A stretch of 64,000 nucleotides of DNA from a virus. The stretch lies in IMG/VR virus record IMGVR_UViG_3300020442_002322, positions 24,808 through 88,807 of that record. One strand, given 5' to 3'. Numbering within the stretch: position 1 is the stretch's first letter; the number at the start of each line of letters is the position of its first letter. The notes beneath the pieces were generated by a model. That model did not search any database, was not told the origin of the DNA, and was given only the letters and a program-made list of their open reading frames with translations. This document shows, piece by piece, positions 1 to 64,000 of the stretch. The position numbers and the translations under genes are program-made.

Positions 1-581
1 CTAAACGCAAAATCATTCCTAAATGTAGACTGTGTAATTTGATAGGTCATGCGATAGTGTTTCCAGTTTTCAGCAATATGTTTTACTAGATCAAAAAATA
101 TTTTGTTGACTACTGTTTTTCTAAAAAATACACAAGTAGCCCAATAAAAGTCTACTCCTGTTTCACTAATCTTATCAAACTCTTTGTAGTTTCTTGTTTG
201 TGCAAGATCATAAGCATCTCTATACATACACAAATCATTAGGCTGGTCAAAGCAGTTGTGCAGTTGGCTATCGCAAACAATTACATCACTGTCAACTACT
301 AATGTTTCATCATACGGTGAAAGATCAAAACTTTCAGCTCTTGCTGTATTTTTAAAACTTAGAGATTCAGAACCATGTCCGTTGTTATAAATTTTTGCTG
401 TGTAGTCTTTTACATCTACTTTTATTACTCTGTCAAATAACGTGGTTCTGACATCTATATCTGTAACTATACTTGTAGGAAGATTACAAAATCTTTCCAT
501 ACGCATTGCAAGATTTTTTGCCTGTTTTACATAGTCTATAGATTCGTTATTAAAAGCAAAGACTAATACGCCTTTAGTCAT
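1..581 (-). CDS. Glycosyltransferase-like protein, 3' end cut by window
   Basis: The frame runs leftward from ATG at 581 with no stop before the window edge, giving at least 193 residues beginning MTKGVLVFAFNN. A VVDSDVIV stretch near residue 95 resembles the DxD-type metal/nucleotide-sugar site of GT-A glycosyltransferases. The N-terminal hydrophobic strand followed by a charged helix fits a Rossmann-like start. Marine T4-like phages often carry proteins of this kind next to tail fibre genes, where they may modify DNA, capsid or host glycans; that role is inference. Its start overlaps the stop of the upstream gene by 8 bp, so the two are probably co-transcribed from the promoter at 934-962. 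The full length cannot be seen. Confidence 0.6.
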   Translation of the reverse strand, partial: MTKGVLVFAFNNESIDYVKQAKNLAMRMERFCNLPTSIVTDIDVRTTLFDRVIKVDVKDYTAKIYNNGHGSESLSFKNTARAESFDLSPYDETLVVDSDVIVCDSQLHNCFDQPNDLCMYRDAYDLAQTRNYKEFDKISETGVDFYWATCVFFRKTVVNKIFFDLVKHIAENWKHYRMTYQITQSTFRNDFAF

Positions 582-912
582 TAAGCAACCCTTCTACACT
601 TCTTTTGCTTTTTAACATTTTTCCATATTCTATGCCATATGATGTTGTTGCTCTTTTGTGTGTATTTTTAAGTTGTGTGTAGAAGTCTAACACTTCATCA
701 ATATACAAAGGAACTCCGTTAGCATCAACAATCCAATAAGGCTCTCCTTGGTTGAGTGCGAAAGTTATAAGTTCTAATGTTGTTTTGAAAGCATGACCTT
801 TGTAGTAAAGCATAAGGTCTTTTTCGTACTTTTGTTCTAAAATACGTTTCTTGTTTTTGAATGCTTTTACGTAATCAGCATACTCAAGTGCTTTAGATAA
901 TCGTTTGTCCAT
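574..912 (-). CDS. Conserved hypothetical phage protein, 112 aa
   Basis: This is a 112-residue charged soluble protein beginning MDKRLSKALEYADYVKAF. It has an N-terminal helix rich in Lys, Glu and Tyr and no membrane segment. The start is set by GGAG about 9 nt upstream (TGGAGCTCTAAATG). It is the first gene of a short leftward unit with the glycosyltransferase-like gene. A host-type promoter lies just upstream, so it is probably expressed before the late virion block. I do not recognise a functional motif and assign no function. Confidence 0.6.
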   Translation of the reverse strand: MDKRLSKALEYADYVKAFKNKKRILEQKYEKDLMLYYKGHAFKTTLELITFALNQGEPYWIVDANGVPLYIDEVLDFYTQLKNTHKRATTSYGIEYGKMLKSKRSVEGLLND

Positions 913-933
913 TTAGAGCTCCATTTGTATGCT

Positions 934-962
934 AGTTTAGCATATCACGCCCTATTTGTCAA
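934..962 (-). promoter_or_regulatory. Sigma70-like promoter with overlapping dyad operator
   Basis: Reading leftward, TTGACA (962-957) is followed by a 17-bp spacer and TAAACT (939-934). A perfect 7-bp inverted repeat TATGCTA-GTT-TAGCATA (928-944) covers the -10 region. It could be an operator or form a hairpin at the 5' end of the RNA. It serves the 574-912 gene. Confidence 0.6.
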
Positions 963-965
963 CTA

Positions 966-1907
966 TTAACTGCCCGAAAAGTTTGATTGTCTTGTAATTG
1001 TTGGTGCCGCTACAGATACATATGACCCACTTGCTGTAACATATCCTGCATGATGGGTTAAATTTCCTTGCACATATTCATCAATTGGTACAGTGCCTTT
1101 AGCAGAACTTGTACTACCTGTATCAGCTTCGTCCATTAGGATGCGGAATTCAATAACCGAGTCGCTAATATTTTTTCCTCTAATATAATAGTTGTTATCT
1201 GCATAAACACCACTTCCTGATTTACGGTATAGTTGTTGTTCGCTGTTTGTTAACTGATAGTTACCAATTGCACTGCCGGTACCACTATTGTCACTGCTTG
1301 TGTAGTTGTGGCCAAAACTTACTGTACCAGAATTACTAAGCATTGTTGCCCAGTCGTTTGTTTTTGCAACATTTCCACCTGATGCTGTGCTTACTAGATT
1401 TACTTTGAAAGTTATGCGTCCGCCTGCATTAAAAAAATAACGTCTTGCATTTGCACTAGTAAATGTTGCTCTGTAATATCCATTTAAACTTGCACGCCAT
1501 TGAGAACCGAATGTAAGATTTGCTACTTCATCATCTGTTGTACTTTGTGTAGCATGAAGTCTAAATCTGTTAGGATCTGTTGAAATACTTGTTGTAAAAG
1601 CCTCATAATCTGCATAACCTTTTAGAATGTCACTAGGTTCATTATCATCATCTGCAATTAAATCTTCAACTGCTAGTGTAGCAATTGATGCTCCAGGGCC
1701 TAAATTTACTTGGTGTCTATAGATCCTATCTAAATCCGTAAACAAGTTATTCATATCACTTGCTGTAACAATTTTTTCTACAGGGACTTGATTGCTTGCT
1801 GTACTTCCACCGTATCCGAAGTTTCCAGAACCAACACCTAATACATCTTCGACAGTATTTTGTATGTTGTTGTATCTTACTGCTGTGATAATATCACCAA
1901 CTGCCAT
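966..1907 (-). CDS. Virion structural protein, paralogue A (313 aa)
   Basis: The protein begins MAVGDIITAVRYNNIQNTV and has a Gly/Ser/Thr/Asn-rich, beta-sheet-type composition typical of tail fibre or baseplate accessory proteins. It is clearly paralogous to the next gene upstream (1991-2902). Both share the opening M-A-x-G-D-hydrophobic-ITA-x-RYNN, a NNLF-x-D motif near residue 55, and an internal NNYYIR motif with similar flanks. A tandem duplication is therefore likely. A host-type promoter (1934-1962) lies directly upstream in addition to read-through from the late block. The function, presumably virion-associated, is inferred from composition and position. Confidence 0.7.
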   Translation of the reverse strand: MAVGDIITAVRYNNIQNTVEDVLGVGSGNFGYGGSTASNQVPVEKIVTASDMNNLFTDLDRIYRHQVNLGPGASIATLAVEDLIADDDNEPSDILKGYADYEAFTTSISTDPNRFRLHATQSTTDDEVANLTFGSQWRASLNGYYRATFTSANARRYFFNAGGRITFKVNLVSTASGGNVAKTNDWATMLSNSGTVSFGHNYTSSDNSGTGSAIGNYQLTNSEQQLYRKSGSGVYADNNYYIRGKNISDSVIEFRILMDEADTGSTSSAKGTVPIDEYVQGNLTHHAGYVTASGSYVSVAAPTITRQSNFSGS

Positions 1908-1933
1908 TCATTCTCTCCACGTACATTTTATAT

Positions 1934-1962
1934 ACTATAGCAAATTTGTTTTACAAAGTCAA
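1934..1962 (-). promoter_or_regulatory. Sigma70-like promoter
   Basis: On the minus strand TTGACT (1962-1957) and TATAGT (1939-1934) are separated by exactly 17 bp, upstream of the 966-1907 gene. A weaker late-like TTTAAATA lies at 1981-1974. The presence of a host-type promoter before one of two paralogous structural genes is unusual here. Confidence 0.5.
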
Positions 1963-1990
1963 CCATTAATACTTATTTAAATAAAACAAA

Positions 1991-2902
1991 TTACGCTAGA
2001 GAATTGACAACTGCAAAAGCAGGCGCCTCTACATCAACATGAATGCCGCTGGCTCTGACATAGCCCATTTTAGCTTCAAGCAACCCTTGAATAGGTTCAT
2101 CAATCTTGTAACCGCCTGGATTATGGTCGAAATATTCAATTTGTATTTGGATAGTCTTTGAATCAATTTCTTTTGCTCTGATGTAATAGTTGTTATTGCC
2201 ATAAACACCAGTAGCTGATTTTCTAAAAATTTCTTGATAACTTGTTGTAAGATCATAATTACCAATACTCTGAACTACTCCTGTTCCGGAGGTAGTTGTT
2301 TCATTATAATTAAAACTAACTGTACCTGAATTACTTAATATATTTTGCCAATCTTGACTCTTTGCAACACTGTCACCACTTGTTGGTGGATTAGACAAAG
2401 AACTTACAACTGTTAAACTGCCTCCGCTGTTAAAAAAATGTCTACGATGATCAGCATCAGTAAAAGTAATTTTAAATTCTGTATCAATTGGTGCTGTCCA
2501 TTGATTGCGTCTTTGATCTACTTTAGCATCAACGTCTGTACTACTTTGTGTCGATGCTAATAAAAATCTTTGACCAACTGTTTCTATAGTACTAATAATA
2601 GTTTCATAATCTGCAAAACCTTTTGTGACGTCACCGTCACTGTCAGCATCTCCTATAGTATCACCTACTGATATCTGGCTGATACTATTTGGAATGCCAC
2701 CTGTTTGATGCACTCTAATTTTTTTTATATCTTCGAATAGATTGTTTATATCTTGTGCTGTTACTCTATTAGAACTGTTGACAATAGAACTTGATACTGT
2801 TTGACCGTAGCCTTCGTCACCGCTTCCTGTGCCTAATACAGCTTGTACTCTACTTTGAGCATTGTTATACCGCGCCGCGGTAATTAAATCTCCTGATGCC
2901 AT
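1991..2902 (-). CDS. Virion structural protein, paralogue B (303 aa)
   Basis: The protein begins MASGDLITAARYNNAQSRV and is a paralogue of the 966-1907 product. Shared features are the N-terminal motif, NNLF-x-D, an RHFFN/RYFFN box followed by GG, the T-V-SF-x-x-N/H-Y box and NNYYIR. Length and order of conserved blocks match along the whole protein, so this is a full-gene duplication, not a shared domain. It lies 21 bp downstream of the fibre gene 2924-4402 with a short Shine-Dalgarno-like AGAGGAAGG before ATG. It is probably a tail or fibre accessory protein; this is inferred from composition and neighbours. Confidence 0.7.
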   Translation of the reverse strand: MASGDLITAARYNNAQSRVQAVLGTGSGDEGYGQTVSSSIVNSSNRVTAQDINNLFEDIKKIRVHQTGGIPNSISQISVGDTIGDADSDGDVTKGFADYETIISTIETVGQRFLLASTQSSTDVDAKVDQRRNQWTAPIDTEFKITFTDADHRRHFFNSGGSLTVVSSLSNPPTSGDSVAKSQDWQNILSNSGTVSFNYNETTTSGTGVVQSIGNYDLTTSYQEIFRKSATGVYGNNNYYIRAKEIDSKTIQIQIEYFDHNPGGYKIDEPIQGLLEAKMGYVRASGIHVDVEAPAFAVVNSLA

Positions 2903-2923
2903 TTGCCTTCCTCTTCACAGTAC

Positions 2924-4402
2924 TTATACTTTAAGTACACACTCGATAATTTTTTCTTCTTGTTCTGTACTTGACTCTAATGCTACTCCAACTAATCCAT
3001 TGCTTGCAATAGTAGAAGCTACTCCGTCTGCCCATGCATACACTGCCTGTCCTTTTGAAACTGGGCCAGTTACTCTCACAGGAACACGACCTTTAAGTGC
3101 TATTGCTTGTCCTTCGCTGTCTTCGTTCATTATCATTGCTGGATTTTCAGAAATAACTCCTATAGCAAAATCACTTGTTTTTGCCGCTCTAGCTTCTTCT
3201 TTGCCTCCAACTGCCATAACAGTTCCAACAGGATATTCTTGATCTGTTGTATACTTTTCTGCAATATCAGCATATTGAGCGGCAATCGCTGTTCCTCTAA
3301 AGAAATTAGCAGTAATATCACCACTGCTATCTCTCAAAGCAACTGTGCTTGCGTTTGCACTAGTTTGTCCTAGGTAAGTATTACCGTCAAACTTAATTGC
3401 TGTTGCTGTGTCTGCTGTACCTCTAAAGAAGTCTGCATAAACATCTGACCATCTTAATGCTGTTGTTCCAAGTGTATATGTTTGTGTTGCTCCTGGATTC
3501 ATTCCTGTTGATGTGAATGTTGCACTGTTTGTTTGTTGACTTGATCCATTGTTTAATTGAATCTTAATTGCATTTGAAGTACCTTGCTCATTTGCAATTA
3601 CACCTGTGTTACCAGTTACATAGATATGTAAACCTAAACTATCACCAATTTTTAAACCATTATTATTTTCAATATTAACTAATTCGTTAAATGATGTAGA
3701 TTGACCAGCTTGCTGTGTAACAAAGTCTGCGGCATCAACACCGTTTAGTTTTAGTGCATTAGATGCTGTTCCCCAAAAATAATGGTTAGTGCTTGTGACA
3801 CCGCCTGTGCTTGCAATAGTGTTTATAAGTGTAATACCTTTTTTGACAGTATCAAATCCTGTAATTGCATTAGCTGGATCTGTACCATCAATAGTAAATT
3901 CTTGTGGGCTAATAATAAAAATAACTTCATCATCAATTGTAGCAGTAATTACACTGTGATTAGTATTTTGTGTATCTCTAATAGTTTGACTACGCATCTG
4001 TGTTAAACCGCTACCAGTTCCTTGCGGTCCTACTAGGATCCAACTTGATCCATCATATGCATATAATTGATTATTACCACTATCAAACCAAAAATCACCT
4101 GATACTGCTGTTGCTGGTTGGGTTGAAGATACTTCAGCACCGCCTGTTGGCTTAAACACGGAACCGTCGTAGAATTTTATTTTACCAGTAGTACTATCAT
4201 GCCAAATTTGACCTGCGATTGGTTTAGGTGGTTGTGAACTTCCACTAAAATTTTCTAATAAAAACAAGAAGTTTTCATTTTGTATTTCGCCATATCCAGC
4301 ATAGTTCTTTCCAACAAACGTAAGATCTGTTGTAGTGTCTATGGTCCCGTCTTGCACAACAACTAAAGTTGCTCCGCTGTATTTGTTAATTGTATAAGCC
4401 AT
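2924..4402 (-). CDS. Tail fibre paralogue 3 with C-terminal surface domain (492 aa)
   Basis: The N-terminal ~135 residues (MAYTINKYSG..., then NENFLFLLENF, AGQIWHD, GDFWFDS, WILVGPQG) are shared with the two upstream genes, so this is one of three tandem fibre paralogues with a common attachment domain. The centre is Thr/Asn/Gly-rich repetitive beta structure. The C-terminal ~110 residues (from about YADIAEKYTTD) form a compact domain with VGTVMAVGG, IGVISENPA and VPVRVTG motifs. Such domains often end marine phage fibre and spike proteins. A late promoter box lies 24 bp upstream. The tip probably differs from those of its paralogues, suggesting fibre diversification. Confidence 0.75.
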   Translation of the reverse strand: MAYTINKYSGATLVVVQDGTIDTTTDLTFVGKNYAGYGEIQNENFLFLLENFSGSSQPPKPIAGQIWHDSTTGKIKFYDGSVFKPTGGAEVSSTQPATAVSGDFWFDSGNNQLYAYDGSSWILVGPQGTGSGLTQMRSQTIRDTQNTNHSVITATIDDEVIFIISPQEFTIDGTDPANAITGFDTVKKGITLINTIASTGGVTSTNHYFWGTASNALKLNGVDAADFVTQQAGQSTSFNELVNIENNNGLKIGDSLGLHIYVTGNTGVIANEQGTSNAIKIQLNNGSSQQTNSATFTSTGMNPGATQTYTLGTTALRWSDVYADFFRGTADTATAIKFDGNTYLGQTSANASTVALRDSSGDITANFFRGTAIAAQYADIAEKYTTDQEYPVGTVMAVGGKEEARAAKTSDFAIGVISENPAMIMNEDSEGQAIALKGRVPVRVTGPVSKGQAVYAWADGVASTIASNGLVGVALESSTEQEEKIIECVLKV

Positions 4403-4425
4403 TGTTTTTCAACCCTTTATTTACA

Positions 4426-4433
4426 TATTTATC
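4426..4433 (-). promoter_or_regulatory. T4-type late promoter box GATAAATA
   Basis: The minus-strand octamer GATAAATA differs from the T4 late consensus TATAAATA at one position. It lies in the short gap between two fibre genes, 24 bp upstream of the ATG at 4402. No -35 element is expected for gp55-dependent promoters. Confidence 0.55.
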
Positions 4434-6257
4434 TTAAACACTAGATACAAGATCTTGGTCAAATGTCCATGATCCACTGCTTTTCACATACCTTTTCAAT
4501 GCTCTAGATACTGAAACTGTAACAGTACCCGTTGCATCTGTAAATCCAATATCCTGCATTACTGATTCGTTTTGCACTCCTGCTGAATCAACAGCAATAA
4601 ACGATTTTGTAGCAACCGCAGTAATATCAATACCTGTCACGCTTGCACCGCCTAGTGTAGTACAGTGTATACGTGCATAAGTTCCATCTGATACATTAGC
4701 CGCAGGAACTAGATCTTCTAGTACTAGTCCAATTTGTGTATCATTAAGTCCTGTTGAGTCCATACTAAATGAAATACCAGCACCTGCAATTTCTTCATCA
4801 ACATATTGTTTTGTTGCCGCATCTGTTGGGCTACCTGGTACACCTAGTCCGGAAATTCTGTTTGTGTTTGTAAATGTTATATCACCTGCAAGGTCAAAAG
4901 TAAGCCCTCCTAGGCTGTTAGTAATTGTGTTACCATCAATGGTTATGTTATCAACTGTCAATGCTGTAAGTGTGCCAACATTTGTAAGACTAGAATTTAC
5001 AACTCCTGATCCTAGTGTTGTTCCTGTAAGAACATTTGTTCCATCAACCTTGTAACTATTACCACTTGTTACATTTAAATTTTCTGTTGTTGTCCATGCG
5101 TTTGGTGTTTGTCTCCAAGTAAACTTTTTATCTGTGCCAGTAACACGTACAATTAAGCCTGCATCATCTACATCTGCTTCAGGTAAAAGTGTACTATCAC
5201 TTGTTATAGCAAGTTCAATATTTTTATCCTCAACACGCATACTAGAAACATCTATGCTTGTGCTAGAACCTTCTACAATCAAATTGCCTGTAATACGCAT
5301 GTCTCCTGTCAAATCAAGTGTATGTGCAGGTGTACTATTCCAAATACCAACTCTTTTGTTTGTAGCATCTATATAAATTGCATCAGTTGCCTGTGCGCCA
5401 TCTAATGTTGAAGTTATTCTAAATCTTAGATCATTATCTGTTACTGTTTGCGTCATAGCAAAAGTGTCGCCAATAACTTTTTGTTCTAAGTCTGTGTTAG
5501 GTCCGATTGTAACACCGTCACTATTTTGTACTGTAATTGTACCTGCAACAATCTGATCACCTGTTGTGCTTAAGAAACTATCTGCTGTAACTTTTGTGCC
5601 GTTTGATTTTAACAAACTTTTTGCAGAATCAACTGTACCTTCGTAAATAAAATTATCTTTATCAATAATGTTAATACCTTTTTTAACATTTCCTGTTATG
5701 CCATCAATTCTATATCCTACTGCTGGCTCAAATTCAACATTACTACTTACAGCAACTCTAGTTGTACCACTGTTACTATCACCAATGTATAAACTTGCTA
5801 TTGTCCTAGCTCTATCAGTAGTATCTCTTATACTTTCAATTACCCAACCAGACACACCTTGTTGTTTTGTGTAAACTGGTCCTGCCAAAACAGGATCGCC
5901 TACACCATCATAAAAATATATTTGATCATTTACGTTGTCAATCCATAAATCACCAGCAACCATAGCAGGTTGTTCTTTTTGTACAAAAGGTCCACCTACT
6001 GCTTTAAAGATTGATCCTTCATAAACTTTTAAACGGGCATCACTTTTATCCCACCACAGTTGTCCTTCAATAGGATTGCTTGGAGAACTTGTGTTTGCAA
6101 AGTTTTCCAATATTTTAACAAAGTTTTCATTCAATGCTTCGCCAAATCCTGTGTAGTTTCTTCCAATTAATGAAATACTTGTGCTTGCAGTATCTAAAGT
6201 ACCGTCAATTAAGTCTACAAGTAATGTGCCGTCTGTTTTATTAAGTTTATATGCCAT
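4434..6257 (-). CDS. Tail fibre paralogue 2 (about 607 aa)
   Basis: The likely start is the ATG at 6257 (MAYKLNKTDG), because it forms a TAATG overlap with the upstream stop and aligns with the MAYTI starts of its paralogues. An in-frame ATG exists 27 bp further up. Residues 1-135 form the shared attachment domain (NENFVKILENF, EGQLWWD, GDLWIDN). The middle carries repeated blocks of the type seen in fibre shafts (TLDLTGDMRITGNLIVEG, SGLGVPGSPTDAATKQYVDEE). The end lacks both the collar domain of paralogue 1 and the surface domain of paralogue 3. It is probably a tail fibre or fibre-connector subunit. Confidence 0.75.
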   Translation of the reverse strand: MAYKLNKTDGTLLVDLIDGTLDTASTSISLIGRNYTGFGEALNENFVKILENFANTSSPSNPIEGQLWWDKSDARLKVYEGSIFKAVGGPFVQKEQPAMVAGDLWIDNVNDQIYFYDGVGDPVLAGPVYTKQQGVSGWVIESIRDTTDRARTIASLYIGDSNSGTTRVAVSSNVEFEPAVGYRIDGITGNVKKGINIIDKDNFIYEGTVDSAKSLLKSNGTKVTADSFLSTTGDQIVAGTITVQNSDGVTIGPNTDLEQKVIGDTFAMTQTVTDNDLRFRITSTLDGAQATDAIYIDATNKRVGIWNSTPAHTLDLTGDMRITGNLIVEGSSTSIDVSSMRVEDKNIELAITSDSTLLPEADVDDAGLIVRVTGTDKKFTWRQTPNAWTTTENLNVTSGNSYKVDGTNVLTGTTLGSGVVNSSLTNVGTLTALTVDNITIDGNTITNSLGGLTFDLAGDITFTNTNRISGLGVPGSPTDAATKQYVDEEIAGAGISFSMDSTGLNDTQIGLVLEDLVPAANVSDGTYARIHCTTLGGASVTGIDITAVATKSFIAVDSAGVQNESVMQDIGFTDATGTVTVSVSRALKRYVKSSGSWTFDQDLVSSV

Positions 6258-8299
6258 TATACGTTCCCAGTGTAAATTATCCAATTTAAGGACATAAACG
6301 GATTCATAATGTCCAGAGGTTGCCCTGTAGTTCCTGCTACACTACCACTTGTGGTTGCCGCTTGTCCTTGGTTGTTTCCAGTAGGTGCATCGTATACCTG
6401 TGCTCCTGCTACAGATCCAGATCCTTTTACAGCATCTAATATTGTATAGAACTGTTGTTTTGCACCCGGATCACCAACTTGTAAATCGTGTTCGTGATCT
6501 GGTATTTGATTACCCGCGATTGTTACTTGTTCAACACCGCCTCCGTTACCAAGTTCATTACCTCTTACACCTGTAACTCTGTTTGCGGCTGTACCGCCCA
6601 TATCGTCAAGACCCATAATTGTTCTGCCTCTTAAATCAGGTAAACAAAATAATTGGACACCGTTATCTGAAACTTCGTTACTTGGTTTAAAGTTAAAACC
6701 AATAGCTAGAAATAATTTTTGATAATCTGCTTGTAATACTTCACTACCATCACAAAGTAACCAATGTGTTGGTGCTTGCAATCCTGCATATGGCATTATA
6801 ATGCCCGGCGGGTTGGTAGGAACTTTGTCAAGTAAATTTTCTACACGTAATCTATATAAACCTGTTGCACCCTGGACTCTGTTTACTAAGAATTCGTCTG
6901 AATCTTGTGCTGATGATGTTGAAGTTTTATTTGATATAAAACTATTACTTACAACTGTGTTAAATGTTTTTGTATTGCCGCCTTGTTGTCCGTCAAAAGT
7001 AATTGTAGGAGCACTTACTTCTCCTATCATTTGGAAACTTGTACTGCTAGATAGTTTATCAGCAGTTTGTGATGTACCACTAATGTTACCTGTTAAGTTA
7101 CCTACAAATTGTCCTGTAAATTGTGTGGCGTATATATTCGCATATTTGTTTGCATCTGATCCAATAGTCCTTACATTTGTTGCATCTGGTAATACATTTC
7201 TAGTTTCAATGTTTCCAATAATATCTACATTGCCACCTACGTTTAGGTCTCCTGCAATACCTGCTCCGCCTTTTACAATTAAAGATCCAGTACCAAAGTT
7301 TGTACTTGCTGTAGTACCATCTATAGTTATTGAATCACTTACTTTAATTTTACCTGTTACATCTAATGCTTCACTAGGCGCCGTATTGTTAATACCTATA
7401 TTAGTTGTGCTATCAATACGCATCACTGTTTTAGTTGTGCCTTGATCGTTTACACGAACATCTAAACTAGAACCTGTTGCACTATGAGTAATAACACCTG
7501 TTTGACCTTCAACTGTCAAACGCATTTGGTTACCGCTACCTACAATAATACCTTCGTCACTGTTTACTTTTAATTGGTGTGTAGTTGTGCTAACTTTATC
7601 ACCTCTTAAGAAGTCACTTGCTAACACAGGTGTATCTTCACCAGCAACAATTAAACTTTCTGCTTTTTCAGCAACACCGTAATATTTTCCTGCACCGTCA
7701 CCTGTAATATTTGCTGTGCTTAAATTGACACCAGGTTTAATTTCTGAAAATCCGTTAATAACTGCTCTTGGTGAAAAAGTTTTTGTGCTTATAATTGCAA
7801 TAGGTTTTGCTTCAACTTCAATTTGTAAAACATTGTAGTCAATGTTATCTTGACCACGAATTGTTTTTACATTTACACCTGTATTCAATCCTCCGGAAAA
7901 TTCCGGACCAACTAATGTCCAACCCGAACCTGTATACAAATATAATTGCTGATTGTCTGTATCAACCCAAAGGTCTCCAGTTACACTTGCACTTGCTTGT
8001 GGTGCATTGGTTGCTTTTTTCAATCCGCCTGCCGCAATCCATTGAGTACCATCGTATACTTTAAGTCCTTCTTCTCCAGAAGAACTGTCCCACCAAAGTT
8101 GTCCTTCAACAGGATTTGCTGGTGGAGTAGTGTTTGCAAAATTTTCTAAAAGTTTTAAAAAGTTTTGATTAAATTCAACACCATAACTTGTTGTATTACG
8201 TCCAACTAAGTTTAAACTTGTTTGTGTGTTAATATCATTATCTTCAACAGTTAGACTACCTTTGTTGACCAAATCAGTAAAATTAATAGTATATGCCAT
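6257..8299 (-). CDS. Tail fibre paralogue 1 with tail-collar domain (680 aa)
   Basis: Residues 1-140 form the attachment domain shared with the two downstream paralogues (NQNFLKLLENF, EGQLWWD, GDLWVDT, WTLVGPE). The shaft includes a KIKVSDSITI-type repeat region. The C-terminal ~190 residues are a phage tail collar (gp12-like) domain: PGIIMPYAG, HWLLCDGSEV, FCLPDLRGRTIMG, a QIPDHEHD motif and the terminal PFMSLNWIIYTGN. In T4 such domains form the trimeric receptor-binding foot of short tail fibres, with the His pair binding metal. This is the best candidate in the window for a short tail fibre or host-recognition tip. Confidence 0.85.
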   Translation of the reverse strand: MAYTINFTDLVNKGSLTVEDNDINTQTSLNLVGRNTTSYGVEFNQNFLKLLENFANTTPPANPVEGQLWWDSSSGEEGLKVYDGTQWIAAGGLKKATNAPQASASVTGDLWVDTDNQQLYLYTGSGWTLVGPEFSGGLNTGVNVKTIRGQDNIDYNVLQIEVEAKPIAIISTKTFSPRAVINGFSEIKPGVNLSTANITGDGAGKYYGVAEKAESLIVAGEDTPVLASDFLRGDKVSTTTHQLKVNSDEGIIVGSGNQMRLTVEGQTGVITHSATGSSLDVRVNDQGTTKTVMRIDSTTNIGINNTAPSEALDVTGKIKVSDSITIDGTTASTNFGTGSLIVKGGAGIAGDLNVGGNVDIIGNIETRNVLPDATNVRTIGSDANKYANIYATQFTGQFVGNLTGNISGTSQTADKLSSSTSFQMIGEVSAPTITFDGQQGGNTKTFNTVVSNSFISNKTSTSSAQDSDEFLVNRVQGATGLYRLRVENLLDKVPTNPPGIIMPYAGLQAPTHWLLCDGSEVLQADYQKLFLAIGFNFKPSNEVSDNGVQLFCLPDLRGRTIMGLDDMGGTAANRVTGVRGNELGNGGGVEQVTIAGNQIPDHEHDLQVGDPGAKQQFYTILDAVKGSGSVAGAQVYDAPTGNNQGQAATTSGSVAGTTGQPLDIMNPFMSLNWIIYTGNV

Positions 8300-8302
8300 T
8301 TA

Positions 8303-8908
8303 TTATACTCCTGATAAACTTTGTACTCTTACTGTATAATCTATCTGTACAAGTCTGTTTAAAGACTTTTGTACTGGATGGAAAATAACATGTGTTAATA
8401 ATCTTCCGCTACCATTCGGATTATAGCTCTTTAAACCAAGCTCATCAAATACATACAAGCTATTTGTATCACTTGCATTATCAAATGCATCTTGTCCTTC
8501 TGGTTCACCGTAATCTAGTAGTGCAGTAACAACAATATCTGTATAGTTAGTACCACTGACATGACGTGTTTCTGTTTTGTTTCTAACTGGATCAGTATTT
8601 GCTGTGCTTCTGTCATCTACAACTTTAGTAAATGTCTGGTTATACAAACTTGCATTTGTACCTGTTGAGTTTGGTGTTAGATATGTAATAATACCTGTGG
8701 GATCAACATTTGTTCCCCCATTACCAAAGCTCATTTCATAAATCATACCTTGTCCTTGGTTAGCAAGGCTTTCTGCTAACGCAATACTCATATTTTCATA
8801 GTGAATAGCATTTTTCTTGTCCACATACACTTCTTTGGTCATAGGATCAAAGATCTTTATGTGTCCACTTACTGCTACACCTGAATTTTCTTTTATTTTG
8901 TCTGTCAT
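8303..8908 (-). CDS. Virion structural protein (201 aa)
   Basis: This is a 201-residue soluble protein beginning MTDKIKENSGVAVSGHIKIF. It has several predicted beta strands and a Gly/Asn-rich centre (MSFGNGGTNVDPTG). It lies between the giant structural protein and the fibre genes in a leftward run spaced by only 3 bp from the next gene. Marine T4-like phages have proteins of this size and opening in their tail gene blocks, where they are annotated as structural. It may connect baseplate and fibres, but this is inference from position. Confidence 0.65.
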   Translation of the reverse strand: MTDKIKENSGVAVSGHIKIFDPMTKEVYVDKKNAIHYENMSIALAESLANQGQGMIYEMSFGNGGTNVDPTGIITYLTPNSTGTNASLYNQTFTKVVDDRSTANTDPVRNKTETRHVSGTNYTDIVVTALLDYGEPEGQDAFDNASDTNSLYVFDELGLKSYNPNGSGRLLTHVIFHPVQKSLNRLVQIDYTVRVQSLSGV

Positions 8909-8929
8909 GTCACTTTCTCGCTGTTACTG

Positions 8930-8937
8930 TATTTATT
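8930..8937 (-). promoter_or_regulatory. T4-type late promoter box AATAAATA
   Basis: The minus-strand octamer AATAAATA lies 22 bp upstream of the ATG at 8908 and overlaps the last codons of the giant gene. One mismatch to TATAAATA. It would give the fibre block its own late transcript. Confidence 0.6.
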
Positions 8938-11900
8938 TAGGTAACTCCGTTGTATTTTCTCTTAGGAAGTCAGCTATGTCATTTTTTGCGTCTGCTAGGC
9001 TAGTTCCTGGTGTAGTCCATGTCTGTCCTAAGCGTCTAACAACCACAATTTTTTCTTCTTCTTCAGGTGTGCGGTACAATGTAAGCGTACTTCCACTGAG
9101 TGTAAACTCTGGATCTAGCGTTACATCGCCTTCTGGACTATCTTGATCAATAAATCTAGTCACAAAAGTGCCTGCACTGTCCTTTTTGTCAACTTGATAA
9201 TTGCTTATAGCATTTTTACGTAGTCTACGCCCTGCCATAAACACCTCAAACTCGTTGACGCTTGTTGGAGTAAAATCTAGCTCAAATACACCAGTTGTAC
9301 CGTCTGGAGTGTACACTGTTGTATAAATCTCATCTTTGTATGGAACAGTATTCTGTGGGCTTTGATCTTCTACCTCAGTGCCTGCTGTTAACAAAGCATT
9401 TACTCCTGTACCTAGTGTGCCTCTTCTTAGCTGTCTTAAAGAATTACCCTGTTTAACAAGATATTCAATACGCTCGCCGTTTATAAACACAACACCCGGA
9501 ATACGTGATGTTTTGTTTGGCTCAGCTAATCCAGTAGCACTTACTAGATCAATCTTTGTGTCGTACCAATTCAAATCATTAGCAAGTTTATACATTGATT
9601 TATCATCAATTCGCTTGTAATGTGTTCTATTCAGAACGTCTTTGAATACTCTGTACCCAAATTTTTGTGTAAGTTTTTCACCTGCAAATTCAATAAATTC
9701 TATTTTGTCATTTGCACTAATTGGTTTAACAATACGTAAATAATTTTTATCTTCAGTCAAATAGTAATCTACATTAGGCACAAGTCTATCACCATTAATA
9801 ATAACCCAAACATATTCTGTATCTACTGCATCATTTCTAAGTTTTAATATACCATTGCTTAGATTATAATAATCTGCATAACTTTGTGTGCCAGGTACAA
9901 GAGTTTTTCTTGTAAGCATATCATATTTGGTTCTAGAAATATCTTGGCTATCATGATTACTTAAAGTTGTTACTTTTACTGTTGCGCCTAATGCGGGTGC
10001 AGTATCAAAATATAATTTATCTCTTGATTGAATAAATCTACGTGTGCTATCATCTGCTATACCTATGTATCCAAATGCATACTGGCCATCATTTATAACA
10101 AATATTTCTAAGTTATCTCCTACATTTCCAACGCCCGGCGATAGTGTAACACTCCCGTTAGCACCATTCCATCTATAATCAACATTTTTAACAATTAATT
10201 CATTATTTAAATAAACTTCAACTTCAGCATTTTGTATTTCACCTGCATAAAACTGCCAATCATCAACAGCATATTCTCTTGCACTTGTCATTGTAAAGTC
10301 AATATTATATCCTGTGTCTTGTAATACATCATCTACAGTTACAATAGTGTTTTGTTGTACAGGTAATCCTCCAGTAATTGCACTATTAAGTGTGAATATG
10401 GTTGTACTGCCGTCGCCTGTAAATGTTTGAGTGCTTGTTGCACTATAGGATTGAGATGCACTATAAAATAAACCGTAATCAACAAGTTCACCATTTTGTG
10501 GCGGATGATTAAACTGTATAGCAATTAATCCAGCATCGTCACCGTATGTGCTATCAGTTTTGAACAATGTTGAAGTAATAGGTTCTCCGTTGATGTTTAC
10601 AAAGTGTGTTGCATTGTCTACCCAAGTAACATTTGTAACAAAAGTATTTGTACTTCCATCTGCTACAAAATTATTAATGTCTAGAATTTTAGTTGCACTT
10701 TCACCTACAACAACAATACTTAACACTTGTCCTGAAGCTGGTGCTGTTGCAAATGTAATTGATTCATTTCTATAATCAACTGTATAATTTGTAACAGTGT
10801 TACTTCCTAATTTTACAAATACACCATCATTATTCATAGGTTTCATACCCATGTTAAATGTTGTAGTTGTGCCATCTGTAGTGTAAAAATTACTTTGGAT
10901 ATTACTTGCACCGTCATCTGGTCTATGATAAACTTTTATATCTACTGTATCAGCAATTTTTCCTGGTACTAATTCTTCAGGTCCAGTTGTGTTTACTGGT
11001 GTAATAAAATTGTCACCGTCAACAACTATTTCTGCGGCATCAATACCTTTTGCATTACTATAATTTAACTGCCCGCCTGTAAGTTGTGTATCATAACTTG
11101 CAGTGTCAGGTTTGAAACTTCCATCACTTGTTGTTTTCCTTATAATAAATGTATCACCATCTACTGTTGAAATACCAAGCGTATCTAGATCTAATTCAGT
11201 TTGTCCGGCGCCTGTAATACTTTGCATTAGAGCATTTTTGTTTGCACCAGGATTACTTAAATCAACAAAATTAGGGTCGTCAATTCTAACATTGTTTTTG
11301 TATATGTTGTATGTTACACCACTATCTAATGCATCTTCGGAAGCCCATTCCATAATAGTTGTAGAACCATCTATGTAAATTACAATATCTTCGTAAGTGT
11401 TATCATATAAATCGTATGGTTCAATACCATAACCTTTCGCTTCAAAACCTGCTGTTGCACTAAAGTCGAAACTTTTTACTTCTACGCCGCCAAAGTCAAT
11501 TCCGTCCATTAGTTGTGTTACATCTTTACCAACCATTCCATCTGTTGGTTTGTAGTAACTTTCTATTCTGTCTTGTGCATTTAACAATGCTGGAGAAATT
11601 TCATAATTTACAGTAATAGCAGAACCTACCTTTGGAGGTGTAGTAAACAAAATTCTACCTTTTTCTCTTGTATATGTTTTTGTTGTATCTACAATATTAC
11701 TATAACTATATTCACTTCTCAATAATTCTACATTATCAATTATTATTTGTATCTTATTTGCATTAATTGTAAGTGGCCATTTCAGATCGAAAATTTGCTG
11801 TGCGCCTGTACCTACAAAAGTTTCAGATTTCTTCACACTTAAGATGTATGGTGTGCCGGATACTCTGTCAAATTTGCTAATAACTTTGACCCCTCTTGCC

Positions 11901-14900
11901 TTACCTCTACCCATTACTGCTGTTGCTTTGGCATCTTTGCCTCCATCTTTGATGCTACCGTTGATTACAACTTCTGGTGCAGTTTTATAATTTTTACCAG
12001 GATTAGTTACTTCAATATAACTAATTTTATCTCCATTCAAAAATGCTATTGCAGTCGCTCCGGAGCCGCCGCCACCTTCAAGTGTAATTTTAGGAGCAAG
12101 TAAATAACCTTCACCTTTATCACCAATTTCTATACTTGTAATTTCGTGCCCTACATTATCTCTCCACCATTTATCTGGATAGTCACTAGTGCTATTACGT
12201 AGAGAAATAACAGTATCATTTTTTATAGTTGCTTTGCTAGGTTCAATTTGTTTTGTATTAAAATTATAACGTGGTGGTAAATCAAAATCTGTAACAACAC
12301 TTCTCGTTGCTTCAGTTTTTTCATAAGCACTTACGTATTGACGTATTTTTGTTTTGAACGGTTTGACTTCGCTTATATAATCTTGGAAACTATCAATGTT
12401 ATCGTTTTTATATGTAATTTTTTGTTGTAGTTCTCCAACATTATGAGTTGCATTTATAAAACTTGTTTTAAATGCCCAATCTAAATTAGGCTGTTCACTA
12501 AACGCATATCTTAAACTTGATAAGAACAATTCATTGTATTCAGTTTCTAAATCGTCAACAAATAAACTATCTCTAATTACTTCTAAAATAATACGTGTTT
12601 CTTCCACAGGCTGGTTATCATAAAATTCTGTATCAAAAGTATTTGTATCAAAACCAGTTTTATTTAAATCAGTATTATAAAGTGTGTCTAAAAATTGTAT
12701 TGTAGCATCTTGTTTACCAATAACTTTGTAATTAACAGTGTAATCTTCATTTTCTTGGTTATCAATTTTTTCTAGAAGCAACCAACCGCCTGTGCCTACG
12801 CTGTTAATTTTAACTGTGCTTCCAATTGCATTTTCTAAACCACTCAATTGATAACTAAAATCTATTAAATTATCAATTTCTGTGAATTGATTATATCCAG
12901 TTGCATACCAATCAATATATTTCCAATATTGACTTACATTGTACCTTTGAGAAATAGTTCTATTGAATTTTGTACCATTAAAATTGTACGTGCTCCATTT
13001 ACCTGCAACATTACTATCACTATCAATTAATACAGTAAAGTTTCTTACAGTTAGTGTAGTATTGTTGTCATAACCTTCGCCAGGATCAACTATATTCACA
13101 CTAGTTATTTTGCCAACTTCGTCGATAGTAGTTTCAATAATTGCATCTCTACCAATACCATTTACAGTAACTTTGGGTCCTAGTCTATTTCTTGTTGTTG
13201 TACCAACTACATAACTTGGATCTTCATATCCTCTTCCTGCTTTTGTAATTGCTACACTCTGTATTTTACCGTCAGCAATAGTAGGAGTCAATTCAGCAGT
13301 TTCTCTTTTTGCTGTTCCTACGTATTGTAAGTCTTGATATGTATCAATATTAACATCATACTCACGTCCTGTAATCAAAGGTTTAGGATCATTTAATGAT
13401 AATTTCGAAATATCAAATTCGTCTACAATTATATTATCTTTTACAACTGTGTTCACTCTTTCTATAGCCTGTTTTAGAGCTTCTGTTCTATTAATAAACA
13501 TGCTTTGTCTTGGACTATTTTGTATACCGTATTTTGCTTTTGCACTTAAAGCAGGATCAGGCACAGTTCTACGTTTTGTATCGTAACCTATTAAACTATC
13601 AAACCATTTACGTTCAATATCTCTAGTAGGTTTACTGCTACCTAGACCTTGTGTGAGTAAACTATATTCATTATGAATATTTTGTGTTTTGTTATCTAAA
13701 GTATAATATCTAAGATTTAATGCAATATTTCTATCATCCATTACACTTGCACAATTAAACAATGTATATCTATTCTTGCCCATTAATGCAACAAATTTGT
13801 AACCTTGTCCTGCAGGATTTTGAATTAAATTTGTAACTTCATTTGCACTAATTTTTCTAAAGTCTACCGCTGGCACTGTTTTTTTATTTGCTACCCAATA
13901 AAAGTATTTTGCTTTACTTGTTTTTGCAATCGGATCCCATACTAAACGTTGAGAATACACACTATCATCATATCTAGTAACACCACTTATGCCTCTGCTG
14001 ATGCCTTCATTAGTATCCGCAAGTTCATTCCATTCACTAGGCAATAGATCACTTTGCACCCATTCATACACTTGTACTCTTGTGCTTGGAAATACTTCTC
14101 CCCAATAATTTGTTTGATATGTAATATCATTCATTTGATAGTTGTAAAATTTAGCAGAACCTACATCCCACCATAACTTCCCTACATATGCATCGCCCCA
14201 TGCATTTTCTTCATCAACCACTACATTACTATCACCTATGCTATAGGTAGCAGGATCATAATATGTTTTGAAACTTAATTCTTGTTCTGCTGTACCAGCA
14301 ATCTTTCCTTGAACAGGATCAATAAAATCTAAATCTTCAACAATTACATTTGTTTTTGTATTGTACAAGAATACATTTTTAATGTTATCTATATCAACTT
14401 GGTCTATAGGAGTTCTGTGTTGCTTCCATGCTTTAGCACCAACAGTTTTTCTAAAGTCAACAATCTGACCTATAAACGTAACACCATCTGTACGTCTTGG
14501 CATTGCAGTATAAACGTGGTTTTCTCGTACAAGTAAATTTTTTCCAAAGAACATACTATCATCATCTTCGTAAATAAATTCTTGTGCATAAACAAGCGTA
14601 TCGTTAATACGCTCGTACATGTATACCGCACCACTATCTTTTTGAATTGTTTTAAATCTTGTAAATTCGTTGTCAAACACTGTTGAACTTGCATCAAATG
14701 TTGTTGCAATATTAATATCACCTTGTAAACTATTAACTGCTAATTGATTGCCATCAAAGTTAATTGCGTTTCCAAAGTTTTCATTTTGTTCACCACTAGG
14801 ACTATTAAGAATTTGTGACTGTACAAATTGTCCGCTTTGCAATGTGTAGATATACACACGACCTTGATTTTCTTTAAGTGCATCGTTATATGGTTCGCCA

Positions 14901-17900
14901 ATTGCAATCATTTCGCCATCTTTTGCAATGCTAACACTGTCACCAAAACCTGTATAACTTCCTGTTGATAGATCTAGATACGGTGCTTCTAAAGTTTGTG
15001 AAAGAATATATTGTCCTTGTGGTAATCTTCTATAAATGTTTACAACTCTTTCGCCAGTACTATCATTACCTTGAATACGTGTGCTTACAATCATCACACT
15101 ACCATCTGGTGTTTGATCAAAACTACGTGCAAACTCTCTAATGCCAAACTGCGGATCAAAGAAATTTTCACCGTTCAATTGCTGTACTCCTAAATTTGGA
15201 ATTTTACCTGTGTGTGCAATACCAACATCTACTGTATCCCAGTCAGTAGTAACAAAGGCACTACCGCTTGCAATATTTCTATTAGCTTGATATAAATCAC
15301 CATTGTAATCTACAATCTCGTCTTTAATATAGAAAGTAGATGTGTCAAACTCTCCTCTATAATTTGGATTGATATCTAATTCCCATTCGTATGTGTTGGC
15401 TCCTTCTTTACCGTGCCTAATAAAATGTATGCTTCCAGGCAATGCTCCACTGCCGTCACCTTTAGAACCAACTGATAGAGTATATTTTAATCCATCTTTT
15501 GCAAATTGAATTTCGTCCCCTAGCTTCGCATAATCTGCTCTATCAGGAACAGTGTATGCATTTGAAAAAGCAAACTGTCCTGTTGTGCCTTTTTCATATA
15601 CAGAAAATAATCCTTCGTACGTAAGTCCACTTCTTGATGCCGCTTGACTATCTGTTAATGGAAGATTCTTCACAATTTCCCAATCTCTATTATTTGACGC
15701 AGGTATATTTGGTTCTCTTGCAATACCTTGCAAAGTAGTTTTATTGTAGAACCAATATTCAAAATTAGTAAGTTCAGTTGTTGGAGCAGTTGGGAAGTCT
15801 GATGTTTCTTGTAGGACAATAATTTTACCAATGTTTCCGTATCTAGGAAGTGAAGTTGCTTTAATTTCTCCCATAGGACGATCGGTACCTCTGCGTCTTA
15901 CAATTCTGTTCATATCACCAAAATCGTCACCTAAACACCACTGTCCTGAAACATTTTTTACATAGACCCTAACATCGTTAAACTGTCTTCTATAGAATAC
16001 TATTTCAGCAGTGCCGCCTAAAACTTCATCTACTATTATATCACCAACAACGGGTTCGAAAGGAAGTTGTGTAACAGTTTCAAATTCTGTAAATTCAAAA
16101 TCAATATATCCATCCCATAAATCATATACAGTGTGTTCTTTGTTTATCAATGCACTACTAAAAGTTGTATCAGTAAAATCGGTTTGACCACTGAAGTCAT
16201 CTACAATCATTCTAAATGTATCACCTACTGATAGTGTGCTTGTAAATGAAGCAGGACCTCTGACTGTCCATAGATCGGAAGATTGTAAAGCAAACACATT
16301 TAACGGATCGCCTTCATAAGTTAGTGTTTCCATAAATGCCGCTTGATCATTTTTATTAATGACTCTACTTTGTTGTGTAGCGAGAGTTCTGCCTGCTTCT
16401 TTGGCATCAATTATGTTGTGATAAAAATTAGGTGTAGTTCTGCCACTGCTTGTTGTAAGCAAATCTTGATAGACTAAACTGTGCCCTGGATCAATAAAAA
16501 CATTAGTGCTATCTGCACTAGTTTGATATGATGGAGAATTAATCATCCAATAACCACCTAGTGTTCCTGTAGCATCTTGATAGTCTTCTGTATAGTCACC
16601 AATTCGTAAAGAACCAACAAATAAAGAACCTGATTGTTGGAAGGTTCCATTAACATCACTTACATAAACCACTAAGTCGTTCAAGTTGTTAGAAACATAA
16701 ACAATAGTACCACTTGCAACTGCACTGCTTATAGTTTCACCTACAGCAGGTACATTTACAAAATTTTCTACAAACAAAACATTGTCAACTTTGTTTTCAA
16801 TATTATGAGTGCCAGTGATAAAGTTATTGTCTATACCATTAAACTCGCCATCAAAAGGTTGTACATCTACAGTATCACCTTGAATGTTAATGTAACTATG
16901 ATTATTCCATTTTAAAACAATGTCATCGCCTGCTGTGCTTCCTTCGTATGCCGCTAAAGGTGCTCTTACAAGTACATGATCAACAATTCTGTTATTTAAT
17001 TTATAGTCAGCTGTTTGCAATAGGTTTAATAGACTACTATCTGTTTCTTTAATAATTTGCAAGTAACTGTTAAAACTTTCAAAATTTACTGCATTTACAC
17101 TTGGATCAATATTTTGCACTGCTCTAAATAACACAGGTCCATATTGAACTATGTCAGCTTTACTGTAAGGTGTTCCTTGATTAAATTTACCTTTGTAAAA
17201 ACTTACTGTATTAGAGGCTTGTGGACTACCGACTACAATATATTTTCCGTCTGGACTTACAGCAACACTTTCGCCAAAGTTTTGACTGCTACCGGAGCTA
17301 CCGTCATAGGCATCGCAAAATCCTGTCTCAGCTACAATTTCCTGATCCAGTACAAAGTTTGTGCTGTCACTTGGACGCTTGTAAATATGCACTTCACCGT
17401 TTCCTTTGAAAGGTAATCCTACTGCCATTACTGTATTGTTTTGATTAACACTTATACTATGGCCAAAACCGTGATATGTGCTATCTAAATCTGCTGTGCT
17501 TCTAATAACTTGGTGTTCATTATAAATTTTATTATTTTTATATACTGCCCATTTACCAGTATCGTCATTATCAACCCAAATTATTTCGTTGTCTTTAATA
17601 TTTGCTGTAACATTATTGTTTGCTTCTTTTAAGTCAGCTACTCTGTTGCTTGTAAAAATACTGATACTGCCTGTTGGATTGGTCTCATCATAGTTGTTCC
17701 AATCTGATGTTGACGCAGTAAATTCTACTGCATTTAAATATACATTTGTTGCTTTGTAAAATCCATCTAGTGTTTTGAATTTTTCGGTATTCATATTATT
17801 GATACCAAATATATCGTCTTTTGCAAATTCTGTAATTGTTTTGTTCATGGTCAATGTTACAGTATCGCCACGCTTTTCAAATCCTTGTATAGTAAGCCTA

Positions 17901-20900
17901 GTGTTTTCATGCTGTAGTACGTCCCAAGACTGTTTATCTGTTGCTACCCAAATATAACTAGATTCATTAATTTCATTTATATCAAATTCTAATATCCCAT
18001 CTTTATTTGCAACAGCTCGATTAACATCGTCTCCTGTAACGTACCCTACTGTCTTAACAAATTCTTCGTCTGTATATTTTGTTGGAATACGTGTTTTTGC
18101 ATAATCGTCTGGTGCTAAAAATAGTTCATGGTCTGCAATTCTGTAAATTAGATCTGTAGGATCAACAGGTTTTGTTTGAACTAATTCAACCGGCTGTGGT
18201 TCTAATTTAAACTGTGATTCGTCAAGTTGCCATTCTATTTCATCAAAATTATCAGTAGCACCATATTGTGAATTTTTAATTGCCCATTCTTCATAGAAGT
18301 CAACACTTTCTTTATTAGCACTAGCTAGACTGTCAAATAATTTATCAATAGCATTTCTAGTGCCTTTGTCTTGAATAAAACCTTGATAAAATTTATACTG
18401 ACTAACATCATCTTGGATAATGTTATCTAAGTATTGTCTTTTCTGATATCCAATAAGGTGTTGTGCTAACTTTTGCTGACCAGCGTCAAAGTTATCACTT
18501 TCAAGATCATAAAAGTCAGTAAACTGATTAATTCTATAATCAAAGTTTGTTTTTAATTTTGGTTGTGGTCTTTGATCTAGCTTTTTCCATTCAACAGCAT
18601 TAAAAGACTGTTGACCAATAATTTTTACATTTGCACTGTAATAAAATTCTTTATATTTTACAATAGTTCCAATGTCGTAATCTTTATATTGTTCCCAATC
18701 TACAACTTCACCTTTATCAAAAATAAATCCTTTGATATTTAAACTACCATCCCAGTCGTCACTGATATATCCTAAAGCACGAATTCTATTTTGCTTGTAC
18801 CCTGTAACAGGTTCATAAATGATATCACCAAAAATACTTGTATTATCAAAAAGTACAACGTGTTCATTTTGCACTGTTGGCAAGTCAACCATGTAAACAC
18901 CGTTAGCACTTTCAGCAATATCCATTGTGAATTCATTACCATCTCTATTAATTCTAGTAAATGTATAACTTAGTGGATTGCCAGAACTATCCTTAATGCT
19001 GTAGCCATAAAATGGATCTAGCAAATCATCTACAACATGATAATCTTTACGAAATTTTAACCTATTAGCGTTAGGACTTAATGCAATAACTGTGCCGGCC
19101 GCCCAATTTTGTGTAGTCCAAAACATAAATTCTTTAGCACTTGCACGCCAATCTTCTACTTTTTGTGTATCGTTATTGTAATAATCAAAAGTAAATCCTG
19201 CAGATTCTAAATAAGAGTTATATCCTAAAATAAACGATACAACTTCATCTACTGTTTCATATACAGTTCCGTAAGGAACTTCAGTAATTTTTGTTGAAAA
19301 GTTTTTAGGAAACTTTGCAGTCACTCCGCCTCTGACAGGAAGTGCATCAAGCTCTACAAATTTAGTTGCATCAAATGTTTGTGTGCTTACATGGGCTTCT
19401 GTAACTCTATAAAATTTAACTCCATATCTTACAAACTTGTCGTCTGTGTATCTTCTACCTTCTTCCCATTCAACAAAAGGTTCTGATATGCCTCCAATGT
19501 TAACATTTGGATCACTTTGTCTTGTTACTGCTTCATTAATTTTAAATATAGGATTATCTAAGTTATATCCTCTTACAACATATCCGTAGGATTGTTTTTC
19601 AACAATAACACCACTATATGTAACAATATCTGTAGCTGTGCTTTTGTTTAAAAATACTTGATAATTTTCTTTAGGTAAAAATACGTTTCCTTTATTTAGA
19701 GGCGTTCTACTGTCTAAAATAAATCTAAGTTTATCATTATCTGTATATGCACCTAATTTTAATCCTAACTGAATAAAAATAGATTGCAAATTACTTCTAT
19801 AATCATTAACTGTTTTTGCTCCATTTTCTAAAACATAACCTACTACATAATTTACTAAGCCGCTTGTAAATATTCTTGTAGTATCATCAATTATGTTTGT
19901 AAACTGTAAATTTTTTGCACTTATTGGTTTTATTTTATCATAAACAATTTGACCGCTTAAATTTTTGCTGATTCTTGATAGGTCCCAACCAATACCAAAA
20001 ACTTTCGCAGGTTGATTCAATAGCCATGCTTTAATTATACTAAAAGGATAGTCACTGCTTTTACGCCATGCATACTCTGCAGGACTACTGTCTCCAAATA
20101 CAAATCCTAATTTTGTAAACTGTAAAACATGACCACTAGCATAATTACTTGCCAGCGGACTTATTAAATTACCTTCATCATCTACAGGAATATGTTTTGT
20201 TAATCCAGGGCGAACAAACCTTTTATCGTAAATAATTGCTTTATTAGGTTCTGCAATTTTTCCTTGCTCTAAATCTTCCCAAAGAATAAGATTATTATTT
20301 GTGTAAGGTGCAGGTCCGTATACATCGTCCCACCATTTTGGCTTGACTGAAAATCCTAACATCTCCCACGGATGTGTATGCGGACGATCTGTATCGTATG
20401 CTTCTTGATAAACTTCTCTCCAAAAACCTGCAAGTGTTTCACCGTTAGGTCCTGACATGCGTGAATAGTTAAATGTGAAGCTGTTTGTTTCATTCCAATT
20501 ACTATTTGTTGTATAATCTACTGTGCCTAAGCTCTCACTCCATCTTACAAAGTCTCTGATTAAAACATTATCAATTTGCTTTTTTGTAAACTTTGTATTT
20601 CTATATTTGCTAGGAATAAAGTCTTTTACATTTAATTCTTCGTGTGTAGACACTTTTATATTATTATAGATTCTTTTTTCTAATTCTAAAATTAGATCAT
20701 CTCTATAGTCATTGTACGCAACAGTCTTACTTCCATCGTGTCCTATAATAACACCTGTATCTACTAGGTAAGTATTATCAACTATTTTTTCAGGTGTATA
20801 TTTAGGATACAATCCTAACTTTGTAGGTGTAGGTGGAATATAGTTTGCATCTGTCGATTCATATTCATATATTTCAATTTTGTCGCCCTCAGCTTTGGTT

Positions 20901-23749
20901 GCTGTAATTACAGCAAAACCATCACTATTAAAAGTATAATCTCTACCATAACATAATTGCACTCCATTCTGATAAATTAATACTGCTTTTTGACTTAACT
21001 TTGTAATATCAAAAACTTCTGAAAGACTGAAAAAATTATTTTCTATGTCATATACTATAAACTCTAATCTCTTGTTACCTTGATAAGGTACCATATCACT
21101 AAAATAAAACGGACTTGTACTAGGTTTATCTTTAAATATTTCTTGTAAAATTTTATCAACATGTGCTTTACTAGTTCCATCAAAACCAAGTGTTTCAGAC
21201 ACCCTAATAAACTCAGATTTAAAACTTCTGTATTCATTTTGTGCAAACTCTAGTGCTTTGACTATGTTTGCATCTCTATCCGCAATATGATAAAGTGGTA
21301 AACTTATAGGTCCTGCGTGTTGTACAAAGTTCTTGCCTTTTCCTGTAACATTTCCTAGATTATCTAAATTACTCGGCCCAGGAAATGTGCCATTAAATTC
21401 TTTTAAATCTTCTATCATACTAAACACATGATCTGTAATATTACCTAGTGTAAAAGAAGATAGATCTTCGTTGTTACTATTTCTTTCTAAGTTTATAGGA
21501 AAGTCATAAGCACCATTTGCATTTTTTTCTGTTGCACTTTTTGTTTTGATAGTAACGACATCACCACTGTCTAAATTAGAATCAAATTTAACATATGCAA
21601 TACCGTCTTGTCTTATTATACTGTAATCAAATCTATGGATGCTGTTTACAAATACTGCTTCATCTAAATCATTTAAATCTCCGCTTTTGTCATATACGTC
21701 AATAGCAAAAGTAGTAGCAGGTGTATCTACATCATATTGTCTCACAACCTTCTGCGTGGTTAGTGTGTCGGCTTTCTGCCAGCCGTTTTTATAATCAAAA
21801 TCAGTTCTTGTTTTATACTTTCTTAAAAATCCTGTTCTTGTTTCTACATTGTTTACTTCTGTAAGAACTTGGTACGTAAAAGTATCACTTGTAAGATTAA
21901 AATCAAATTCGATATCACCTACGTTTTCAATAGCACGATATGAAATAGGAAATCCTAATTCTACATCATTTGTTCCTGTGCCCTGTCTATAAGAAAATAG
22001 TTTTGTGCCTTTGAATGACGAAGCAGTGTACATACTTTCATCTGCAAACCAGTTTCCATCTCGGTCATACATATCAAACAATGGTTGTTGATTGGTCTGT
22101 GATTTAATTTGACCTAACTTCCATTTATTTTGTGTGTAATAATAATTTTTGCCAGCATTTTCTGTACCTCTTTTAATAAGAACTACATCATTTTCTTGCG
22201 GTTGTACTGTGTCCTCTACTAGAGCAATTTGCGGTACATCACTGTTGTGTTCTATAAACTTTACAGTATAAATTTTACCATTCGCTCTGATATCAGTATC
22301 ACCAGTAAACAATATTTTCATACCGTCTGTTATTGTTACTCCGTCAATTACATAACCATTAGCACCTTCTATGTCTGAAAAGATATCTGTTGTAAGTGTA
22401 TCAACAAGATCAATATCTGTTGTATTTGCAAAGGTACCAAAATTCCATAATTTTATTCCTGCATCAAACTCAATAATAGGACGCTTCGCACGTTGATCTT
22501 GATCAATATCTACAAAACGCTTGTTAATTTCTGCTGTCTTTTCGATTACGTTTTTGTGAAACCATTTATTATTTCTTGCCCAAGGATTTCTATCTGGTGA
22601 ACATCTGTTCATTACAATGTAATCTTTTACAGCAGGATAACTAGCGGCATTACCAAAAGGCAATGCGTCAAAACTATTGTTATCAAACTGAACAGGAACA
22701 TCATCAGAATATGCATTGTTTATAGTCAGATCGGAATATTTTACAAGTTCAATTTTATCCCCAACACCTTCTACATACCAATAGTCTTCAGCATATTTTG
22801 CAGGTGTAACTTCTCCAACAAATTGAAGTTTCATTCCATTCTGTAACTCGTATCCGCCAGCAGTAAGATATTTTTCTTTACCAATAATTTCTGCTTCAAC
22901 ATCTATTTCTGTTGCTTCATTGACATCACTTATTCTAATAATACCACCGTTTTCAACATTGTTGCTATCGACATAATATAATCTGTTTGGTGCATCTAAA
23001 GGAATTGTAAATGTAAATGTGCCTTCTTCATTAATTTCATTTGCACTTAAATTTTCATCTTCGTATAATGTGTCTGCATCAACTGATCTAGACGTTCTTA
23101 TGCTAAATTTTATATCCGGTGTGCTTACATTAAAAGTATATGTTTGACCTTTGAATAGTTCGATTGTCCTGTTTTTTTCTAAGTTGCCGTTAAAAACAAA
23201 TGCAGGGCTTTCGCCATCGGAAACACTTACAACATTCCATGTGCTTGTTATATTTCTACTGTTACCAAATACACTAATAGGTTCTGGTCCTGTTGGTAGC
23301 CAATAGTATTCTCTAAAGTTTACTAGTTTGTCCCAATCAATATTAGGGTTCCATGCATGGTATTCTGCACTATTTAATCTGTCATGGTTAGTAACATCTC
23401 CTCCAAAGTTCTTAATTTGATTAATATAATCATTATAGTCTTTAAAGAATGTTATGTTATCTAAAGTGTCTTTTGTTACTACAGATGGTTCAAATTGATA
23501 ATCTTGTCTTTCTTTTGATACAGCACCTATATAGTTGTCTGATGTTCTATAAGACTTTGTAAATTTACTACCATAATACCCATTAATCTTTTCAACAACT
23601 CCAGGTTGTAGTACTTGATCAAGTGTTGCATCTAAAAATTTTGTATTTTTAGGAGTTCTGAAATATTTAGGAAGCAAGTCTTTAGACTTGCGATTTCTCT
23701 TTCCGCCTGCAGGTAATGCACTTTCGTTTTGATCGTTATCGAATGCCAT
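8933..23749 (-). CDS. Giant baseplate/tail structural protein (4,938 aa)
   Basis: This single uninterrupted frame of 14.8 kb is almost a quarter of the window. The start is the ATG at 23749 in a TAATG overlap with gp6. The N-terminus (GYYGSKFTKSYRTSD, YYWLPTGPEP) resembles the large structural protein found beside gp6 in marine T4-like phages. Visible modules: short binding-type repeats with a V-R/K-Y-x-x-x-F/Y-Y pattern near residues 1433, 1683, 2191 and 2796; FG-GAP-like beta-propeller blades at about 2096-2180 and 2870-3090 (GFGHSISV, NFGESVAVSPDG, GFGDSVSIAKDG); and a C-terminal series of repeats of the form VYLNNELIV-x-x-VDY. The place of T4 gp7, gp8 and gp10 in the gene order is empty, so it may take over several wedge or peripheral baseplate roles. 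That is inference. Confidence 0.8.
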   Translation of the reverse strand: MAFDNDQNESALPAGGKRNRKSKDLLPKYFRTPKNTKFLDATLDQVLQPGVVEKINGYYGSKFTKSYRTSDNYIGAVSKERQDYQFEPSVVTKDTLDNITFFKDYNDYINQIKNFGGDVTNHDRLNSAEYHAWNPNIDWDKLVNFREYYWLPTGPEPISVFGNSRNITSTWNVVSVSDGESPAFVFNGNLEKNRTIELFKGQTYTFNVSTPDIKFSIRTSRSVDADTLYEDENLSANEINEEGTFTFTIPLDAPNRLYYVDSNNVENGGIIRISDVNEATEIDVEAEIIGKEKYLTAGGYELQNGMKLQFVGEVTPAKYAEDYWYVEGVGDKIELVKYSDLTINNAYSDDVPVQFDNNSFDALPFGNAASYPAVKDYIVMNRCSPDRNPWARNNKWFHKNVIEKTAEINKRFVDIDQDQRAKRPIIEFDAGIKLWNFGTFANTTDIDLVDTLTTDIFSDIEGANGYVIDGVTITDGMKILFTGDTDIRANGKIYTVKFIEHNSDVPQIALVEDTVQPQENDVVLIKRGTENAGKNYYYTQNKWKLGQIKSQTNQQPLFDMYDRDGNWFADESMYTASSFKGTKLFSYRQGTGTNDVELGFPISYRAIENVGDIEFDFNLTSDTFTYQVLTEVNNVETRTGFLRKYKTRTDFDYKNGWQKADTLTTQKVVRQYDVDTPATTFAIDVYDKSGDLNDLDEAVFVNSIHRFDYSIIRQDGIAYVKFDSNLDSGDVVTIKTKSATEKNANGAYDFPINLERNSNNEDLSSFTLGNITDHVFSMIEDLKEFNGTFPGPSNLDNLGNVTGKGKNFVQHAGPISLPLYHIADRDANIVKALEFAQNEYRSFKSEFIRVSETLGFDGTSKAHVDKILQEIFKDKPSTSPFYFSDMVPYQGNKRLEFIVYDIENNFFSLSEVFDITKLSQKAVLIYQNGVQLCYGRDYTFNSDGFAVITATKAEGDKIEIYEYESTDANYIPPTPTKLGLYPKYTPEKIVDNTYLVDTGVIIGHDGSKTVAYNDYRDDLILELEKRIYNNIKVSTHEELNVKDFIPSKYRNTKFTKKQIDNVLIRDFVRWSESLGTVDYTTNSNWNETNSFTFNYSRMSGPNGETLAGFWREVYQEAYDTDRPHTHPWEMLGFSVKPKWWDDVYGPAPYTNNNLILWEDLEQGKIAEPNKAIIYDKRFVRPGLTKHIPVDDEGNLISPLASNYASGHVLQFTKLGFVFGDSSPAEYAWRKSSDYPFSIIKAWLLNQPAKVFGIGWDLSRISKNLSGQIVYDKIKPISAKNLQFTNIIDDTTRIFTSGLVNYVVGYVLENGAKTVNDYRSNLQSIFIQLGLKLGAYTDNDKLRFILDSRTPLNKGNVFLPKENYQVFLNKSTATDIVTYSGVIVEKQSYGYVVRGYNLDNPIFKINEAVTRQSDPNVNIGGISEPFVEWEEGRRYTDDKFVRYGVKFYRVTEAHVSTQTFDATKFVELDALPVRGGVTAKFPKNFSTKITEVPYGTVYETVDEVVSFILGYNSYLESAGFTFDYYNNDTQKVEDWRASAKEFMFWTTQNWAAGTVIALSPNANRLKFRKDYHVVDDLLDPFYGYSIKDSSGNPLSYTFTRINRDGNEFTMDIAESANGVYMVDLPTVQNEHVVLFDNTSIFGDIIYEPVTGYKQNRIRALGYISDDWDGSLNIKGFIFDKGEVVDWEQYKDYDIGTIVKYKEFYYSANVKIIGQQSFNAVEWKKLDQRPQPKLKTNFDYRINQFTDFYDLESDNFDAGQQKLAQHLIGYQKRQYLDNIIQDDVSQYKFYQGFIQDKGTRNAIDKLFDSLASANKESVDFYEEWAIKNSQYGATDNFDEIEWQLDESQFKLEPQPVELVQTKPVDPTDLIYRIADHELFLAPDDYAKTRIPTKYTDEEFVKTVGYVTGDDVNRAVANKDGILEFDINEINESSYIWVATDKQSWDVLQHENTRLTIQGFEKRGDTVTLTMNKTITEFAKDDIFGINNMNTEKFKTLDGFYKATNVYLNAVEFTASTSDWNNYDETNPTGSISIFTSNRVADLKEANNNVTANIKDNEIIWVDNDDTGKWAVYKNNKIYNEHQVIRSTADLDSTYHGFGHSISVNQNNTVMAVGLPFKGNGEVHIYKRPSDSTNFVLDQEIVAETGFCDAYDGSSGSSQNFGESVAVSPDGKYIVVGSPQASNTVSFYKGKFNQGTPYSKADIVQYGPVLFRAVQNIDPSVNAVNFESFNSYLQIIKETDSSLLNLLQTADYKLNNRIVDHVLVRAPLAAYEGSTAGDDIVLKWNNHSYINIQGDTVDVQPFDGEFNGIDNNFITGTHNIENKVDNVLFVENFVNVPAVGETISSAVASGTIVYVSNNLNDLVVYVSDVNGTFQQSGSLFVGSLRIGDYTEDYQDATGTLGGYWMINSPSYQTSADSTNVFIDPGHSLVYQDLLTTSSGRTTPNFYHNIIDAKEAGRTLATQQSRVINKNDQAAFMETLTYEGDPLNVFALQSSDLWTVRGPASFTSTLSVGDTFRMIVDDFSGQTDFTDTTFSSALINKEHTVYDLWDGYIDFEFTEFETVTQLPFEPVVGDIIVDEVLGGTAEIVFYRRQFNDVRVYVKNVSGQWCLGDDFGDMNRIVRRRGTDRPMGEIKATSLPRYGNIGKIIVLQETSDFPTAPTTELTNFEYWFYNKTTLQGIAREPNIPASNNRDWEIVKNLPLTDSQAASRSGLTYEGLFSVYEKGTTGQFAFSNAYTVPDRADYAKLGDEIQFAKDGLKYTLSVGSKGDGSGALPGSIHFIRHGKEGANTYEWELDINPNYRGEFDTSTFYIKDEIVDYNGDLYQANRNIASGSAFVTTDWDTVDVGIAHTGKIPNLGVQQLNGENFFDPQFGIREFARSFDQTPDGSVMIVSTRIQGNDSTGERVVNIYRRLPQGQYILSQTLEAPYLDLSTGSYTGFGDSVSIAKDGEMIAIGEPYNDALKENQGRVYIYTLQSGQFVQSQILNSPSGEQNENFGNAINFDGNQLAVNSLQGDINIATTFDASSTVFDNEFTRFKTIQKDSGAVYMYERINDTLVYAQEFIYEDDDSMFFGKNLLVRENHVYTAMPRRTDGVTFIGQIVDFRKTVGAKAWKQHRTPIDQVDIDNIKNVFLYNTKTNVIVEDLDFIDPVQGKIAGTAEQELSFKTYYDPATYSIGDSNVVVDEENAWGDAYVGKLWWDVGSAKFYNYQMNDITYQTNYWGEVFPSTRVQVYEWVQSDLLPSEWNELADTNEGISRGISGVTRYDDSVYSQRLVWDPIAKTSKAKYFYWVANKKTVPAVDFRKISANEVTNLIQNPAGQGYKFVALMGKNRYTLFNCASVMDDRNIALNLRYYTLDNKTQNIHNEYSLLTQGLGSSKPTRDIERKWFDSLIGYDTKRRTVPDPALSAKAKYGIQNSPRQSMFINRTEALKQAIERVNTVVKDNIIVDEFDISKLSLNDPKPLITGREYDVNIDTYQDLQYVGTAKRETAELTPTIADGKIQSVAITKAGRGYEDPSYVVGTTTRNRLGPKVTVNGIGRDAIIETTIDEVGKITSVNIVDPGEGYDNNTTLTVRNFTVLIDSDSNVAGKWSTYNFNGTKFNRTISQRYNVSQYWKYIDWYATGYNQFTEIDNLIDFSYQLSGLENAIGSTVKINSVGTGGWLLLEKIDNQENEDYTVNYKVIGKQDATIQFLDTLYNTDLNKTGFDTNTFDTEFYDNQPVEETRIILEVIRDSLFVDDLETEYNELFLSSLRYAFSEQPNLDWAFKTSFINATHNVGELQQKITYKNDNIDSFQDYISEVKPFKTKIRQYVSAYEKTEATRSVVTDFDLPPRYNFNTKQIEPSKATIKNDTVISLRNSTSDYPDKWWRDNVGHEITSIEIGDKGEGYLLAPKITLEGGGGSGATAIAFLNGDKISYIEVTNPGKNYKTAPEVVINGSIKDGGKDAKATAVMGRGKARGVKVISKFDRVSGTPYILSVKKSETFVGTGAQQIFDLKWPLTINANKIQIIIDNVELLRSEYSYSNIVDTTKTYTREKGRILFTTPPKVGSAITVNYEISPALLNAQDRIESYYKPTDGMVGKDVTQLMDGIDFGGVEVKSFDFSATAGFEAKGYGIEPYDLYDNTYEDIVIYIDGSTTIMEWASEDALDSGVTYNIYKNNVRIDDPNFVDLSNPGANKNALMQSITGAGQTELDLDTLGISTVDGDTFIIRKTTSDGSFKPDTASYDTQLTGGQLNYSNAKGIDAAEIVVDGDNFITPVNTTGPEELVPGKIADTVDIKVYHRPDDGASNIQSNFYTTDGTTTTFNMGMKPMNNDGVFVKLGSNTVTNYTVDYRNESITFATAPASGQVLSIVVVGESATKILDINNFVADGSTNTFVTNVTWVDNATHFVNINGEPITSTLFKTDSTYGDDAGLIAIQFNHPPQNGELVDYGLFYSASQSYSATSTQTFTGDGSTTIFTLNSAITGGLPVQQNTIVTVDDVLQDTGYNIDFTMTSAREYAVDDWQFYAGEIQNAEVEVYLNNELIVKNVDYRWNGANGSVTLSPGVGNVGDNLEIFVINDGQYAFGYIGIADDSTRRFIQSRDKLYFDTAPALGATVKVTTLSNHDSQDISRTKYDMLTRKTLVPGTQSYADYYNLSNGILKLRNDAVDTEYVWVIINGDRLVPNVDYYLTEDKNYLRIVKPISANDKIEFIEFAGEKLTQKFGYRVFKDVLNRTHYKRIDDKSMYKLANDLNWYDTKIDLVSATGLAEPNKTSRIPGVVFINGERIEYLVKQGNSLRQLRRGTLGTGVNALLTAGTEVEDQSPQNTVPYKDEIYTTVYTPDGTTGVFELDFTPTSVNEFEVFMAGRRLRKNAISNYQVDKKDSAGTFVTRFIDQDSPEGDVTLDPEFTLSGSTLTLYRTPEEEEKIVVVRRLGQTWTTPGTSLADAKNDIADFLRENTTELPK

Positions 23750-26700
23750 TAGTAACCATATCCTCCGCCACTACTGCCGCTACTGCCGCTACTACTGCTA
23801 CTGCCGCTAGAACTACTGCTAGAGCTACTGCTAGAGCTACTGCTAAAACTATATCCGCCGCCTGATTGTGTTGAACTTGATAACGTAGTACTTTGTACGC
23901 CTGCATTTGCTGTAACACTTGCACTTACTACATTTCCTGATGCTTTTAGTTTACTTGCTGTTAATGAATCTATAATTTCTACATCAGCTACAGACGCTGA
24001 ACTAATAAAAATTTCATCTGATTCAGCTTTTATTTCAAACAAACTACCAAAAGTTTGGTTATCTGATTTAGGAACAATTACAACATTTACAATATCAGGA
24101 GTAAGTTCATTCATGATATATGTTGATAGTTCAGTAAAATAAAATGCTTCACCAAATTCCCAATTATCTAAAGTGAAAAATTGATTAATTGCATTTATAA
24201 CTCTTGTTTTAATATCGTTGTCATTGACAACCACATCTGGATTTTTAACTATTTTAAATGTTGCTTGCAATGCTTCGTCCGCTTTTGTTCCAAATAAAGG
24301 TTTGTATTTTACAGGATGATATATTACTTCATCACTTATACTTTTAATTTTTTGTAAGTCTGCACCGTAATTATAATAAAGTTGATCTGAGCTAGGTGGT
24401 AAAGGTTTTGCAACTATATCTCCCTGCAACCATCTTCTATAGTTTATGTCATAGTTTCTTGTTAATAGATACATATCCATTAAATTTGTGCTAGAAGGAT
24501 CAATTCTTGTATTGTAATCAGCATTATGCACATAATGGAATTTAATTCCTTGTCTGCCAACAAACCCTAAGTAGTCGTTTATAACTGCAATATTCTTTTT
24601 GTCATCACTAAGTTTATAAAACAAATTAGTGTCTTTGATGTAAAAAACTTGTCCTGCTGTGTATTGGCTGTATGCTCCTATACCGCCTAACAATTCAAAT
24701 ATTTTGATAGTTTCATCTGAATTGTCCATAAATTTATAATCTTCTACTCCATCACTGCTAGTAAATTTTTCTAAGAAAATAATTTTTTTCAAACTATCTG
24801 TATCTTCAGCAACAATGTCTAAGAAACTATCTGGATTATCAACTACTCCATCATCGTCTGCATCAAAAAATCCGACTTCAACTTTTTTACTATTGACATA
24901 ACCTTCTGCATCTCTGTATTCTTTAACAATTTCAAAGTTATATCCTAATGTAAAAGGATTTGTTACATCTGGTTTGTTATTAATATTCAAAACTTCAATT
25001 TTGTCTTTTACTACTGTACCAGATTTGTTATCATAAATTTTATCAGAGCTGTCATAGTAGAATTTGATTTCTTTATCGCTTTCAAAAACATATCTCAATG
25101 CTCTATAGGTTATAGTATATTTCTCGCCATCTGTTTTAAAATATAATAACCAACTAGCATCTAAGTTTTGATTACTTACATCTCCTGTTTTACCTTGACT
25201 AAATTTGCTTACTGTATCTAAATTTTGATTAGTAATTACACGCCATTCTCTTGTTGTTACGTCATAGCGTAAACCAAAAGTATTTGTTGCGAATGCTTGA
25301 TCTACAATTTGTGTTTTCACACTATCAGTGATAACATTTGCTAACTTAGGTTTTATTTCCTGTAGTATAGGTGCAGTGTCATATGCTTGTGCAGGATTAG
25401 CAGGATCAGGTATAATATCACTTAGTACTATAGGTCCAAGTCCACTGTCAGCAACTGTTGTTCCGTCTGTTACTACACTTATAACTTTTGTCCAAATATA
25501 TTCACTAGCAAAAGGATGATTTGCAGGGCCACTCATCAATTTGTTTTTATCATTAGTCATAAAATGATATCCAGTAGGTGCAACAAATTTTACTAAAGAA
25601 CCTGCTTCGATATATTTTAAATTATTTGCTGTAAATGCACCAACCTTAAACTTTTCTTCACTACTATTAATAAAGTATCCAGTGCTTCTATTAGTTTCTT
25701 TAGTGCTACTAATCCATTTAGCGCCTATATCACTACCAAATATTTTATTGAAGTTTGCAAGATAGTAATTTTTAATTTTTTGATCTCTTACAATAGGTTC
25801 TACAACATTAGTAATGGCACTTTCTATGTCAGTTTGTGTAGCAAAAGTAAAACTATCTTTCAAATCATATTGCTGTTTGTATATAACACCATCATTGCCA
25901 AAAAGATTTGTTTTACTATATTTTCCTGTGGCATCTATTAGATCAAAATATCTTGAAATACCACTTGCAACTCTGTTTACTGTTTTTGCTTTTACTATTT
26001 CTTGACTTATTCCTAAAGGTGCAACATTATAATCTTCAGCTGTAATCATTCTGTTTTGTGTATAGAATGATGAAGGTGCATTTCTTTTAATATTTTCATT
26101 TGTTTCAGAAGGTGCACCGTTACTAACAGTATATTTTAAACTACAAGTTAACTTTAGTGTTTCAGGAACACCTGTTTTGCTAAGATAAGGTATTTCAACA
26201 ATTATACCGTTCATGTCATTTGGCTTAATTGTTGATAATTGATTTGCACTACTTCTATATACTGCTTTAAATCTTCCTTGCGGCAGATTACCAAAAACGC
26301 CGTCACTAAAAACTAAACTTATTCTGTCAGAAACTCTTGTTTTTACTGCATATAAGTTTCTAATGTTTTTATTCAAACTATTGTAAATTACATTATTGCC
26401 TTCAACAGCATCTACTTTTGTCCAATATTCTACTTCTTGCCCTTGATTGTTTAATTTAAACAACCAAACATCTTTGTCGTTAATATTTGTTGCGTCAATA
26501 TCTATTGCTTGATTAGTGCTAGGATTAGTTACACTAAATTGTCCTGAATCTAATGATCCTTGTTTGAATTGAACAAAAAATCCTGTATTTGTACTTCCTG
26601 CACCTTGACCATCATTTCTATAAACAGTAGCAAAACTATTGCCAACAATAGGAATTTCTTCTATAATCTGTCCATCGTTCAAATCACTGCTTACTACTTC

Positions 26701-27336
26701 AAATGGTAAACTTGTACCTTGTACATTTTTTGTAAAACTGTAAATTGGAATATCTGTATTAATTGCATTGAAACGATATTGTTCATTTGGTATGCCATTT
26801 ACATTTTCTTTTTTAACTGGACTTCCAAATGTACCATTATTAGGTAATGCAGAATTCATTATCTTAATAAACTGCTCATACCAATACTGGTTGCTAGGAT
26901 CATTCCAAGATACTTTTTGTCTAGATAAGTTAAAATTGTTACTGTCATAGATATCTTCAGATGTTGATACAGCATCAATTTTTAATAAGCCTTGTGCGGC
27001 TTGATTACGTCTTGGATTGTAAGATAATAAACGTGCAAGGCGTAAAACACTTTCTCTACGCTCTGCTAGTTCTAAAAAATTTTCTCTAGCGTTCAAGTCA
27101 ATACGGAAAGATAAGTTTTGACCAAGGAATGCAATTAGGTCAATTAATGCAAGGTATTCACTTGATTCAATATAATCGTTAAAATCCTCAGGATAGTTTT
27201 CCCTGAGGTAATTAATCATTGTTCTACGCAAATTATCAAAGTCATAGCTTTGAAATTCTGCATTTCTGTAGCTCTGATAGATACGTTTCCAATCTTCTGC
27301 TACTAGTAGTCTATTTTGTCTATCTGTTGATGACAT
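23749..27336 (-). CDS. 6: gp6-like baseplate wedge subunit with poly-serine tail (1,195 aa)
   Basis: The N-terminus (DWKRIYQSYRNAEFQSYDFD, YLALIDLIAFLGQNLSFRID, NARENFLELAERRESVLRLA) matches the conserved gp6 region of T4-type phages, a wedge protein whose dimers form the iris of the baseplate. The protein is far longer than T4 gp6 (about 660 residues); the extra length lies in the middle and C-terminal part. The last ~37 residues are almost only Ser and Gly, including one run of 13 Ser, encoded by an AGT/AGC/GGC microsatellite at about 23755-23850. It follows gp25 in the leftward order, as in T4, and has its own late promoter box. Confidence 0.9.
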   Translation of the reverse strand: MSSTDRQNRLLVAEDWKRIYQSYRNAEFQSYDFDNLRRTMINYLRENYPEDFNDYIESSEYLALIDLIAFLGQNLSFRIDLNARENFLELAERRESVLRLARLLSYNPRRNQAAQGLLKIDAVSTSEDIYDSNNFNLSRQKVSWNDPSNQYWYEQFIKIMNSALPNNGTFGSPVKKENVNGIPNEQYRFNAINTDIPIYSFTKNVQGTSLPFEVVSSDLNDGQIIEEIPIVGNSFATVYRNDGQGAGSTNTGFFVQFKQGSLDSGQFSVTNPSTNQAIDIDATNINDKDVWLFKLNNQGQEVEYWTKVDAVEGNNVIYNSLNKNIRNLYAVKTRVSDRISLVFSDGVFGNLPQGRFKAVYRSSANQLSTIKPNDMNGIIVEIPYLSKTGVPETLKLTCSLKYTVSNGAPSETNENIKRNAPSSFYTQNRMITAEDYNVAPLGISQEIVKAKTVNRVASGISRYFDLIDATGKYSKTNLFGNDGVIYKQQYDLKDSFTFATQTDIESAITNVVEPIVRDQKIKNYYLANFNKIFGSDIGAKWISSTKETNRSTGYFINSSEEKFKVGAFTANNLKYIEAGSLVKFVAPTGYHFMTNDKNKLMSGPANHPFASEYIWTKVISVVTDGTTVADSGLGPIVLSDIIPDPANPAQAYDTAPILQEIKPKLANVITDSVKTQIVDQAFATNTFGLRYDVTTREWRVITNQNLDTVSKFSQGKTGDVSNQNLDASWLLYFKTDGEKYTITYRALRYVFESDKEIKFYYDSSDKIYDNKSGTVVKDKIEVLNINNKPDVTNPFTLGYNFEIVKEYRDAEGYVNSKKVEVGFFDADDDGVVDNPDSFLDIVAEDTDSLKKIIFLEKFTSSDGVEDYKFMDNSDETIKIFELLGGIGAYSQYTAGQVFYIKDTNLFYKLSDDKKNIAVINDYLGFVGRQGIKFHYVHNADYNTRIDPSSTNLMDMYLLTRNYDINYRRWLQGDIVAKPLPPSSDQLYYNYGADLQKIKSISDEVIYHPVKYKPLFGTKADEALQATFKIVKNPDVVVNDNDIKTRVINAINQFFTLDNWEFGEAFYFTELSTYIMNELTPDIVNVVIVPKSDNQTFGSLFEIKAESDEIFISSASVADVEIIDSLTASKLKASGNVVSASVTANAGVQSTTLSSSTQSGGGYSFSSSSSSSSSSSSSGSSSSSGSSGSSGGGYGY

Positions 27337-27359
27337 TGCACATTCCTTATCTTACACTG

Positions 27360-27367
27360 TATTTATT
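27360..27367 (-). promoter_or_regulatory. T4-type late promoter box AATAAATA
   Basis: The minus-strand AATAAATA is followed by CAG and lies 24 bp upstream of the gp6 ATG (27336), in the 57-bp gap between gp25 and gp6. The context matches the box before the 8303-8908 gene (AATAAATACAG). Confidence 0.65.
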
Positions 27368-27393
27368 CTACTTGGAAAAGTGCGTACTTAAAT

Positions 27394-27840
27394 CTATGCA
27401 GTAAGGCCAGCGGATTGATCAAAATCTAGTTTCATCTTTTCTGAAATATTATATGGCAAATATGTAAGATCTAATTGTATTTGTATACCACTTTCATATG
27501 TGTCAACTGCAACACTGTTTACTTGGACTCTTGGGTCGTAGTTTACAATAGTTGTAACATTTTCTGCTATTGCACTTTTTAAGTCTTCTGTAAAAGGTTC
27601 GAACAAAGCGTCCCATATAATTGTGCCAAATTCAGGATTTTCTAGTTTTTCACCTTGGCGTATGTGGAAATGATTTAGTATATCCTGCTTTATTAATGCA
27701 AGATCGTACAGTGTACCTTGCCTGTTATCTGGATCGACCGTTGATAACCCTCTGTAGGCTTTACTTGCAACTACAGGAGCATCTTGTTGAGATGGTTTTA
27801 TTGCTATACGCTTATATAAATTCTTTTCCAATGTACTCAT
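27394..27840 (-). CDS. 25: gp25-like baseplate wedge protein (148 aa)
   Basis: The size is close to T4 gp25 (132 residues). Characteristic features are the central LALIKQDILNHFHIRQGEKL, then ENPEFGTIIWDALFEPFT, then a helix followed by YDPRVQV. gp25 is a lysozyme-fold wedge component that helps start sheath assembly with gp6 and gp53; it is conserved across contractile tails (TssE in type VI secretion). The EP pair of the EPR-type motif is present in LFEPFT. It lies immediately before gp6, as in many T4-like genomes. Confidence 0.92.
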   Translation of the reverse strand: MSTLEKNLYKRIAIKPSQQDAPVVASKAYRGLSTVDPDNRQGTLYDLALIKQDILNHFHIRQGEKLENPEFGTIIWDALFEPFTEDLKSAIAENVTTIVNYDPRVQVNSVAVDTYESGIQIQLDLTYLPYNISEKMKLDFDQSAGLTA

Positions 27841-27848
27841 ATTAGTAT

Positions 27849-28121
27849 TTAACCTATTTTTACTGCTGTAGAACCTGCGGCTCTAGTATGACCGCATGAA
27901 TCATCATCGCCTTTTCTATTTACTGGCACGCCGCCTATTTTCACAACCGAACTGCCATTTGCAGTTTTTGGACTTGCATGTGGAGGTAAGCCATGTGCCT
28001 CAACTGGATCGCCGTCTGTTGCAACAGGTTCGCCACCTATTTTAACTGCTGTTTGTTTTGTACTAGTAATTTTAGCACCTGCATCGTTTTTATCATTTTT
28101 TCTGTGTACATCATTTGCCAT
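27849..28121 (-). CDS. PAAR-repeat spike tip protein (about 90 aa)
   Basis: The start is ATG at 28121 (MANDVHRKND) in a TAATG overlap with the upstream hydrolase gene; a longer in-frame reading has no ribosome site. The protein carries repeated VKIGGEPVA / VKIGGVPVN strands, HGLPPH and a late CGHTRAAGS, the pattern of PAAR tips. These cap the gp5/VgrG spike and often hold a metal through His/Cys residues. T4 gp5.4 has this role. The neighbouring gp5-like hub and lysins support the assignment. Confidence 0.85.
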   Translation of the reverse strand: MANDVHRKNDKNDAGAKITSTKQTAVKIGGEPVATDGDPVEAHGLPPHASPKTANGSSVVKIGGVPVNRKGDDDSCGHTRAAGSTAVKIG

Positions 28122-28885
28122 TATACTGTTGTATCCGATCCTGCTACTGCGGCCGCTGTACCGTCTATAGGCACATCGTATGCAGATGGTACGCTCCAAT
28201 TTCTGCGTACACTTTTAACATACTGACTTTTACTGTTAAATTGGTAATTACTTACTTTTGCATTATTACCCTGATTACCACCTAAAACTTTAATGACTCC
28301 ATTTGTTGTAATTTCTTGTATAAATCCTATATGTCCGCCTGAACGTGTTTTAGATTTAAAAATTACCACGTCCCATTTGCGAATATTTTTTGTATCTCGC
28401 CAATCTACTTCGCCTCCCCAGCGTCCCCATCCTTGGCTTGACATTGTAGGTGTTCCTTGACCTAAAGGTATGCCTGCTGTGTATAATGCCCAGCTTACAA
28501 AAGCCGCACACCAAGCATATGCCATTGAACTGCTGTCTCTAGTATACGCATTACCACAAATTTTATAAGTTTCTAATATTCTAGGATTACCAGGATTTCC
28601 TCTTTCTCTCCAATCCTGTGTTAATACATTTGATAAAACTGCATCAAGTTTTTCCCAACCTGGATTTTCGGGTATATCTCCTGGAGTAATATTTGAATCT
28701 AGCGGAGGTAAATTTGAACTGTTAGAACCTGCATAAGATGTTGCACCTGGTCCTGTGCTAGGATAATCGCCTTCTAGGTCTAGATAATTAAATCTTCCAG
28801 CTTCTAATAAATCATTCCATTGTTCATTATCTTGAATAAGTGAAGGACTTACAACTGGACTAAATGGTATTACTATTTGACACAT
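28121..28885 (-). CDS. CHAP/NlpC-P60-type tail peptidoglycan hydrolase (254 aa)
   Basis: A cysteine-peptidase domain lies at about residues 75-235. The nucleophile is C126 in AWCAAFVSWAL and the catalytic His is H185 in SGGHIGFIQEI, followed by LGGNQGNNAKVS, a pattern known from CHAP-like amidase/endopeptidases. The ~70 N-terminal residues are Ser/Pro/Gly-rich and probably link the enzyme to the tail. It is placed between the gp5-like hub and the PAAR tip, so it is most likely part of the penetration spike that opens the cell wall at entry, not a late-lysis enzyme. The tail already has a GH19 domain in the next gene, so two wall-cutting activities are encoded side by side. Confidence 0.8.
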   Translation of the reverse strand: MCQIVIPFSPVVSPSLIQDNEQWNDLLEAGRFNYLDLEGDYPSTGPGATSYAGSNSSNLPPLDSNITPGDIPENPGWEKLDAVLSNVLTQDWRERGNPGNPRILETYKICGNAYTRDSSSMAYAWCAAFVSWALYTAGIPLGQGTPTMSSQGWGRWGGEVDWRDTKNIRKWDVVIFKSKTRSGGHIGFIQEITTNGVIKVLGGNQGNNAKVSNYQFNSKSQYVKSVRRNWSVPSAYDVPIDGTAAAVAGSDTTV

Positions 28886-28886
28886 A

Positions 28887-31475
28887 TTAAACTCCTATCG
28901 TTGGTGATCTAATCCAATCAGGATCAAACGTACCATCTGGCAAATACTTGGCCTGCAAATAACTTTGGTCTTTAGGATATCCTAAATTATAACCGCCTTC
29001 GGTTCCTGCGATAGCCATTCTAAAGTTACCAAGTGTACCCCTACCAAAATCTTTATAACGTTCTTTTAAGTATGCCGCTGTTACTGCAACACTTTTTTCA
29101 ACATCTGTAAGTAGTATTGTTGGATCGTCTACAATTTCTACACCAAATGGATTTGTGGTTGATATAAGACTATCTTTTACAAGCCCTGCAAGTTTACCAT
29201 ATCTTTGGTAATTTGCTTTCCCTGTCAATTGGATTAATCCTCTACCAATATATTTGCCGCCATCTCCGGGTGCTTTGTTACCCATGCCTGGACCTATTTT
29301 ACTTTGATATCCATAAACTAATTCAAAGAACAATGTTTTGTCTTTTTTGATTTCTGTAAGTTCAGCATCACTAACTGTTCTTGCCGCAGAGAAAATACTT
29401 CTAATTCTATCATTAGCAGTTCCGCCATAACCTGATTCAGTTTTTAATTGCAAGCCCGATTCTGTTTCTGCTGTAGCAATCGCGGCATAAACTTGCTGTT
29501 CGTTAAATCCTACTGCAAATAAAGCACTTGCAAATTTTCTTGAAAGTTCTTGCTTACTAATTTTGACTGCTGGCGGATCTTCTGGTATGTCACTTGCTCC
29601 TGTAGGATCAAATCTTGCACTACCTTCTCCAACTTTTCCTGTGTCGTTATAACTGTTAGGTTGGCTTCCTGGTGTTCTAACAACTCCACCTGGACCCCTA
29701 TTGAATGTGTCAGGTGTGCTTGGTGGATATGTTTCTGGTTGTGTATTACCTGCTCTAATATTATCTGAACTATATTTTACTGGATCATAATTTTCGTGTT
29801 CAAACCAAGGTTCTTGTGAAGGAATTCTTGATGTTGTCAATGCTTGTTCTGGTGGTGTAGGATCAACTACAACTGGTGCTGGCGGAATAGTTGCCTCTTG
29901 TGGTGATTGAGGTGTTGATGGTATAATATTTTGTATGTCAATGTTACTGCCGTCTGAATACAAATATAAACTGCCACCAGCATGATTACTTACATTGGCA
30001 TCTGATCTTAATTTTAAATCGCCAACTGCTTTTGCATGTAAAATATTTGCACTTTCTATACGTGTTGCAAGTTCACTTTTTTGATCATAGTTTCCTTCAG
30101 CAAGTATTTTAATATTGCCTAGTGTTTTTAGATCATAATCTCCGTCTGTTGTAACCTTGACATATGCACAGCCTTCTATACCAACTCCTGTTGCACTACC
30201 AAGTGCAAGATTTTCGTTGCTCATAACACTTTGTTGTGCGCCTGCAACAATGCTACCATTGTTTTGTGCATATAATACAAGATTAGCATTACTGTTAATA
30301 CTACTATCTTGACCACTGTTTACACTCCATTGTGTACCACTAATCATATTAGTGCTATCAATAGAACTTGTTTTAATTTTATTTGCTACAATGTTTAAAT
30401 TTGATCCTGCTGTTATATTCACATCATTATCAGCGGTAAAATTTATATCTTCTTGTGTGTGAATACTAATACTGTCTTTGGCATAAATGTCAATTTTTCC
30501 ATTTGATGTCATTTCGATCCAACTTGTACCTCTGCTATTACCGATGTATATTAGATCTTCTGTATTGTGTAAAAGTATTTGATGTCCTGTTCTGGTCTGT
30601 AGGCGCAATAACTCGTTGTGAGGCAGTGTGGGATCACCTCCTGTTTCACCTGCTTCTAAGTTAATATATTCTAAAGGTTTTTCCCAAGGCTTTCCTGTTC
30701 TTAAAAACTTATCGTCACCGTCATCCATAACAAACGATGAACCGCCTAATCTGCTTTTATACCAATTAGTTTTGTTGCCTCTAGGACCAATGTCTGCTTT
30801 TGGTGCGCCATCTCTTTTATCTAATGGTCCGGGTGTACTCCAGCCAAACACACTACTAGGAATTTCTCGTCTAGCACTAGAACTTGTTATTCCCCTTGTT
30901 TCATCTTCAATAAGGCCACGCTTGATATATCCTGCTAACAAATCTAAATGAGCTGGTTTAGGAAATGCTGTTGGTTCATTGTTTACACCTGTTGTAGTTA
31001 ATTTGTTGTATTCAGCCGCAGGTGCTTTTTTATCAAAATCTTTTACTGTTGATGTTGCCGCATACCCAGGAACCATAAAGTTCATATATTCGTCTTGAAT
31101 ACAGCCTATCCAATAGCAGTTACTACTATTGCCTTCAGCAAAAATTACAAGTACTTTTGTTCCTGGATCAGGCGGTACTGCCCAAAATCCTGAACTTTGT
31201 TGTGAATTTCTATAGCCTTCGTTTCTGCTACTTGCATTTACACTAGTTACATTATAAAAAGGACTTAAATATTTTGCTTCAAACAACTGTCCTGTAGTTT
31301 CTGGTTGGTTACCACTATCTGTCTGCTTTAACAATTCAACTTGCAATCTACCCATATACTGTGAGTCTAAAACATTAACTACAATAGCTTCAAAAGGTCC
31401 AGAACTTTCGACCCTCATTTTATCTTCAATAGTTCCGAATCTAGTTCTTATATCACGGTTTGGATTTCTTGCCAT
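28887..31475 (-). CDS. 5: gp5-like baseplate hub/spike with C-terminal GH19-type lysin (862 aa)
   Basis: Residues ~1-140 form the gp5/VgrG OB-fold region (FEAIVVNVLDSQYMGRLQVE, VPPDPGTKVLVIFAEG, YWIGCIQDEYMNFMVPG). Residues ~290-500 are repeats of alternating strands (IYIGNSRG, IDIYAKDSISIHTQEDI, NITAGSNLNIVA) typical of the gp5/VgrG beta-helix needle. A Pro/Thr-rich linker follows. Residues ~635-850 are a glycoside hydrolase 19/chitinase-type lysin (AAIATAETESGL, GGKYIGRGLIQLTGKANYQ). In T4 gp5 the lysozyme sits between OB fold and needle and belongs to another family. Here it is a different enzyme at the C-terminus. The start is in a TAATG overlap with the upstream hub gene. Confidence 0.88.
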   Translation of the reverse strand: MARNPNRDIRTRFGTIEDKMRVESSGPFEAIVVNVLDSQYMGRLQVELLKQTDSGNQPETTGQLFEAKYLSPFYNVTSVNASSRNEGYRNSQQSSGFWAVPPDPGTKVLVIFAEGNSSNCYWIGCIQDEYMNFMVPGYAATSTVKDFDKKAPAAEYNKLTTTGVNNEPTAFPKPAHLDLLAGYIKRGLIEDETRGITSSSARREIPSSVFGWSTPGPLDKRDGAPKADIGPRGNKTNWYKSRLGGSSFVMDDGDDKFLRTGKPWEKPLEYINLEAGETGGDPTLPHNELLRLQTRTGHQILLHNTEDLIYIGNSRGTSWIEMTSNGKIDIYAKDSISIHTQEDINFTADNDVNITAGSNLNIVANKIKTSSIDSTNMISGTQWSVNSGQDSSINSNANLVLYAQNNGSIVAGAQQSVMSNENLALGSATGVGIEGCAYVKVTTDGDYDLKTLGNIKILAEGNYDQKSELATRIESANILHAKAVGDLKLRSDANVSNHAGGSLYLYSDGSNIDIQNIIPSTPQSPQEATIPPAPVVVDPTPPEQALTTSRIPSQEPWFEHENYDPVKYSSDNIRAGNTQPETYPPSTPDTFNRGPGGVVRTPGSQPNSYNDTGKVGEGSARFDPTGASDIPEDPPAVKISKQELSRKFASALFAVGFNEQQVYAAIATAETESGLQLKTESGYGGTANDRIRSIFSAARTVSDAELTEIKKDKTLFFELVYGYQSKIGPGMGNKAPGDGGKYIGRGLIQLTGKANYQRYGKLAGLVKDSLISTTNPFGVEIVDDPTILLTDVEKSVAVTAAYLKERYKDFGRGTLGNFRMAIAGTEGGYNLGYPKDQSYLQAKYLPDGTFDPDWIRSPTIGV

Positions 31476-34400
31476 TATTTTAATCTCTCATTTAATGCCC
31501 TGATTGCCGCCGCTGAATCTGTTGCCGCTTGTTCAATTGCATTAGGAATATCTACTGGTACTCTACTTAACTGATCTTGTATGTTTCCTGTTTGATTTCC
31601 GAGATATCCTAAAATATCTTGCCCGTCTAAACCTAATTGGTTTAGTGTACCTGTAAGTTTACCGTCAATGGTACTAGTTATATCTTGAATAGTTGCAGAT
31701 GCACCTATCATAGATTGGAAGTCCATGCCCACTTTAACAAGATTTCCTGCATCAAGCGCCGCTTGAGCGCCTGTTAATGCGTCACTGATTCTGCCAAATG
31801 CTTCTAATGCTCTGCTGTCTAAATTTTTCTTTTGTGCCTGTATAACACTATTCAAACTATTATATCCTGGTAAAATGTCTTTTACTGCATTAAGATAACT
31901 TTCATAGTTTGCTTCTATGCCTGCTGTAGCGGCCGCTTCAGAAACTTTATTACCAAATTCAGTCACTTTATCGTTGAGTGCCTTGGTAGGATCTGTCACA
32001 GGTACAAGAGCACCAATATTAGCCTTGCCATCATTTTGATATTGATTGTTTAATCTTACCATTGAAAGAGTTTGCGTAAATTGATTACCTGATATTCTAT
32101 GTACTACTTTAGGCACATAGTATATTCCGCTGTATTGATCTACAACAATTAAATCCTCAGGAAAAATATAACTACCATCTAACGGGTTCAAATCAACAGG
32201 AGACCTAAACATTAAATTTATATGTACTTGGCCGTTTGTATGATTCAAGTGTCCGTCTTTATTCATGTTTGTATAACTTGTATCTTTAGCGTGATAATTT
32301 CCAATTCCGCTATCACTAATATAAAACGGATCCCCCATTATTGTCATGTCTACTCTAATCAGACCCGCAGTATCTGAATGCATTAATCTATCATTGAATT
32401 GCCTTGCAACACTTATTGCACTATTATCTAATCCTGCACTTTGTCCTCCAGATGACGTGCCAACTACTTCTTTGCTTTTAGAGCCATCTTCGCTGTCGGC
32501 AGTACTACTACTTCCACTACCGCCAGATGATGTCGTAAGTTGCACATCTGGAGCACCAGCTGTCATTTGATTACTTGCTCCTTGAGCAGTGTTAGCATTG
32601 TTAGATCCTCTATCAGCTACAACAGGATGAACAAAAGCGTAATCGTATCTAATTTCAAAATCTAAAATGTCTTTGTTTTTGCCTGTGTAGATATAATTGT
32701 ATTGTTTTGCTACATCACGTTTTAGTTCACTTACTCCTACACTAGGATCTTTAGGATTTGCAAATACACTATGATGAACTTTGTATGGAACTACTCTGTA
32801 AACATAAAGTTGAGGATAATTTCCACTACGTTTTAATTCTTCATCATCTGGTATAATATAAAGATCAGGCTCTATTCTAAACCAATCAATCATGCCTTGT
32901 GGATCTTTTAGATCTTGTAATTGGTTTAATAAGTTTCTTCCATATTCACTTGTAATAACAACTTCTTCTACTATTTCACTTATTTTTGTGCCACCTTTAA
33001 ATTTAAAAACTCTAACATCATCGCTAACTTGTAATGCACTGTCTGTTCTATTAAATATTTCATATTTGTCTTTAAATTCTTGTTTAGCGTTTGTTTCAGC
33101 ATTTTCTTGTTCAGAAACAAAACTATCTAGGCTTTGTCCTTTTCTAAATGCAGGCGGATTCATAGGCTGAATACCTGCCTCTACCGGATCTCCAATAATT
33201 TTTCCGGTACCTATTTTGTTTGCACTGTAGTCACTACCTGCATATTTTTTAAACATAAATTCTATTTTTTTTGCATTGTCTGCATTATTAGCTAGGTTTG
33301 CATAATATTCACCAAATGTGCTAGGTACTTCTGCATCTTGGCTTCCTACTATACTTTGATAAAGTGCTTCCATTCCTGTTCCTGAATATATAGGTCCTGA
33401 CGGATCATAGTCTGGACCGTCATATCCTACAGTAGCAGATCCTACATCCTCTCCCGATCCACCAAATGCATCTAGTCCACTATCTTGACTGCTTGTATCT
33501 GAAGGGAAAACAATTACATATTGATCAGGTGTAACAATTTGATCTTTGCCTGCAAGTTCTTGTAAACGTTTATTCATTAATTCAGTTAGACTTTCGCCTC
33601 CTGTCTGCAAAATTTCTCTAACTGTCCTACCTTTAAGTGCAAGATCCGTTTTAATTTGTGTAACGCTGTCAGTCAGTGCAGAATCGTTGTATGCAATAGC
33701 AGTCATTGTATAAGTTGTACCGCCTTCGTTAGTTGCCATTTGTCCTGTAGTTAATTTGACTGGAAGCATTCTACGTGCATATGGTACTTCTTGTTCTTCA
33801 CCGTCTACATTATATCCTTTGAAATCTAGCTGAAAACAAAATGGTGCAAGAGTGTAATCTGCATAGCCGTTTTCCAATGCCGCTACTTTTAGTGCTTGAA
33901 AAAATAATCCCATGCTATATGGTTCTGAAACTGTAAAATCAAATTTTGCGGCATTAGATGTTCTACCTCTTGCGTTTGGAGCCATTGTGCTACTAAATTC
34001 AAAATCTTCTATAAAGAATTCAACATTTGCACCTAATGCTTGTTCGATTCTTGTTTTTGTTTTTCTGTTTGCTCCGCCACCACTACGCAAAACAACAGTT
34101 TTCAGTCCTGTTTTTCTAAATGTGTTGTTAGGATCATTTATTTCTTTAGGTGAAAGACATGCTAGTGTAATAATACAGTTAAAACTTGCAAACGGTTCTA
34201 ATTCATTTGGCCAAGGCGGTGCAGAAACTCCAGGCACTAGTGTACCTGCTTTTGTTGTAAAACTAATTGGACTAGGCTTAGCCGGTAAGTTACTTTTTAA
34301 CATTTCAGGAGACATGCTTGCAAAATTTTCACCTGGTAAATTTAATCCTGGAATGTTAGGTATGTTAATATTTGCTTCTGCCTTGAAGTCATTCATTGTT

Positions 34401-34501
34401 TTTTCAAGACCTGCACGTATGTTTGCTCCAATATCAGGAAGCTGATTTGTTAAACTTTCAAACTTTTTTGTAACATTACCTAATAAGGCAGTAAAGCTCA
34501 T
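31475..34501 (-). CDS. Probable baseplate hub protein, gp27-like position (1,008 aa)
   Basis: This large protein begins MSFTALLGNVTKKFESLTN. The N-terminal part carries conserved beta-rich segments (FNCIITLACLSPKEIND, VEFFIEDFEFSS). The centre (YLYIIPDDEELKRSGNYPQL-like region and VVPYKVHHSVFANPKDPSVG) and the C-terminal part (DGSYIFPEDLIVVDQYSGIYYVPKVVHRI) resemble hub proteins of marine T4-like phages. It directly precedes gp5 and follows gp53, the expected place of the gp27 hub torus. T4 gp27 is about 390 residues, so this is either an expanded or fused version. The Gly/Ser-rich stretch at about 640-680 could be a linker. Assignment to gp27 rests mainly on position. Confidence 0.6.
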   Translation of the reverse strand: MSFTALLGNVTKKFESLTNQLPDIGANIRAGLEKTMNDFKAEANINIPNIPGLNLPGENFASMSPEMLKSNLPAKPSPISFTTKAGTLVPGVSAPPWPNELEPFASFNCIITLACLSPKEINDPNNTFRKTGLKTVVLRSGGGANRKTKTRIEQALGANVEFFIEDFEFSSTMAPNARGRTSNAAKFDFTVSEPYSMGLFFQALKVAALENGYADYTLAPFCFQLDFKGYNVDGEEQEVPYARRMLPVKLTTGQMATNEGGTTYTMTAIAYNDSALTDSVTQIKTDLALKGRTVREILQTGGESLTELMNKRLQELAGKDQIVTPDQYVIVFPSDTSSQDSGLDAFGGSGEDVGSATVGYDGPDYDPSGPIYSGTGMEALYQSIVGSQDAEVPSTFGEYYANLANNADNAKKIEFMFKKYAGSDYSANKIGTGKIIGDPVEAGIQPMNPPAFRKGQSLDSFVSEQENAETNAKQEFKDKYEIFNRTDSALQVSDDVRVFKFKGGTKISEIVEEVVITSEYGRNLLNQLQDLKDPQGMIDWFRIEPDLYIIPDDEELKRSGNYPQLYVYRVVPYKVHHSVFANPKDPSVGVSELKRDVAKQYNYIYTGKNKDILDFEIRYDYAFVHPVVADRGSNNANTAQGASNQMTAGAPDVQLTTSSGGSGSSSTADSEDGSKSKEVVGTSSGGQSAGLDNSAISVARQFNDRLMHSDTAGLIRVDMTIMGDPFYISDSGIGNYHAKDTSYTNMNKDGHLNHTNGQVHINLMFRSPVDLNPLDGSYIFPEDLIVVDQYSGIYYVPKVVHRISGNQFTQTLSMVRLNNQYQNDGKANIGALVPVTDPTKALNDKVTEFGNKVSEAAATAGIEANYESYLNAVKDILPGYNSLNSVIQAQKKNLDSRALEAFGRISDALTGAQAALDAGNLVKVGMDFQSMIGASATIQDITSTIDGKLTGTLNQLGLDGQDILGYLGNQTGNIQDQLSRVPVDIPNAIEQAATDSAAAIRALNERLK

Positions 34502-34504
34502 TTG

Positions 34505-34810
34505 TTATACTCCTAATATTTCTTTAAGAGCAGGTCCTTTAGGAAGAAAAATTTTTGTTCCTGCTTCTATATCAAAAACAGGATCTTTAATAGTGTCCAT
34601 ATTTCTTTGTGCAAAAACCCACCATAGTTTTGAATTGCCGTATAAGTCATATGCTAATAAATCTGGACGATGTGTATACTGAGGTTCAATTTCATAAAGG
34701 ACATCGTCTGCTTCGGCAGGCACTGGTCTAATTGAAAGTATTGACAAATACTGTCCGTTTTGATAACCAGTATTTTTCCAAGGACTTGTATTACCGTATG
34801 TAGCTGGCAT
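34505..34810 (-). CDS. 53: gp53-like baseplate wedge subunit (101 aa)
   Basis: This short protein has the conserved gp53 pattern: YEIEPQYTHRPDLLAYDLYG, then KLWWVFAQRNMD, then a LysM-like strand ending FDIEAGTKIFLP. gp53 is the last wedge component added in T4 and joins wedges around the hub. It is shorter than T4 gp53 (about 196 residues), as in other marine T4-like phages, which keep only the core. The start overlaps the upstream stop by TAATG, so it is translationally coupled to the tube/baseplate gene. Confidence 0.85.
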   Translation of the reverse strand: MPATYGNTSPWKNTGYQNGQYLSILSIRPVPAEADDVLYEIEPQYTHRPDLLAYDLYGNSKLWWVFAQRNMDTIKDPVFDIEAGTKIFLPKGPALKEILGV

Positions 34811-35637
34811 TATAAAAATCCTCTCTTACTAATCAGTTTACCATTTACAAAATCATTCATATTAAACTGTTCAACATGTGTTCTGCTGTATACAGGTTGT
34901 ACAGTTACAGCAATTAAACTTTGCGCTGGTACCCATGTTCCAGCTTTTGCTTCATTACTAGGTTCAGCACCTTGTATATTGGTTTTAAAATAATCAACGT
35001 CTTGAGGCATATCAATATTGAAACTTGTTATAACACAAGGTACATTTTTAAATACGTATTCTCCGTAACCATTTAGTTTTACTATTACTGGCGGATTTCC
35101 TGAATTTACTCCGTTGTCTCCATAAAACATTTTTGTTGCTGTACGTAAAAATGTTACAGCGGCGACCCAATATTCTGCATCTTCATTAGTTTCTGTAAAA
35201 AAGTCTCCTGAAATGGTAATAGCGTCCACAGTGCTGTTTCCATAATTGTAAAAAGGATAATTACTATGTACTGGTTGCATTGCTGAATAGCTTGCGCTGT
35301 GTGAAAAGATCACACTTGGTGTAAATGGGAATATCATACGATCACCTGTAACACCCAAAGGTTTTAACAAAGGCGATTCTAATTCTTTAATAATAGGGGG
35401 AACACTTAAAGAAACACGCCAATCATTGTTGTTTTTACCATCTGCAATGATTGCCTCAGTATTAGTTTTGAACTGAGGAACACCATCAGAAGGCAAATTT
35501 TTGCTTCTGACGCCTTTCATGAATCCTTTGGAAGTACCATTACTAAACGGCACTAGAGACTTGGTTTTCTCTCTAATTTCGTTTTGTATGGTTCCACGTA
35601 TATCACGTGCTACGTTACCGATCAAGTCTTTAAACAT
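34810..35637 (-). CDS. Baseplate/tail-tube junction protein, gp48/gp54-type (275 aa)
   Basis: It begins MFKDLIGNVARDIRGTIQNE. Conserved blocks are MIFPFTPSVIFSHSASYSAM, YPFYNYGNSTVDAITISGDF, TFLRTATKMFYGD and FNIDMPQDVDYFKT, which resemble the tube-like fold of tail-tube and tube-initiator proteins. In T4, gp48 and gp54 cap the hub and start tube growth. Which of the two this corresponds to cannot be decided by eye. It is the first gene of the long leftward tail block and lies divergent to gp55. A weak late-like CTAAATAA occurs about 20 bp upstream. Confidence 0.65.
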   Translation of the reverse strand: MFKDLIGNVARDIRGTIQNEIREKTKSLVPFSNGTSKGFMKGVRSKNLPSDGVPQFKTNTEAIIADGKNNNDWRVSLSVPPIIKELESPLLKPLGVTGDRMIFPFTPSVIFSHSASYSAMQPVHSNYPFYNYGNSTVDAITISGDFFTETNEDAEYWVAAVTFLRTATKMFYGDNGVNSGNPPVIVKLNGYGEYVFKNVPCVITSFNIDMPQDVDYFKTNIQGAEPSNEAKAGTWVPAQSLIAVTVQPVYSRTHVEQFNMNDFVNGKLISKRGFL

Positions 35638-35665
35638 AAGATATCTCCTACTACATTATTTAGTT

Positions 35666-35694
35666 GACTTTATTAACTGCGTAGTTTATAATGT
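35666..35694 (+). promoter_or_regulatory. Sigma70-like promoter of gene 55
   Basis: TTGACT (35666-35671), 17-bp spacer, then perfect TATAAT (35689-35694). The start point would be near 35701, about 16 nt before the gp55 ATG with GGAG in between. A host-type promoter fits a gene that must be made before late transcription can begin. Confidence 0.75.
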
Positions 35695-35716
35695 ACTTAT
35701 AAAAATTGGAGAAATG

Positions 35717-36547
35717 ATGAGAAAAACAAATTACCTTAACAACAAAGACATACTTAAAGAGATACACAAGTCCAAAAGTAAGTTCTGTAGTTTTACAGAT
35801 ACGGACTATAATCAATATGATATAATCTTACCAAGCATTGAAAAAATTAACATTAGAACTATAGCAGAAGCAAAACGTAACAAGGCAAAAAGACTAGGAC
35901 AACAAGATTTTGAAGCACGTAAAGCAAACGGCGAAAAAATAAAACAAGCAGAATGCGAAGTAGACTACAGAAAAATTACAAAAGAAGAATTAATTTTTAG
36001 AGTAATGACATTTGATCATATTCCAGATGATCCTACACGCAAGAAAAATCCTAAAACTGTAGCAGACACAAAAGTAAAACTTAACTTTCCTCCATTTGTA
36101 CATTATAAATTTAACGATGCAGGTGAACTTATTGTTGTTGGTAAAAGTCATTGGATTGGTGGTATGGAAAACGGTTACTTCTCAAAAGATCACGGGCAAG
36201 CAACAAATAAACTTGCAATGATGTGGATGAAATTGTGTGATCGCTATGCAACACGAGGCAATGTGCGTGGGTACACATACAATGACGAAATGCGTGGACA
36301 AGCAATACTGCAACTTGCACAAATTGGTCTACAATTTGACGAATCTAAGTCAAATAATCCGTTTGCATACTATACTGCGGCTGTAACCAACAGTTTCGTA
36401 CGTGTAATCAACATTGAAAAGAAAAATCAGAACATTAGAGACGATATTCTAGAAATGAATAATATGAATCCTAGCTATACTAGACAACATCAAGGCGAAT
36501 GGGAAGCTTCTAAGAAAAGACAAGAAGAATTAGGACAAAACACTTGA
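35717..36547 (+). CDS. 55: gp55, late-transcription sigma factor (276 aa)
   Basis: The ATG at 35717 is chosen because GGAG at 35708-35711 gives 5-nt spacing; ATG at 35714 is an alternative. In-frame codons further upstream run through the promoter and into the divergent gene, so they are not used. The C-terminal half contains a sigma region-2-like helix block (MRGQAILQLAQIGLQFDES, NPFAYYTAAVTNSFVRVIN). gp55 replaces the host sigma factor and directs RNA polymerase to TATAAATA late promoters, with the sliding clamp as activator in T4. Its presence agrees with the many NATAAATA boxes in this window. It is longer than T4 gp55 (185 residues), with extra N-terminal sequence. Confidence 0.9.
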   Translation: MRKTNYLNNKDILKEIHKSKSKFCSFTDTDYNQYDIILPSIEKINIRTIAEAKRNKAKRLGQQDFEARKANGEKIKQAECEVDYRKITKEELIFRVMTFDHIPDDPTRKKNPKTVADTKVKLNFPPFVHYKFNDAGELIVVGKSHWIGGMENGYFSKDHGQATNKLAMMWMKLCDRYATRGNVRGYTYNDEMRGQAILQLAQIGLQFDESKSNNPFAYYTAAVTNSFVRVINIEKKNQNIRDDILEMNNMNPSYTRQHQGEWEASKKRQEELGQNT

Positions 36548-36570
36548 CATTGTTGAACTTTTAGTATAAT
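36544..36570 (+). promoter_or_regulatory. Sigma70-like promoter of genes 47/46
   Basis: TTGACA (36544-36549) and TATAAT (36565-36570) are both consensus but only 15 bp apart. The -35 overlaps the end of gp55 (TGA at 36545-36547). The promoter would drive gp47, gp46 and the two following genes early in infection. Confidence 0.6.
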
Positions 36571-36599
36571 ATAGTAAAAAATTATGAGAGGATTCAACT

Positions 36600-37610
36600 T
36601 TGTTTAAGAAAGCGGCTGTCTTTACGGATATTCATTTCGGCCTTAAAGGCAACTCTAAAGTTCACAACGACGACTGTGAGCATTTTATTGATTGGTACAT
36701 TGAGCAAGCCCAAGCAAACGGGTGTGAGACTGGCATCTTTTGTGGTGATTGGCATCACAATCGTAACAGTTTAAATCTTACAACAATGGATGCTACTATT
36801 CGTAGTTTAGAAAAACTAGGAAAAGCATTTGATAAATTTTATTTCTTTGATGGTAATCATGATTTGTACTATAAAGATAGGCGTGATGTAAATTCTACGA
36901 GATTTGCTCCGTTTATTCCTGGTATTACATTTGTAGATGAAATTACTACTATTGAAGACGTTACACTTGTACCTTGGCTAGTAGGCGACGAGTGGAAAAA
37001 AATTGAAAAAATTAAATCCAAATATATGTTTGGACATTTTGAATTGCCAAACTTTTACATGAATGCTATGGTACAGATGCCTGATCATGGAGAACTAAAA
37101 GGCGATCATTTTAAAAATCAAGAATACGTGTTCTCAGGACACTTTCATAAAAGACAAGTTCAGGGTAACATTCATTATATCGGTAACGCATTTCCTCACA
37201 ACTATGCAGATGCATGGGACGACAAACGAGGTATGATGATACTTGACAGAGAAAACGATAAAGAACCAGAATTTTTAGACTGGCCGGATTGTCCTAAATA
37301 CAGAACTACGACATTAAGCAAACTGCTTGATCCTAACAGTGAAGTTGTTAAACCTAATATGTATCTACGTGTTACACTAGATCTGCCAATTAGTTATGAA
37401 GAAGCGCAGTTTATTAAAGAAACATATATTAACAACCACCAATGTAGAGAGATTACACTTATTCCTCAGAAACAAGTTGAGGAAATTAGTACAGAACTTG
37501 ATATAAGCAAATTTGAATCAGTTGATGAGATAGTATCAAAAGAGATTGCCGCTATTGACAGTGACAATTTTAATAAGAAAACACTGCTAGACATATACAG
37601 CGAGCTATAA
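36600..37610 (+). CDS. 47: gp47, SbcD/Mre11-type nuclease subunit (336 aa)
   Basis: This metallophosphoesterase has its motifs in order: FTDIHFG (residues ~8-14), CGDWHHNR (~48), GNHDLYY (~83) and GHFHKRQ (~180). With gp46 it forms the Mre11-Rad50-type complex that resects DNA ends for recombination-dependent replication and helps degrade host DNA. The start is a TTG at 36600 preceded by GAGAGGA. An ATG at 36583 is out of frame and would read only seven codons. The gene ends in a TAATG overlap with gp46, which keeps the two subunits in balance. Confidence 0.93.
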   Translation: MFKKAAVFTDIHFGLKGNSKVHNDDCEHFIDWYIEQAQANGCETGIFCGDWHHNRNSLNLTTMDATIRSLEKLGKAFDKFYFFDGNHDLYYKDRRDVNSTRFAPFIPGITFVDEITTIEDVTLVPWLVGDEWKKIEKIKSKYMFGHFELPNFYMNAMVQMPDHGELKGDHFKNQEYVFSGHFHKRQVQGNIHYIGNAFPHNYADAWDDKRGMMILDRENDKEPEFLDWPDCPKYRTTTLSKLLDPNSEVVKPNMYLRVTLDLPISYEEAQFIKETYINNHQCREITLIPQKQVEEISTELDISKFESVDEIVSKEIAAIDSDNFNKKTLLDIYSEL

Positions 37611-39382
37611 TGATAAAAGTAAAAGATTTAACAGTAAAAAACTTTATGAGTGTGGGTAACCAAACCCAAGCGGTTGACTTCAATAAGGAGCAACTCACAC
37701 TCGTGCTTGGTGAAAACTTAGATCAGGGAGGTGACGACCAAGGCTCAAGAAACGGTACAGGTAAGACAACCATTATCAATGCGTTATCATATGCCCTGTA
37801 CGGCCAAGCACTGACCAACATCAAACGGAACAATCTTATCAACAAGACAAATTCCAAAGGTATGTTGGTCACCTTACACTTTGAGAAGGACGGTGTTGAC
37901 TATAGGATTGAGCGAGGACGCTCTCCTAACGTGTTAAAGTTCTATATCAATGACCAAGAGCAGGAAATGCTCGATGAATCGCAAGGTGATAGTCGCAAAA
38001 CGCAAGAGCAAATCAATACGTTGTTGGGTATGAGCCACGATATGTTCAAACATATTGTTGCACTAAACACATACACTGAACCGTTTCTTAGTTTGAAACA
38101 GAACGATCAACGTGCAATTATTGAACAGCTCTTGGGTATTACAATACTTTCAGAGAAAGCAGAAAATTTAAAAGAACATGTACGTCAAACAAAAGAAAAG
38201 ATTACATCAGAAACACTAAAGATTGAAGCAATACAAACTGCAAACAGTAAAATTGAAACTACTATAGATAGTTTAAAAAACAATCAACGTGCTTGGAATA
38301 GCAAACAGTCACAGGACATAGAAAGATTAACAAAAAGTATTGAAGAGTTAGAAAAACTTGATATCGATCAAGAGCTTGAAGCACATGAAAAATTACAAAA
38401 CTGGAGTGAACAGAGTAATGCAATAACGGCTCTTAATAAAGAAAAAAGCACACTAGAGAGTGCATTACTACGTGCTACTAAGTCTGTAGAAAAAGCAGAA
38501 AAAGACATCGCAAATCTTGAAGATGCTGTGTGTTATACTTGTGGACAAGCATTGCATGACGACAAAAAAGCAGAAATTGAATCAAGAAAAACAAAAGAGT
38601 TGAACGATGCAATGGCATATCAAACTGAGGTTGCTGATAAACTTGAAGATATCTTAAAAGGACTAGATGAAATTGGTGATATCAACGGACGTCCTACTAC
38701 ATTTTATGAAACAATGCGTGAAGCATACGATCATAGAACTAATGTAGACGGATTGCGTAACACTCTTACTTCAAGACAACAAGAAACTGATCCTTACCAA
38801 GCACAAATTGACGAACTTTCAACTACAGCAATGCAAGAAATTGATTGGACGCCTGTAAACGAACTTACAAGTTTACAAGAACATCAAAATTTCTTGTACA
38901 AATTGCTAACAAACAAAGATAGTTTTATACGTAAGAAAATTATTGATCAAAATTTAGCATATTTGAATAATAGACTTACATATTATCTTGACAAACTAGG
39001 ATTACCACATCAAGTAGAGTTTCAAAATGATCTTACTGTAATGATTACACAACTTGGACAGGATTTAGACTTTGATAACTTGAGTAGAGGTGAAAGAAAT
39101 AGACTTATTCTTGGTATGAGCTTTGCATTCCGTGATGTTTGGGAAAGTTTATATCAAAATGTTAACCTATTGTTTATTGATGAGCTTATTGACAGCGGTA
39201 TGGACACTGCTGGTGTTGAAGGATCGCTTGCTGTAATCAAAAAAATGGGTAGAGAGCGACACAAAAACGTATTTTTGATTTCGCACAAAGACGAATTAGT
39301 TGGTCGTGTAAACCATGTTATGAAAGTTATCAAAGAAAACGGGTTTACAAGTTACGAAAATGATATAGAAATTATAGAATGA
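37610..39382 (+). CDS. 46: gp46, SbcC/Rad50-type ATPase subunit (590 aa)
   Basis: The Walker A motif is SRNGTGKTT (residues ~46-54), preceded by a longer polar loop (NLDQGGDDQG) than usual. Two long coiled-coil arms flank a CxxC zinc hook (VCYTCGQAL, near residue 308). The ABC signature LSRGERNRLILGMSFAF and the Walker B LLFIDELID lie at the C-terminus. The protein tethers and opens DNA ends for gp47. The arms are short compared with cellular SbcC (over 1,000 residues) but normal for phages. Confidence 0.95.
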   Translation: MIKVKDLTVKNFMSVGNQTQAVDFNKEQLTLVLGENLDQGGDDQGSRNGTGKTTIINALSYALYGQALTNIKRNNLINKTNSKGMLVTLHFEKDGVDYRIERGRSPNVLKFYINDQEQEMLDESQGDSRKTQEQINTLLGMSHDMFKHIVALNTYTEPFLSLKQNDQRAIIEQLLGITILSEKAENLKEHVRQTKEKITSETLKIEAIQTANSKIETTIDSLKNNQRAWNSKQSQDIERLTKSIEELEKLDIDQELEAHEKLQNWSEQSNAITALNKEKSTLESALLRATKSVEKAEKDIANLEDAVCYTCGQALHDDKKAEIESRKTKELNDAMAYQTEVADKLEDILKGLDEIGDINGRPTTFYETMREAYDHRTNVDGLRNTLTSRQQETDPYQAQIDELSTTAMQEIDWTPVNELTSLQEHQNFLYKLLTNKDSFIRKKIIDQNLAYLNNRLTYYLDKLGLPHQVEFQNDLTVMITQLGQDLDFDNLSRGERNRLILGMSFAFRDVWESLYQNVNLLFIDELIDSGMDTAGVEGSLAVIKKMGRERHKNVFLISHKDELVGRVNHVMKVIKENGFTSYENDIEIIE

Positions 39383-39594
39383 TTGAAGACGATACACACG
39401 ACAAATTAACAAAGGCATATTTAGAATATTACAAGGCAAATGAGAAATTTGAGGCGGCAAATTCCGTGCGAACACACAAAACAGTCAGAAGATGGCTGAG
39501 AGAGATACGTACTCTTGCTAAAAAACGCATGGACGAAATACACGAACACCATAATACAACAAGGCAAACCAAAAAAGACCAGGAACAATCATAG
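39379..39594 (+). CDS. Small charged hypothetical protein (71 aa)
   Basis: It starts with an ATGA overlap on the gp46 stop. The protein is helical and highly charged: MIEDDTHDKLTKAYLEYYKA, then a basic helix (KTVRRWLREIRTLAKKRMDE) and a polar tail. Location and coupling suggest that it works with, or is made in proportion to, the gp46/47 recombination nuclease. No catalytic motif is visible. It could bind nucleic acid through the basic helix; this is only a suggestion from charge. Confidence 0.6.
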   Translation: MIEDDTHDKLTKAYLEYYKANEKFEAANSVRTHKTVRRWLREIRTLAKKRMDEIHEHHNTTRQTKKDQEQS

Positions 39595-39612
39595 GCAACG
39601 GTATATAAGTTC

Positions 39613-40038
39613 ATGCATTGGACTTATCAAGACAAACAAGTAGATACTATTTCAGAAGAATATGAAGGATTTGTTTATCTTATTACCAATACAACAACTG
39701 GGCAAAAATATGTAGGCAAAAAACTTGCAAAATTTAAAACTACAAAACCACCCTTAAAAGGCAGAAAAAATAAAAGACGAGGCTACAAAGAAAGCGACTG
39801 GAGAGACTATTGGGGATCTTCAGATAGGCTACAAGAAGATGTAGACAAGTTAGGCCCAGACAAATTTACAAGAGAAATACTTTATTTTTGCAAATCACGT
39901 GCAGAAATGAGTTACATAGAGGCTAGAGAGCAATTTGACCGCCGTGTATTAGAGACGGATGAGTATTATAACGGTATTATTAATGTTAGAGTTGGCGGTT
40001 CTGACAAATTGCGCAAGGCATTATTAGAAAACAAGTAG
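39613..40038 (+). CDS. GIY-YIG-type nuclease homologue (141 aa)
   Basis: The N-terminal strand pair YEGFVYLITNTTTGQKYVGKK is a GIY-YIG core with VYL and YVG in place of GIY and YIG. It is followed by a basic loop (PPLKGRKNKRRGYKESDW), a YWGSSDRL motif and a helix containing the candidate catalytic Glu (SYIEAREQF). A closely similar small protein is common in marine T4-like phages downstream of gp46. It may be a free-standing homing-type or DNA-processing endonuclease. No intron boundary is evident, although the hairpin-rich gene-free stretch at 40040-40465 follows directly. Confidence 0.75.
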   Translation: MHWTYQDKQVDTISEEYEGFVYLITNTTTGQKYVGKKLAKFKTTKPPLKGRKNKRRGYKESDWRDYWGSSDRLQEDVDKLGPDKFTREILYFCKSRAEMSYIEAREQFDRRVLETDEYYNGIINVRVGGSDKLRKALLENK

Positions 40039-40039
40039 G

Positions 40040-40465
40040 CAAGCAAGGACACTGTTTGATCGAGGTTGCTCGATCCGCTTTGAGGTGTATCTTTACATCA
40101 GATTCTAGCGAGTCCATTAGGCTGTATGCTACAAAAACCCCTTAGCACTGGAACGAAGCGGGGGATATTACGGTGTAGCGTATATTTTAAGAATATACGG
40201 TATAGCGTAAGATGTCGATGTAGGTTGGGAAAGGTCAGAGCCCAGTAGCATAGTCAAATACCTACTTCCATGTCTCGGCTGGAGCGAACTCACATGAAGC
40301 TCAAGAGACGACGGAGCCGCTGTATAGGTTCCGTCTGACTGAAACAATCTACATGAAACTTAGACGCATTACTACGTAATGCGTATTTTCCATAATAAAC
40401 TACATCATTCATACGAAGTATTATAGTTTGAGCGTAAGCGAAAACTTGTTTCGTGTAACGAAACA
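40040..40465 (+). ncRNA. Hairpin-rich gene-free region, candidate structured RNA(s)
   Basis: No convincing coding frame exists over about 460 bases, and base composition is richer in G+C than the flanking genes. Perfect or near-perfect stems occur in series: GATCGAG/CTCGATC (40058-40075, GTTG loop), CGTATATT/AATATACG (40179-40199), GTAGGT/ACCTAC enclosing TGGG/CCCA (about 40210-40266), GTCTC/GAGAC enclosing GAGC/GCTC (about 40272-40309), GACGGA/TCCGTC (about 40309-40335), ACGCATTAC/GTAATGCGT (40364-40384) and TGTTTCGT/ACGAAACA (40447-40465). The strand is inferred from the neighbours. The stem at 40364-40384, followed by ATTTTC, could be a terminator. No tRNA, group I intron core or known riboswitch was recognised. 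It may be one RNA or several. Confidence 0.55.
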
Positions 40466-40474
40466 CATAAATAC
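40466..40474 (+). promoter_or_regulatory. T4-type late promoter box CATAAATAC
   Basis: CATAAATA, one mismatch to TATAAATA, lies immediately 3' of a perfect 8-bp hairpin and 29 bp before the ATG at 40503. AGGAAG at 40491-40496 is the ribosome site. Confidence 0.6.
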
Positions 40475-40502
40475 ACTTATATAATACTTTAGGAAGTAAA
40501 AA

Positions 40503-41150
40503 ATGAAAGTTTATCAAATCACAGAAGAACGTGTTGACGAAAAACCTACAAGTGGCATTGCTAACTTTGGTAAAAAAGTTTTAGGTAAAGCCGCAGGTGC
40601 TGTAGGAATGAGTGGAACCGCTGGTAGAATGGGCGGAAGCGCAGAAGTTGGCAGTAAAGCAAACGAATTATACAAATCACTTGCAAGGTGGCAAGGTATT
40701 AACGGCAAAAATGACAAAAACATGACAGCCGCTGATCTTACAGCATGGGCAAACCAAGAAAAGTTGGATGTAAGAAAGATTACAATGCCTGATGGTATAC
40801 TTCCTAAGGCTAAACTAATGGATCTTGTGAAAAAAATCGCGGCCAGCGCCTTGACAGGCGGTAATGTGGGGCAAGATGCGCCCGCAAGCGGCGGTGCCGC
40901 ACAAGGTGGCGGAGCAATAAGCCAAGCAATTGGTGCATTACAAAAAAGCACAGGCAAACCTGGCAGTAATAATACTCCAGGTAACGCTGAGCCTGCGGCG
41001 GCAAGTCCACAGAGCCAAGCACAGCCGGCACAAGCACAAGCGGCAAATGTAAAACCAATGACAAACAAGCAGGGTATTCCACCTAACATACAAACTATGT
41101 TAGATAAACTTACTCCAACTGAGAAAAAAGCGTTAGCAGGAGCAATATAA
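40503..41150 (+). CDS. Putative internal virion protein (215 aa)
   Basis: The protein begins MKVYQITEERVDEKPTSG. It has a basic, Gly/Ala-rich N-terminal half (FGKKVLGKAAGAVGMSG), a conserved-looking middle (LYKSLARWQGINGKNDK) and a low-complexity Ala/Gln/Pro/Gly linker (about residues 120-185). The C-terminal segment (IPPNIQTMLDKLTPTEKKAL) looks like a small peptide-binding helix pair. The opening resembles capsid-targeting peptides of T4 internal proteins (MKTYQEF type). It has a late promoter and is translationally coupled (TAATG) to the next gene, which has a similar linker. An internal head or tail-delivered protein is plausible but unproven. Confidence 0.55.
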   Translation: MKVYQITEERVDEKPTSGIANFGKKVLGKAAGAVGMSGTAGRMGGSAEVGSKANELYKSLARWQGINGKNDKNMTAADLTAWANQEKLDVRKITMPDGILPKAKLMDLVKKIAASALTGGNVGQDAPASGGAAQGGGAISQAIGALQKSTGKPGSNNTPGNAEPAAASPQSQAQPAQAQAANVKPMTNKQGIPPNIQTMLDKLTPTEKKALAGAI

Positions 41151-43243
41151 TGAAATTAAGTGAAGTAACAAGTTATAATTTACGTTCTGCAACAATTTTA
41201 AACGAAGGTTGGCAGGATCTTACAGAATCACAAAGAATTTATGTAGGCCGTTGGGAAAAAGAACTATGGCCACTACTAGAACAGTACACAAAAGTTGCAG
41301 AAGCAACACTTACATCAGATCAAATTGATGCAATTTTCAAAGGTGCAGAAGCACAAGCAATGGCAAGCGGTAATAACAAGACTGCTCTTGGCAAAGGTGC
41401 TAGTGCGGCCGCGGCAGTTGCTAAACTTCCTGTTGATCTTGCAAAAGCAGTTGACAAAAAAATTAATGAACTAGGCAAATTAGCTCAAAATGCCGGACCT
41501 GTAAAAAATATGGATCAAAAGTTTGAGCAACTTAAGAAAGATATTACAGCAAAAAACAGCGACAGCAAAATTGTACAAGGTATACAAAAAGTAAGCGACT
41601 GGGCAAAAGAAAATCCAGGCAAAGCTAGTATTGCTGTAGGTATTCTAACAACTATTGCGGCTTTCGCAGGTGGTCCTGCAGGTGGTGCCGCGGCAGGTTT
41701 AGTATTACGTGCTTCAAAAGATTTATTACAAGGTGAAAAACTTTCAACAGCAGTTGGTAAGTCAGTCAAAACAGCGGCATATGGTGCTCTTGCTGGTATG
41801 GCGATCCAAGGTTTAACAGATAATATGATTGATAACATTGCAACTGGTAGTGAAGCAGAAGCAGAAGCAATGATGGACGCTTTTGAAAAAGCCAACTTCA
41901 ATGATGCAGTAGATGGCGCAATAGCAGATGCAGGATTTGATGCAGGTGTGCTTGATGGTGCTCAGAATTTAAAGATGTCTGGTAATATCAACGGGTTCTA
42001 TTACAATTATGATATGACAATGACTGCTGATCAAGTTGCACAATATAAAGCATTGGCTGATGCGGCGGCAAGTGCAGAAACATTTAGTCCAGAATATTAC
42101 AAAGCGGCAGGCGAACTACACGGATTTTTAGCAACAACACAACAAGCAAACGAAAACCTAACTGCTCTTGCACAAACAATTAAAGAAATTCCAAAAGATA
42201 TGCTTACAAGCGATCAAATAGAACAAGCGATTGCTGTTCTTGATAATGCAGATGAAGCAATTGAAAAAATTATGGACATTGGCGGCGCAACAGCGGCGGC
42301 GGCACAAGGTGCTATGGCAACAGTTGATGATAAAAACAAAGAAATGCACAAGGTCAAACCAATTGATCCAAAAGAAAAGGAACAACTTGAATTAGATCTT
42401 AAAGGTGGCAGTGATAAAAAAGAATCGCTGTCAATGGAAGAACGTTTTGAATTGTTTTTGATAGAAAAAGATCCTGCACAAGGAGAATTACCTCTCGATA
42501 ATCCAAACTCAATGGGTGCAAAAGCAAAGCGTGGAATTGGAAGTGCATTAGGTAAAGTAGGTGGCGCTATCAAAAAAGGTGCAGGTGCTGTGGCAGGCGC
42601 GGCTAAGAGCGCAGGAAAAGAATTAGGTAACAAAGTCACTTACAATAAACTAATGAAGTCATGGAAAGATGCAGGTAGTCCAACAGATTCAGCAAGTGTT
42701 ATGAATATTTTACAAGATGCAGGACTAAGCAACGATCAAATTACTACTATTGGTAAAGAAAACAAAGTAGATCTTAAACCTAAAACACAAGCAACAGCAG
42801 GTACACCTAGTACTGCAACACCTCAAGCAGGTGGTACACAAGCACAAGGTGGAGATGCACCAGCACAAGCAGGTGCCGCACCAACAGATGCACCAGCACA
42901 ATCACAGCCAGCAGGAAATGCAGAAGTTAAGCCTAGCACAATCAAAAAAGGCCAAACTATGAAAGCAAATGATGGTAATGAATACAAGTGGATGGGTGCA
43001 TTATGGGTAAACACTGCAACAAACAAACCAATTGGTATTATGCCTAGCATGAAAGCAGGCTTACCTAATCCTAAACTTGATCCAATCATTGCTGTAGCTA
43101 AAAAAGATCCAAAACTTGCAAAACTTATCAAACAACAAATTACAAGTAAAGGCGTTGAAGCAGGAACAGCAGGTGCGCAAAAAGCGGCACAAGCAGGTGT
43201 TAAAGGTACTGAAAAGTTAGACGCAAAGGGCGTTACTAAATAA
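41150..43243 (+). CDS. Putative internal/ejected virion protein (697 aa)
   Basis: It begins MKLSEVTSYNLRSATILNEG; the LNE-G step fits the L/I-x-E | G/A/S cleavage pattern of T4 prohead protease gp21. Residues ~155-235 contain a small hydrophobic Ala/Gly-rich region (ASIAVGILTTIAAFAGGPAG and a second weaker one) that could insert in a membrane. Long helices follow, then a basic Ala/Gly/Lys stretch (KAKRGIGSALGKVGGAIKK) and an Ala/Gln/Pro linker near 545-600. The C-terminus contains a WMGALWVNTATNKPIG segment. The basic Gly/Ala stretch and linker resemble parts of the preceding protein. It is probably packaged with the head or ejected, by inference from promoter, neighbours and sequence type. 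Confidence 0.5.
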   Translation: MKLSEVTSYNLRSATILNEGWQDLTESQRIYVGRWEKELWPLLEQYTKVAEATLTSDQIDAIFKGAEAQAMASGNNKTALGKGASAAAAVAKLPVDLAKAVDKKINELGKLAQNAGPVKNMDQKFEQLKKDITAKNSDSKIVQGIQKVSDWAKENPGKASIAVGILTTIAAFAGGPAGGAAAGLVLRASKDLLQGEKLSTAVGKSVKTAAYGALAGMAIQGLTDNMIDNIATGSEAEAEAMMDAFEKANFNDAVDGAIADAGFDAGVLDGAQNLKMSGNINGFYYNYDMTMTADQVAQYKALADAAASAETFSPEYYKAAGELHGFLATTQQANENLTALAQTIKEIPKDMLTSDQIEQAIAVLDNADEAIEKIMDIGGATAAAAQGAMATVDDKNKEMHKVKPIDPKEKEQLELDLKGGSDKKESLSMEERFELFLIEKDPAQGELPLDNPNSMGAKAKRGIGSALGKVGGAIKKGAGAVAGAAKSAGKELGNKVTYNKLMKSWKDAGSPTDSASVMNILQDAGLSNDQITTIGKENKVDLKPKTQATAGTPSTATPQAGGTQAQGGDAPAQAGAAPTDAPAQSQPAGNAEVKPSTIKKGQTMKANDGNEYKWMGALWVNTATNKPIGIMPSMKAGLPNPKLDPIIAVAKKDPKLAKLIKQQITSKGVEAGTAGAQKAAQAGVKGTEKLDAKGVTK

Positions 43244-43480
43244 TTGGCATACCACTCTTTTTGGTGGCTTCCATATTTTCTTTAATAATATCTGAGATAA
43301 TTTTCTTATCTGAAGGTTCCAGAGCAAACGCTTCCTCAAGACTTATGCTACCACGCATGTACCAACATATTCTCATTAATTCCGCACGGATTTGTTTTGT
43401 CTGGCCTTCTAAGAGTTTTACTTCTTCAAGGATCTTGTCGACCGGCCAATCGGTGATCCTTATCCGAAAAAATTTGATTG
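43236..43480 (-). CDS. Start-less -1 frame extension of the gp26-like protein (about 76 codons)
   Basis: On the minus strand an open frame begins just after a TGA and passes the end of the 43460-44326 gene in the -1 register. It continues to TAG at 43238-43236. It has no ATG, GTG or TTG near its beginning; the first ATG comes after about 30 codons. The product after the slip site reads RIRITDWPVDKILEEV, then a helix, CWYMRGSISLEEAF, and ends KKSGMPII. This compact conserved-looking domain, placed beside the tape measure gene, is the expected geometry of a tail-assembly chaperone made by frameshift (gpG/gpGT type). The frame overlaps the 3' end of the convergent 41150-43243 gene by 8 bp. Confidence 0.8.
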
Positions 43481-44326
43481 ATCAAAAGTAATCGGAACTT
43501 CAAATGTTTCTGGAGCACCTGCTTTGAGTTGTTCTTCAGTGGATTTTACTTCCATCGGAGGAACGTCAAATTGTTTTTTCTGCTCATTAATATGAGTTTC
43601 TAGTGCTTTGAACAAACCTTTATCAGTGTTGTTTAGAAAGTCACTGATAAACGAAGGTTGTGTAACTTCTTCACCGTCTGGTGTTGTTATGTTAACAATG
43701 CTATTAGACACCATTCCAAATGTAATGTCTCTAATTTTATTAAAACTTTTATTAAAGTTTTCTAACTTTTCGTCTTCAGCCATTTCAGAACTATTAACAA
43801 TACTAAAGATTCTCTGTTCTTCAAATGTGCTAATGCTCATTCTTGAAAAAGTTTTGTAATCTAAAGGTTTGATTTTAATTTTAAGTTCGTTCCATTCTAA
43901 TTCATCAACAAAATTACTATTTGCATATCTATCTAAAATCTGTCTTAGATCGATTGTGTAATCTGCCGGCTCTTTAGTGTTTGGTGGAGTTGCTGTAACG
44001 TCCATCGACTCACCATATGTTGCTATGCGGATCGCAACAAGACAAGCATCGAGATCAAGCACAGGCATTTGCCATGCGTTTTTGATATTTGGAATACAAC
44101 TTTGAATTAAGTCAACAGTTGCCGCACCGTTTAATAGTGCGTCTGGTGTTTTTAATGTTAGTTCGTCTTTAGCAGTCATAGCAAAGACAGGAAGTTCGCC
44201 ATTTTCTGGCATTTCAAGAGCACCCTCAGGATACCAATGACCTTTGCTAGGCAATGCTAGGTAAATCTTAGGTTGTCTATAAAACTTCGTTAATGGGTTT
44301 GCACCCGCTGGTTTTATTTCTGGCAT
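43460..44326 (-). CDS. 26: gp26-like baseplate hub/tail-assembly protein (288 aa)
   Basis: It begins MPEIKPAGANPLTKFYRQPK. Blocks are IYLALPSKGHWYPEG, LKTPDALLNG, CIPNIKNAWQMPVLDLDACLVAIRIATYG and a conserved centre (LKIKIKPLDYKTFSRMSIST). The layout resembles the T4 gp26 family of marine T4-like phages, although assignment is from pattern only. The last codons contain a -1 slippery site that fuses the protein to a 76-residue tail domain. Its opposite neighbour (44407, plus strand) is the tape measure gene, so I infer a role in chaperoning or initiating tube assembly. The two are driven by overlapping divergent late promoters. Confidence 0.7.
   Translation of the reverse strand: MPEIKPAGANPLTKFYRQPKIYLALPSKGHWYPEGALEMPENGELPVFAMTAKDELTLKTPDALLNGAATVDLIQSCIPNIKNAWQMPVLDLDACLVAIRIATYGESMDVTATPPNTKEPADYTIDLRQILDRYANSNFVDELEWNELKIKIKPLDYKTFSRMSISTFEEQRIFSIVNSSEMAEDEKLENFNKSFNKIRDITFGMVSNSIVNITTPDGEEVTQPSFISDFLNNTDKGLFKALETHINEQKKQFDVPPMEVKSTEEQLKAGAPETFEVPITFDQSNFFG
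43469..43475 (-). promoter_or_regulatory. Slippery heptamer AAATTTT for -1 frameshift
   Basis: In the gp26-like reading frame the minus strand is phased A AAT TTT, a canonical X-XXY-YYZ site, only three codons before the TAA stop at 43462-43460. A -1 slip here joins the gene to the start-less extension. Confidence 0.8.
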
Positions 44327-44337
44327 AATTTTCTCCG

Positions 44338-44379
44338 CATAAATATACAGTATATCAGTATATATGACAATTATTTATA
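44338..44379. promoter_or_regulatory. Two overlapping divergent late promoter boxes
   Basis: CATAAATA on the plus strand (44338-44345) points to the tape measure gene. TATAAATA on the minus strand (44379-44372), a perfect T4 late consensus, points to the gp26-like gene. Each start site would lie between the two boxes, so the two transcripts would overlap at their 5' ends by roughly 10-15 nt. Confidence 0.65.
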
Positions 44380-44406
44380 TACGCACATAATAGGAACACA
44401 ACAGAT

Positions 44407-46863
44407 ATGGCAGGTCCTGTAAAAGGTACAATTGGTAACGAAGAAGTGGTATTAAATGATGCCGCAACCGAAACTACACTCCTAAAATTATTGGCCGCAG
44501 TGCAAAAAGGTGGAACTGGCGGTGGTGGCGCAGGCGGAGGCGGCTCTAAAGAAGCTCAGAAAAACCTTATGGCTATGGCTCAGCAAACTGGTAAAACCAG
44601 CAAAGAGCTTGAAGAATTTGAAGAAGTTGTAGAAGAAACAGGCAATGCCCTTACAAGAGGCTTTGGTCATGTGTTCCAAGGTATGCAAAATGTTGCCCTT
44701 GAGTTTATGGGCGGCAGTACAAGATTAAGTGAATTTAGTTCCCATATTACAGGCGTAATTAGTAATATTCCAATTATCGGTGGTGCTTTAGGTGGCACCA
44801 TGCAATTACTTACAAGCGTTTTAGATAATGCTGTAGATAGTTTTAGAGAATTATCTAATGTAGGTGTTGATTTTGGTGGTGGACTAATGGAAAACAGACT
44901 GATGGCTTCACGTGCAGGAATAAGCATGGAAGCATTTAATCAGACAATAGCCGCCAATGCTCCTCAACTTGCATTACTAGGAGGCAATGCCGCAACTGGT
45001 GCTAGAATGTTTGCGAGAGTAAGTGGAGAAGTACAAAAGAATCAAGCTCAATTTAGTAGACTTGGTTTAACAATGGAAGAAACTGCTGAAATGACAGCAG
45101 ATTACATGAAAATTCAAACTAGATTGGGTAGAGCACAACGTATGAGTGATGCTCAAATGGCCGCAGGTGCAAGCAATCTTGTATTAGAATTAGACAAATT
45201 ATCTAAAATAACAGGTAAGCAACGAGATCAACTTGCCGCAGAGATGGAAGCAAACATGATGGACGAAAGAATGAAGTTGATCATGGGTAGCATTAGTGAA
45301 AGTGCTCAAATGAGTATCAATGGAATTACTACTATGCTTGAAGCTGAGAATCCTAAACTTGCAGAAGGATTTAAGGAAATGGTTGCTACAGGTGGTGTAC
45401 CACTGAGTGCATTTGGACAAGACATGTTGCGTGTTAATCCAAGACTCGGAGAAATGATAGAAGGTTTGAAAAACAACACAGTTACGCAAGAAGAGTATAT
45501 GGCTGAAGTAAGAAGGGCGGCAGAGACAGTTAACAATATGTCAGATGCAGAAAGAGCTAATATATCAACTTTGGCCGCAATGGGTGAAGAAATTGGCGGA
45601 GCATCTATTGCATTCGCAGGTATGGAAAATGCTGGACTAGGAGCGGCTGAAGCAATGGACGCACAGAAACAAGCCGCTGAAAACAGAGACAGAGAATTAT
45701 TAAACTTTGAAAGTAGCATTCAAAAATTAAAGAACGCTATTATGGATACACTTATTAATACAGGTGTATTTGATGCATTTCAAAGTGCTATTAGTTCATT
45801 ATTAGGAGACGGTACATCTGGAGGAGTTACAGGATTAACAAACGCAATCAAACCAATTGCAGATTGGTTCAAGAGCTTCTTCTCAGACTTAGCTGGAGCA
45901 GAAAATCCAATGGATGTTATTAAAACATATCTGTCAGACGGACTTAGTAAACTAGGTGATATGATTATGCCTATGATTACAAGTGCATTTAGCGGAATTG
46001 GAGGTGCAATACTTGGAGCTATATTTGGCGGTGGTGGAGATGATAAAAAAGCATCTCCTGGAGCCGAAGGCGGCGAAGGTGGCGAAGAAAAAACCGGAGG
46101 CATGTTCAGCGGTATTGGTGATTCACTGTTAGGCTTTGTAAAACTTATTGGTGTAGGTGGTGCAATTTATGTAGGCTTTAAAGTATTCCAAAAACTACTA
46201 GCAGGATTTGCAAGTCCGGCTGTAGCGGCAGGTACTCTAGTAATTACAGGACTACTAGTAGGTACAGGTGCCGCAATAAACTTAGCAGGTAAAGGTATTG
46301 ATGCCGCAGGCGAAGGCGTCAAGAAAATGGCAGACGGCTTAGATCAAATGAGCCAAATTAAAGATGCCGCAAAACTTAAAGACATTGCAGGCGCACTTGG
46401 CGAAATGGGAACAGCAATGCTGTCACTAGGTGCAGGTAATGTGCTTGATAGTATCACAAGTTTCTTTGGTGCAAGCTCTCCATTTGAAAAAATGGTTGAC
46501 GGTATTAACGAATTTACAGGAGTAGATCCTGCGGCTCTAGCAAGTATGACAAGTTCAGCAGGAGCATTAAGTGGACTTAAGAGCTTTGCAGATGAGATTG
46601 ACAGTGCAAATGTTGACAAATTTGCTGATTCAATTGAAAAATTAGCAGAGTCTATGGAAGATCTTAATGATGCATACAGCGAAAGTTCAGGATTTTTTGG
46701 TAGAAATGCACCTGGCAGTCAGGAAATACTACAAGCAATTCAGTCTGGAGCGGAAAGCGGCAACGCAGGAGTAAATAGTAGTATGGGTAGATTGGTTGAA
46801 TTAATGGTAGAAAATAACACATTAACCAAGAGAATATTAGAAGCTACAGGTGACGGTGTTTAA
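44407..46863 (+). CDS. Tail tape measure protein, gp29-like (818 aa)
   Basis: The protein begins MAGPVKGTIGNEEVVLND with a Gly-rich linker near residue 38. Long helical regions follow with hydrophobic Gly/Ala-rich segments (about 110-140, SNIPIIGGALGGTMQLL) and further ones at about 520-620 (FSGIGGAILGAIFGGGG, LVITGLLVGTGAAINL). These are typical of tape measure proteins, which set tail length and may cross the inner membrane at DNA entry. T4 gp29 has 590 residues, so this tail may be somewhat longer. It directly precedes the portal gene and lies opposite the gp26-like frameshift gene. Confidence 0.75.
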   Translation: MAGPVKGTIGNEEVVLNDAATETTLLKLLAAVQKGGTGGGGAGGGGSKEAQKNLMAMAQQTGKTSKELEEFEEVVEETGNALTRGFGHVFQGMQNVALEFMGGSTRLSEFSSHITGVISNIPIIGGALGGTMQLLTSVLDNAVDSFRELSNVGVDFGGGLMENRLMASRAGISMEAFNQTIAANAPQLALLGGNAATGARMFARVSGEVQKNQAQFSRLGLTMEETAEMTADYMKIQTRLGRAQRMSDAQMAAGASNLVLELDKLSKITGKQRDQLAAEMEANMMDERMKLIMGSISESAQMSINGITTMLEAENPKLAEGFKEMVATGGVPLSAFGQDMLRVNPRLGEMIEGLKNNTVTQEEYMAEVRRAAETVNNMSDAERANISTLAAMGEEIGGASIAFAGMENAGLGAAEAMDAQKQAAENRDRELLNFESSIQKLKNAIMDTLINTGVFDAFQSAISSLLGDGTSGGVTGLTNAIKPIADWFKSFFSDLAGAENPMDVIKTYLSDGLSKLGDMIMPMITSAFSGIGGAILGAIFGGGGDDKKASPGAEGGEGGEEKTGGMFSGIGDSLLGFVKLIGVGGAIYVGFKVFQKLLAGFASPAVAAGTLVITGLLVGTGAAINLAGKGIDAAGEGVKKMADGLDQMSQIKDAAKLKDIAGALGEMGTAMLSLGAGNVLDSITSFFGASSPFEKMVDGINEFTGVDPAALASMTSSAGALSGLKSFADEIDSANVDKFADSIEKLAESMEDLNDAYSESSGFFGRNAPGSQEILQAIQSGAESGNAGVNSSMGRLVELMVENNTLTKRILEATGDGV

Positions 46864-46875
46864 TAAGGAAAGATT

Positions 46876-48621
46876 ATGAGTTGGAAAAAATATTTTACAC
46901 CAGTGCCAACAGGCGATAATGTAGGAGGAAGTTTTAGTCCTCTAGGCGGGGGTCGTGGCGGTGGCTTGAACGCAGGACCTGCAAAAAGAAACTACAGTTC
47001 GTATCTTCCTGATGTATACGTAGGATCACCTAATCGTATTGAGCGTTATGGTCATTATAACACAATGGACCTTGATTCAGAAGTAAATGCGGCGCTTGAT
47101 ATCCTAGCAGAATTTTGTTCACAAAAGAACACACAAAACAAAACACCTTTCTTAATTGACTTCAAAAAGAAAGCAACAAACACAGAAGTTACTGTTCTAC
47201 AGCAGTATCTACAACAGTGGTGCAAACTACAAAAGTTTGAAACACGTATGTTTAAAATACTACGCAATACATTTAAGTATGGCGATCAATTTTTTATTCG
47301 TGATCCACAAACAAAAGAATTGTATCATGTAGATCCTGCAAACGTTACACGTATTATTGTAAACGAATCAGAAGGTAAAACTCCAGAACAATATGTTGTT
47401 AAAGATTTTAATTTAAATTTTAAAGATCTTGTAGCAACTACACCATTTGAAACAAATGGTAATGTTACAGGAGGAGGCGACGGATACATACAAGGCGGTG
47501 TGCGTGGAATGATCGGACAGTATCCAAAACAAAGCGGTAACCGTTTCCAAGAAGGCGAAGGCGAAGTTGCAGTTGATGCAAAAAATGTTTTACATCTTTC
47601 ATTAAGTGAAGGACTAGACAATAACTATCCATTTGGCAACTCATTATTAGAAACAATATTTAAAGTATACAAACAAAAAGAATTATTAGAAGATGCGATT
47701 ATTATCTATCGTGTCCAACGTGCGCCAGAGCGCAGAGTATTCTACGTTGATGTGGGCAACATGCCTTCACACCTTGCTATGCAATTTGTGGAGCGTGTAA
47801 AAACGGAAATACATCAAAGACGTATCCCATCGGCGACTGGTGGAGGCACAAATGTTATAGACAGCTCTTACAATCCACTGTCAATTAACGAAGATTACTT
47901 TTTCCCGCAAACTGCTGAAGGACGTGGTTCAAAAGTTGAAACATTACCAGGCGGTACTAACCTAGGAGAGATTGATGACCTTAGATACTTTACTAATAAG
48001 TTGGTACGCGGCTTACGTATCCCTTCTTCGTACTTGCCTACTGGAGCAGATGATAGTGCGGCACAATATAATGATGGACGTGTGGGGACAGCATATATTC
48101 AAGAACTACGTTTCAATACCTATTGTGAACGTTTGCAAAACTTACTAGCAGATGATCTTAACCAAGAATTTAAAAAGTATTTGTTGGAGAAAGGCATCAA
48201 CATTGATACAGCAATGTTTGACCTAAGATTCCAACCACCACAAAACTTTGCCGCATATAGACAAAGTGAAATTGATAATGCACGTATTCCAACGTTTACA
48301 CAAATGAGTGCTATACCTTATATTTCTAATCGTTTTGCAATGAAACGTTACTTAGGACTAAGTGAAGAAGAGCTTGCTGAGAACGAAAGATTGTGGCGTG
48401 AAGAAAATGATGAAAATATCAAACCACCACCAACAGATGCATCAGGCGAAATGCGTGGAGCAGGAGTTAGTGGTGCAGGTATTGATGCAGATATGGCCGG
48501 TATGGAAGACGAGACCGGCGAAGGTGAAGCGCCAGTTGACGGTGGAACAACTGACGCAGTAGATACAGCAACAGGAGGTGATGCAGGGGCGGCAGGCGCA
48601 AACACAGACGTCACTGTATAA
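46876..48621 (+). CDS. 20: gp20, portal vertex protein (581 aa)
   Basis: Typical T4-type portal blocks are YLPDVYVGSPNRIERYGHYN, MDLDSEVNAALDILAEF, LRNTFKYGDQFFIRDP, YRVQRAPERRVFYVDVGNMP, a FTNKLVRGLRIPSSYLPTG stretch and YNDGRVGTAYIQELRF. The portal dodecamer starts prohead assembly and is the DNA channel for packaging and ejection. The C-terminal ~80 residues are acidic and Gly/Ala/Thr-rich. Size is near T4 gp20 (524 residues). The RBS AAGGAAAG lies 13 bp after the tape measure stop. The stop codon is part of a late promoter box. Confidence 0.95.
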   Translation: MSWKKYFTPVPTGDNVGGSFSPLGGGRGGGLNAGPAKRNYSSYLPDVYVGSPNRIERYGHYNTMDLDSEVNAALDILAEFCSQKNTQNKTPFLIDFKKKATNTEVTVLQQYLQQWCKLQKFETRMFKILRNTFKYGDQFFIRDPQTKELYHVDPANVTRIIVNESEGKTPEQYVVKDFNLNFKDLVATTPFETNGNVTGGGDGYIQGGVRGMIGQYPKQSGNRFQEGEGEVAVDAKNVLHLSLSEGLDNNYPFGNSLLETIFKVYKQKELLEDAIIIYRVQRAPERRVFYVDVGNMPSHLAMQFVERVKTEIHQRRIPSATGGGTNVIDSSYNPLSINEDYFFPQTAEGRGSKVETLPGGTNLGEIDDLRYFTNKLVRGLRIPSSYLPTGADDSAAQYNDGRVGTAYIQELRFNTYCERLQNLLADDLNQEFKKYLLEKGINIDTAMFDLRFQPPQNFAAYRQSEIDNARIPTFTQMSAIPYISNRFAMKRYLGLSEEELAENERLWREENDENIKPPPTDASGEMRGAGVSGAGIDADMAGMEDETGEGEAPVDGGTTDAVDTATGGDAGAAGANTDVTV

Positions 48622-48624
48622 ATA
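48617..48624 (+). promoter_or_regulatory. Perfect late promoter box TATAAATA over the gp20 stop
   Basis: The octamer TATAAATA contains the gp20 stop codon. The expected start point is at or just past the ATG at 48629. The promoter would therefore give either a leaderless message for that small gene or a transcript for the genes after it. Confidence 0.6.
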
Positions 48625-48628
48625 CAAT

Positions 48629-48877
48629 ATGATCTTACGTGAACTATTTTATTTTAACAAAGAAACATTAGAACCTGAAGAAGATAAATCCTACGATGCA
48701 TCTTCAGACCAAACACCTCTTGATTTCAACGACTCACGTAAAACACGTCTTACGCTTCGTCAGATTAACAAAGCAAGATTAGCATCAGAACTACATACTG
48801 AAGAACAAGAAAAGGAACTTTTCTTTATTAGGCAGATGTACGGTATTGCGGCTAATGCGGAATCTGCCGGAGTATGA
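48629..48877 (+). CDS. Small prohead-region protein (82 aa)
   Basis: The start ATG at 48629 (MILRELFYFNKETLEPEEDK) is 8 bp after the portal stop. The protein is charged and helical, ending IRQMYGIAANAESAGV. T4 has the small prohead core proteins gp67 and gp68 between genes 20 and 21, and a small protein in this place is common in marine T4-like phages. Equivalence to gp68 is possible from position but sequence similarity is not evident by eye. There is no clear Shine-Dalgarno sequence before the ATG. Confidence 0.6.
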   Translation: MILRELFYFNKETLEPEEDKSYDASSDQTPLDFNDSRKTRLTLRQINKARLASELHTEEQEKELFFIRQMYGIAANAESAGV

Positions 48878-48880
48878 TAA

Positions 48881-49480
48881 TTGAACATAGCATTTGTAAT
48901 TGGAAACGGCACTAGTCGTACAGGTATTGATCTCAAACATTTAAAAAAATTCGGCAGAATTTATGCCTGTAATGCAGTTTACAGAGAATTCCATCCAGAC
49001 TATCTTGTAGCAGTAGACACTAAAATGGTCAACGAAATAGCAAAAAACGGCTATCATCGTATTGGAGAAGTATGGACAAACTATAATAAACAATACGAAA
49101 AGTACAACGGATTAAATTATTTTGAACCTAGCAAAGGTTGGAGTAGTGGGCCAACTGCTTTGCATTTAGCTAGTGAACACAGAAATAACACAATTTACAT
49201 ACTAGGATTTGACTATAGAGGTATAGGTGCTGATAATAAACGTGTCAATAATATTTTTAGTGGCACACCAAATTACAAAAGAGAAAACGATAATGCAACT
49301 TATTTTGGCAATTGGTTGCGTCAAACAACTAATGTTATCCAGAAAAATCCAGAAAAAAGATATATAAGAGTAGTAGGGGACAAAAAGGGATTTGTACCAG
49401 AGCCTTTAGAAAAATTTGGTAATTTATCCCATATATCTAAGGGAGATTTTCTAAAATCTTTCAATTTAGCCCTCACATAG
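48881..49480 (+). CDS. Rossmann-like protein of unknown function inserted in head cluster (199 aa)
   Basis: The start is TTG at 48881 with CCGGAG 8 nt upstream. It begins MNIAFVIGNGTSRTGIDLKH, a strand-loop-helix with G-x-G-T-S-R typical of a nucleotide-binding Rossmann fold. It continues with IYACNAVYREFHPDYLVAVD, then GWSSGPTALHLASEH and IYILGFDYRG. These features resemble the DUF115/glycosyltransferase-like group, but I do not recognise the substrate. It interrupts the portal-core-protease order of T4. It is followed by a 9-bp hairpin, which may end the transcript. It could modify a capsid component or be an unrelated insertion; no function is assigned. Confidence 0.6.
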   Translation: MNIAFVIGNGTSRTGIDLKHLKKFGRIYACNAVYREFHPDYLVAVDTKMVNEIAKNGYHRIGEVWTNYNKQYEKYNGLNYFEPSKGWSSGPTALHLASEHRNNTIYILGFDYRGIGADNKRVNNIFSGTPNYKRENDNATYFGNWLRQTTNVIQKNPEKRYIRVVGDKKGFVPEPLEKFGNLSHISKGDFLKSFNLALT

Positions 49481-49501
49481 CCAAAAACTACCAGTTTTTG
49501 G
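49481..49501 (+). terminator. Hairpin with weak U-tract
   Basis: Perfect 9-bp stem CCAAAAACT/AGTTTTTGG with an ACC loop, right after the stop of the preceding gene and followed by TGTATTTTCC. The U-tract is interrupted, so termination may be partial; the arms are A/T-rich and could also act as an mRNA end stabiliser. Confidence 0.5.
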
Positions 49502-49530
49502 TGTATTTTCCAGTATAATATTACATTATT

Positions 49531-49538
49531 ACTAAATA
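49531..49538 (+). promoter_or_regulatory. Weak late-like box ACTAAATA
   Basis: ACTAAATA (six of eight matches to TATAAATA) lies 53 bp upstream of the acidic prohead gene. A TATAAT-like hexamer is present at 49514-49519 but no -35 fits it. Confidence 0.35.
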
Positions 49539-49590
49539 ATAATGACAGCCTTACCATAGGTATAACAATTTATTTTACAAGGAGTATAAA

Positions 49591-50634
49591 ATGGCAGATC
49601 AAAACAAGTTCGAGGATATGCTCGAAAAACTTGTCAACGAAGATCGTGCTGGTGCAGAAGAATTGTTCCACGAGATTGTAGTTGAAAAATCAAGAGAAAT
49701 TTATGAAAACCTACTAGAAAATGATCTAGAGGAAGAGTCTAAGGACGAAGAAACAACTGAAGCAAAAGATGAAGAAGTTGATGAAGCATCTAAAGACGAA
49801 GAAACAACTGAAGCAACTGACGAAGAAGTTGATGAGTCATCTAAAGACGAAGAAGTAGATGAAGCAAAAGACGAGGAAGTTGACGAAGCATCAAAAGATG
49901 AAGAAGCAAAAGAAGGTTTTGACCTAGACGAGTTTGAAGTAGAACCTGTAGAAGCAGACAAAGGTGATGATTTCATCGATGACGTAATGGACGGCGGCGA
50001 CGAAGAAGGCGGCGACGACATGGGCGGTGATGACGAAGCACCAGCAGATGCAGAAGAAATGGAAGACCGTTTAGTTGATCTAGAACAAGAACTAGACAAG
50101 TTACGTTCTGAGTTTGAAGCAGAAATGGGTGACGGCGACGATAAAGGCGACGACATGGACATGGACGCTGGCGACGAAGAAGGTGAAGACGATGCAGAAG
50201 AAGAAAGCATCGACACACTTGGCATGGAAGCAACTGACGAAGAAGCAACAGAAGCAACAGACGAAGAAGTTGATGAAACAACTGATGAAGAAGTTGACGA
50301 AAGCAAAAAGTCAGAAGCAGAACAAATGCGCGAATATGTTGAAAAAGTAACTGCAACAATGGGCGACAACGGTGCAAACACTAAGTCACCAGTAGCAGGT
50401 AAAAACGACATGGGCGGTGATGCAAGCAACCTAGTAAAAGGTGGCGAAGCAGACTCAAAAGGTACAGCAGGTGGCTTAGCAGGTAATTCTCCAAAAGAGG
50501 AAAACATGGGCAACATTAATGTACCAGGTGGTAAAGCCGCAAAGAGCATGAAGAATATGCCAAAAGGCCATGGCGCTGAGAAAAAAGGCGCAGGCGAAAC
50601 TGCTGACAATAAAAAGTCAACAATTGGCTCTTAA
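49591..50634 (+). CDS. Acidic prohead core protein, expanded gp67-like (347 aa)
   Basis: The N-terminal ~45 residues (MADQNKFEDMLEKLVNED, then AEELFHEIVVEKSREIYENL) form helices like the start of T4 gp67, which is also followed by a run of acidic residues. Residues ~48-120 are tandem imperfect repeats of the kind KDEETTEA-x-DEEVDEAS. Further Asp/Gly/Glu-rich blocks flank a short coiled coil (EEMEDRLVDLEQELDKLRSE, about 150-180). The C-terminus is Gly/Lys-rich. T4 gp67 has only 80 residues. A large acidic core protein could counter charge in the prohead before cleavage by gp21. It has a strong AAGGAG site. Confidence 0.65.
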   Translation: MADQNKFEDMLEKLVNEDRAGAEELFHEIVVEKSREIYENLLENDLEEESKDEETTEAKDEEVDEASKDEETTEATDEEVDESSKDEEVDEAKDEEVDEASKDEEAKEGFDLDEFEVEPVEADKGDDFIDDVMDGGDEEGGDDMGGDDEAPADAEEMEDRLVDLEQELDKLRSEFEAEMGDGDDKGDDMDMDAGDEEGEDDAEEESIDTLGMEATDEEATEATDEEVDETTDEEVDESKKSEAEQMREYVEKVTATMGDNGANTKSPVAGKNDMGGDASNLVKGGEADSKGTAGGLAGNSPKEENMGNINVPGGKAAKSMKNMPKGHGAEKKGAGETADNKKSTIGS

Positions 50635-50658
50635 TTGTTAGTGAATTAGGAAGTAGTG

Positions 50659-51285
50659 ATGAATCTACTAAGTGAGAACTTGACATTTGACCAAGCTAAA
50701 ATGGTCGTTGAATCTACCGATAACGCTACCGGTGGTAAAGATTTACACCTTAAAGGTATCTTTATCCAAGGCGGAGTACGCAATGCAAACCAGCGTGTAT
50801 ATCCTGTAGAAGAAATTGGTAGGGCTGTCAAAACTCTCAATGATCAAATCAGTACTGGCTACTCAGTTCTTGGCGAAGTTGATCATCCTGAAGGCCTAAA
50901 TATTAACCTAGACCGTGTTTCACACATGATTACAAATATGTGGATGGAAGACGCAAATGGTTATGGGAAACTAAAAATTTTACCAACCCCGATGGGACAA
51001 TTAGTAAAAACAATGCTTGAAAGCGGAGTTAAACTAGGCGTCTCATCCAGAGGGTCAGGTGAAGTCACAGAGTCCGGCGATGTATCGGGCTTTGAAATTA
51101 TTACGGTAGACGTTGTAGCGCAACCAAGTGCGCCAGGCGCCTACCCTACACCAATTTACGAACATTTGATGAATGCTCGTGGTGGCTACAAGGCATACGA
51201 ACTAGCACAGGCAACAAGACACGATGATAAGGCACAAAAGTATCTAAAAGAGTCGTTGATTAATATAATCAACAAACTCCAGTAA
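50659..51285 (+). CDS. 21: gp21, prohead core protease (208 aa)
   Basis: The ATG at 50659 has AGGAAG 5 nt upstream; a GTG one codon earlier is less well placed. The catalytic His is in LGEVDHPEGL (H76), and the nucleophilic Ser is in LGVSSRGSGEV (S129 or S130), the arrangement of herpesvirus-assemblin-type serine proteases. The enzyme matures the prohead by cutting scaffold and capsid proteins at L/I-x-E steps. Size agrees with T4 gp21 (212 residues). It is followed after 14 bp by the scaffold gene. Confidence 0.95.
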   Translation: MNLLSENLTFDQAKMVVESTDNATGGKDLHLKGIFIQGGVRNANQRVYPVEEIGRAVKTLNDQISTGYSVLGEVDHPEGLNINLDRVSHMITNMWMEDANGYGKLKILPTPMGQLVKTMLESGVKLGVSSRGSGEVTESGDVSGFEIITVDVVAQPSAPGAYPTPIYEHLMNARGGYKAYELAQATRHDDKAQKYLKESLINIINKLQ

Positions 51286-51299
51286 ATTAGGAGAACGTT

Positions 51300-52391
51300 A
51301 TGATAGATGCACTGAAAACACTCTTTGAAAACGATGTAGTTTCTGAAGAAGTGCGTCAACAAATTGAAGAGGCTTGGGAAGCAAAAGTTCGCGAAAACAA
51401 AATGCAGGCAACTGCTGAGTTACGTGAAGAGTTCGCTAAGAAGTACGAGCATGATAAGTCAACTATGGTTGAAGCTATCGATAAAATGCTTGACGAAAAA
51501 CTTGGCGAAGAAATTGCTGAATTCGCAGAAGATCGTAAGTCACTGGCTGAGGCTAGAGCAAAGTATGCAGTAGCAATGCGTGAAAACGCAGACCTAATGA
51601 AATCATTTGTTTTTGAAACACTTGGCAAAGAGATTAAAGAGCTTCACGAAGATCAAAAAGCAATGTCTGAAAACTTCGGAAAGCTAGAAGAATTTGTTGT
51701 TGAAGCACTGACGAAAGAAATCGCAGAGTTTTACGAAGACAAAAAAGATTTGGCAGAAACTAAAGTACGTTTAGTGCGTGAAGCTAAGTCACACCTTGCT
51801 AAAGTTAAGAAAAACTTTATCGAGAAGAGTGCAAAATTAGTATCGGAATCTGTTAGCAAGAATCTTAATAAAGAGATTACTGCACTTAAAGACGATATTG
51901 AGACTGCACGTCAAAACGACTTCGGTCGCAAGCTGTTTGAAAGTTTTGCATCTGAGTACGCTAACAGCTACTTAAATGAGAAATCAGAAACAGCGAAACT
52001 TCTAAAAGTTGTTGATCTAAAAGATAAACAAGTAAAAGAAGCTCAAGACGCCGTAGAGGCTGTTAAAGCTGAGGTAACTGCAAAAGATGCAGAAATCAAA
52101 AGCATTAACGAAGCGGCTGAAAGACAAACTAAATTGAACTCATTGATTGAGCCATTAAGCAAAGATCAGAGAGAGATTATGACAGACTTACTGGAATCAG
52201 TTCAAACTGCTAAGTTAGACAAGGCGTTTGATAAGTATCTTCCGGCAGTAATTGACGGTAAGGGTCCAGCAAAGCAGAAGGCAACACTAACAGAGGCAAA
52301 AGAAATAACAGGCAATAGAACACAAACTAACGTTAGTAGCAAAGCAGACGAAAATGTAGTTGACATTCGTCGTCTTGCTGGATTGAATTAA
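51300..52391 (+). CDS. 22: gp22, prohead scaffold protein (363 aa)
   Basis: Almost the entire protein is alpha-helical coiled coil rich in Glu, Lys and Ala, with repeated blocks of the kind LGEEIAEFAEDRKSLAEARA / ALTKEIAEFYEDKKDLAETK that indicate internal duplication of a ~45-residue unit. The N-terminus (MIDALKTLFENDVVSEEVRQ) and C-terminus (ENVVDIRRLAGLN) match scaffold proteins of marine T4-like phages. It forms the internal core on which gp23 assembles and is degraded by gp21. Gene order 21-22-23 is exactly that of T4. Confidence 0.92.
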   Translation: MIDALKTLFENDVVSEEVRQQIEEAWEAKVRENKMQATAELREEFAKKYEHDKSTMVEAIDKMLDEKLGEEIAEFAEDRKSLAEARAKYAVAMRENADLMKSFVFETLGKEIKELHEDQKAMSENFGKLEEFVVEALTKEIAEFYEDKKDLAETKVRLVREAKSHLAKVKKNFIEKSAKLVSESVSKNLNKEITALKDDIETARQNDFGRKLFESFASEYANSYLNEKSETAKLLKVVDLKDKQVKEAQDAVEAVKAEVTAKDAEIKSINEAAERQTKLNSLIEPLSKDQREIMTDLLESVQTAKLDKAFDKYLPAVIDGKGPAKQKATLTEAKEITGNRTQTNVSSKADENVVDIRRLAGLN

Positions 52392-52401
52392 GGAGATAAT
52401 T

Positions 52402-53577
52402 ATGTCAGAACTACTAGAAAGTCGCTGGCAGGAAACCAAAGGCGCACTTCTTGAAGGCCTAAATGGCAACAAGAAAGCTGTTATGTCTGCAACGCTTGAG
52501 AACACTCGCAAGCATTTGATGGAGACAGCTACAGCTGGTGCAACTTCTGCCGGTAATGTCGCAACACTTAATCGTGTTATCCTACCCGTTATCAGACGTG
52601 TAATGCCAACAGTTATTGCAAATGAACTAGTTGGTGTACAGCCTATGACAGGTCCAGTGGGTCAAATCCACACATTGAGAGTACGCTACTCAGACACAGC
52701 AGGCACAGGCGCAAGCGGTGCTGTAGCTGGTGAGGAAGCACTTTCACCATTTAAAATTGCGCAAGCATATTCAGGTGATACAACAAATGCAACAGCAGAT
52801 GCTACTGCATCACTTGAAGGTTCAGCTGGTAATCAACTAAGCATCCAAATCTTAAAGCAAACTGTTGAAGCTAAATCAAGAAAGCTATCAGCACGTTGGA
52901 CTTTTGAGGCGGCACAAGATGCTCAGTCACAGCATGGAATTGATGTTGAAGCTGAAATTATGGCGGCTTTAGCGCAAGAAATTACTGCTGAAATTGACCA
53001 AGAGATCCTAGCATCTCTACGTACACTTTCAGGTACAGCAGTTGAAACATACGACCAAGCGGCGGTATCAGGTACTGCAACTTTCGTTGGTGACGAACAT
53101 GCGGCTTTAGCTGTTCAAATCAACAGAGCGGCTAACTTGATTGCTCAGCGTACACGTCGTGGTGCAGGTAACTATGCAGTTGTTAGCCCATTTGCGTTAA
53201 CAATTCTACAATCTGCAACAACTTCAGCGTTCGCAAGAACAACTGAAGGTGCATTTGAAGCACCAACAAACACTAAGTTTGTAGGTACTCTAAACAATGC
53301 AATGCGTGTATATGTTGACACATACGCAGGTGACGGTACAGCAGTACTAGTTGGTTACAAAGGTTCAAGCGAATCAGATGCACCAGCATTCTACTGCCCA
53401 TACATTCCACTAATGTCAAGTGGTGTTGTAATGGATCCATCAACATTCGAACCAGTTGTGAGCTTCATGACTAGATACGGATACGTGGAACTAAGCAATA
53501 CAGCTTCGTCATTAGGTAATGCGGCTGATTACCTAGCAAACGTTGCGATTACAAACGGTAACGTAAGCTTCAGCTAA
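52402..53577 (+). CDS. 23: gp23, major capsid protein (391 aa)
   Basis: The HK97-fold T4-type capsid protein has the conserved stretch ILPVIRRVMPTVIANELVGV, then QPMTGPVGQIHTLRVRYSD, and later SARWTFEAAQDAQSQHGID and FYCPYIPLMSSGVVMDPSTF. Residues ~1-45 before ATAGATSAGN are probably the propeptide removed by gp21 (LMETATAG resembles a cleavage context). At 391 residues it is shorter than T4 gp23 (521) because the insertion domain is absent, as in other small-capsid marine relatives. AAGGAG lies just upstream, and a strong terminator follows. Confidence 0.96.
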   Translation: MSELLESRWQETKGALLEGLNGNKKAVMSATLENTRKHLMETATAGATSAGNVATLNRVILPVIRRVMPTVIANELVGVQPMTGPVGQIHTLRVRYSDTAGTGASGAVAGEEALSPFKIAQAYSGDTTNATADATASLEGSAGNQLSIQILKQTVEAKSRKLSARWTFEAAQDAQSQHGIDVEAEIMAALAQEITAEIDQEILASLRTLSGTAVETYDQAAVSGTATFVGDEHAALAVQINRAANLIAQRTRRGAGNYAVVSPFALTILQSATTSAFARTTEGAFEAPTNTKFVGTLNNAMRVYVDTYAGDGTAVLVGYKGSSESDAPAFYCPYIPLMSSGVVMDPSTFEPVVSFMTRYGYVELSNTASSLGNAADYLANVAITNGNVSFS

Positions 53578-53595
53578 TATTTTTTAGCAAAATTT

Positions 53596-53624
53596 AAAAT
53601 AGGCCCTACGGGGCCTATTTTTTT
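53596..53624 (+). terminator. Strong Rho-independent terminator after gp23
   Basis: Perfect 11-bp stem AAAATAGGCCC/GGGCCTATTTT with loop TACG and a run of seven T (53618-53624). It closes the head operon before the accessory island. Confidence 0.92.
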
Positions 53625-53639
53625 GACTAAATTTTCTTC

Positions 53640-53670
53640 TTGACTTTCTCTCTCAAATAATATATAAATA
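53640..53670 (+). promoter_or_regulatory. Combined sigma70-like and late promoter of speD
   Basis: TTGACT (53640-53645), 17-bp spacer, TATAAA (53663-53668); the -10 hexamer is also the first six bases of a perfect late box TATAAATA (53663-53670). Either polymerase form could start near 53676, only about 5 nt before the ATG at 53681. Confidence 0.65.
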
Positions 53671-53680
53671 GACTCAATTT

Positions 53681-54052
53681 ATGAAACACAAACATTTAAT
53701 AATACGAGCGGAAGTTAGTAACCCACCTAGGTACGAGCAAAATATTATTGATTGGACAAAACATTTAATCCAAGACATTGGCATGAAGATTTTGCTAGGT
53801 CCATATGCAACGTACTGTGATAAAGAAGGTAACAAAGGCTATACTTGTGCAACAATTATAGAAACTTCCCACGTTGTTGTACACACATGGGACGAAGTTA
53901 GTCCTAAACTTGTACAACTAGATGTTTATACGTGCAGTGAATTGGATATCAGAACAGTGTTTGACGCACTAGATAAATGGGATCCAATTAAAATAGATTA
54001 CAAATATCTTGATAGAGAAACTAATCTTACAGAAGTATTAGATACTAAATAG
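53681..54052 (+). CDS. speD: SpeD-type pyruvoyl decarboxylase (123 aa)
   Basis: This is a small S-adenosylmethionine decarboxylase-type proenzyme. Residues matching the bacterial enzyme are S63 in ETSHVVVH (pyruvoyl-forming serine), H68 in HTWDE, and C85 in DVYTC. The residue before the cleaved serine is Thr instead of the usual Glu. The canonical reaction yields decarboxylated AdoMet for spermidine synthesis. However, some phage SpeD relatives are known to have become ornithine or arginine decarboxylases, so the substrate is not certain. There is no Shine-Dalgarno sequence and almost no leader. The next elements are the glutamine-type riboswitch and its small gene. Confidence 0.88.
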   Translation: MKHKHLIIRAEVSNPPRYEQNIIDWTKHLIQDIGMKILLGPYATYCDKEGNKGYTCATIIETSHVVVHTWDEVSPKLVQLDVYTCSELDIRTVFDALDKWDPIKIDYKYLDRETNLTEVLDTK

Positions 54053-54055
54053 ATA

Positions 54056-54123
54056 TACGTTCAGCCCAAGGGCCGGAAGTAGCATAATGCGAAGGAACGC
54101 ACTCAACTGTAAAAAGGAGAGTG
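54056..54123 (+). promoter_or_regulatory. Downstream-peptide/glnA-type glutamine riboswitch
   Basis: The conserved core is present: CGTTC (54058-54062) pairing with GAACG (54095-54099), GCC/GGC with CAAG loop (54064-54073), then CGGAAGTAG (54074-54082), GCA/TGC (54082-54090) and CGAAGGAACGC (54090-54100). These are the hallmark nucleotides of the glnA and Downstream-peptide RNAs, which bind L-glutamine. A following stem CACTC/GAGTG (54100-54123) covers part of the AAGGAG ribosome site of the 54126 gene and could be the expression platform. The spacing to a short ORF is that of the Downstream-peptide class, otherwise known mainly from cyanobacteria and marine metagenomes. Confidence 0.87.
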
Positions 54124-54125
54124 AT

Positions 54126-54278
54126 ATGAACTACAAAGACTTTGAATTAGCTCGCAAGAAACGCAAAACTGAAGAAGCACATAAAGCGATCAAGCGTAAG
54201 CAAATGGTTAGATCATCTAGACCAAGAGCTAAAGAAAACTACTTTGCTAAAAATAATCCACAATTACAAGGAATATAA
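54126..54278 (+). CDS. Small basic riboswitch-controlled peptide (50 aa)
   Basis: The ATG at 54126 has AAGGAG with 6-nt spacing and lies 2 bp after the riboswitch stem; an in-frame ATG at 54087 is inside the aptamer and is not used. The peptide is very basic: MNYKDFELARKKRKTEEAHK, then a second basic helix (IKRKQMVRSSRPRAKENYFA). It has no signal peptide or membrane segment. It fits the unnamed peptides found downstream of this riboswitch class. Some small host-directed proteins in cyanobacteria and phages regulate glutamine synthetase or nitrogen control. A similar role here is possible, but only the riboswitch supports it. Confidence 0.75.
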   Translation: MNYKDFELARKKRKTEEAHKAIKRKQMVRSSRPRAKENYFAKNNPQLQGI

Positions 54279-54298
54279 ACATTTTGGTAAAAAAGTGG

Positions 54299-54327
54299 TT
54301 GACTTTTGCGCTAAAGTTTGCTATATT
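54299..54327 (+). promoter_or_regulatory. Sigma70-like promoter of the structured RNA
   Basis: TTGACT (54299-54304), 17-bp spacer, TATATT (54322-54327); predicted start near 54334. No good ORF follows, so the product is most likely the RNA at 54334-54588. Confidence 0.7.
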
Positions 54328-54333
54328 ACTAAC

Positions 54334-54588
54334 ATATGCTACAAAGACTTAGCTAGTCGATGTATATAGTGCAAGGAAGAGGCGTTTACCAGAGCGTCGA
54401 ACTTGGCTGTAAAGGGGTGGTACCCAGGCATGGTAGTAGAAATACGCTGTGTCACATCGCTCTACCGAGCGGCTACAGGCTCCCTGGTTTCAGAATGGTA
54501 TCTGCGGCGAGGGGTTGGAGGTATAACCGAATCCTCCCTATTTTGCATATTTTATAAAGGTTTACCGGGAGACTGGTAAGCCTTTTTT
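54334..54588 (+). ncRNA. Independent structured small RNA of unknown family (about 255 nt)
   Basis: The segment has its own promoter and Rho-independent terminator and is much richer in G+C than the surrounding genes. Helices visible by eye: GACT/AGTC (54346-54358); a long-range closing pair TGCAA/TTGCA (54370-54374 with 54543-54547); CTGTA/TACAG (54407-54411 with 54474-54478); CCAGG/CCTGG (54424-54428 with 54483-54487), which with the previous helix forms a pseudoknot; GGTAG/CTACC (54432-54436 with 54462-54466); and GGAGG/CCTCC (about 54516-54537). It is neither a tRNA nor a cobalamin riboswitch by visible motifs. It could be a trans-acting RNA, or a leader for the receptor gene if the terminator is read through. 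An in-frame 65-codon stretch inside it is taken as chance. Confidence 0.65.
54557..54588 (+). terminator. Rho-independent terminator of the structured RNA
   Basis: Ten-base-pair stem AAGGTTTACC/GGTAAGCCTT (one G-T pair) with an 8-nt loop GGGAGACT and six T. It abuts the -35 box of the receptor promoter. It ends the small RNA but might also attenuate transcription into the receptor gene. Confidence 0.85.
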
Positions 54589-54589
54589 C

Positions 54590-54618
54590 TTGACATTTTT
54601 ATATTTGTTGTATATAAT
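54590..54618 (+). promoter_or_regulatory. Strong sigma70-like promoter of the receptor gene
   Basis: Full consensus TTGACA (54590-54595), 17-bp spacer and TATAAT (54613-54618). The expected start is near 54625-54626, so it coincides with the ATG at 54626: the message may be leaderless. Confidence 0.8.
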
Positions 54619-54625
54619 ATGTTAT

Positions 54626-56347
54626 ATGAAAAAAATATTAATGTTAGTCACAGCTCTGGCTGTGTTTTTTTGTGGCCGGGCTGTCGCAGAGCCCTTAGAG
54701 ATTACTATATACTTGCCACGTACAGCAAGCGATTTAAATTCAACAACATACAGTTATGATTACATTCCGTTAGATGCTCCTATAGCAAATACTAAAGGTG
54801 TTGATATGGTACAAAACGGACCCGCAGGACAAAGCAGTAGTTTGTTTATTCGAGGCACAGAAAGTGATCATAGTTTAATTACATTAAACGGAATTCCTAT
54901 AAAGGACAACAGCACTCCGAGTGGTGCAGATGATCTAAGTCAACACAGTTTGCTAGGAATGAATAATATTGTAGTCATAAAGGGCCCTGTGAGCAACGTA
55001 TACGGGCCTAATGCGGCAGGTGGTGTAGTTGATATGCAAACTACAACAATAGGCGATAATTATGTAGATTTTACAATAGGATCAAACAATTATGTAAGCA
55101 AAGAAATTAGTATTGTTGATAAAAAGTTTGATGATAATCACAACTTTAAACTTGTACTAAATCAAACTACAACAGACGGTATAAGTGTTTATGCTGATGG
55201 TACAGAAGACGATCCGTTAGAAACAAACAGTTACAATTTTAATTGGGATTATTATAGTAACAAGTATGTCCTAACTTTTAATAAAATTTATGATCGCAAT
55301 GAAAGTAATTTAGATAGCAGTAGTGCAGATGTTTTAAACTACACAGGTGATTGGATATGGAACAACAATCAAATCATTTGGCAAGCAGAAGATACAAAAG
55401 TTGTGTTAAACAATAGCACACACGACAGAACTTACAATAAAAATAACGTAGTAGACGAATACAATAGTGAAAATAATTCTTATTTTGTGGAACATAAATT
55501 TAACAAAGAAAATTATGATTATATTATAGGTTGGGATTATACAGAATCTAGTGCAGACTTTGCTACAAACATTAACAATTATCAAAGCAGTGTAAATGAA
55601 AATAGATATACAACTGGTGCTTTTTTCGAATTAGATAAAATGTATTCAAATGGAATAATAAGTTTTAGTAGTAGACTAGATAGTATTAGTGATTTTGACA
55701 ATCAAGTTAGTTCAAGAATAGGCGGAAGTTATAATAACTTTAGAGCAAGTTATTCACAAGGATACAGATTACCTACACTATATGAAATGTATGGTATAGA
55801 CAGCTATGGATACAACGGAAATCCTAACTTAGAAACAGAAGATTTAGATAGTTATGAAATAGGTTATAGAAACAACGGTTTTGATATTGCACTATTTTAT
55901 ATAGAAGAATCTAATCCTATTACATATCAAAGCAGTACATATGTTAATGTAGCAGAAGGTGGAGACAGCAAAGGTGTTGAAGTTAGTTATAATAAAGATT
56001 ATAAAGGGTACTTTTTTAATACTAGCACAACTTATACAGAAGCAAAACTAGCAAATGGCAATGATAAGTTACGCAGACCAAATTGGATCAATAATACAAG
56101 TATTTCAAAAGACATATTTAAAATTAACATGAATTACCATGGAAGTCATAAAGATATTGACGGAACAACCTATGCAACTGTTGATAAACCTAGTGTTACT
56201 ACATTTGATTTTGAAGTAAATAAAACTATAGAAAATAAAATGTTATACTTTGGTTTATACAATATTACTGATGTTGATTATGAACGTCCAGATGGCTACA
56301 ATCAAGATGGTATCAATTTCAAAGCAGGTATAAAAATAATAATGTAA
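54626..56347 (+). CDS. btuB: BtuB-type TonB-dependent outer-membrane receptor (573 aa)
   Basis: The ATG at 54626 gives a typical signal peptide (KKILMLVTALAVFF core, cleavage after AVA). A short TonB-box-like segment (LEITIYLPRTAS) follows. Plug-domain motifs are SSLFIRGTESDHSLITLNG and IVVIKGPVSNVYGPNAAGGV, close to the vitamin B12 receptor BtuB. About 430 residues of alternating aromatic/polar strands form the 22-strand barrel, with the usual RLPTLYEMYG and NPNLETEDLDSYEIGYR motifs. The barrel ends in IIM without the common terminal Phe. The gene appears intact. The promoter is early-type. Possible roles are nutrient (cobalamin or other chelate) import for phage production or altering the surface receptor against superinfection. 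Such receptors are rarely seen in phages. Confidence 0.9.
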   Translation: MKKILMLVTALAVFFCGRAVAEPLEITIYLPRTASDLNSTTYSYDYIPLDAPIANTKGVDMVQNGPAGQSSSLFIRGTESDHSLITLNGIPIKDNSTPSGADDLSQHSLLGMNNIVVIKGPVSNVYGPNAAGGVVDMQTTTIGDNYVDFTIGSNNYVSKEISIVDKKFDDNHNFKLVLNQTTTDGISVYADGTEDDPLETNSYNFNWDYYSNKYVLTFNKIYDRNESNLDSSSADVLNYTGDWIWNNNQIIWQAEDTKVVLNNSTHDRTYNKNNVVDEYNSENNSYFVEHKFNKENYDYIIGWDYTESSADFATNINNYQSSVNENRYTTGAFFELDKMYSNGIISFSSRLDSISDFDNQVSSRIGGSYNNFRASYSQGYRLPTLYEMYGIDSYGYNGNPNLETEDLDSYEIGYRNNGFDIALFYIEESNPITYQSSTYVNVAEGGDSKGVEVSYNKDYKGYFFNTSTTYTEAKLANGNDKLRRPNWINNTSISKDIFKINMNYHGSHKDIDGTTYATVDKPSVTTFDFEVNKTIENKMLYFGLYNITDVDYERPDGYNQDGINFKAGIKIIM

Positions 56348-56829
56348 TGAACAAATTGCTTTGGTTTCTGTTTTTTGTTTTAATTTTAGCTCTAAGTAGA
56401 ATAATACCACATCCACCTAATTTTACACCTATACTTGCTGTAGCAATTTTTGCTCCACTAGTTATTACTAATATTTGGGCTGTAATACTAGGAGTATTGT
56501 GTGCTATGATTATTGCTGATTTCTATTACGGATTGCATAGTTATATGATATGGACATATAGCACTATTGCAATTAGCACATTAATGGCAACTAGAATAAA
56601 ATTATTGCCAATGATGTTTATAAGTCCTATCCTATTTTTTGTAATTACAAATTTTGCCGTTTGGACATCAGGATATTACGGATATACATTAGTTGGGTTG
56701 ATTGCATGTTATACAGCCGCTATACCATTCTTCAGCATGACACTATTAAGCACAATTTTCTATACATCTTGTTTTTATTTGCTATACAAAGCAACACATT
56801 CACTAAAAACACCTACTAGTTCTTTTTGA
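56347..56829 (+). CDS. Five- or six-span inner-membrane protein coupled to the receptor (160 aa)
   Basis: It starts by TAATG overlap with the receptor stop, so it is translationally coupled. Hydrophobic spans lie at about residues 3-20, 27-45, 48-63, 68-82, 90-107 and 117-147. The motif SRIIPHPPNFTPILAVAIFA near the N-terminus and FVITNFAVWTSGYYGYTLVGL match a family of small membrane proteins (DUF6580 type) that resemble substrate-binding S components of ECF vitamin transporters. These often lie beside btuB in bacteria. The pair would therefore be an outer-membrane and an inner-membrane step of the same uptake route. Transport function is inferred; no ATPase or T component is seen here, so it would have to use host partners or act alone. 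Confidence 0.75.
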   Translation: MNKLLWFLFFVLILALSRIIPHPPNFTPILAVAIFAPLVITNIWAVILGVLCAMIIADFYYGLHSYMIWTYSTIAISTLMATRIKLLPMMFISPILFFVITNFAVWTSGYYGYTLVGLIACYTAAIPFFSMTLLSTIFYTSCFYLLYKATHSLKTPTSSF

Positions 56830-56836
56830 TAAATAC
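56828..56836 (+). promoter_or_regulatory. Late promoter box GATAAATAC over a stop codon
   Basis: GATAAATA, one mismatch to consensus, shares the TGA of the membrane-protein gene. It switches from the early-type island to the late virion genes that follow. Confidence 0.65.
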
Positions 56837-56845
56837 TTGTGTCAG

Positions 56846-56912
56846 ATAGCGAGCCGCGAGGCGGACTTATGCTGTACCCACAGCGTAGCTCATAGAACGG
56901 GCATTGGACTAC
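56846..56912 (+). ncRNA. Structured leader before the 56930 gene
   Basis: The ~90-nt leader of the late message is G+C-rich for this genome and can fold as a three-way junction: GAGC/GCTC (56851-56854 with 56888-56891) enclosing CGC-GAG-GCG (56855-56863) and ATGCTGT-ACCC-ACAGCGT (56869-56886). It ends before TATAGGAG, the ribosome site. No known riboswitch was recognised. Confidence 0.5.
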
Positions 56913-56929
56913 TTATATAGGAGAAAAAA

Positions 56930-57379
56930 ATGGGAAGACCACTAAACAAAAGATATTTTGGAACACCTACAGCAGGTGGCCAAGAAATTAAAGTAAACTT
57001 TCACAATGGAACAGCAGTAAAAGAAGGTTACATTGTAAAGCAAAAAGGCTCAAAAAAATTCGTATGTGAAGAAATTGGAACAGCAGGTGAATTTACTTGC
57101 ACACTAAAAACTGGTATTTTACCAGCGGCTTTGAGTGCAGGCGAAATGACAATTTCTGTAAAAGGCGATGATTCAGAAACTTACGGTGTAAGCAAAATTA
57201 CAGGACGTAAAGCAACTGTAGTAGCACCAAGTGCAACTGGGTCAAACGCACTAGACGGAACATCAATTGCTTGGAACTATTCAACTGCAACTAATGACAG
57301 CGCAGTACAAATAGAAGAAGCTGGTGATGATAACACATTATCAGGTACAGACGACGACGACTTTACAGATGATGCATAA
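56930..57379 (+). CDS. Virion structural protein (149 aa)
   Basis: It begins MGRPLNKRYFGTPTAGGQEI. A compact beta-rich core (VKEGYIVKQKGSKKFVCEEI, TGILPAALSAGEMTISVKG) is followed by an acidic Asp/Ser/Thr tail ending TDDDDFTDDA. Proteins with this opening occur in marine T4-like phages among virion genes; the exact place in the particle is unknown. AGGAG precedes the ATG. The transcript begins at the late box 56828 and has a structured leader. A G/C-rich hairpin follows the gene. Confidence 0.65.
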   Translation: MGRPLNKRYFGTPTAGGQEIKVNFHNGTAVKEGYIVKQKGSKKFVCEEIGTAGEFTCTLKTGILPAALSAGEMTISVKGDDSETYGVSKITGRKATVVAPSATGSNALDGTSIAWNYSTATNDSAVQIEEAGDDNTLSGTDDDDFTDDA

Positions 57380-57386
57380 AGCATTA

Positions 57387-57412
57387 TTAGGGAGGGTTTA
57401 CGCCCTCCCTAA
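57387..57412 (+). terminator. Intergenic G+C-rich hairpin
   Basis: Stem TTAGGGAGGG/CCCTCCCTAA (10 bp, loop TTTACG) followed by TTTAT. A weak U-tract suggests partial termination or RNA-end protection. The next gene follows after 17 bp with no strong promoter. Confidence 0.6.
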
Positions 57413-57429
57413 TTTATAGGAATTAATAA

Positions 57430-58383
57430 ATGGCAAGTGTAGTAAGTGTACCAAACGATAATTATATAATTAAAGTCCAACCTGGCGGAACTATTACTTT
57501 GGATACTGGTTCTGGAGCAGGCGAAGTTATTTTTACAGGTAATTATACTGTTGCAGGAACACAAACAAACATCAATTCAGAAGAATTAAATATTGCTGAC
57601 AATATTATAACTGTCAACTCTGGTGAAACTGGAGCAGGCGTTACACTTACTGAGTCTGGTATTAGAATTGATAGAGGTTCAAAAGTTGATGCTACTATGG
57701 TTTTCAACGAAAGTATTTCTTTTACAGATCCAGTTACAGATACACTTGTTCAAGGTGTATTTCAGTTTAAAACAACATCAAATAGTATTATGGGAATTCA
57801 AACAAATTCTATCAATACTAATGGTGGGGACTTAAATTTAATCAATGCAGGAACAGGTGTCATAAGTGTAACAGGTACAAATGATTATGAAGACAACCTT
57901 ACAGACGATGACCATATTCCTAACAAGAAATATGTTGACGATGAAATTGTAACTGCATTGACTAGTACATTCCAAAGACGTATTGAAGAAGGTTCAACAA
58001 ATAAATCTTTTGTTGAAGTGAGAGATGAAGAAGTTTCAGGATCACAGAGTGTAATTAATTTTACATTAGATGCAATAAATGTTGGACAAATTTTTGCTGA
58101 TAGATTTGAATATGGTGATCTTAGAATACAAGATAACATGATTGAAACTACAACATCTGATAGTCCTTTGATACTTTCTTCTCCAGGTACAGCAGGTATT
58201 GAAGTAAGAGACAACATGACACTAACAATTACAACTGACCCTAGTAGTCCAGCAGATGGTATAAAACTATATGCTAAGGCTCCAGCTACTGGCGGTACAG
58301 GATTGTTTTTCAAGACATCAACAGGAGTCGACAACGAAATAATAAGTAGAAAGAATGCTCTTTTATTGAGCATGTTATTCTAA
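57430..58383 (+). CDS. Fibre-like virion protein (317 aa)
   Basis: It begins MASVVSVPNDNYIIKVQPGG. The protein is made of repeated short beta segments (NYTVAGTQTNINSEELNIAD, then ITVNSGETGAGVTLTESG), a pattern also found in the fibre gene at 60256 and the leftward fibres. An IPNKKYVDDEIVTAL segment resembles the TKQYVDEE block of the fibre at 4434. The C-terminal part (ADGIKLYAKAPATGGTGLFF) is a small domain repeated in marine phage structural proteins. It is likely part of a fibre or its connector. It opens a compact series of late genes. Confidence 0.65.
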   Translation: MASVVSVPNDNYIIKVQPGGTITLDTGSGAGEVIFTGNYTVAGTQTNINSEELNIADNIITVNSGETGAGVTLTESGIRIDRGSKVDATMVFNESISFTDPVTDTLVQGVFQFKTTSNSIMGIQTNSINTNGGDLNLINAGTGVISVTGTNDYEDNLTDDDHIPNKKYVDDEIVTALTSTFQRRIEEGSTNKSFVEVRDEEVSGSQSVINFTLDAINVGQIFADRFEYGDLRIQDNMIETTTSDSPLILSSPGTAGIEVRDNMTLTITTDPSSPADGIKLYAKAPATGGTGLFFKTSTGVDNEIISRKNALLLSMLF

Positions 58384-58395
58384 GAAGGAAAAGAA

Positions 58396-58734
58396 ATGGC
58401 AATTGAAAGTACAGCAATTAGTAGCACAGACACAGATTTGCTCGTAGTGCCGGCAGGTAAATCATACGCTGTGCTTACTATCATGATTTGTAATACAGAG
58501 GCACCTAATCCTGTTCATCCGGAACACGGACAAACAAACTTTGATTTACACTTTGTAAAAAGTGGAGCGGCTAAAGCAAACGTGAATATGGTTGTTCGCT
58601 CACTTATTTTACCAGCAGGTGAAACATTTACATTTGACAGTGAAAAGATTGTTTTAGAAACAGGAGATAAGATTGTAGCACTAGGTGAATCACCAACAAA
58701 CTTAGTAGCAACAGTAAGTTATTTGGAAGTATAA
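58396..58734 (+). CDS. Small virion structural protein (112 aa)
   Basis: The all-beta protein begins MAIESTAISSTDTDLLVVPA, with AGKSYAVLTIMICNTE and SLILPAGETFTFDSEKIVLE strands, resembling a jelly-roll or Ig-like decoration fold. It is preceded by AGAAGGAAAAG, 12 bp after the fibre-like gene and 1 bp before the next ATG, so it is part of a tight operon. Similar short proteins accompany fibre genes in marine T4-like phages. Fold and role are inferred from strand pattern. Confidence 0.6.
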   Translation: MAIESTAISSTDTDLLVVPAGKSYAVLTIMICNTEAPNPVHPEHGQTNFDLHFVKSGAAKANVNMVVRSLILPAGETFTFDSEKIVLETGDKIVALGESPTNLVATVSYLEV

Positions 58735-58735
58735 T

Positions 58736-59236
58736 ATGAGACTTATAAAAGCACAATCTACTAACATCAGAAATATTAAAGGCAGAGGCGTCAAATACGA
58801 TATCTATGATACTGTGCAATTAGATAGCGAAGTAGGTGCGATTATGCCAACTGGTAGAACAATAGATAGAAGTGACTTTCCTATTAACGGTACATTGCGT
58901 TACAACACAGATACAGAAGCATTTGAAGGATATGCTAATGGCACTTGGAAAGAAATAAGACGTAAAGAAGGTACAAATATAGTACAACAAAATTTAGGAA
59001 ACGGCGATGCAAATGAAGTATTTTTTGGCCCATTAGATAGTGGTGATATAGAAACTCCTATTCCTATTTCGGCACAAAATATCCTAGTTTTTGTTGAAAA
59101 CGTATTTCAAATAGCAACAACTAATTATATATTGGCACAAAATCCAGCAGGCAAAGTACAAGGCTGGTATTTACAGTTTAGTTCAGCACCGGATTTAGGC
59201 AAGCCGGTAACAGTGTTGCACAATTTTGATAAATAA
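58736..59236 (+). CDS. Virion structural protein (166 aa)
   Basis: It begins MRLIKAQSTNIRNIKGRGVK. The middle (LRYNTDTEAFEGYANGTWKE) is a short module found in many phage fibre-associated proteins. The C-terminal half has a strand-rich segment ending in ISAQNILVFVENVFQIATTN and GWYLQFSSAPDLGKPVTVLH. The start lies 1 bp after the previous stop and the stop codon forms part of a late promoter box for the cysteine-rich gene. Probably a fibre or neck accessory; no catalytic motif. Confidence 0.6.
   Translation: MRLIKAQSTNIRNIKGRGVKYDIYDTVQLDSEVGAIMPTGRTIDRSDFPINGTLRYNTDTEAFEGYANGTWKEIRRKEGTNIVQQNLGNGDANEVFFGPLDSGDIETPIPISAQNILVFVENVFQIATTNYILAQNPAGKVQGWYLQFSSAPDLGKPVTVLHNFDK
59228..59236 (+). 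promoter_or_regulatory. Late promoter box GATAAATAA over a stop codon
   Basis: GATAAATA overlaps the last two codons and stop of the preceding gene. ATG of the cysteine-rich gene follows at 59256 with AGGAG at about 59245. Confidence 0.6.
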
Positions 59237-59255
59237 ATGTAAGCAGGAGTTATAG

Positions 59256-60212
59256 ATGGCATCACTAAAATCATTACTAGGATCAAAGAACTTTACAGCA
59301 GATGAAGTCAACTTAGAACAGGGCAGAATTTGGTCATATAACAATGGTACCATGTACTCAAGATTATGTAACGGATTTTGCTGGAGAGCTCCAGGCGGCG
59401 GCGAAGCAACTATTGAAATGTGGGGCGCAGGTGGTTCTGGTGCTAGAATGTGTTGTTGCGGTGGAGGTATTCCAGGCAACGCGGCAGGTTATTCAAGACG
59501 TACAATAAGCGTAGCGTCTGATTGCAGAATTTGCGGATCGACAGGTAAATCCTGTGGTAATGCAAGTTCTTTATGTTTCAGAGGCTGTGGTGAAAGCTCA
59601 GGACTATGTTGGTTCTCAACTTCAGGCAACGGTTGTATGTGTGCCCAAGGTGGACGCGGCGGTATTTCAATGTGTTCAACTTCTCCAAGTTTATATTGCT
59701 GTTATCGTGCTCAAGGTTATTGTACAACAAACAGAGGTCCAAACTGTGGACTTGTTTGTAATCAATGTTCAGGCGCATGGAGAGCATGTGGCTACGGCGG
59801 TGACGTAAACTGTTGCGGTTGTATTTCTTGTGCAAGTTTCCTAGGATGTTATCCACAATGTACATGTATGCACTACTATCACGTAGCACTTCCTGCAAAC
59901 ATTATTGCACAGTGCGGAACTATTGTTACATACGCAACAGAGTCAGACAATCCATACTCACGTTGGTCAGGTATGGGACAACACCAGTACATTAACGCAC
60001 TAAACGCGGCAAGTAGAAATCCATCAATTGGTGTTTATCACGGTAGTTGTTGGATGGGTAACAGAGCATGTCAGTGTTACGAGATGCTAGGTTGTCAACA
60101 CCAAGTTCCATACGGATCAGGCGGTCCTGCGGCAAATCCATGTCCAGGTGTTAGAGATCACGGATGGCGCGGCGGCCAAGGTGCTGTTAGAATCAAATAC
60201 ATCGAAAGTTAA
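59256..60212 (+). CDS. Cysteine- and glycine-rich virion protein (318 aa)
   Basis: I count 34 Cys in 318 residues (about 11%), including CCC near residue 62 and many C-x-x-C and CC pairs. The N-terminal opening (SLKSLLGSKNFTADEVNLEQ) and the closing GGQGAVRIKYIE match glycine-rich phage tail proteins, in which GGxGAVRI forms the end of a Gly-rich beta sandwich. The Cys-rich middle may be held by disulfides outside the cell or bind metal. It has its own late promoter box and sits beside the giant fibre gene, so it is likely a surface or adhesin component. Codon use is similar to its neighbours. Confidence 0.7.
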   Translation: MASLKSLLGSKNFTADEVNLEQGRIWSYNNGTMYSRLCNGFCWRAPGGGEATIEMWGAGGSGARMCCCGGGIPGNAAGYSRRTISVASDCRICGSTGKSCGNASSLCFRGCGESSGLCWFSTSGNGCMCAQGGRGGISMCSTSPSLYCCYRAQGYCTTNRGPNCGLVCNQCSGAWRACGYGGDVNCCGCISCASFLGCYPQCTCMHYYHVALPANIIAQCGTIVTYATESDNPYSRWSGMGQHQYINALNAASRNPSIGVYHGSCWMGNRACQCYEMLGCQHQVPYGSGGPAANPCPGVRDHGWRGGQGAVRIKYIES

Positions 60213-60225
60213 TACTTAATCTACC

Positions 60226-60234
60226 GATAAATAC
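60226..60234 (+). promoter_or_regulatory. Late promoter box GATAAATAC
   Basis: GATAAATA lies 22 bp before the ATG at 60256, with AAGAGGAAA as ribosome site; same TAAATAC context as at 56828 and 40466. Confidence 0.65.
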
Positions 60235-60255
60235 TGTGTCGAAAGAGGAAATCGC

Positions 60256-63200
60256 ATGGCACAAGTAGGTCGTATATCTGGTCCGTTACTATTTTCAAAT
60301 CTAGAACGTAATGGAAAAAACATTGATTTTAGAAATCAAACAGCATCTGTACCGACTCTAAAATTAGATGTAAACAACAATTACATAGGTATTAATAAAA
60401 CTGCACCAGCCTTTGCATTAGACATAGGTGGATCTGCTTCTCTTAATTTTGACAATATTATTTTAACTTCTTCAACTCCTGGAAACTTTAGTATATCTAA
60501 TGATGATATAACAGTATTCAGTGGAGATATAAATTTAGTCAATCCAGTAGTTCAATCAGAAAACAGAACACTACAAACAAGAATTACAGGTACAAAGATA
60601 GATACATATGTTTCCAATGCATCTCTAACACTAGATGCAAACGGTACAGGGGCAATAGAATTTTTAACTAACACTAATGTAGACGGAACATTACATACTA
60701 CAGGTGATATAAGTTTAGAAGGAAATGTAATTTTAGGTGATAGTGCCGCAGTAGATAAAGTATCCTTTAATGCAGATGTAGATAGCAGTATTATTCCTGA
60801 TTTACATAATACACATGATTTTGGTAGGACTAATGATAGATTTGATAATTTGTATGCTCATACATTATATAATTCTCAAGTCATTACAAACGCACTAACT
60901 GTCAATAATATAGATGTTACAAAAATTGTAGGAAACATTTTTTGGGTATCTCCTAACGGTGACAATAACAACAAAGGCGACCATCCACAAAGTCCTTGGA
61001 AAACTTTAAGTTACGCATTACAAGCGGCAGATAGTAGTATTGGCGGTCCTGTCACTATACACATAGAAGCAGGCGAATATCAAGAAACATTTCCAATGAC
61101 AGTACCAGAACAGGTATCTGTTTACGGCGAAGATATGCGTAATGTTATTATTAGTCCAACAACAGGAACGGAAAGTGAAAATGCGTTTTTACTTAATGAT
61201 TCAAGCACAATACAGAATATTACAATAAAAAATTTCTATTATGATAGTGTCAATGACAAAGGATATGCATTTGCTTTTGCTCCTAATGCAAGTATTAGTT
61301 CTAGAAGTCCATATGTTTTTAATACAACTGTAATAACAAAAGGACAAATTACTACTTCTAGTGATCCTAGAGGATATGATAGTTTAGATGCAGGTAGAGC
61401 TGTCAAGTGTGATGGAGCGGTAGTTGACACAAACAGTCCGCAAGCAAGTATGTTGTTTTATGGACTTACATGTATTACACCGGGAGTAACATCTGTAATT
61501 GCTACAAATGGCGTAAGAATGGAATGGTTAAACAGTTTTGTTTATTTTGCTAAAGAAGGTATAAGAGTAGAAAACGGAAGTACAGGTAGAATAGGTCCTG
61601 ATGGTAGCACAGTAGATTACGGAGGAGAACTTCGTTGTATTAACAGTGCAAACATTTATGGTGAAAAAGGAATTATTGCAGACGGATCGGATGCACTTGT
61701 TTATATTATAGAACATACATTCAGTTATGCAGGCACAGGCAAACGTTCTGACAATGACACTAGTTTTGTTACTGAAAAATTTGAGACTACAGAATTAAAC
61801 AACGGTAAAATACTTGGCACACACATTGACAAAGACGGTGGATTTAATGTAGGTGATGTGCTATACGTTAACCAAGAAACAGGCGATGTTGAATTCAAAA
61901 GTGTAGACTTTGATTTTTCAGATATTGCCGCATTAACAATTAATACAGACGGCAGTGTGGTTACTATTGACGGAGAAAAAGTACAGACTGATCTAATACG
62001 TTTTAGAAACAATGTTGTTGAGTCAACAGCAGGCCCGTTAAATTTTGCCGCGGCTCCATTAGGGTCTATAAACATTCCTGAAAATGTAACTATCAGTGCA
62101 GACTTAGATGTATCAGGAAACTTAACAATAGGCGGAGCATTAGTACGTTTAGGTGATGCAGATACGGACAGCATTGATTTTAATGCTGAAGTAAACAATA
62201 ATATTATACCAAATTTACACAATACATATAACTTAGGTAGCACTTCTAAATATTGGGGATGGCTATACAGTTCAATATTACAAACTGATAATATTGTATT
62301 AGAAGGAAGCAGAATAAGAACTACAGATAGTGACAGTGACTTAGAACTAACTGCTAGTGGCACAGGCAATGTTGCATTTGGAAAATTTAATCCAGGACAA
62401 ACATTTACTGTAAGCGGAACTTCTACATTTAATAATGATATTAACACTTTGACTACAATGGCAGTTACTGGCGATATAGATATAAACGGTAATGCTAGGT
62501 TTTTTAGCACTGGAACAGATAATTTAAATGCAAATAGTAACGTTAGTTTAGGTGACGTTCACTTCATAGGTAATAGAATAACAACTTTAGATACAAATAG
62601 TGATTTAGAATTTAGACCACACGGAACAGGTTTATTTAGAATCGTTGGTGATTTAGAAATTACTAATAGACTTTTAGCACCGGGTGCAAATTACACATTG
62701 ACTGATGTTACTATGGAAGAAACAAGTGCAGGACACTTAGTTGTACTGCGTGATCTTACAATCCAAGGCATGAGCATCAACGAAAGTGTTAATATTACAG
62801 GTAACGTAATTGAATCAAATGTTACAAATGCAGATTTAGAATTAAGAGCTACTGGTACAGGAAAAGTTATATTCCAAGAAAATTTACAAGTGGATAATGA
62901 TGCTATTGTAAATGGTAATATGGATTTGAATACTGTTAATGTAAACAACTTTGTTGGCGGCACTATTATTACAACAGATCTTAATGTGCCAAGTTTCAAC
63001 ACGCAAGATTTGGAATTTACAGGCAACTTTATTACAACAACAACTACAAATGCAGATTTAGAATTAGGGGTAGACAATCCTAATCCACCAATTATTTCAA
63101 AAGTAACAGGATCCTCAAATTTTGTTCGTGGTGAAGAAATAAACCCAAGAGGTATTACATTCAATAACGACGGAACAAAAATGTTCATAATAGGCACTAC

Positions 63201-64000
63201 TGGAGATGATGTAAATGAATATACACTATCGACAGGTTTTGACTTGTCATCTACAGTTACCTTTGTAGATAGTTACAGTGTTAGTTCAAAAGAAGCCAAT
63301 CCAACGGCAGTAAAGTTTAACACCGATGGCACAAAAATGTTTATTACTGGGGTGGCAAGTAATAATGTTCATGAATATGCACTAACAACTGGCTTTGATG
63401 TTTCAACTGCAAGTTTCACTCAAACACTTGTTACTTCAACTCGTGACAATGATAATTTTGGACTTGATTTTAGTAATGATGGAACTAAAATGTACATCAC
63501 AGGAAATCAAAATGACAAGATTTATCAATACGATTTATCCAGCGCATTTGACATTTCCACAGCAACATTTAATCAGGATTTATATTTAGGTACGTATGAC
63601 ATAGAACCATTTGGTATAGAATTCAGTCCAAATGGTAAGAGATTGTTTATAGTAGGCACACGCGGCAATGGTGTAGATGAATTTAGATTGACCACAGGAT
63701 TTGATATTTCAACAGCAACACACGAAGGATTTTATTTTATAGGCGGAAATCCTTCAGGTATACACATTTCACCTGACGGATTAAAATTTTTTATTGTTGG
63801 TAATGCTCTTGACACAGTACAAGAATATACAACTGATTCACCTTACAGAATTGTTGAAGGTACAACAGGAGTTGTGCGTTTTAACACACAAAGTGAATTT
63901 CAGCAAAATCTTACAACAAATGGTGATACTACTTTTGTAGACGTAACAGCAGATACATTTACAGCAGACAATCTCACAGTAAACAAAAATATTTCTATGC
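60256..64000 (+). CDS. Giant tail fibre/adhesin with beta-helix and beta-propeller, 3' end outside window
   Basis: The frame from ATG at 60256 is open to the window edge (over 1,248 codons), checked line by line. It begins MAQVGRISGPLLFSNLERNG. Residues ~225-400 form a right-handed beta-helix of the DUF1565/pectin-lyase type (IFWVSPNGDNNNKGDHPQSP, then VTIHIEAGEYQETFPMTV and VSVYGEDMRNVII). Shaft repeats with a DLELRATGTGKVIF-like motif recur at about residues 125, 690, 775 and 855. Residues ~950-1190 hold five beta-propeller-type repeats (NNDGTKMFIIG, NTDGTKMFITG, SNDGTKMYITG, SPNGKRLFIVG, SPDGLKFFIVG). It is likely the long distal fibre or a receptor-binding adhesin. Confidence 0.8.
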   Translation, partial: MAQVGRISGPLLFSNLERNGKNIDFRNQTASVPTLKLDVNNNYIGINKTAPAFALDIGGSASLNFDNIILTSSTPGNFSISNDDITVFSGDINLVNPVVQSENRTLQTRITGTKIDTYVSNASLTLDANGTGAIEFLTNTNVDGTLHTTGDISLEGNVILGDSAAVDKVSFNADVDSSIIPDLHNTHDFGRTNDRFDNLYAHTLYNSQVITNALTVNNIDVTKIVGNIFWVSPNGDNNNKGDHPQSPWKTLSYALQAADSSIGGPVTIHIEAGEYQETFPMTVPEQVSVYGEDMRNVIISPTTGTESENAFLLNDSSTIQNITIKNFYYDSVNDKGYAFAFAPNASISSRSPYVFNTTVITKGQITTSSDPRGYDSLDAGRAVKCDGAVVDTNSPQASMLFYGLTCITPGVTSVIATNGVRMEWLNSFVYFAKEGIRVENGSTGRIGPDGSTVDYGGELRCINSANIYGEKGIIADGSDALVYIIEHTFSYAGTGKRSDNDTSFVTEKFETTELNNGKILGTHIDKDGGFNVGDVLYVNQETGDVEFKSVDFDFSDIAALTINTDGSVVTIDGEKVQTDLIRFRNNVVESTAGPLNFAAAPLGSINIPENVTISADLDVSGNLTIGGALVRLGDADTDSIDFNAEVNNNIIPNLHNTYNLGSTSKYWGWLYSSILQTDNIVLEGSRIRTTDSDSDLELTASGTGNVAFGKFNPGQTFTVSGTSTFNNDINTLTTMAVTGDIDINGNARFFSTGTDNLNANSNVSLGDVHFIGNRITTLDTNSDLEFRPHGTGLFRIVGDLEITNRLLAPGANYTLTDVTMEETSAGHLVVLRDLTIQGMSINESVNITGNVIESNVTNADLELRATGTGKVIFQENLQVDNDAIVNGNMDLNTVNVNNFVGGTIITTDLNVPSFNTQDLEFTGNFITTTTTNADLELGVDNPNPPIISKVTGSSNFVRGEEINPRGITFNNDGTKMFIIGTTGDDVNEYTLSTGFDLSSTVTFVDSYSVSSKEANPTAVKFNTDGTKMFITGVASNNVHEYALTTGFDVSTASFTQTLVTSTRDNDNFGLDFSNDGTKMYITGNQNDKIYQYDLSSAFDISTATFNQDLYLGTYDIEPFGIEFSPNGKRLFIVGTRGNGVDEFRLTTGFDISTATHEGFYFIGGNPSGIHISPDGLKFFIVGNALDTVQEYTTDSPYRIVEGTTGVVRFNTQSEFQQNLTTNGDTTFVDVTADTFTADNLTVNKNISM

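Follow-up and report, generated by a model that had tools for sequence, protein, structure and literature searches.

A BtuB-type receptor gene coupled to a DUF6580 gene in a virus genome, and its probable role in vitamin B12 import

The window analysed here is a 64,000-nucleotide stretch (bases 24808-88807) of the 88,807-base IMG/VR record of a T4-type marine virus, and coordinates are those of the window unless another record is named. On its plus strand lie two adjoining genes, one for a 573-aa BtuB-type TonB-dependent receptor (54626..56347), identified by Pfam, NCBIfam, PDB sequence and fold searches and by an N-terminal alignment, and one for a 160-aa helical membrane protein (56347..56829), identified by Pfam (PF20221), its AlphaFold model and its invariant residues, which we propose as the inner-membrane step of cobalamin uptake. 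The receptor stop codon TAA (56345-56347) and the ATG of the DUF6580 gene at 56347 share one base, i.e. the two reading frames are joined by the TAATG (56345-56349) on which the original prediction of their translational coupling rested. The locus is viral, because the left flank is formed by the gene for the major capsid protein gp23 (52402..53577, plus strand; PF07068, E 2e-99). A speD-type S-adenosylmethionine decarboxylase gene (53681-54052) adjoins gp23. To the right of the pair, a freshwater-2 RNA (56853..56932, plus strand; 58.8 bits) forms the leader of the next structural gene, and in relatives L009, L011, L048 and L054 this RNA likewise follows the pair. Further along, 59256-60212 encodes a 318-aa Gly- and Cys-rich, structural-looking protein with CCC and GGG runs.

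The consensus promoter that had been predicted ahead of the pair is present: TTGACA-17-TATAAT (54590..54618, plus strand) matches the sigma-70 consensus at 12/12 positions, and TTGACA with an A/T-rich -10 region is kept at the equivalent place in six related phages. The start given earlier for the receptor, 54590, is where the -35 box begins, and the most likely start codon is ATG 54626. This ATG lies about 7 nt past the -10 box with no visible ribosome-binding site, and a similar promoter-to-ATG layout is found in the six relatives; the receptor-DUF6580 mRNA is therefore predicted, from these sequence features, to be leaderless and to start at about the ATG.

Immediately upstream is a self-contained unit of promoter, structured RNA and terminator (54299-54585) that stands behind gp23 in phages with and without the pair and looks more like an independent small RNA than like a leader. 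It comprises a promoter (54299..54327, plus strand; 10/12 matches, conserved), a manA-type RNA (RF01745; 54347..54547, plus strand; 45.4 bits, E 9e-10, against a gathering score of 55.2 bits) and an intrinsic terminator (54556..54585, plus strand; 13-pair stem and T tail) whose stem sequence varies among relatives while the hairpin and T run are kept. We considered the manA-type RNA as a regulator of the pair and rejected it, as the RNA also occurs in pair-lacking relatives and the terminator separates it from the pair. For the same reasons it is best regarded as a native phage RNA, probably unrelated to the pair; it is found at the equivalent place in L009, L010, L011, L048 and L054, and T4-like cyanophages are known to have manA RNAs (PMC2864571). 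A glutamine (glnA) riboswitch (54056-54103; 51 bits) precedes a 63-aa ORF without known family, and is also present upstream of the pair in L009, L010, L011, L048, L049 and L054.

As a family, TonB-dependent receptors are defined by a signal peptide, a TonB box, a plug and a 22-strand barrel. In the phage receptor, Pfam matched the TonB barrel (E 4e-25, profile positions 25-436 of 436) and the plug (E 6e-13, positions 30-107 of 107), and the signal peptide is followed by a TonB-box-like strand, PLEITIYLP, which is kept in most phage copies. For the AlphaFold model (pLDDT 89, pTM 0.87), the first twelve fold matches were all to E. coli BtuB, with TM up to 0.83 and E 1.8e-34 over the whole chain, so the barrel fold is complete and the receptor is intact and full-length, as had been claimed. 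The assignment to the BtuB type also held, with BtuB leading the sequence, profile and fold matches alike: E. coli BtuB ranked first in the PDB sequence search (5e-20), and the top NCBIfam family was TIGR01779 (TonB-B12; 5e-41, with the best non-B12 family at 4e-10). The score of 140.9 bits is far below the TIGR01779 curated cut-off of 599.7; bacterial receptors behind cobalamin riboswitches (L138, L151) miss it likewise, which indicates that the cut-off is strict. The receptor thus shares with E. coli BtuB (PDB 1nqh, 2gsk) the full fold, the TonB-box-like strand behind the signal peptide and the best profile, but it is virus-encoded, falls below the family cut-off, is only about 21% identical in the structure alignment and lacks the first plug alpha-helix, which the N-terminal alignment showed to be absent from its clade and from the sister clade.

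The second protein belongs to the DUF6580 family, as predicted: it matched PF20221 over 148 aa with 108.5 bits (gathering score 27; E 5e-31). Among 45 phage and bacterial copies, residues R18, P21, H22, P23, P24, N25, D58, W106 and P127 are invariant and C121 is nearly so. A search of the PDB with the AlphaFold model (pLDDT 90) matched no solved structure by fold and no recognised transporter fold, and the PDB sequence search found no solved DUF6580 homologue. The original prediction had also called this protein S-component-like. Taking either the six-helix S-component fold or profile homology as the mark of an ECF S-component (including BtuM), we found neither, with no PDB fold match and an hhalign result of 0.5% against five S-component-like sequences, and this label is rejected for now. 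Stray matches of single DUF6580 members to CbiM (E 0.003) and to ECF riboflavin models were too weak to identify the protein.

Searching with an alignment query for relatives of the receptor, and for related phage genomes with the same gene pair, identified six more IMG/VR contigs (L009, L010, L011, L048, L049, L054) in which a receptor 68-70% identical to that of the window precedes DUF6580 and again overlaps it by one base. Where the contig is long enough (L011, L048, L049, L054), the pair is flanked by gp23 on the left and by structural genes on the right. The pair sits between gp23 and an MGRP-type gene in independent contigs with the order unchanged, and this excludes the possibility, raised with the original prediction, that the assembly had joined host to phage DNA here. 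In the pair-lacking records L226 and L220, gp23 is separated from the MGRP-type gene by about 145-440 bases, i.e. the slot is empty, and the pair was found in 0/80 gp23-related loci within the flank examined. Among close relatives, dN/dS was 0.03-0.16 for the receptor and 0.06-0.16 for DUF6580, indicating purifying selection on both genes. With gp23 alongside, the same slot occupied in relatives and low dN/dS, the pair can be classed as a phage auxiliary metabolic gene set, i.e. cellular-type genes in a genuine phage genome that are intact and under selection.

Adjacent receptor and DUF6580 genes were found in dozens of viral contigs, and further viral contigs (L006-L008, L029, L033, L034, L036, L037 and others) carry them in reverse order, with DUF6580 first. 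We count pairing in both gene orders as support for DUF6580 as the inner-membrane step. In a receptor tree whose sampling was guided by the phage sequences, and in which L202 is a bacterial record mislabelled as viral, the viral receptors that were sampled group in a single clade, separate from the bacterial receptors sampled (SH-aLRT 94). In the DUF6580 tree, where L201 carries the same wrong label, viral and bacterial copies are intermixed. Against the import reading, one phage clade (L013-L028, L046) has the receptor with no DUF6580 nearby, and another lacks the receptor and has DUF6580 together with a secreted protein of 120 aa. In such receptor-less phages a secreted, probably beta-strand protein of 115-120 aa, ending in Trp and with no known family, precedes and overlaps DUF6580 (L002 5642-6004, L005 2362-2724, L055 7636-7998, L056 7636-7998, L062 7657-8004); the receptor in L013 and L016 fills the slot held by the 120-aa protein and DUF6580 in L002-L004. 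No true phage match to the pair was found in the phage collection, where the receptor query matched three Salmonella records, two of them annotated as the host B12 receptor.

The link to cobalamin comes from other copies of the pair. In 10/12 bacterial loci tested, in each of which the receptor is followed by DUF6580 and most of which are from Pelagibacteraceae, a cobalamin riboswitch lies 51-153 nt ahead of the pair. Four other viral contigs have an AdoCbl-II riboswitch at their copies, placed either (i) before DUF6580-receptor (L007, L029), in records that contain gp23 and terminase, or (ii) between the DUF6580 and receptor genes, preceded by a promoter-like sequence and followed by a ribosome-binding site (L008, L096), in records where neither gp23 nor terminase profiles matched. 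At the window's own copy we found no cobalamin riboswitch, and that copy is not classed as a cobalamin-regulated locus. We also searched 18 pair-bearing bacterial genomes with the BtuC/FecCD profile and obtained weak matches alone (best 30 bits), and the four that were inspected are ZnuB-like proteins of 267-279 aa. Many of these genomes are partial, so that absence of BtuC is unproven for any single one, but the result was consistent in 18/18; because no convincing BtuC-type permease was found, DUF6580 is the best candidate for the inner-membrane step.

A possible user of cobalamin is encoded by the phage itself. Near the left end of the window's own record, to the left of the window (L212 348-2339), is a gene whose product has a B12-binding domain (7e-10) and a radical SAM domain (3e-9), and the close relative G001 also encodes a B12-binding/radical SAM protein. 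B12-binding domains occurred in 5/13 DUF6580-positive records and 0/12 pair-lacking gp23-related records (Fisher p 0.04, with kinship and length ignored). Against the import reading, several large records that carry the pair lack the B12-binding radical SAM protein. A B12-dependent class II ribonucleotide reductase was considered as a user and rejected, as there is none in the window's record or in its closest relative; the ribonucleotide reductases of other records are about 765-799 aa long and, like class I enzymes, have a CxxC at the C-terminus. No CobS-type AAA_5 protein was found in the window's own record.

The family, fold, completeness, pairing and selection of the two genes and the association of the pair with cobalamin riboswitches were all computed, and together they suggest that the virus encodes, in this pair, a module for importing cobalamin (vitamin B12), a reading that we consider probable from sequence and models. 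Further points that count against it are the missing cobalamin riboswitch at the window's copy, the receptor's low TIGR01779 score, its limited identity to E. coli BtuB and its shortened plug, and the failure of DUF6580 to match any solved protein. We infer cobalamin as the substrate, DUF6580 as a transporter and a benefit to the phage, as follows. The receptor would go to the outer membrane, bind cobalamin and be energised by the host TonB-ExbB-ExbD complex through its N-terminal TonB box. DUF6580 would then carry, or help to carry, cobalamin from the periplasm to the cytoplasm across the inner membrane, replacing BtuCDF. The supply of cobalamin during infection would rise, serving host B12 enzymes and possibly, as a second user, the phage's B12-binding radical SAM protein. 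As many ocean bacteria keep these two genes together behind an RNA switch that senses B12, the virus probably enables its host cell to take up more vitamin B12 during infection. The interpretation in the original prediction stands in part: BtuB identity, the bacterial and four viral riboswitches and the lack of a convincing BtuC favour two-membrane uptake by a phage, with cobalamin as the substrate, and the S-component part is not supported. A bolder account, which we hold tentatively and as something short of probable, is that T4-type marine phages carry full two-membrane B12 import in which DUF6580 is a new, BtuCDF-independent class of transporter, with some copies regulated by AdoCbl riboswitches and the imported vitamin feeding the phage radical SAM enzyme.

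The role suggested earlier as an alternative was superinfection exclusion or receptor exchange, in which the phage barrel replaces or masks the surface receptor that rival phages or bacteriocins use, with DUF6580 in an accessory role. TonB-dependent receptors, including BtuB, are common receptors for phages and colicins, and the separate clade formed by the phage receptors in the sampled tree and the phage clade with a receptor and no DUF6580 would both fit this role. However, it leaves unexplained the coupling to DUF6580 in both gene orders, the cobalamin riboswitches on other viral copies and the retained TonB box, and we consider it unlikely and a weaker rival, ranking below B12 import. Uptake of another TonB substrate, e.g. 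another corrinoid, cobinamide or haem, would be consistent with the distance of the receptor from BtuB of known specificity, with its changed plug and with the missing riboswitch at the window's copy. We give this reading a similarly low probability, since cobalamin riboswitches occur at both bacterial and viral copies of the gene pair and the B12 family leads the receptor's profile matches by a wide margin. That the pair is passive cargo or a host-phage assembly chimera might be suspected from its being missing from some gp23 relatives, but seven independent contigs share it, both genes are under strong purifying selection and dozens of viral contigs have the two genes adjacent, which makes this highly improbable.

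The cobalamin import reading places the pair close to several known systems. The bacterial btuB-DUF6580 locus of Pelagibacteraceae and another alphaproteobacterium contains these two genes as well, with DUF6580 immediately after the receptor; it differs in that it has an AdoCbl-II or cobalamin riboswitch, whereas the window copy has none, and in that the phage receptors are a separate clade in the sampled tree and some phages reverse the order. BtuM, a solitary inner-membrane B12 transporter, is a small membrane protein whose role was predicted from the location of its gene near btuB in bacteria that lack BtuCDF (PMC6072759). DUF6580 is likewise a small membrane protein beside btuB in bacteria with no evident BtuCDF, but it matches no solved structure by sequence or fold. 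Other TonB-dependent receptors are also phage-encoded, i.e. the SusC-like receptor of Mar_Mega_1 (PMC9723777) and phrog_5687, but neither a DUF6580 partner nor a cobalamin link has been described for them. The cultured Pelagibacter strains HTCC1062 and HTCC1002 lack TonB-dependent transporters (PMC3400609), so that the module, provided TonB were present, would give such a host a new capability. Our literature search found no paper naming DUF6580 and none on a phage-borne BtuB, a phage cobalamin riboswitch or the receptor-DUF6580 pair in phages.

In the ocean, vitamin B12 is in short supply and many bacteria depend on importing it. If a virus supplies both membrane steps, B12 supply would become one of the targets of viral takeover, and some viral copies appear to have their own RNA switch for sensing B12. 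DUF6580, a family of unknown function, gains a testable role as the missing inner-membrane B12 step, which would be relevant to SAR11 relatives and to similar bacteria that have BtuB and no evident BtuCDF.
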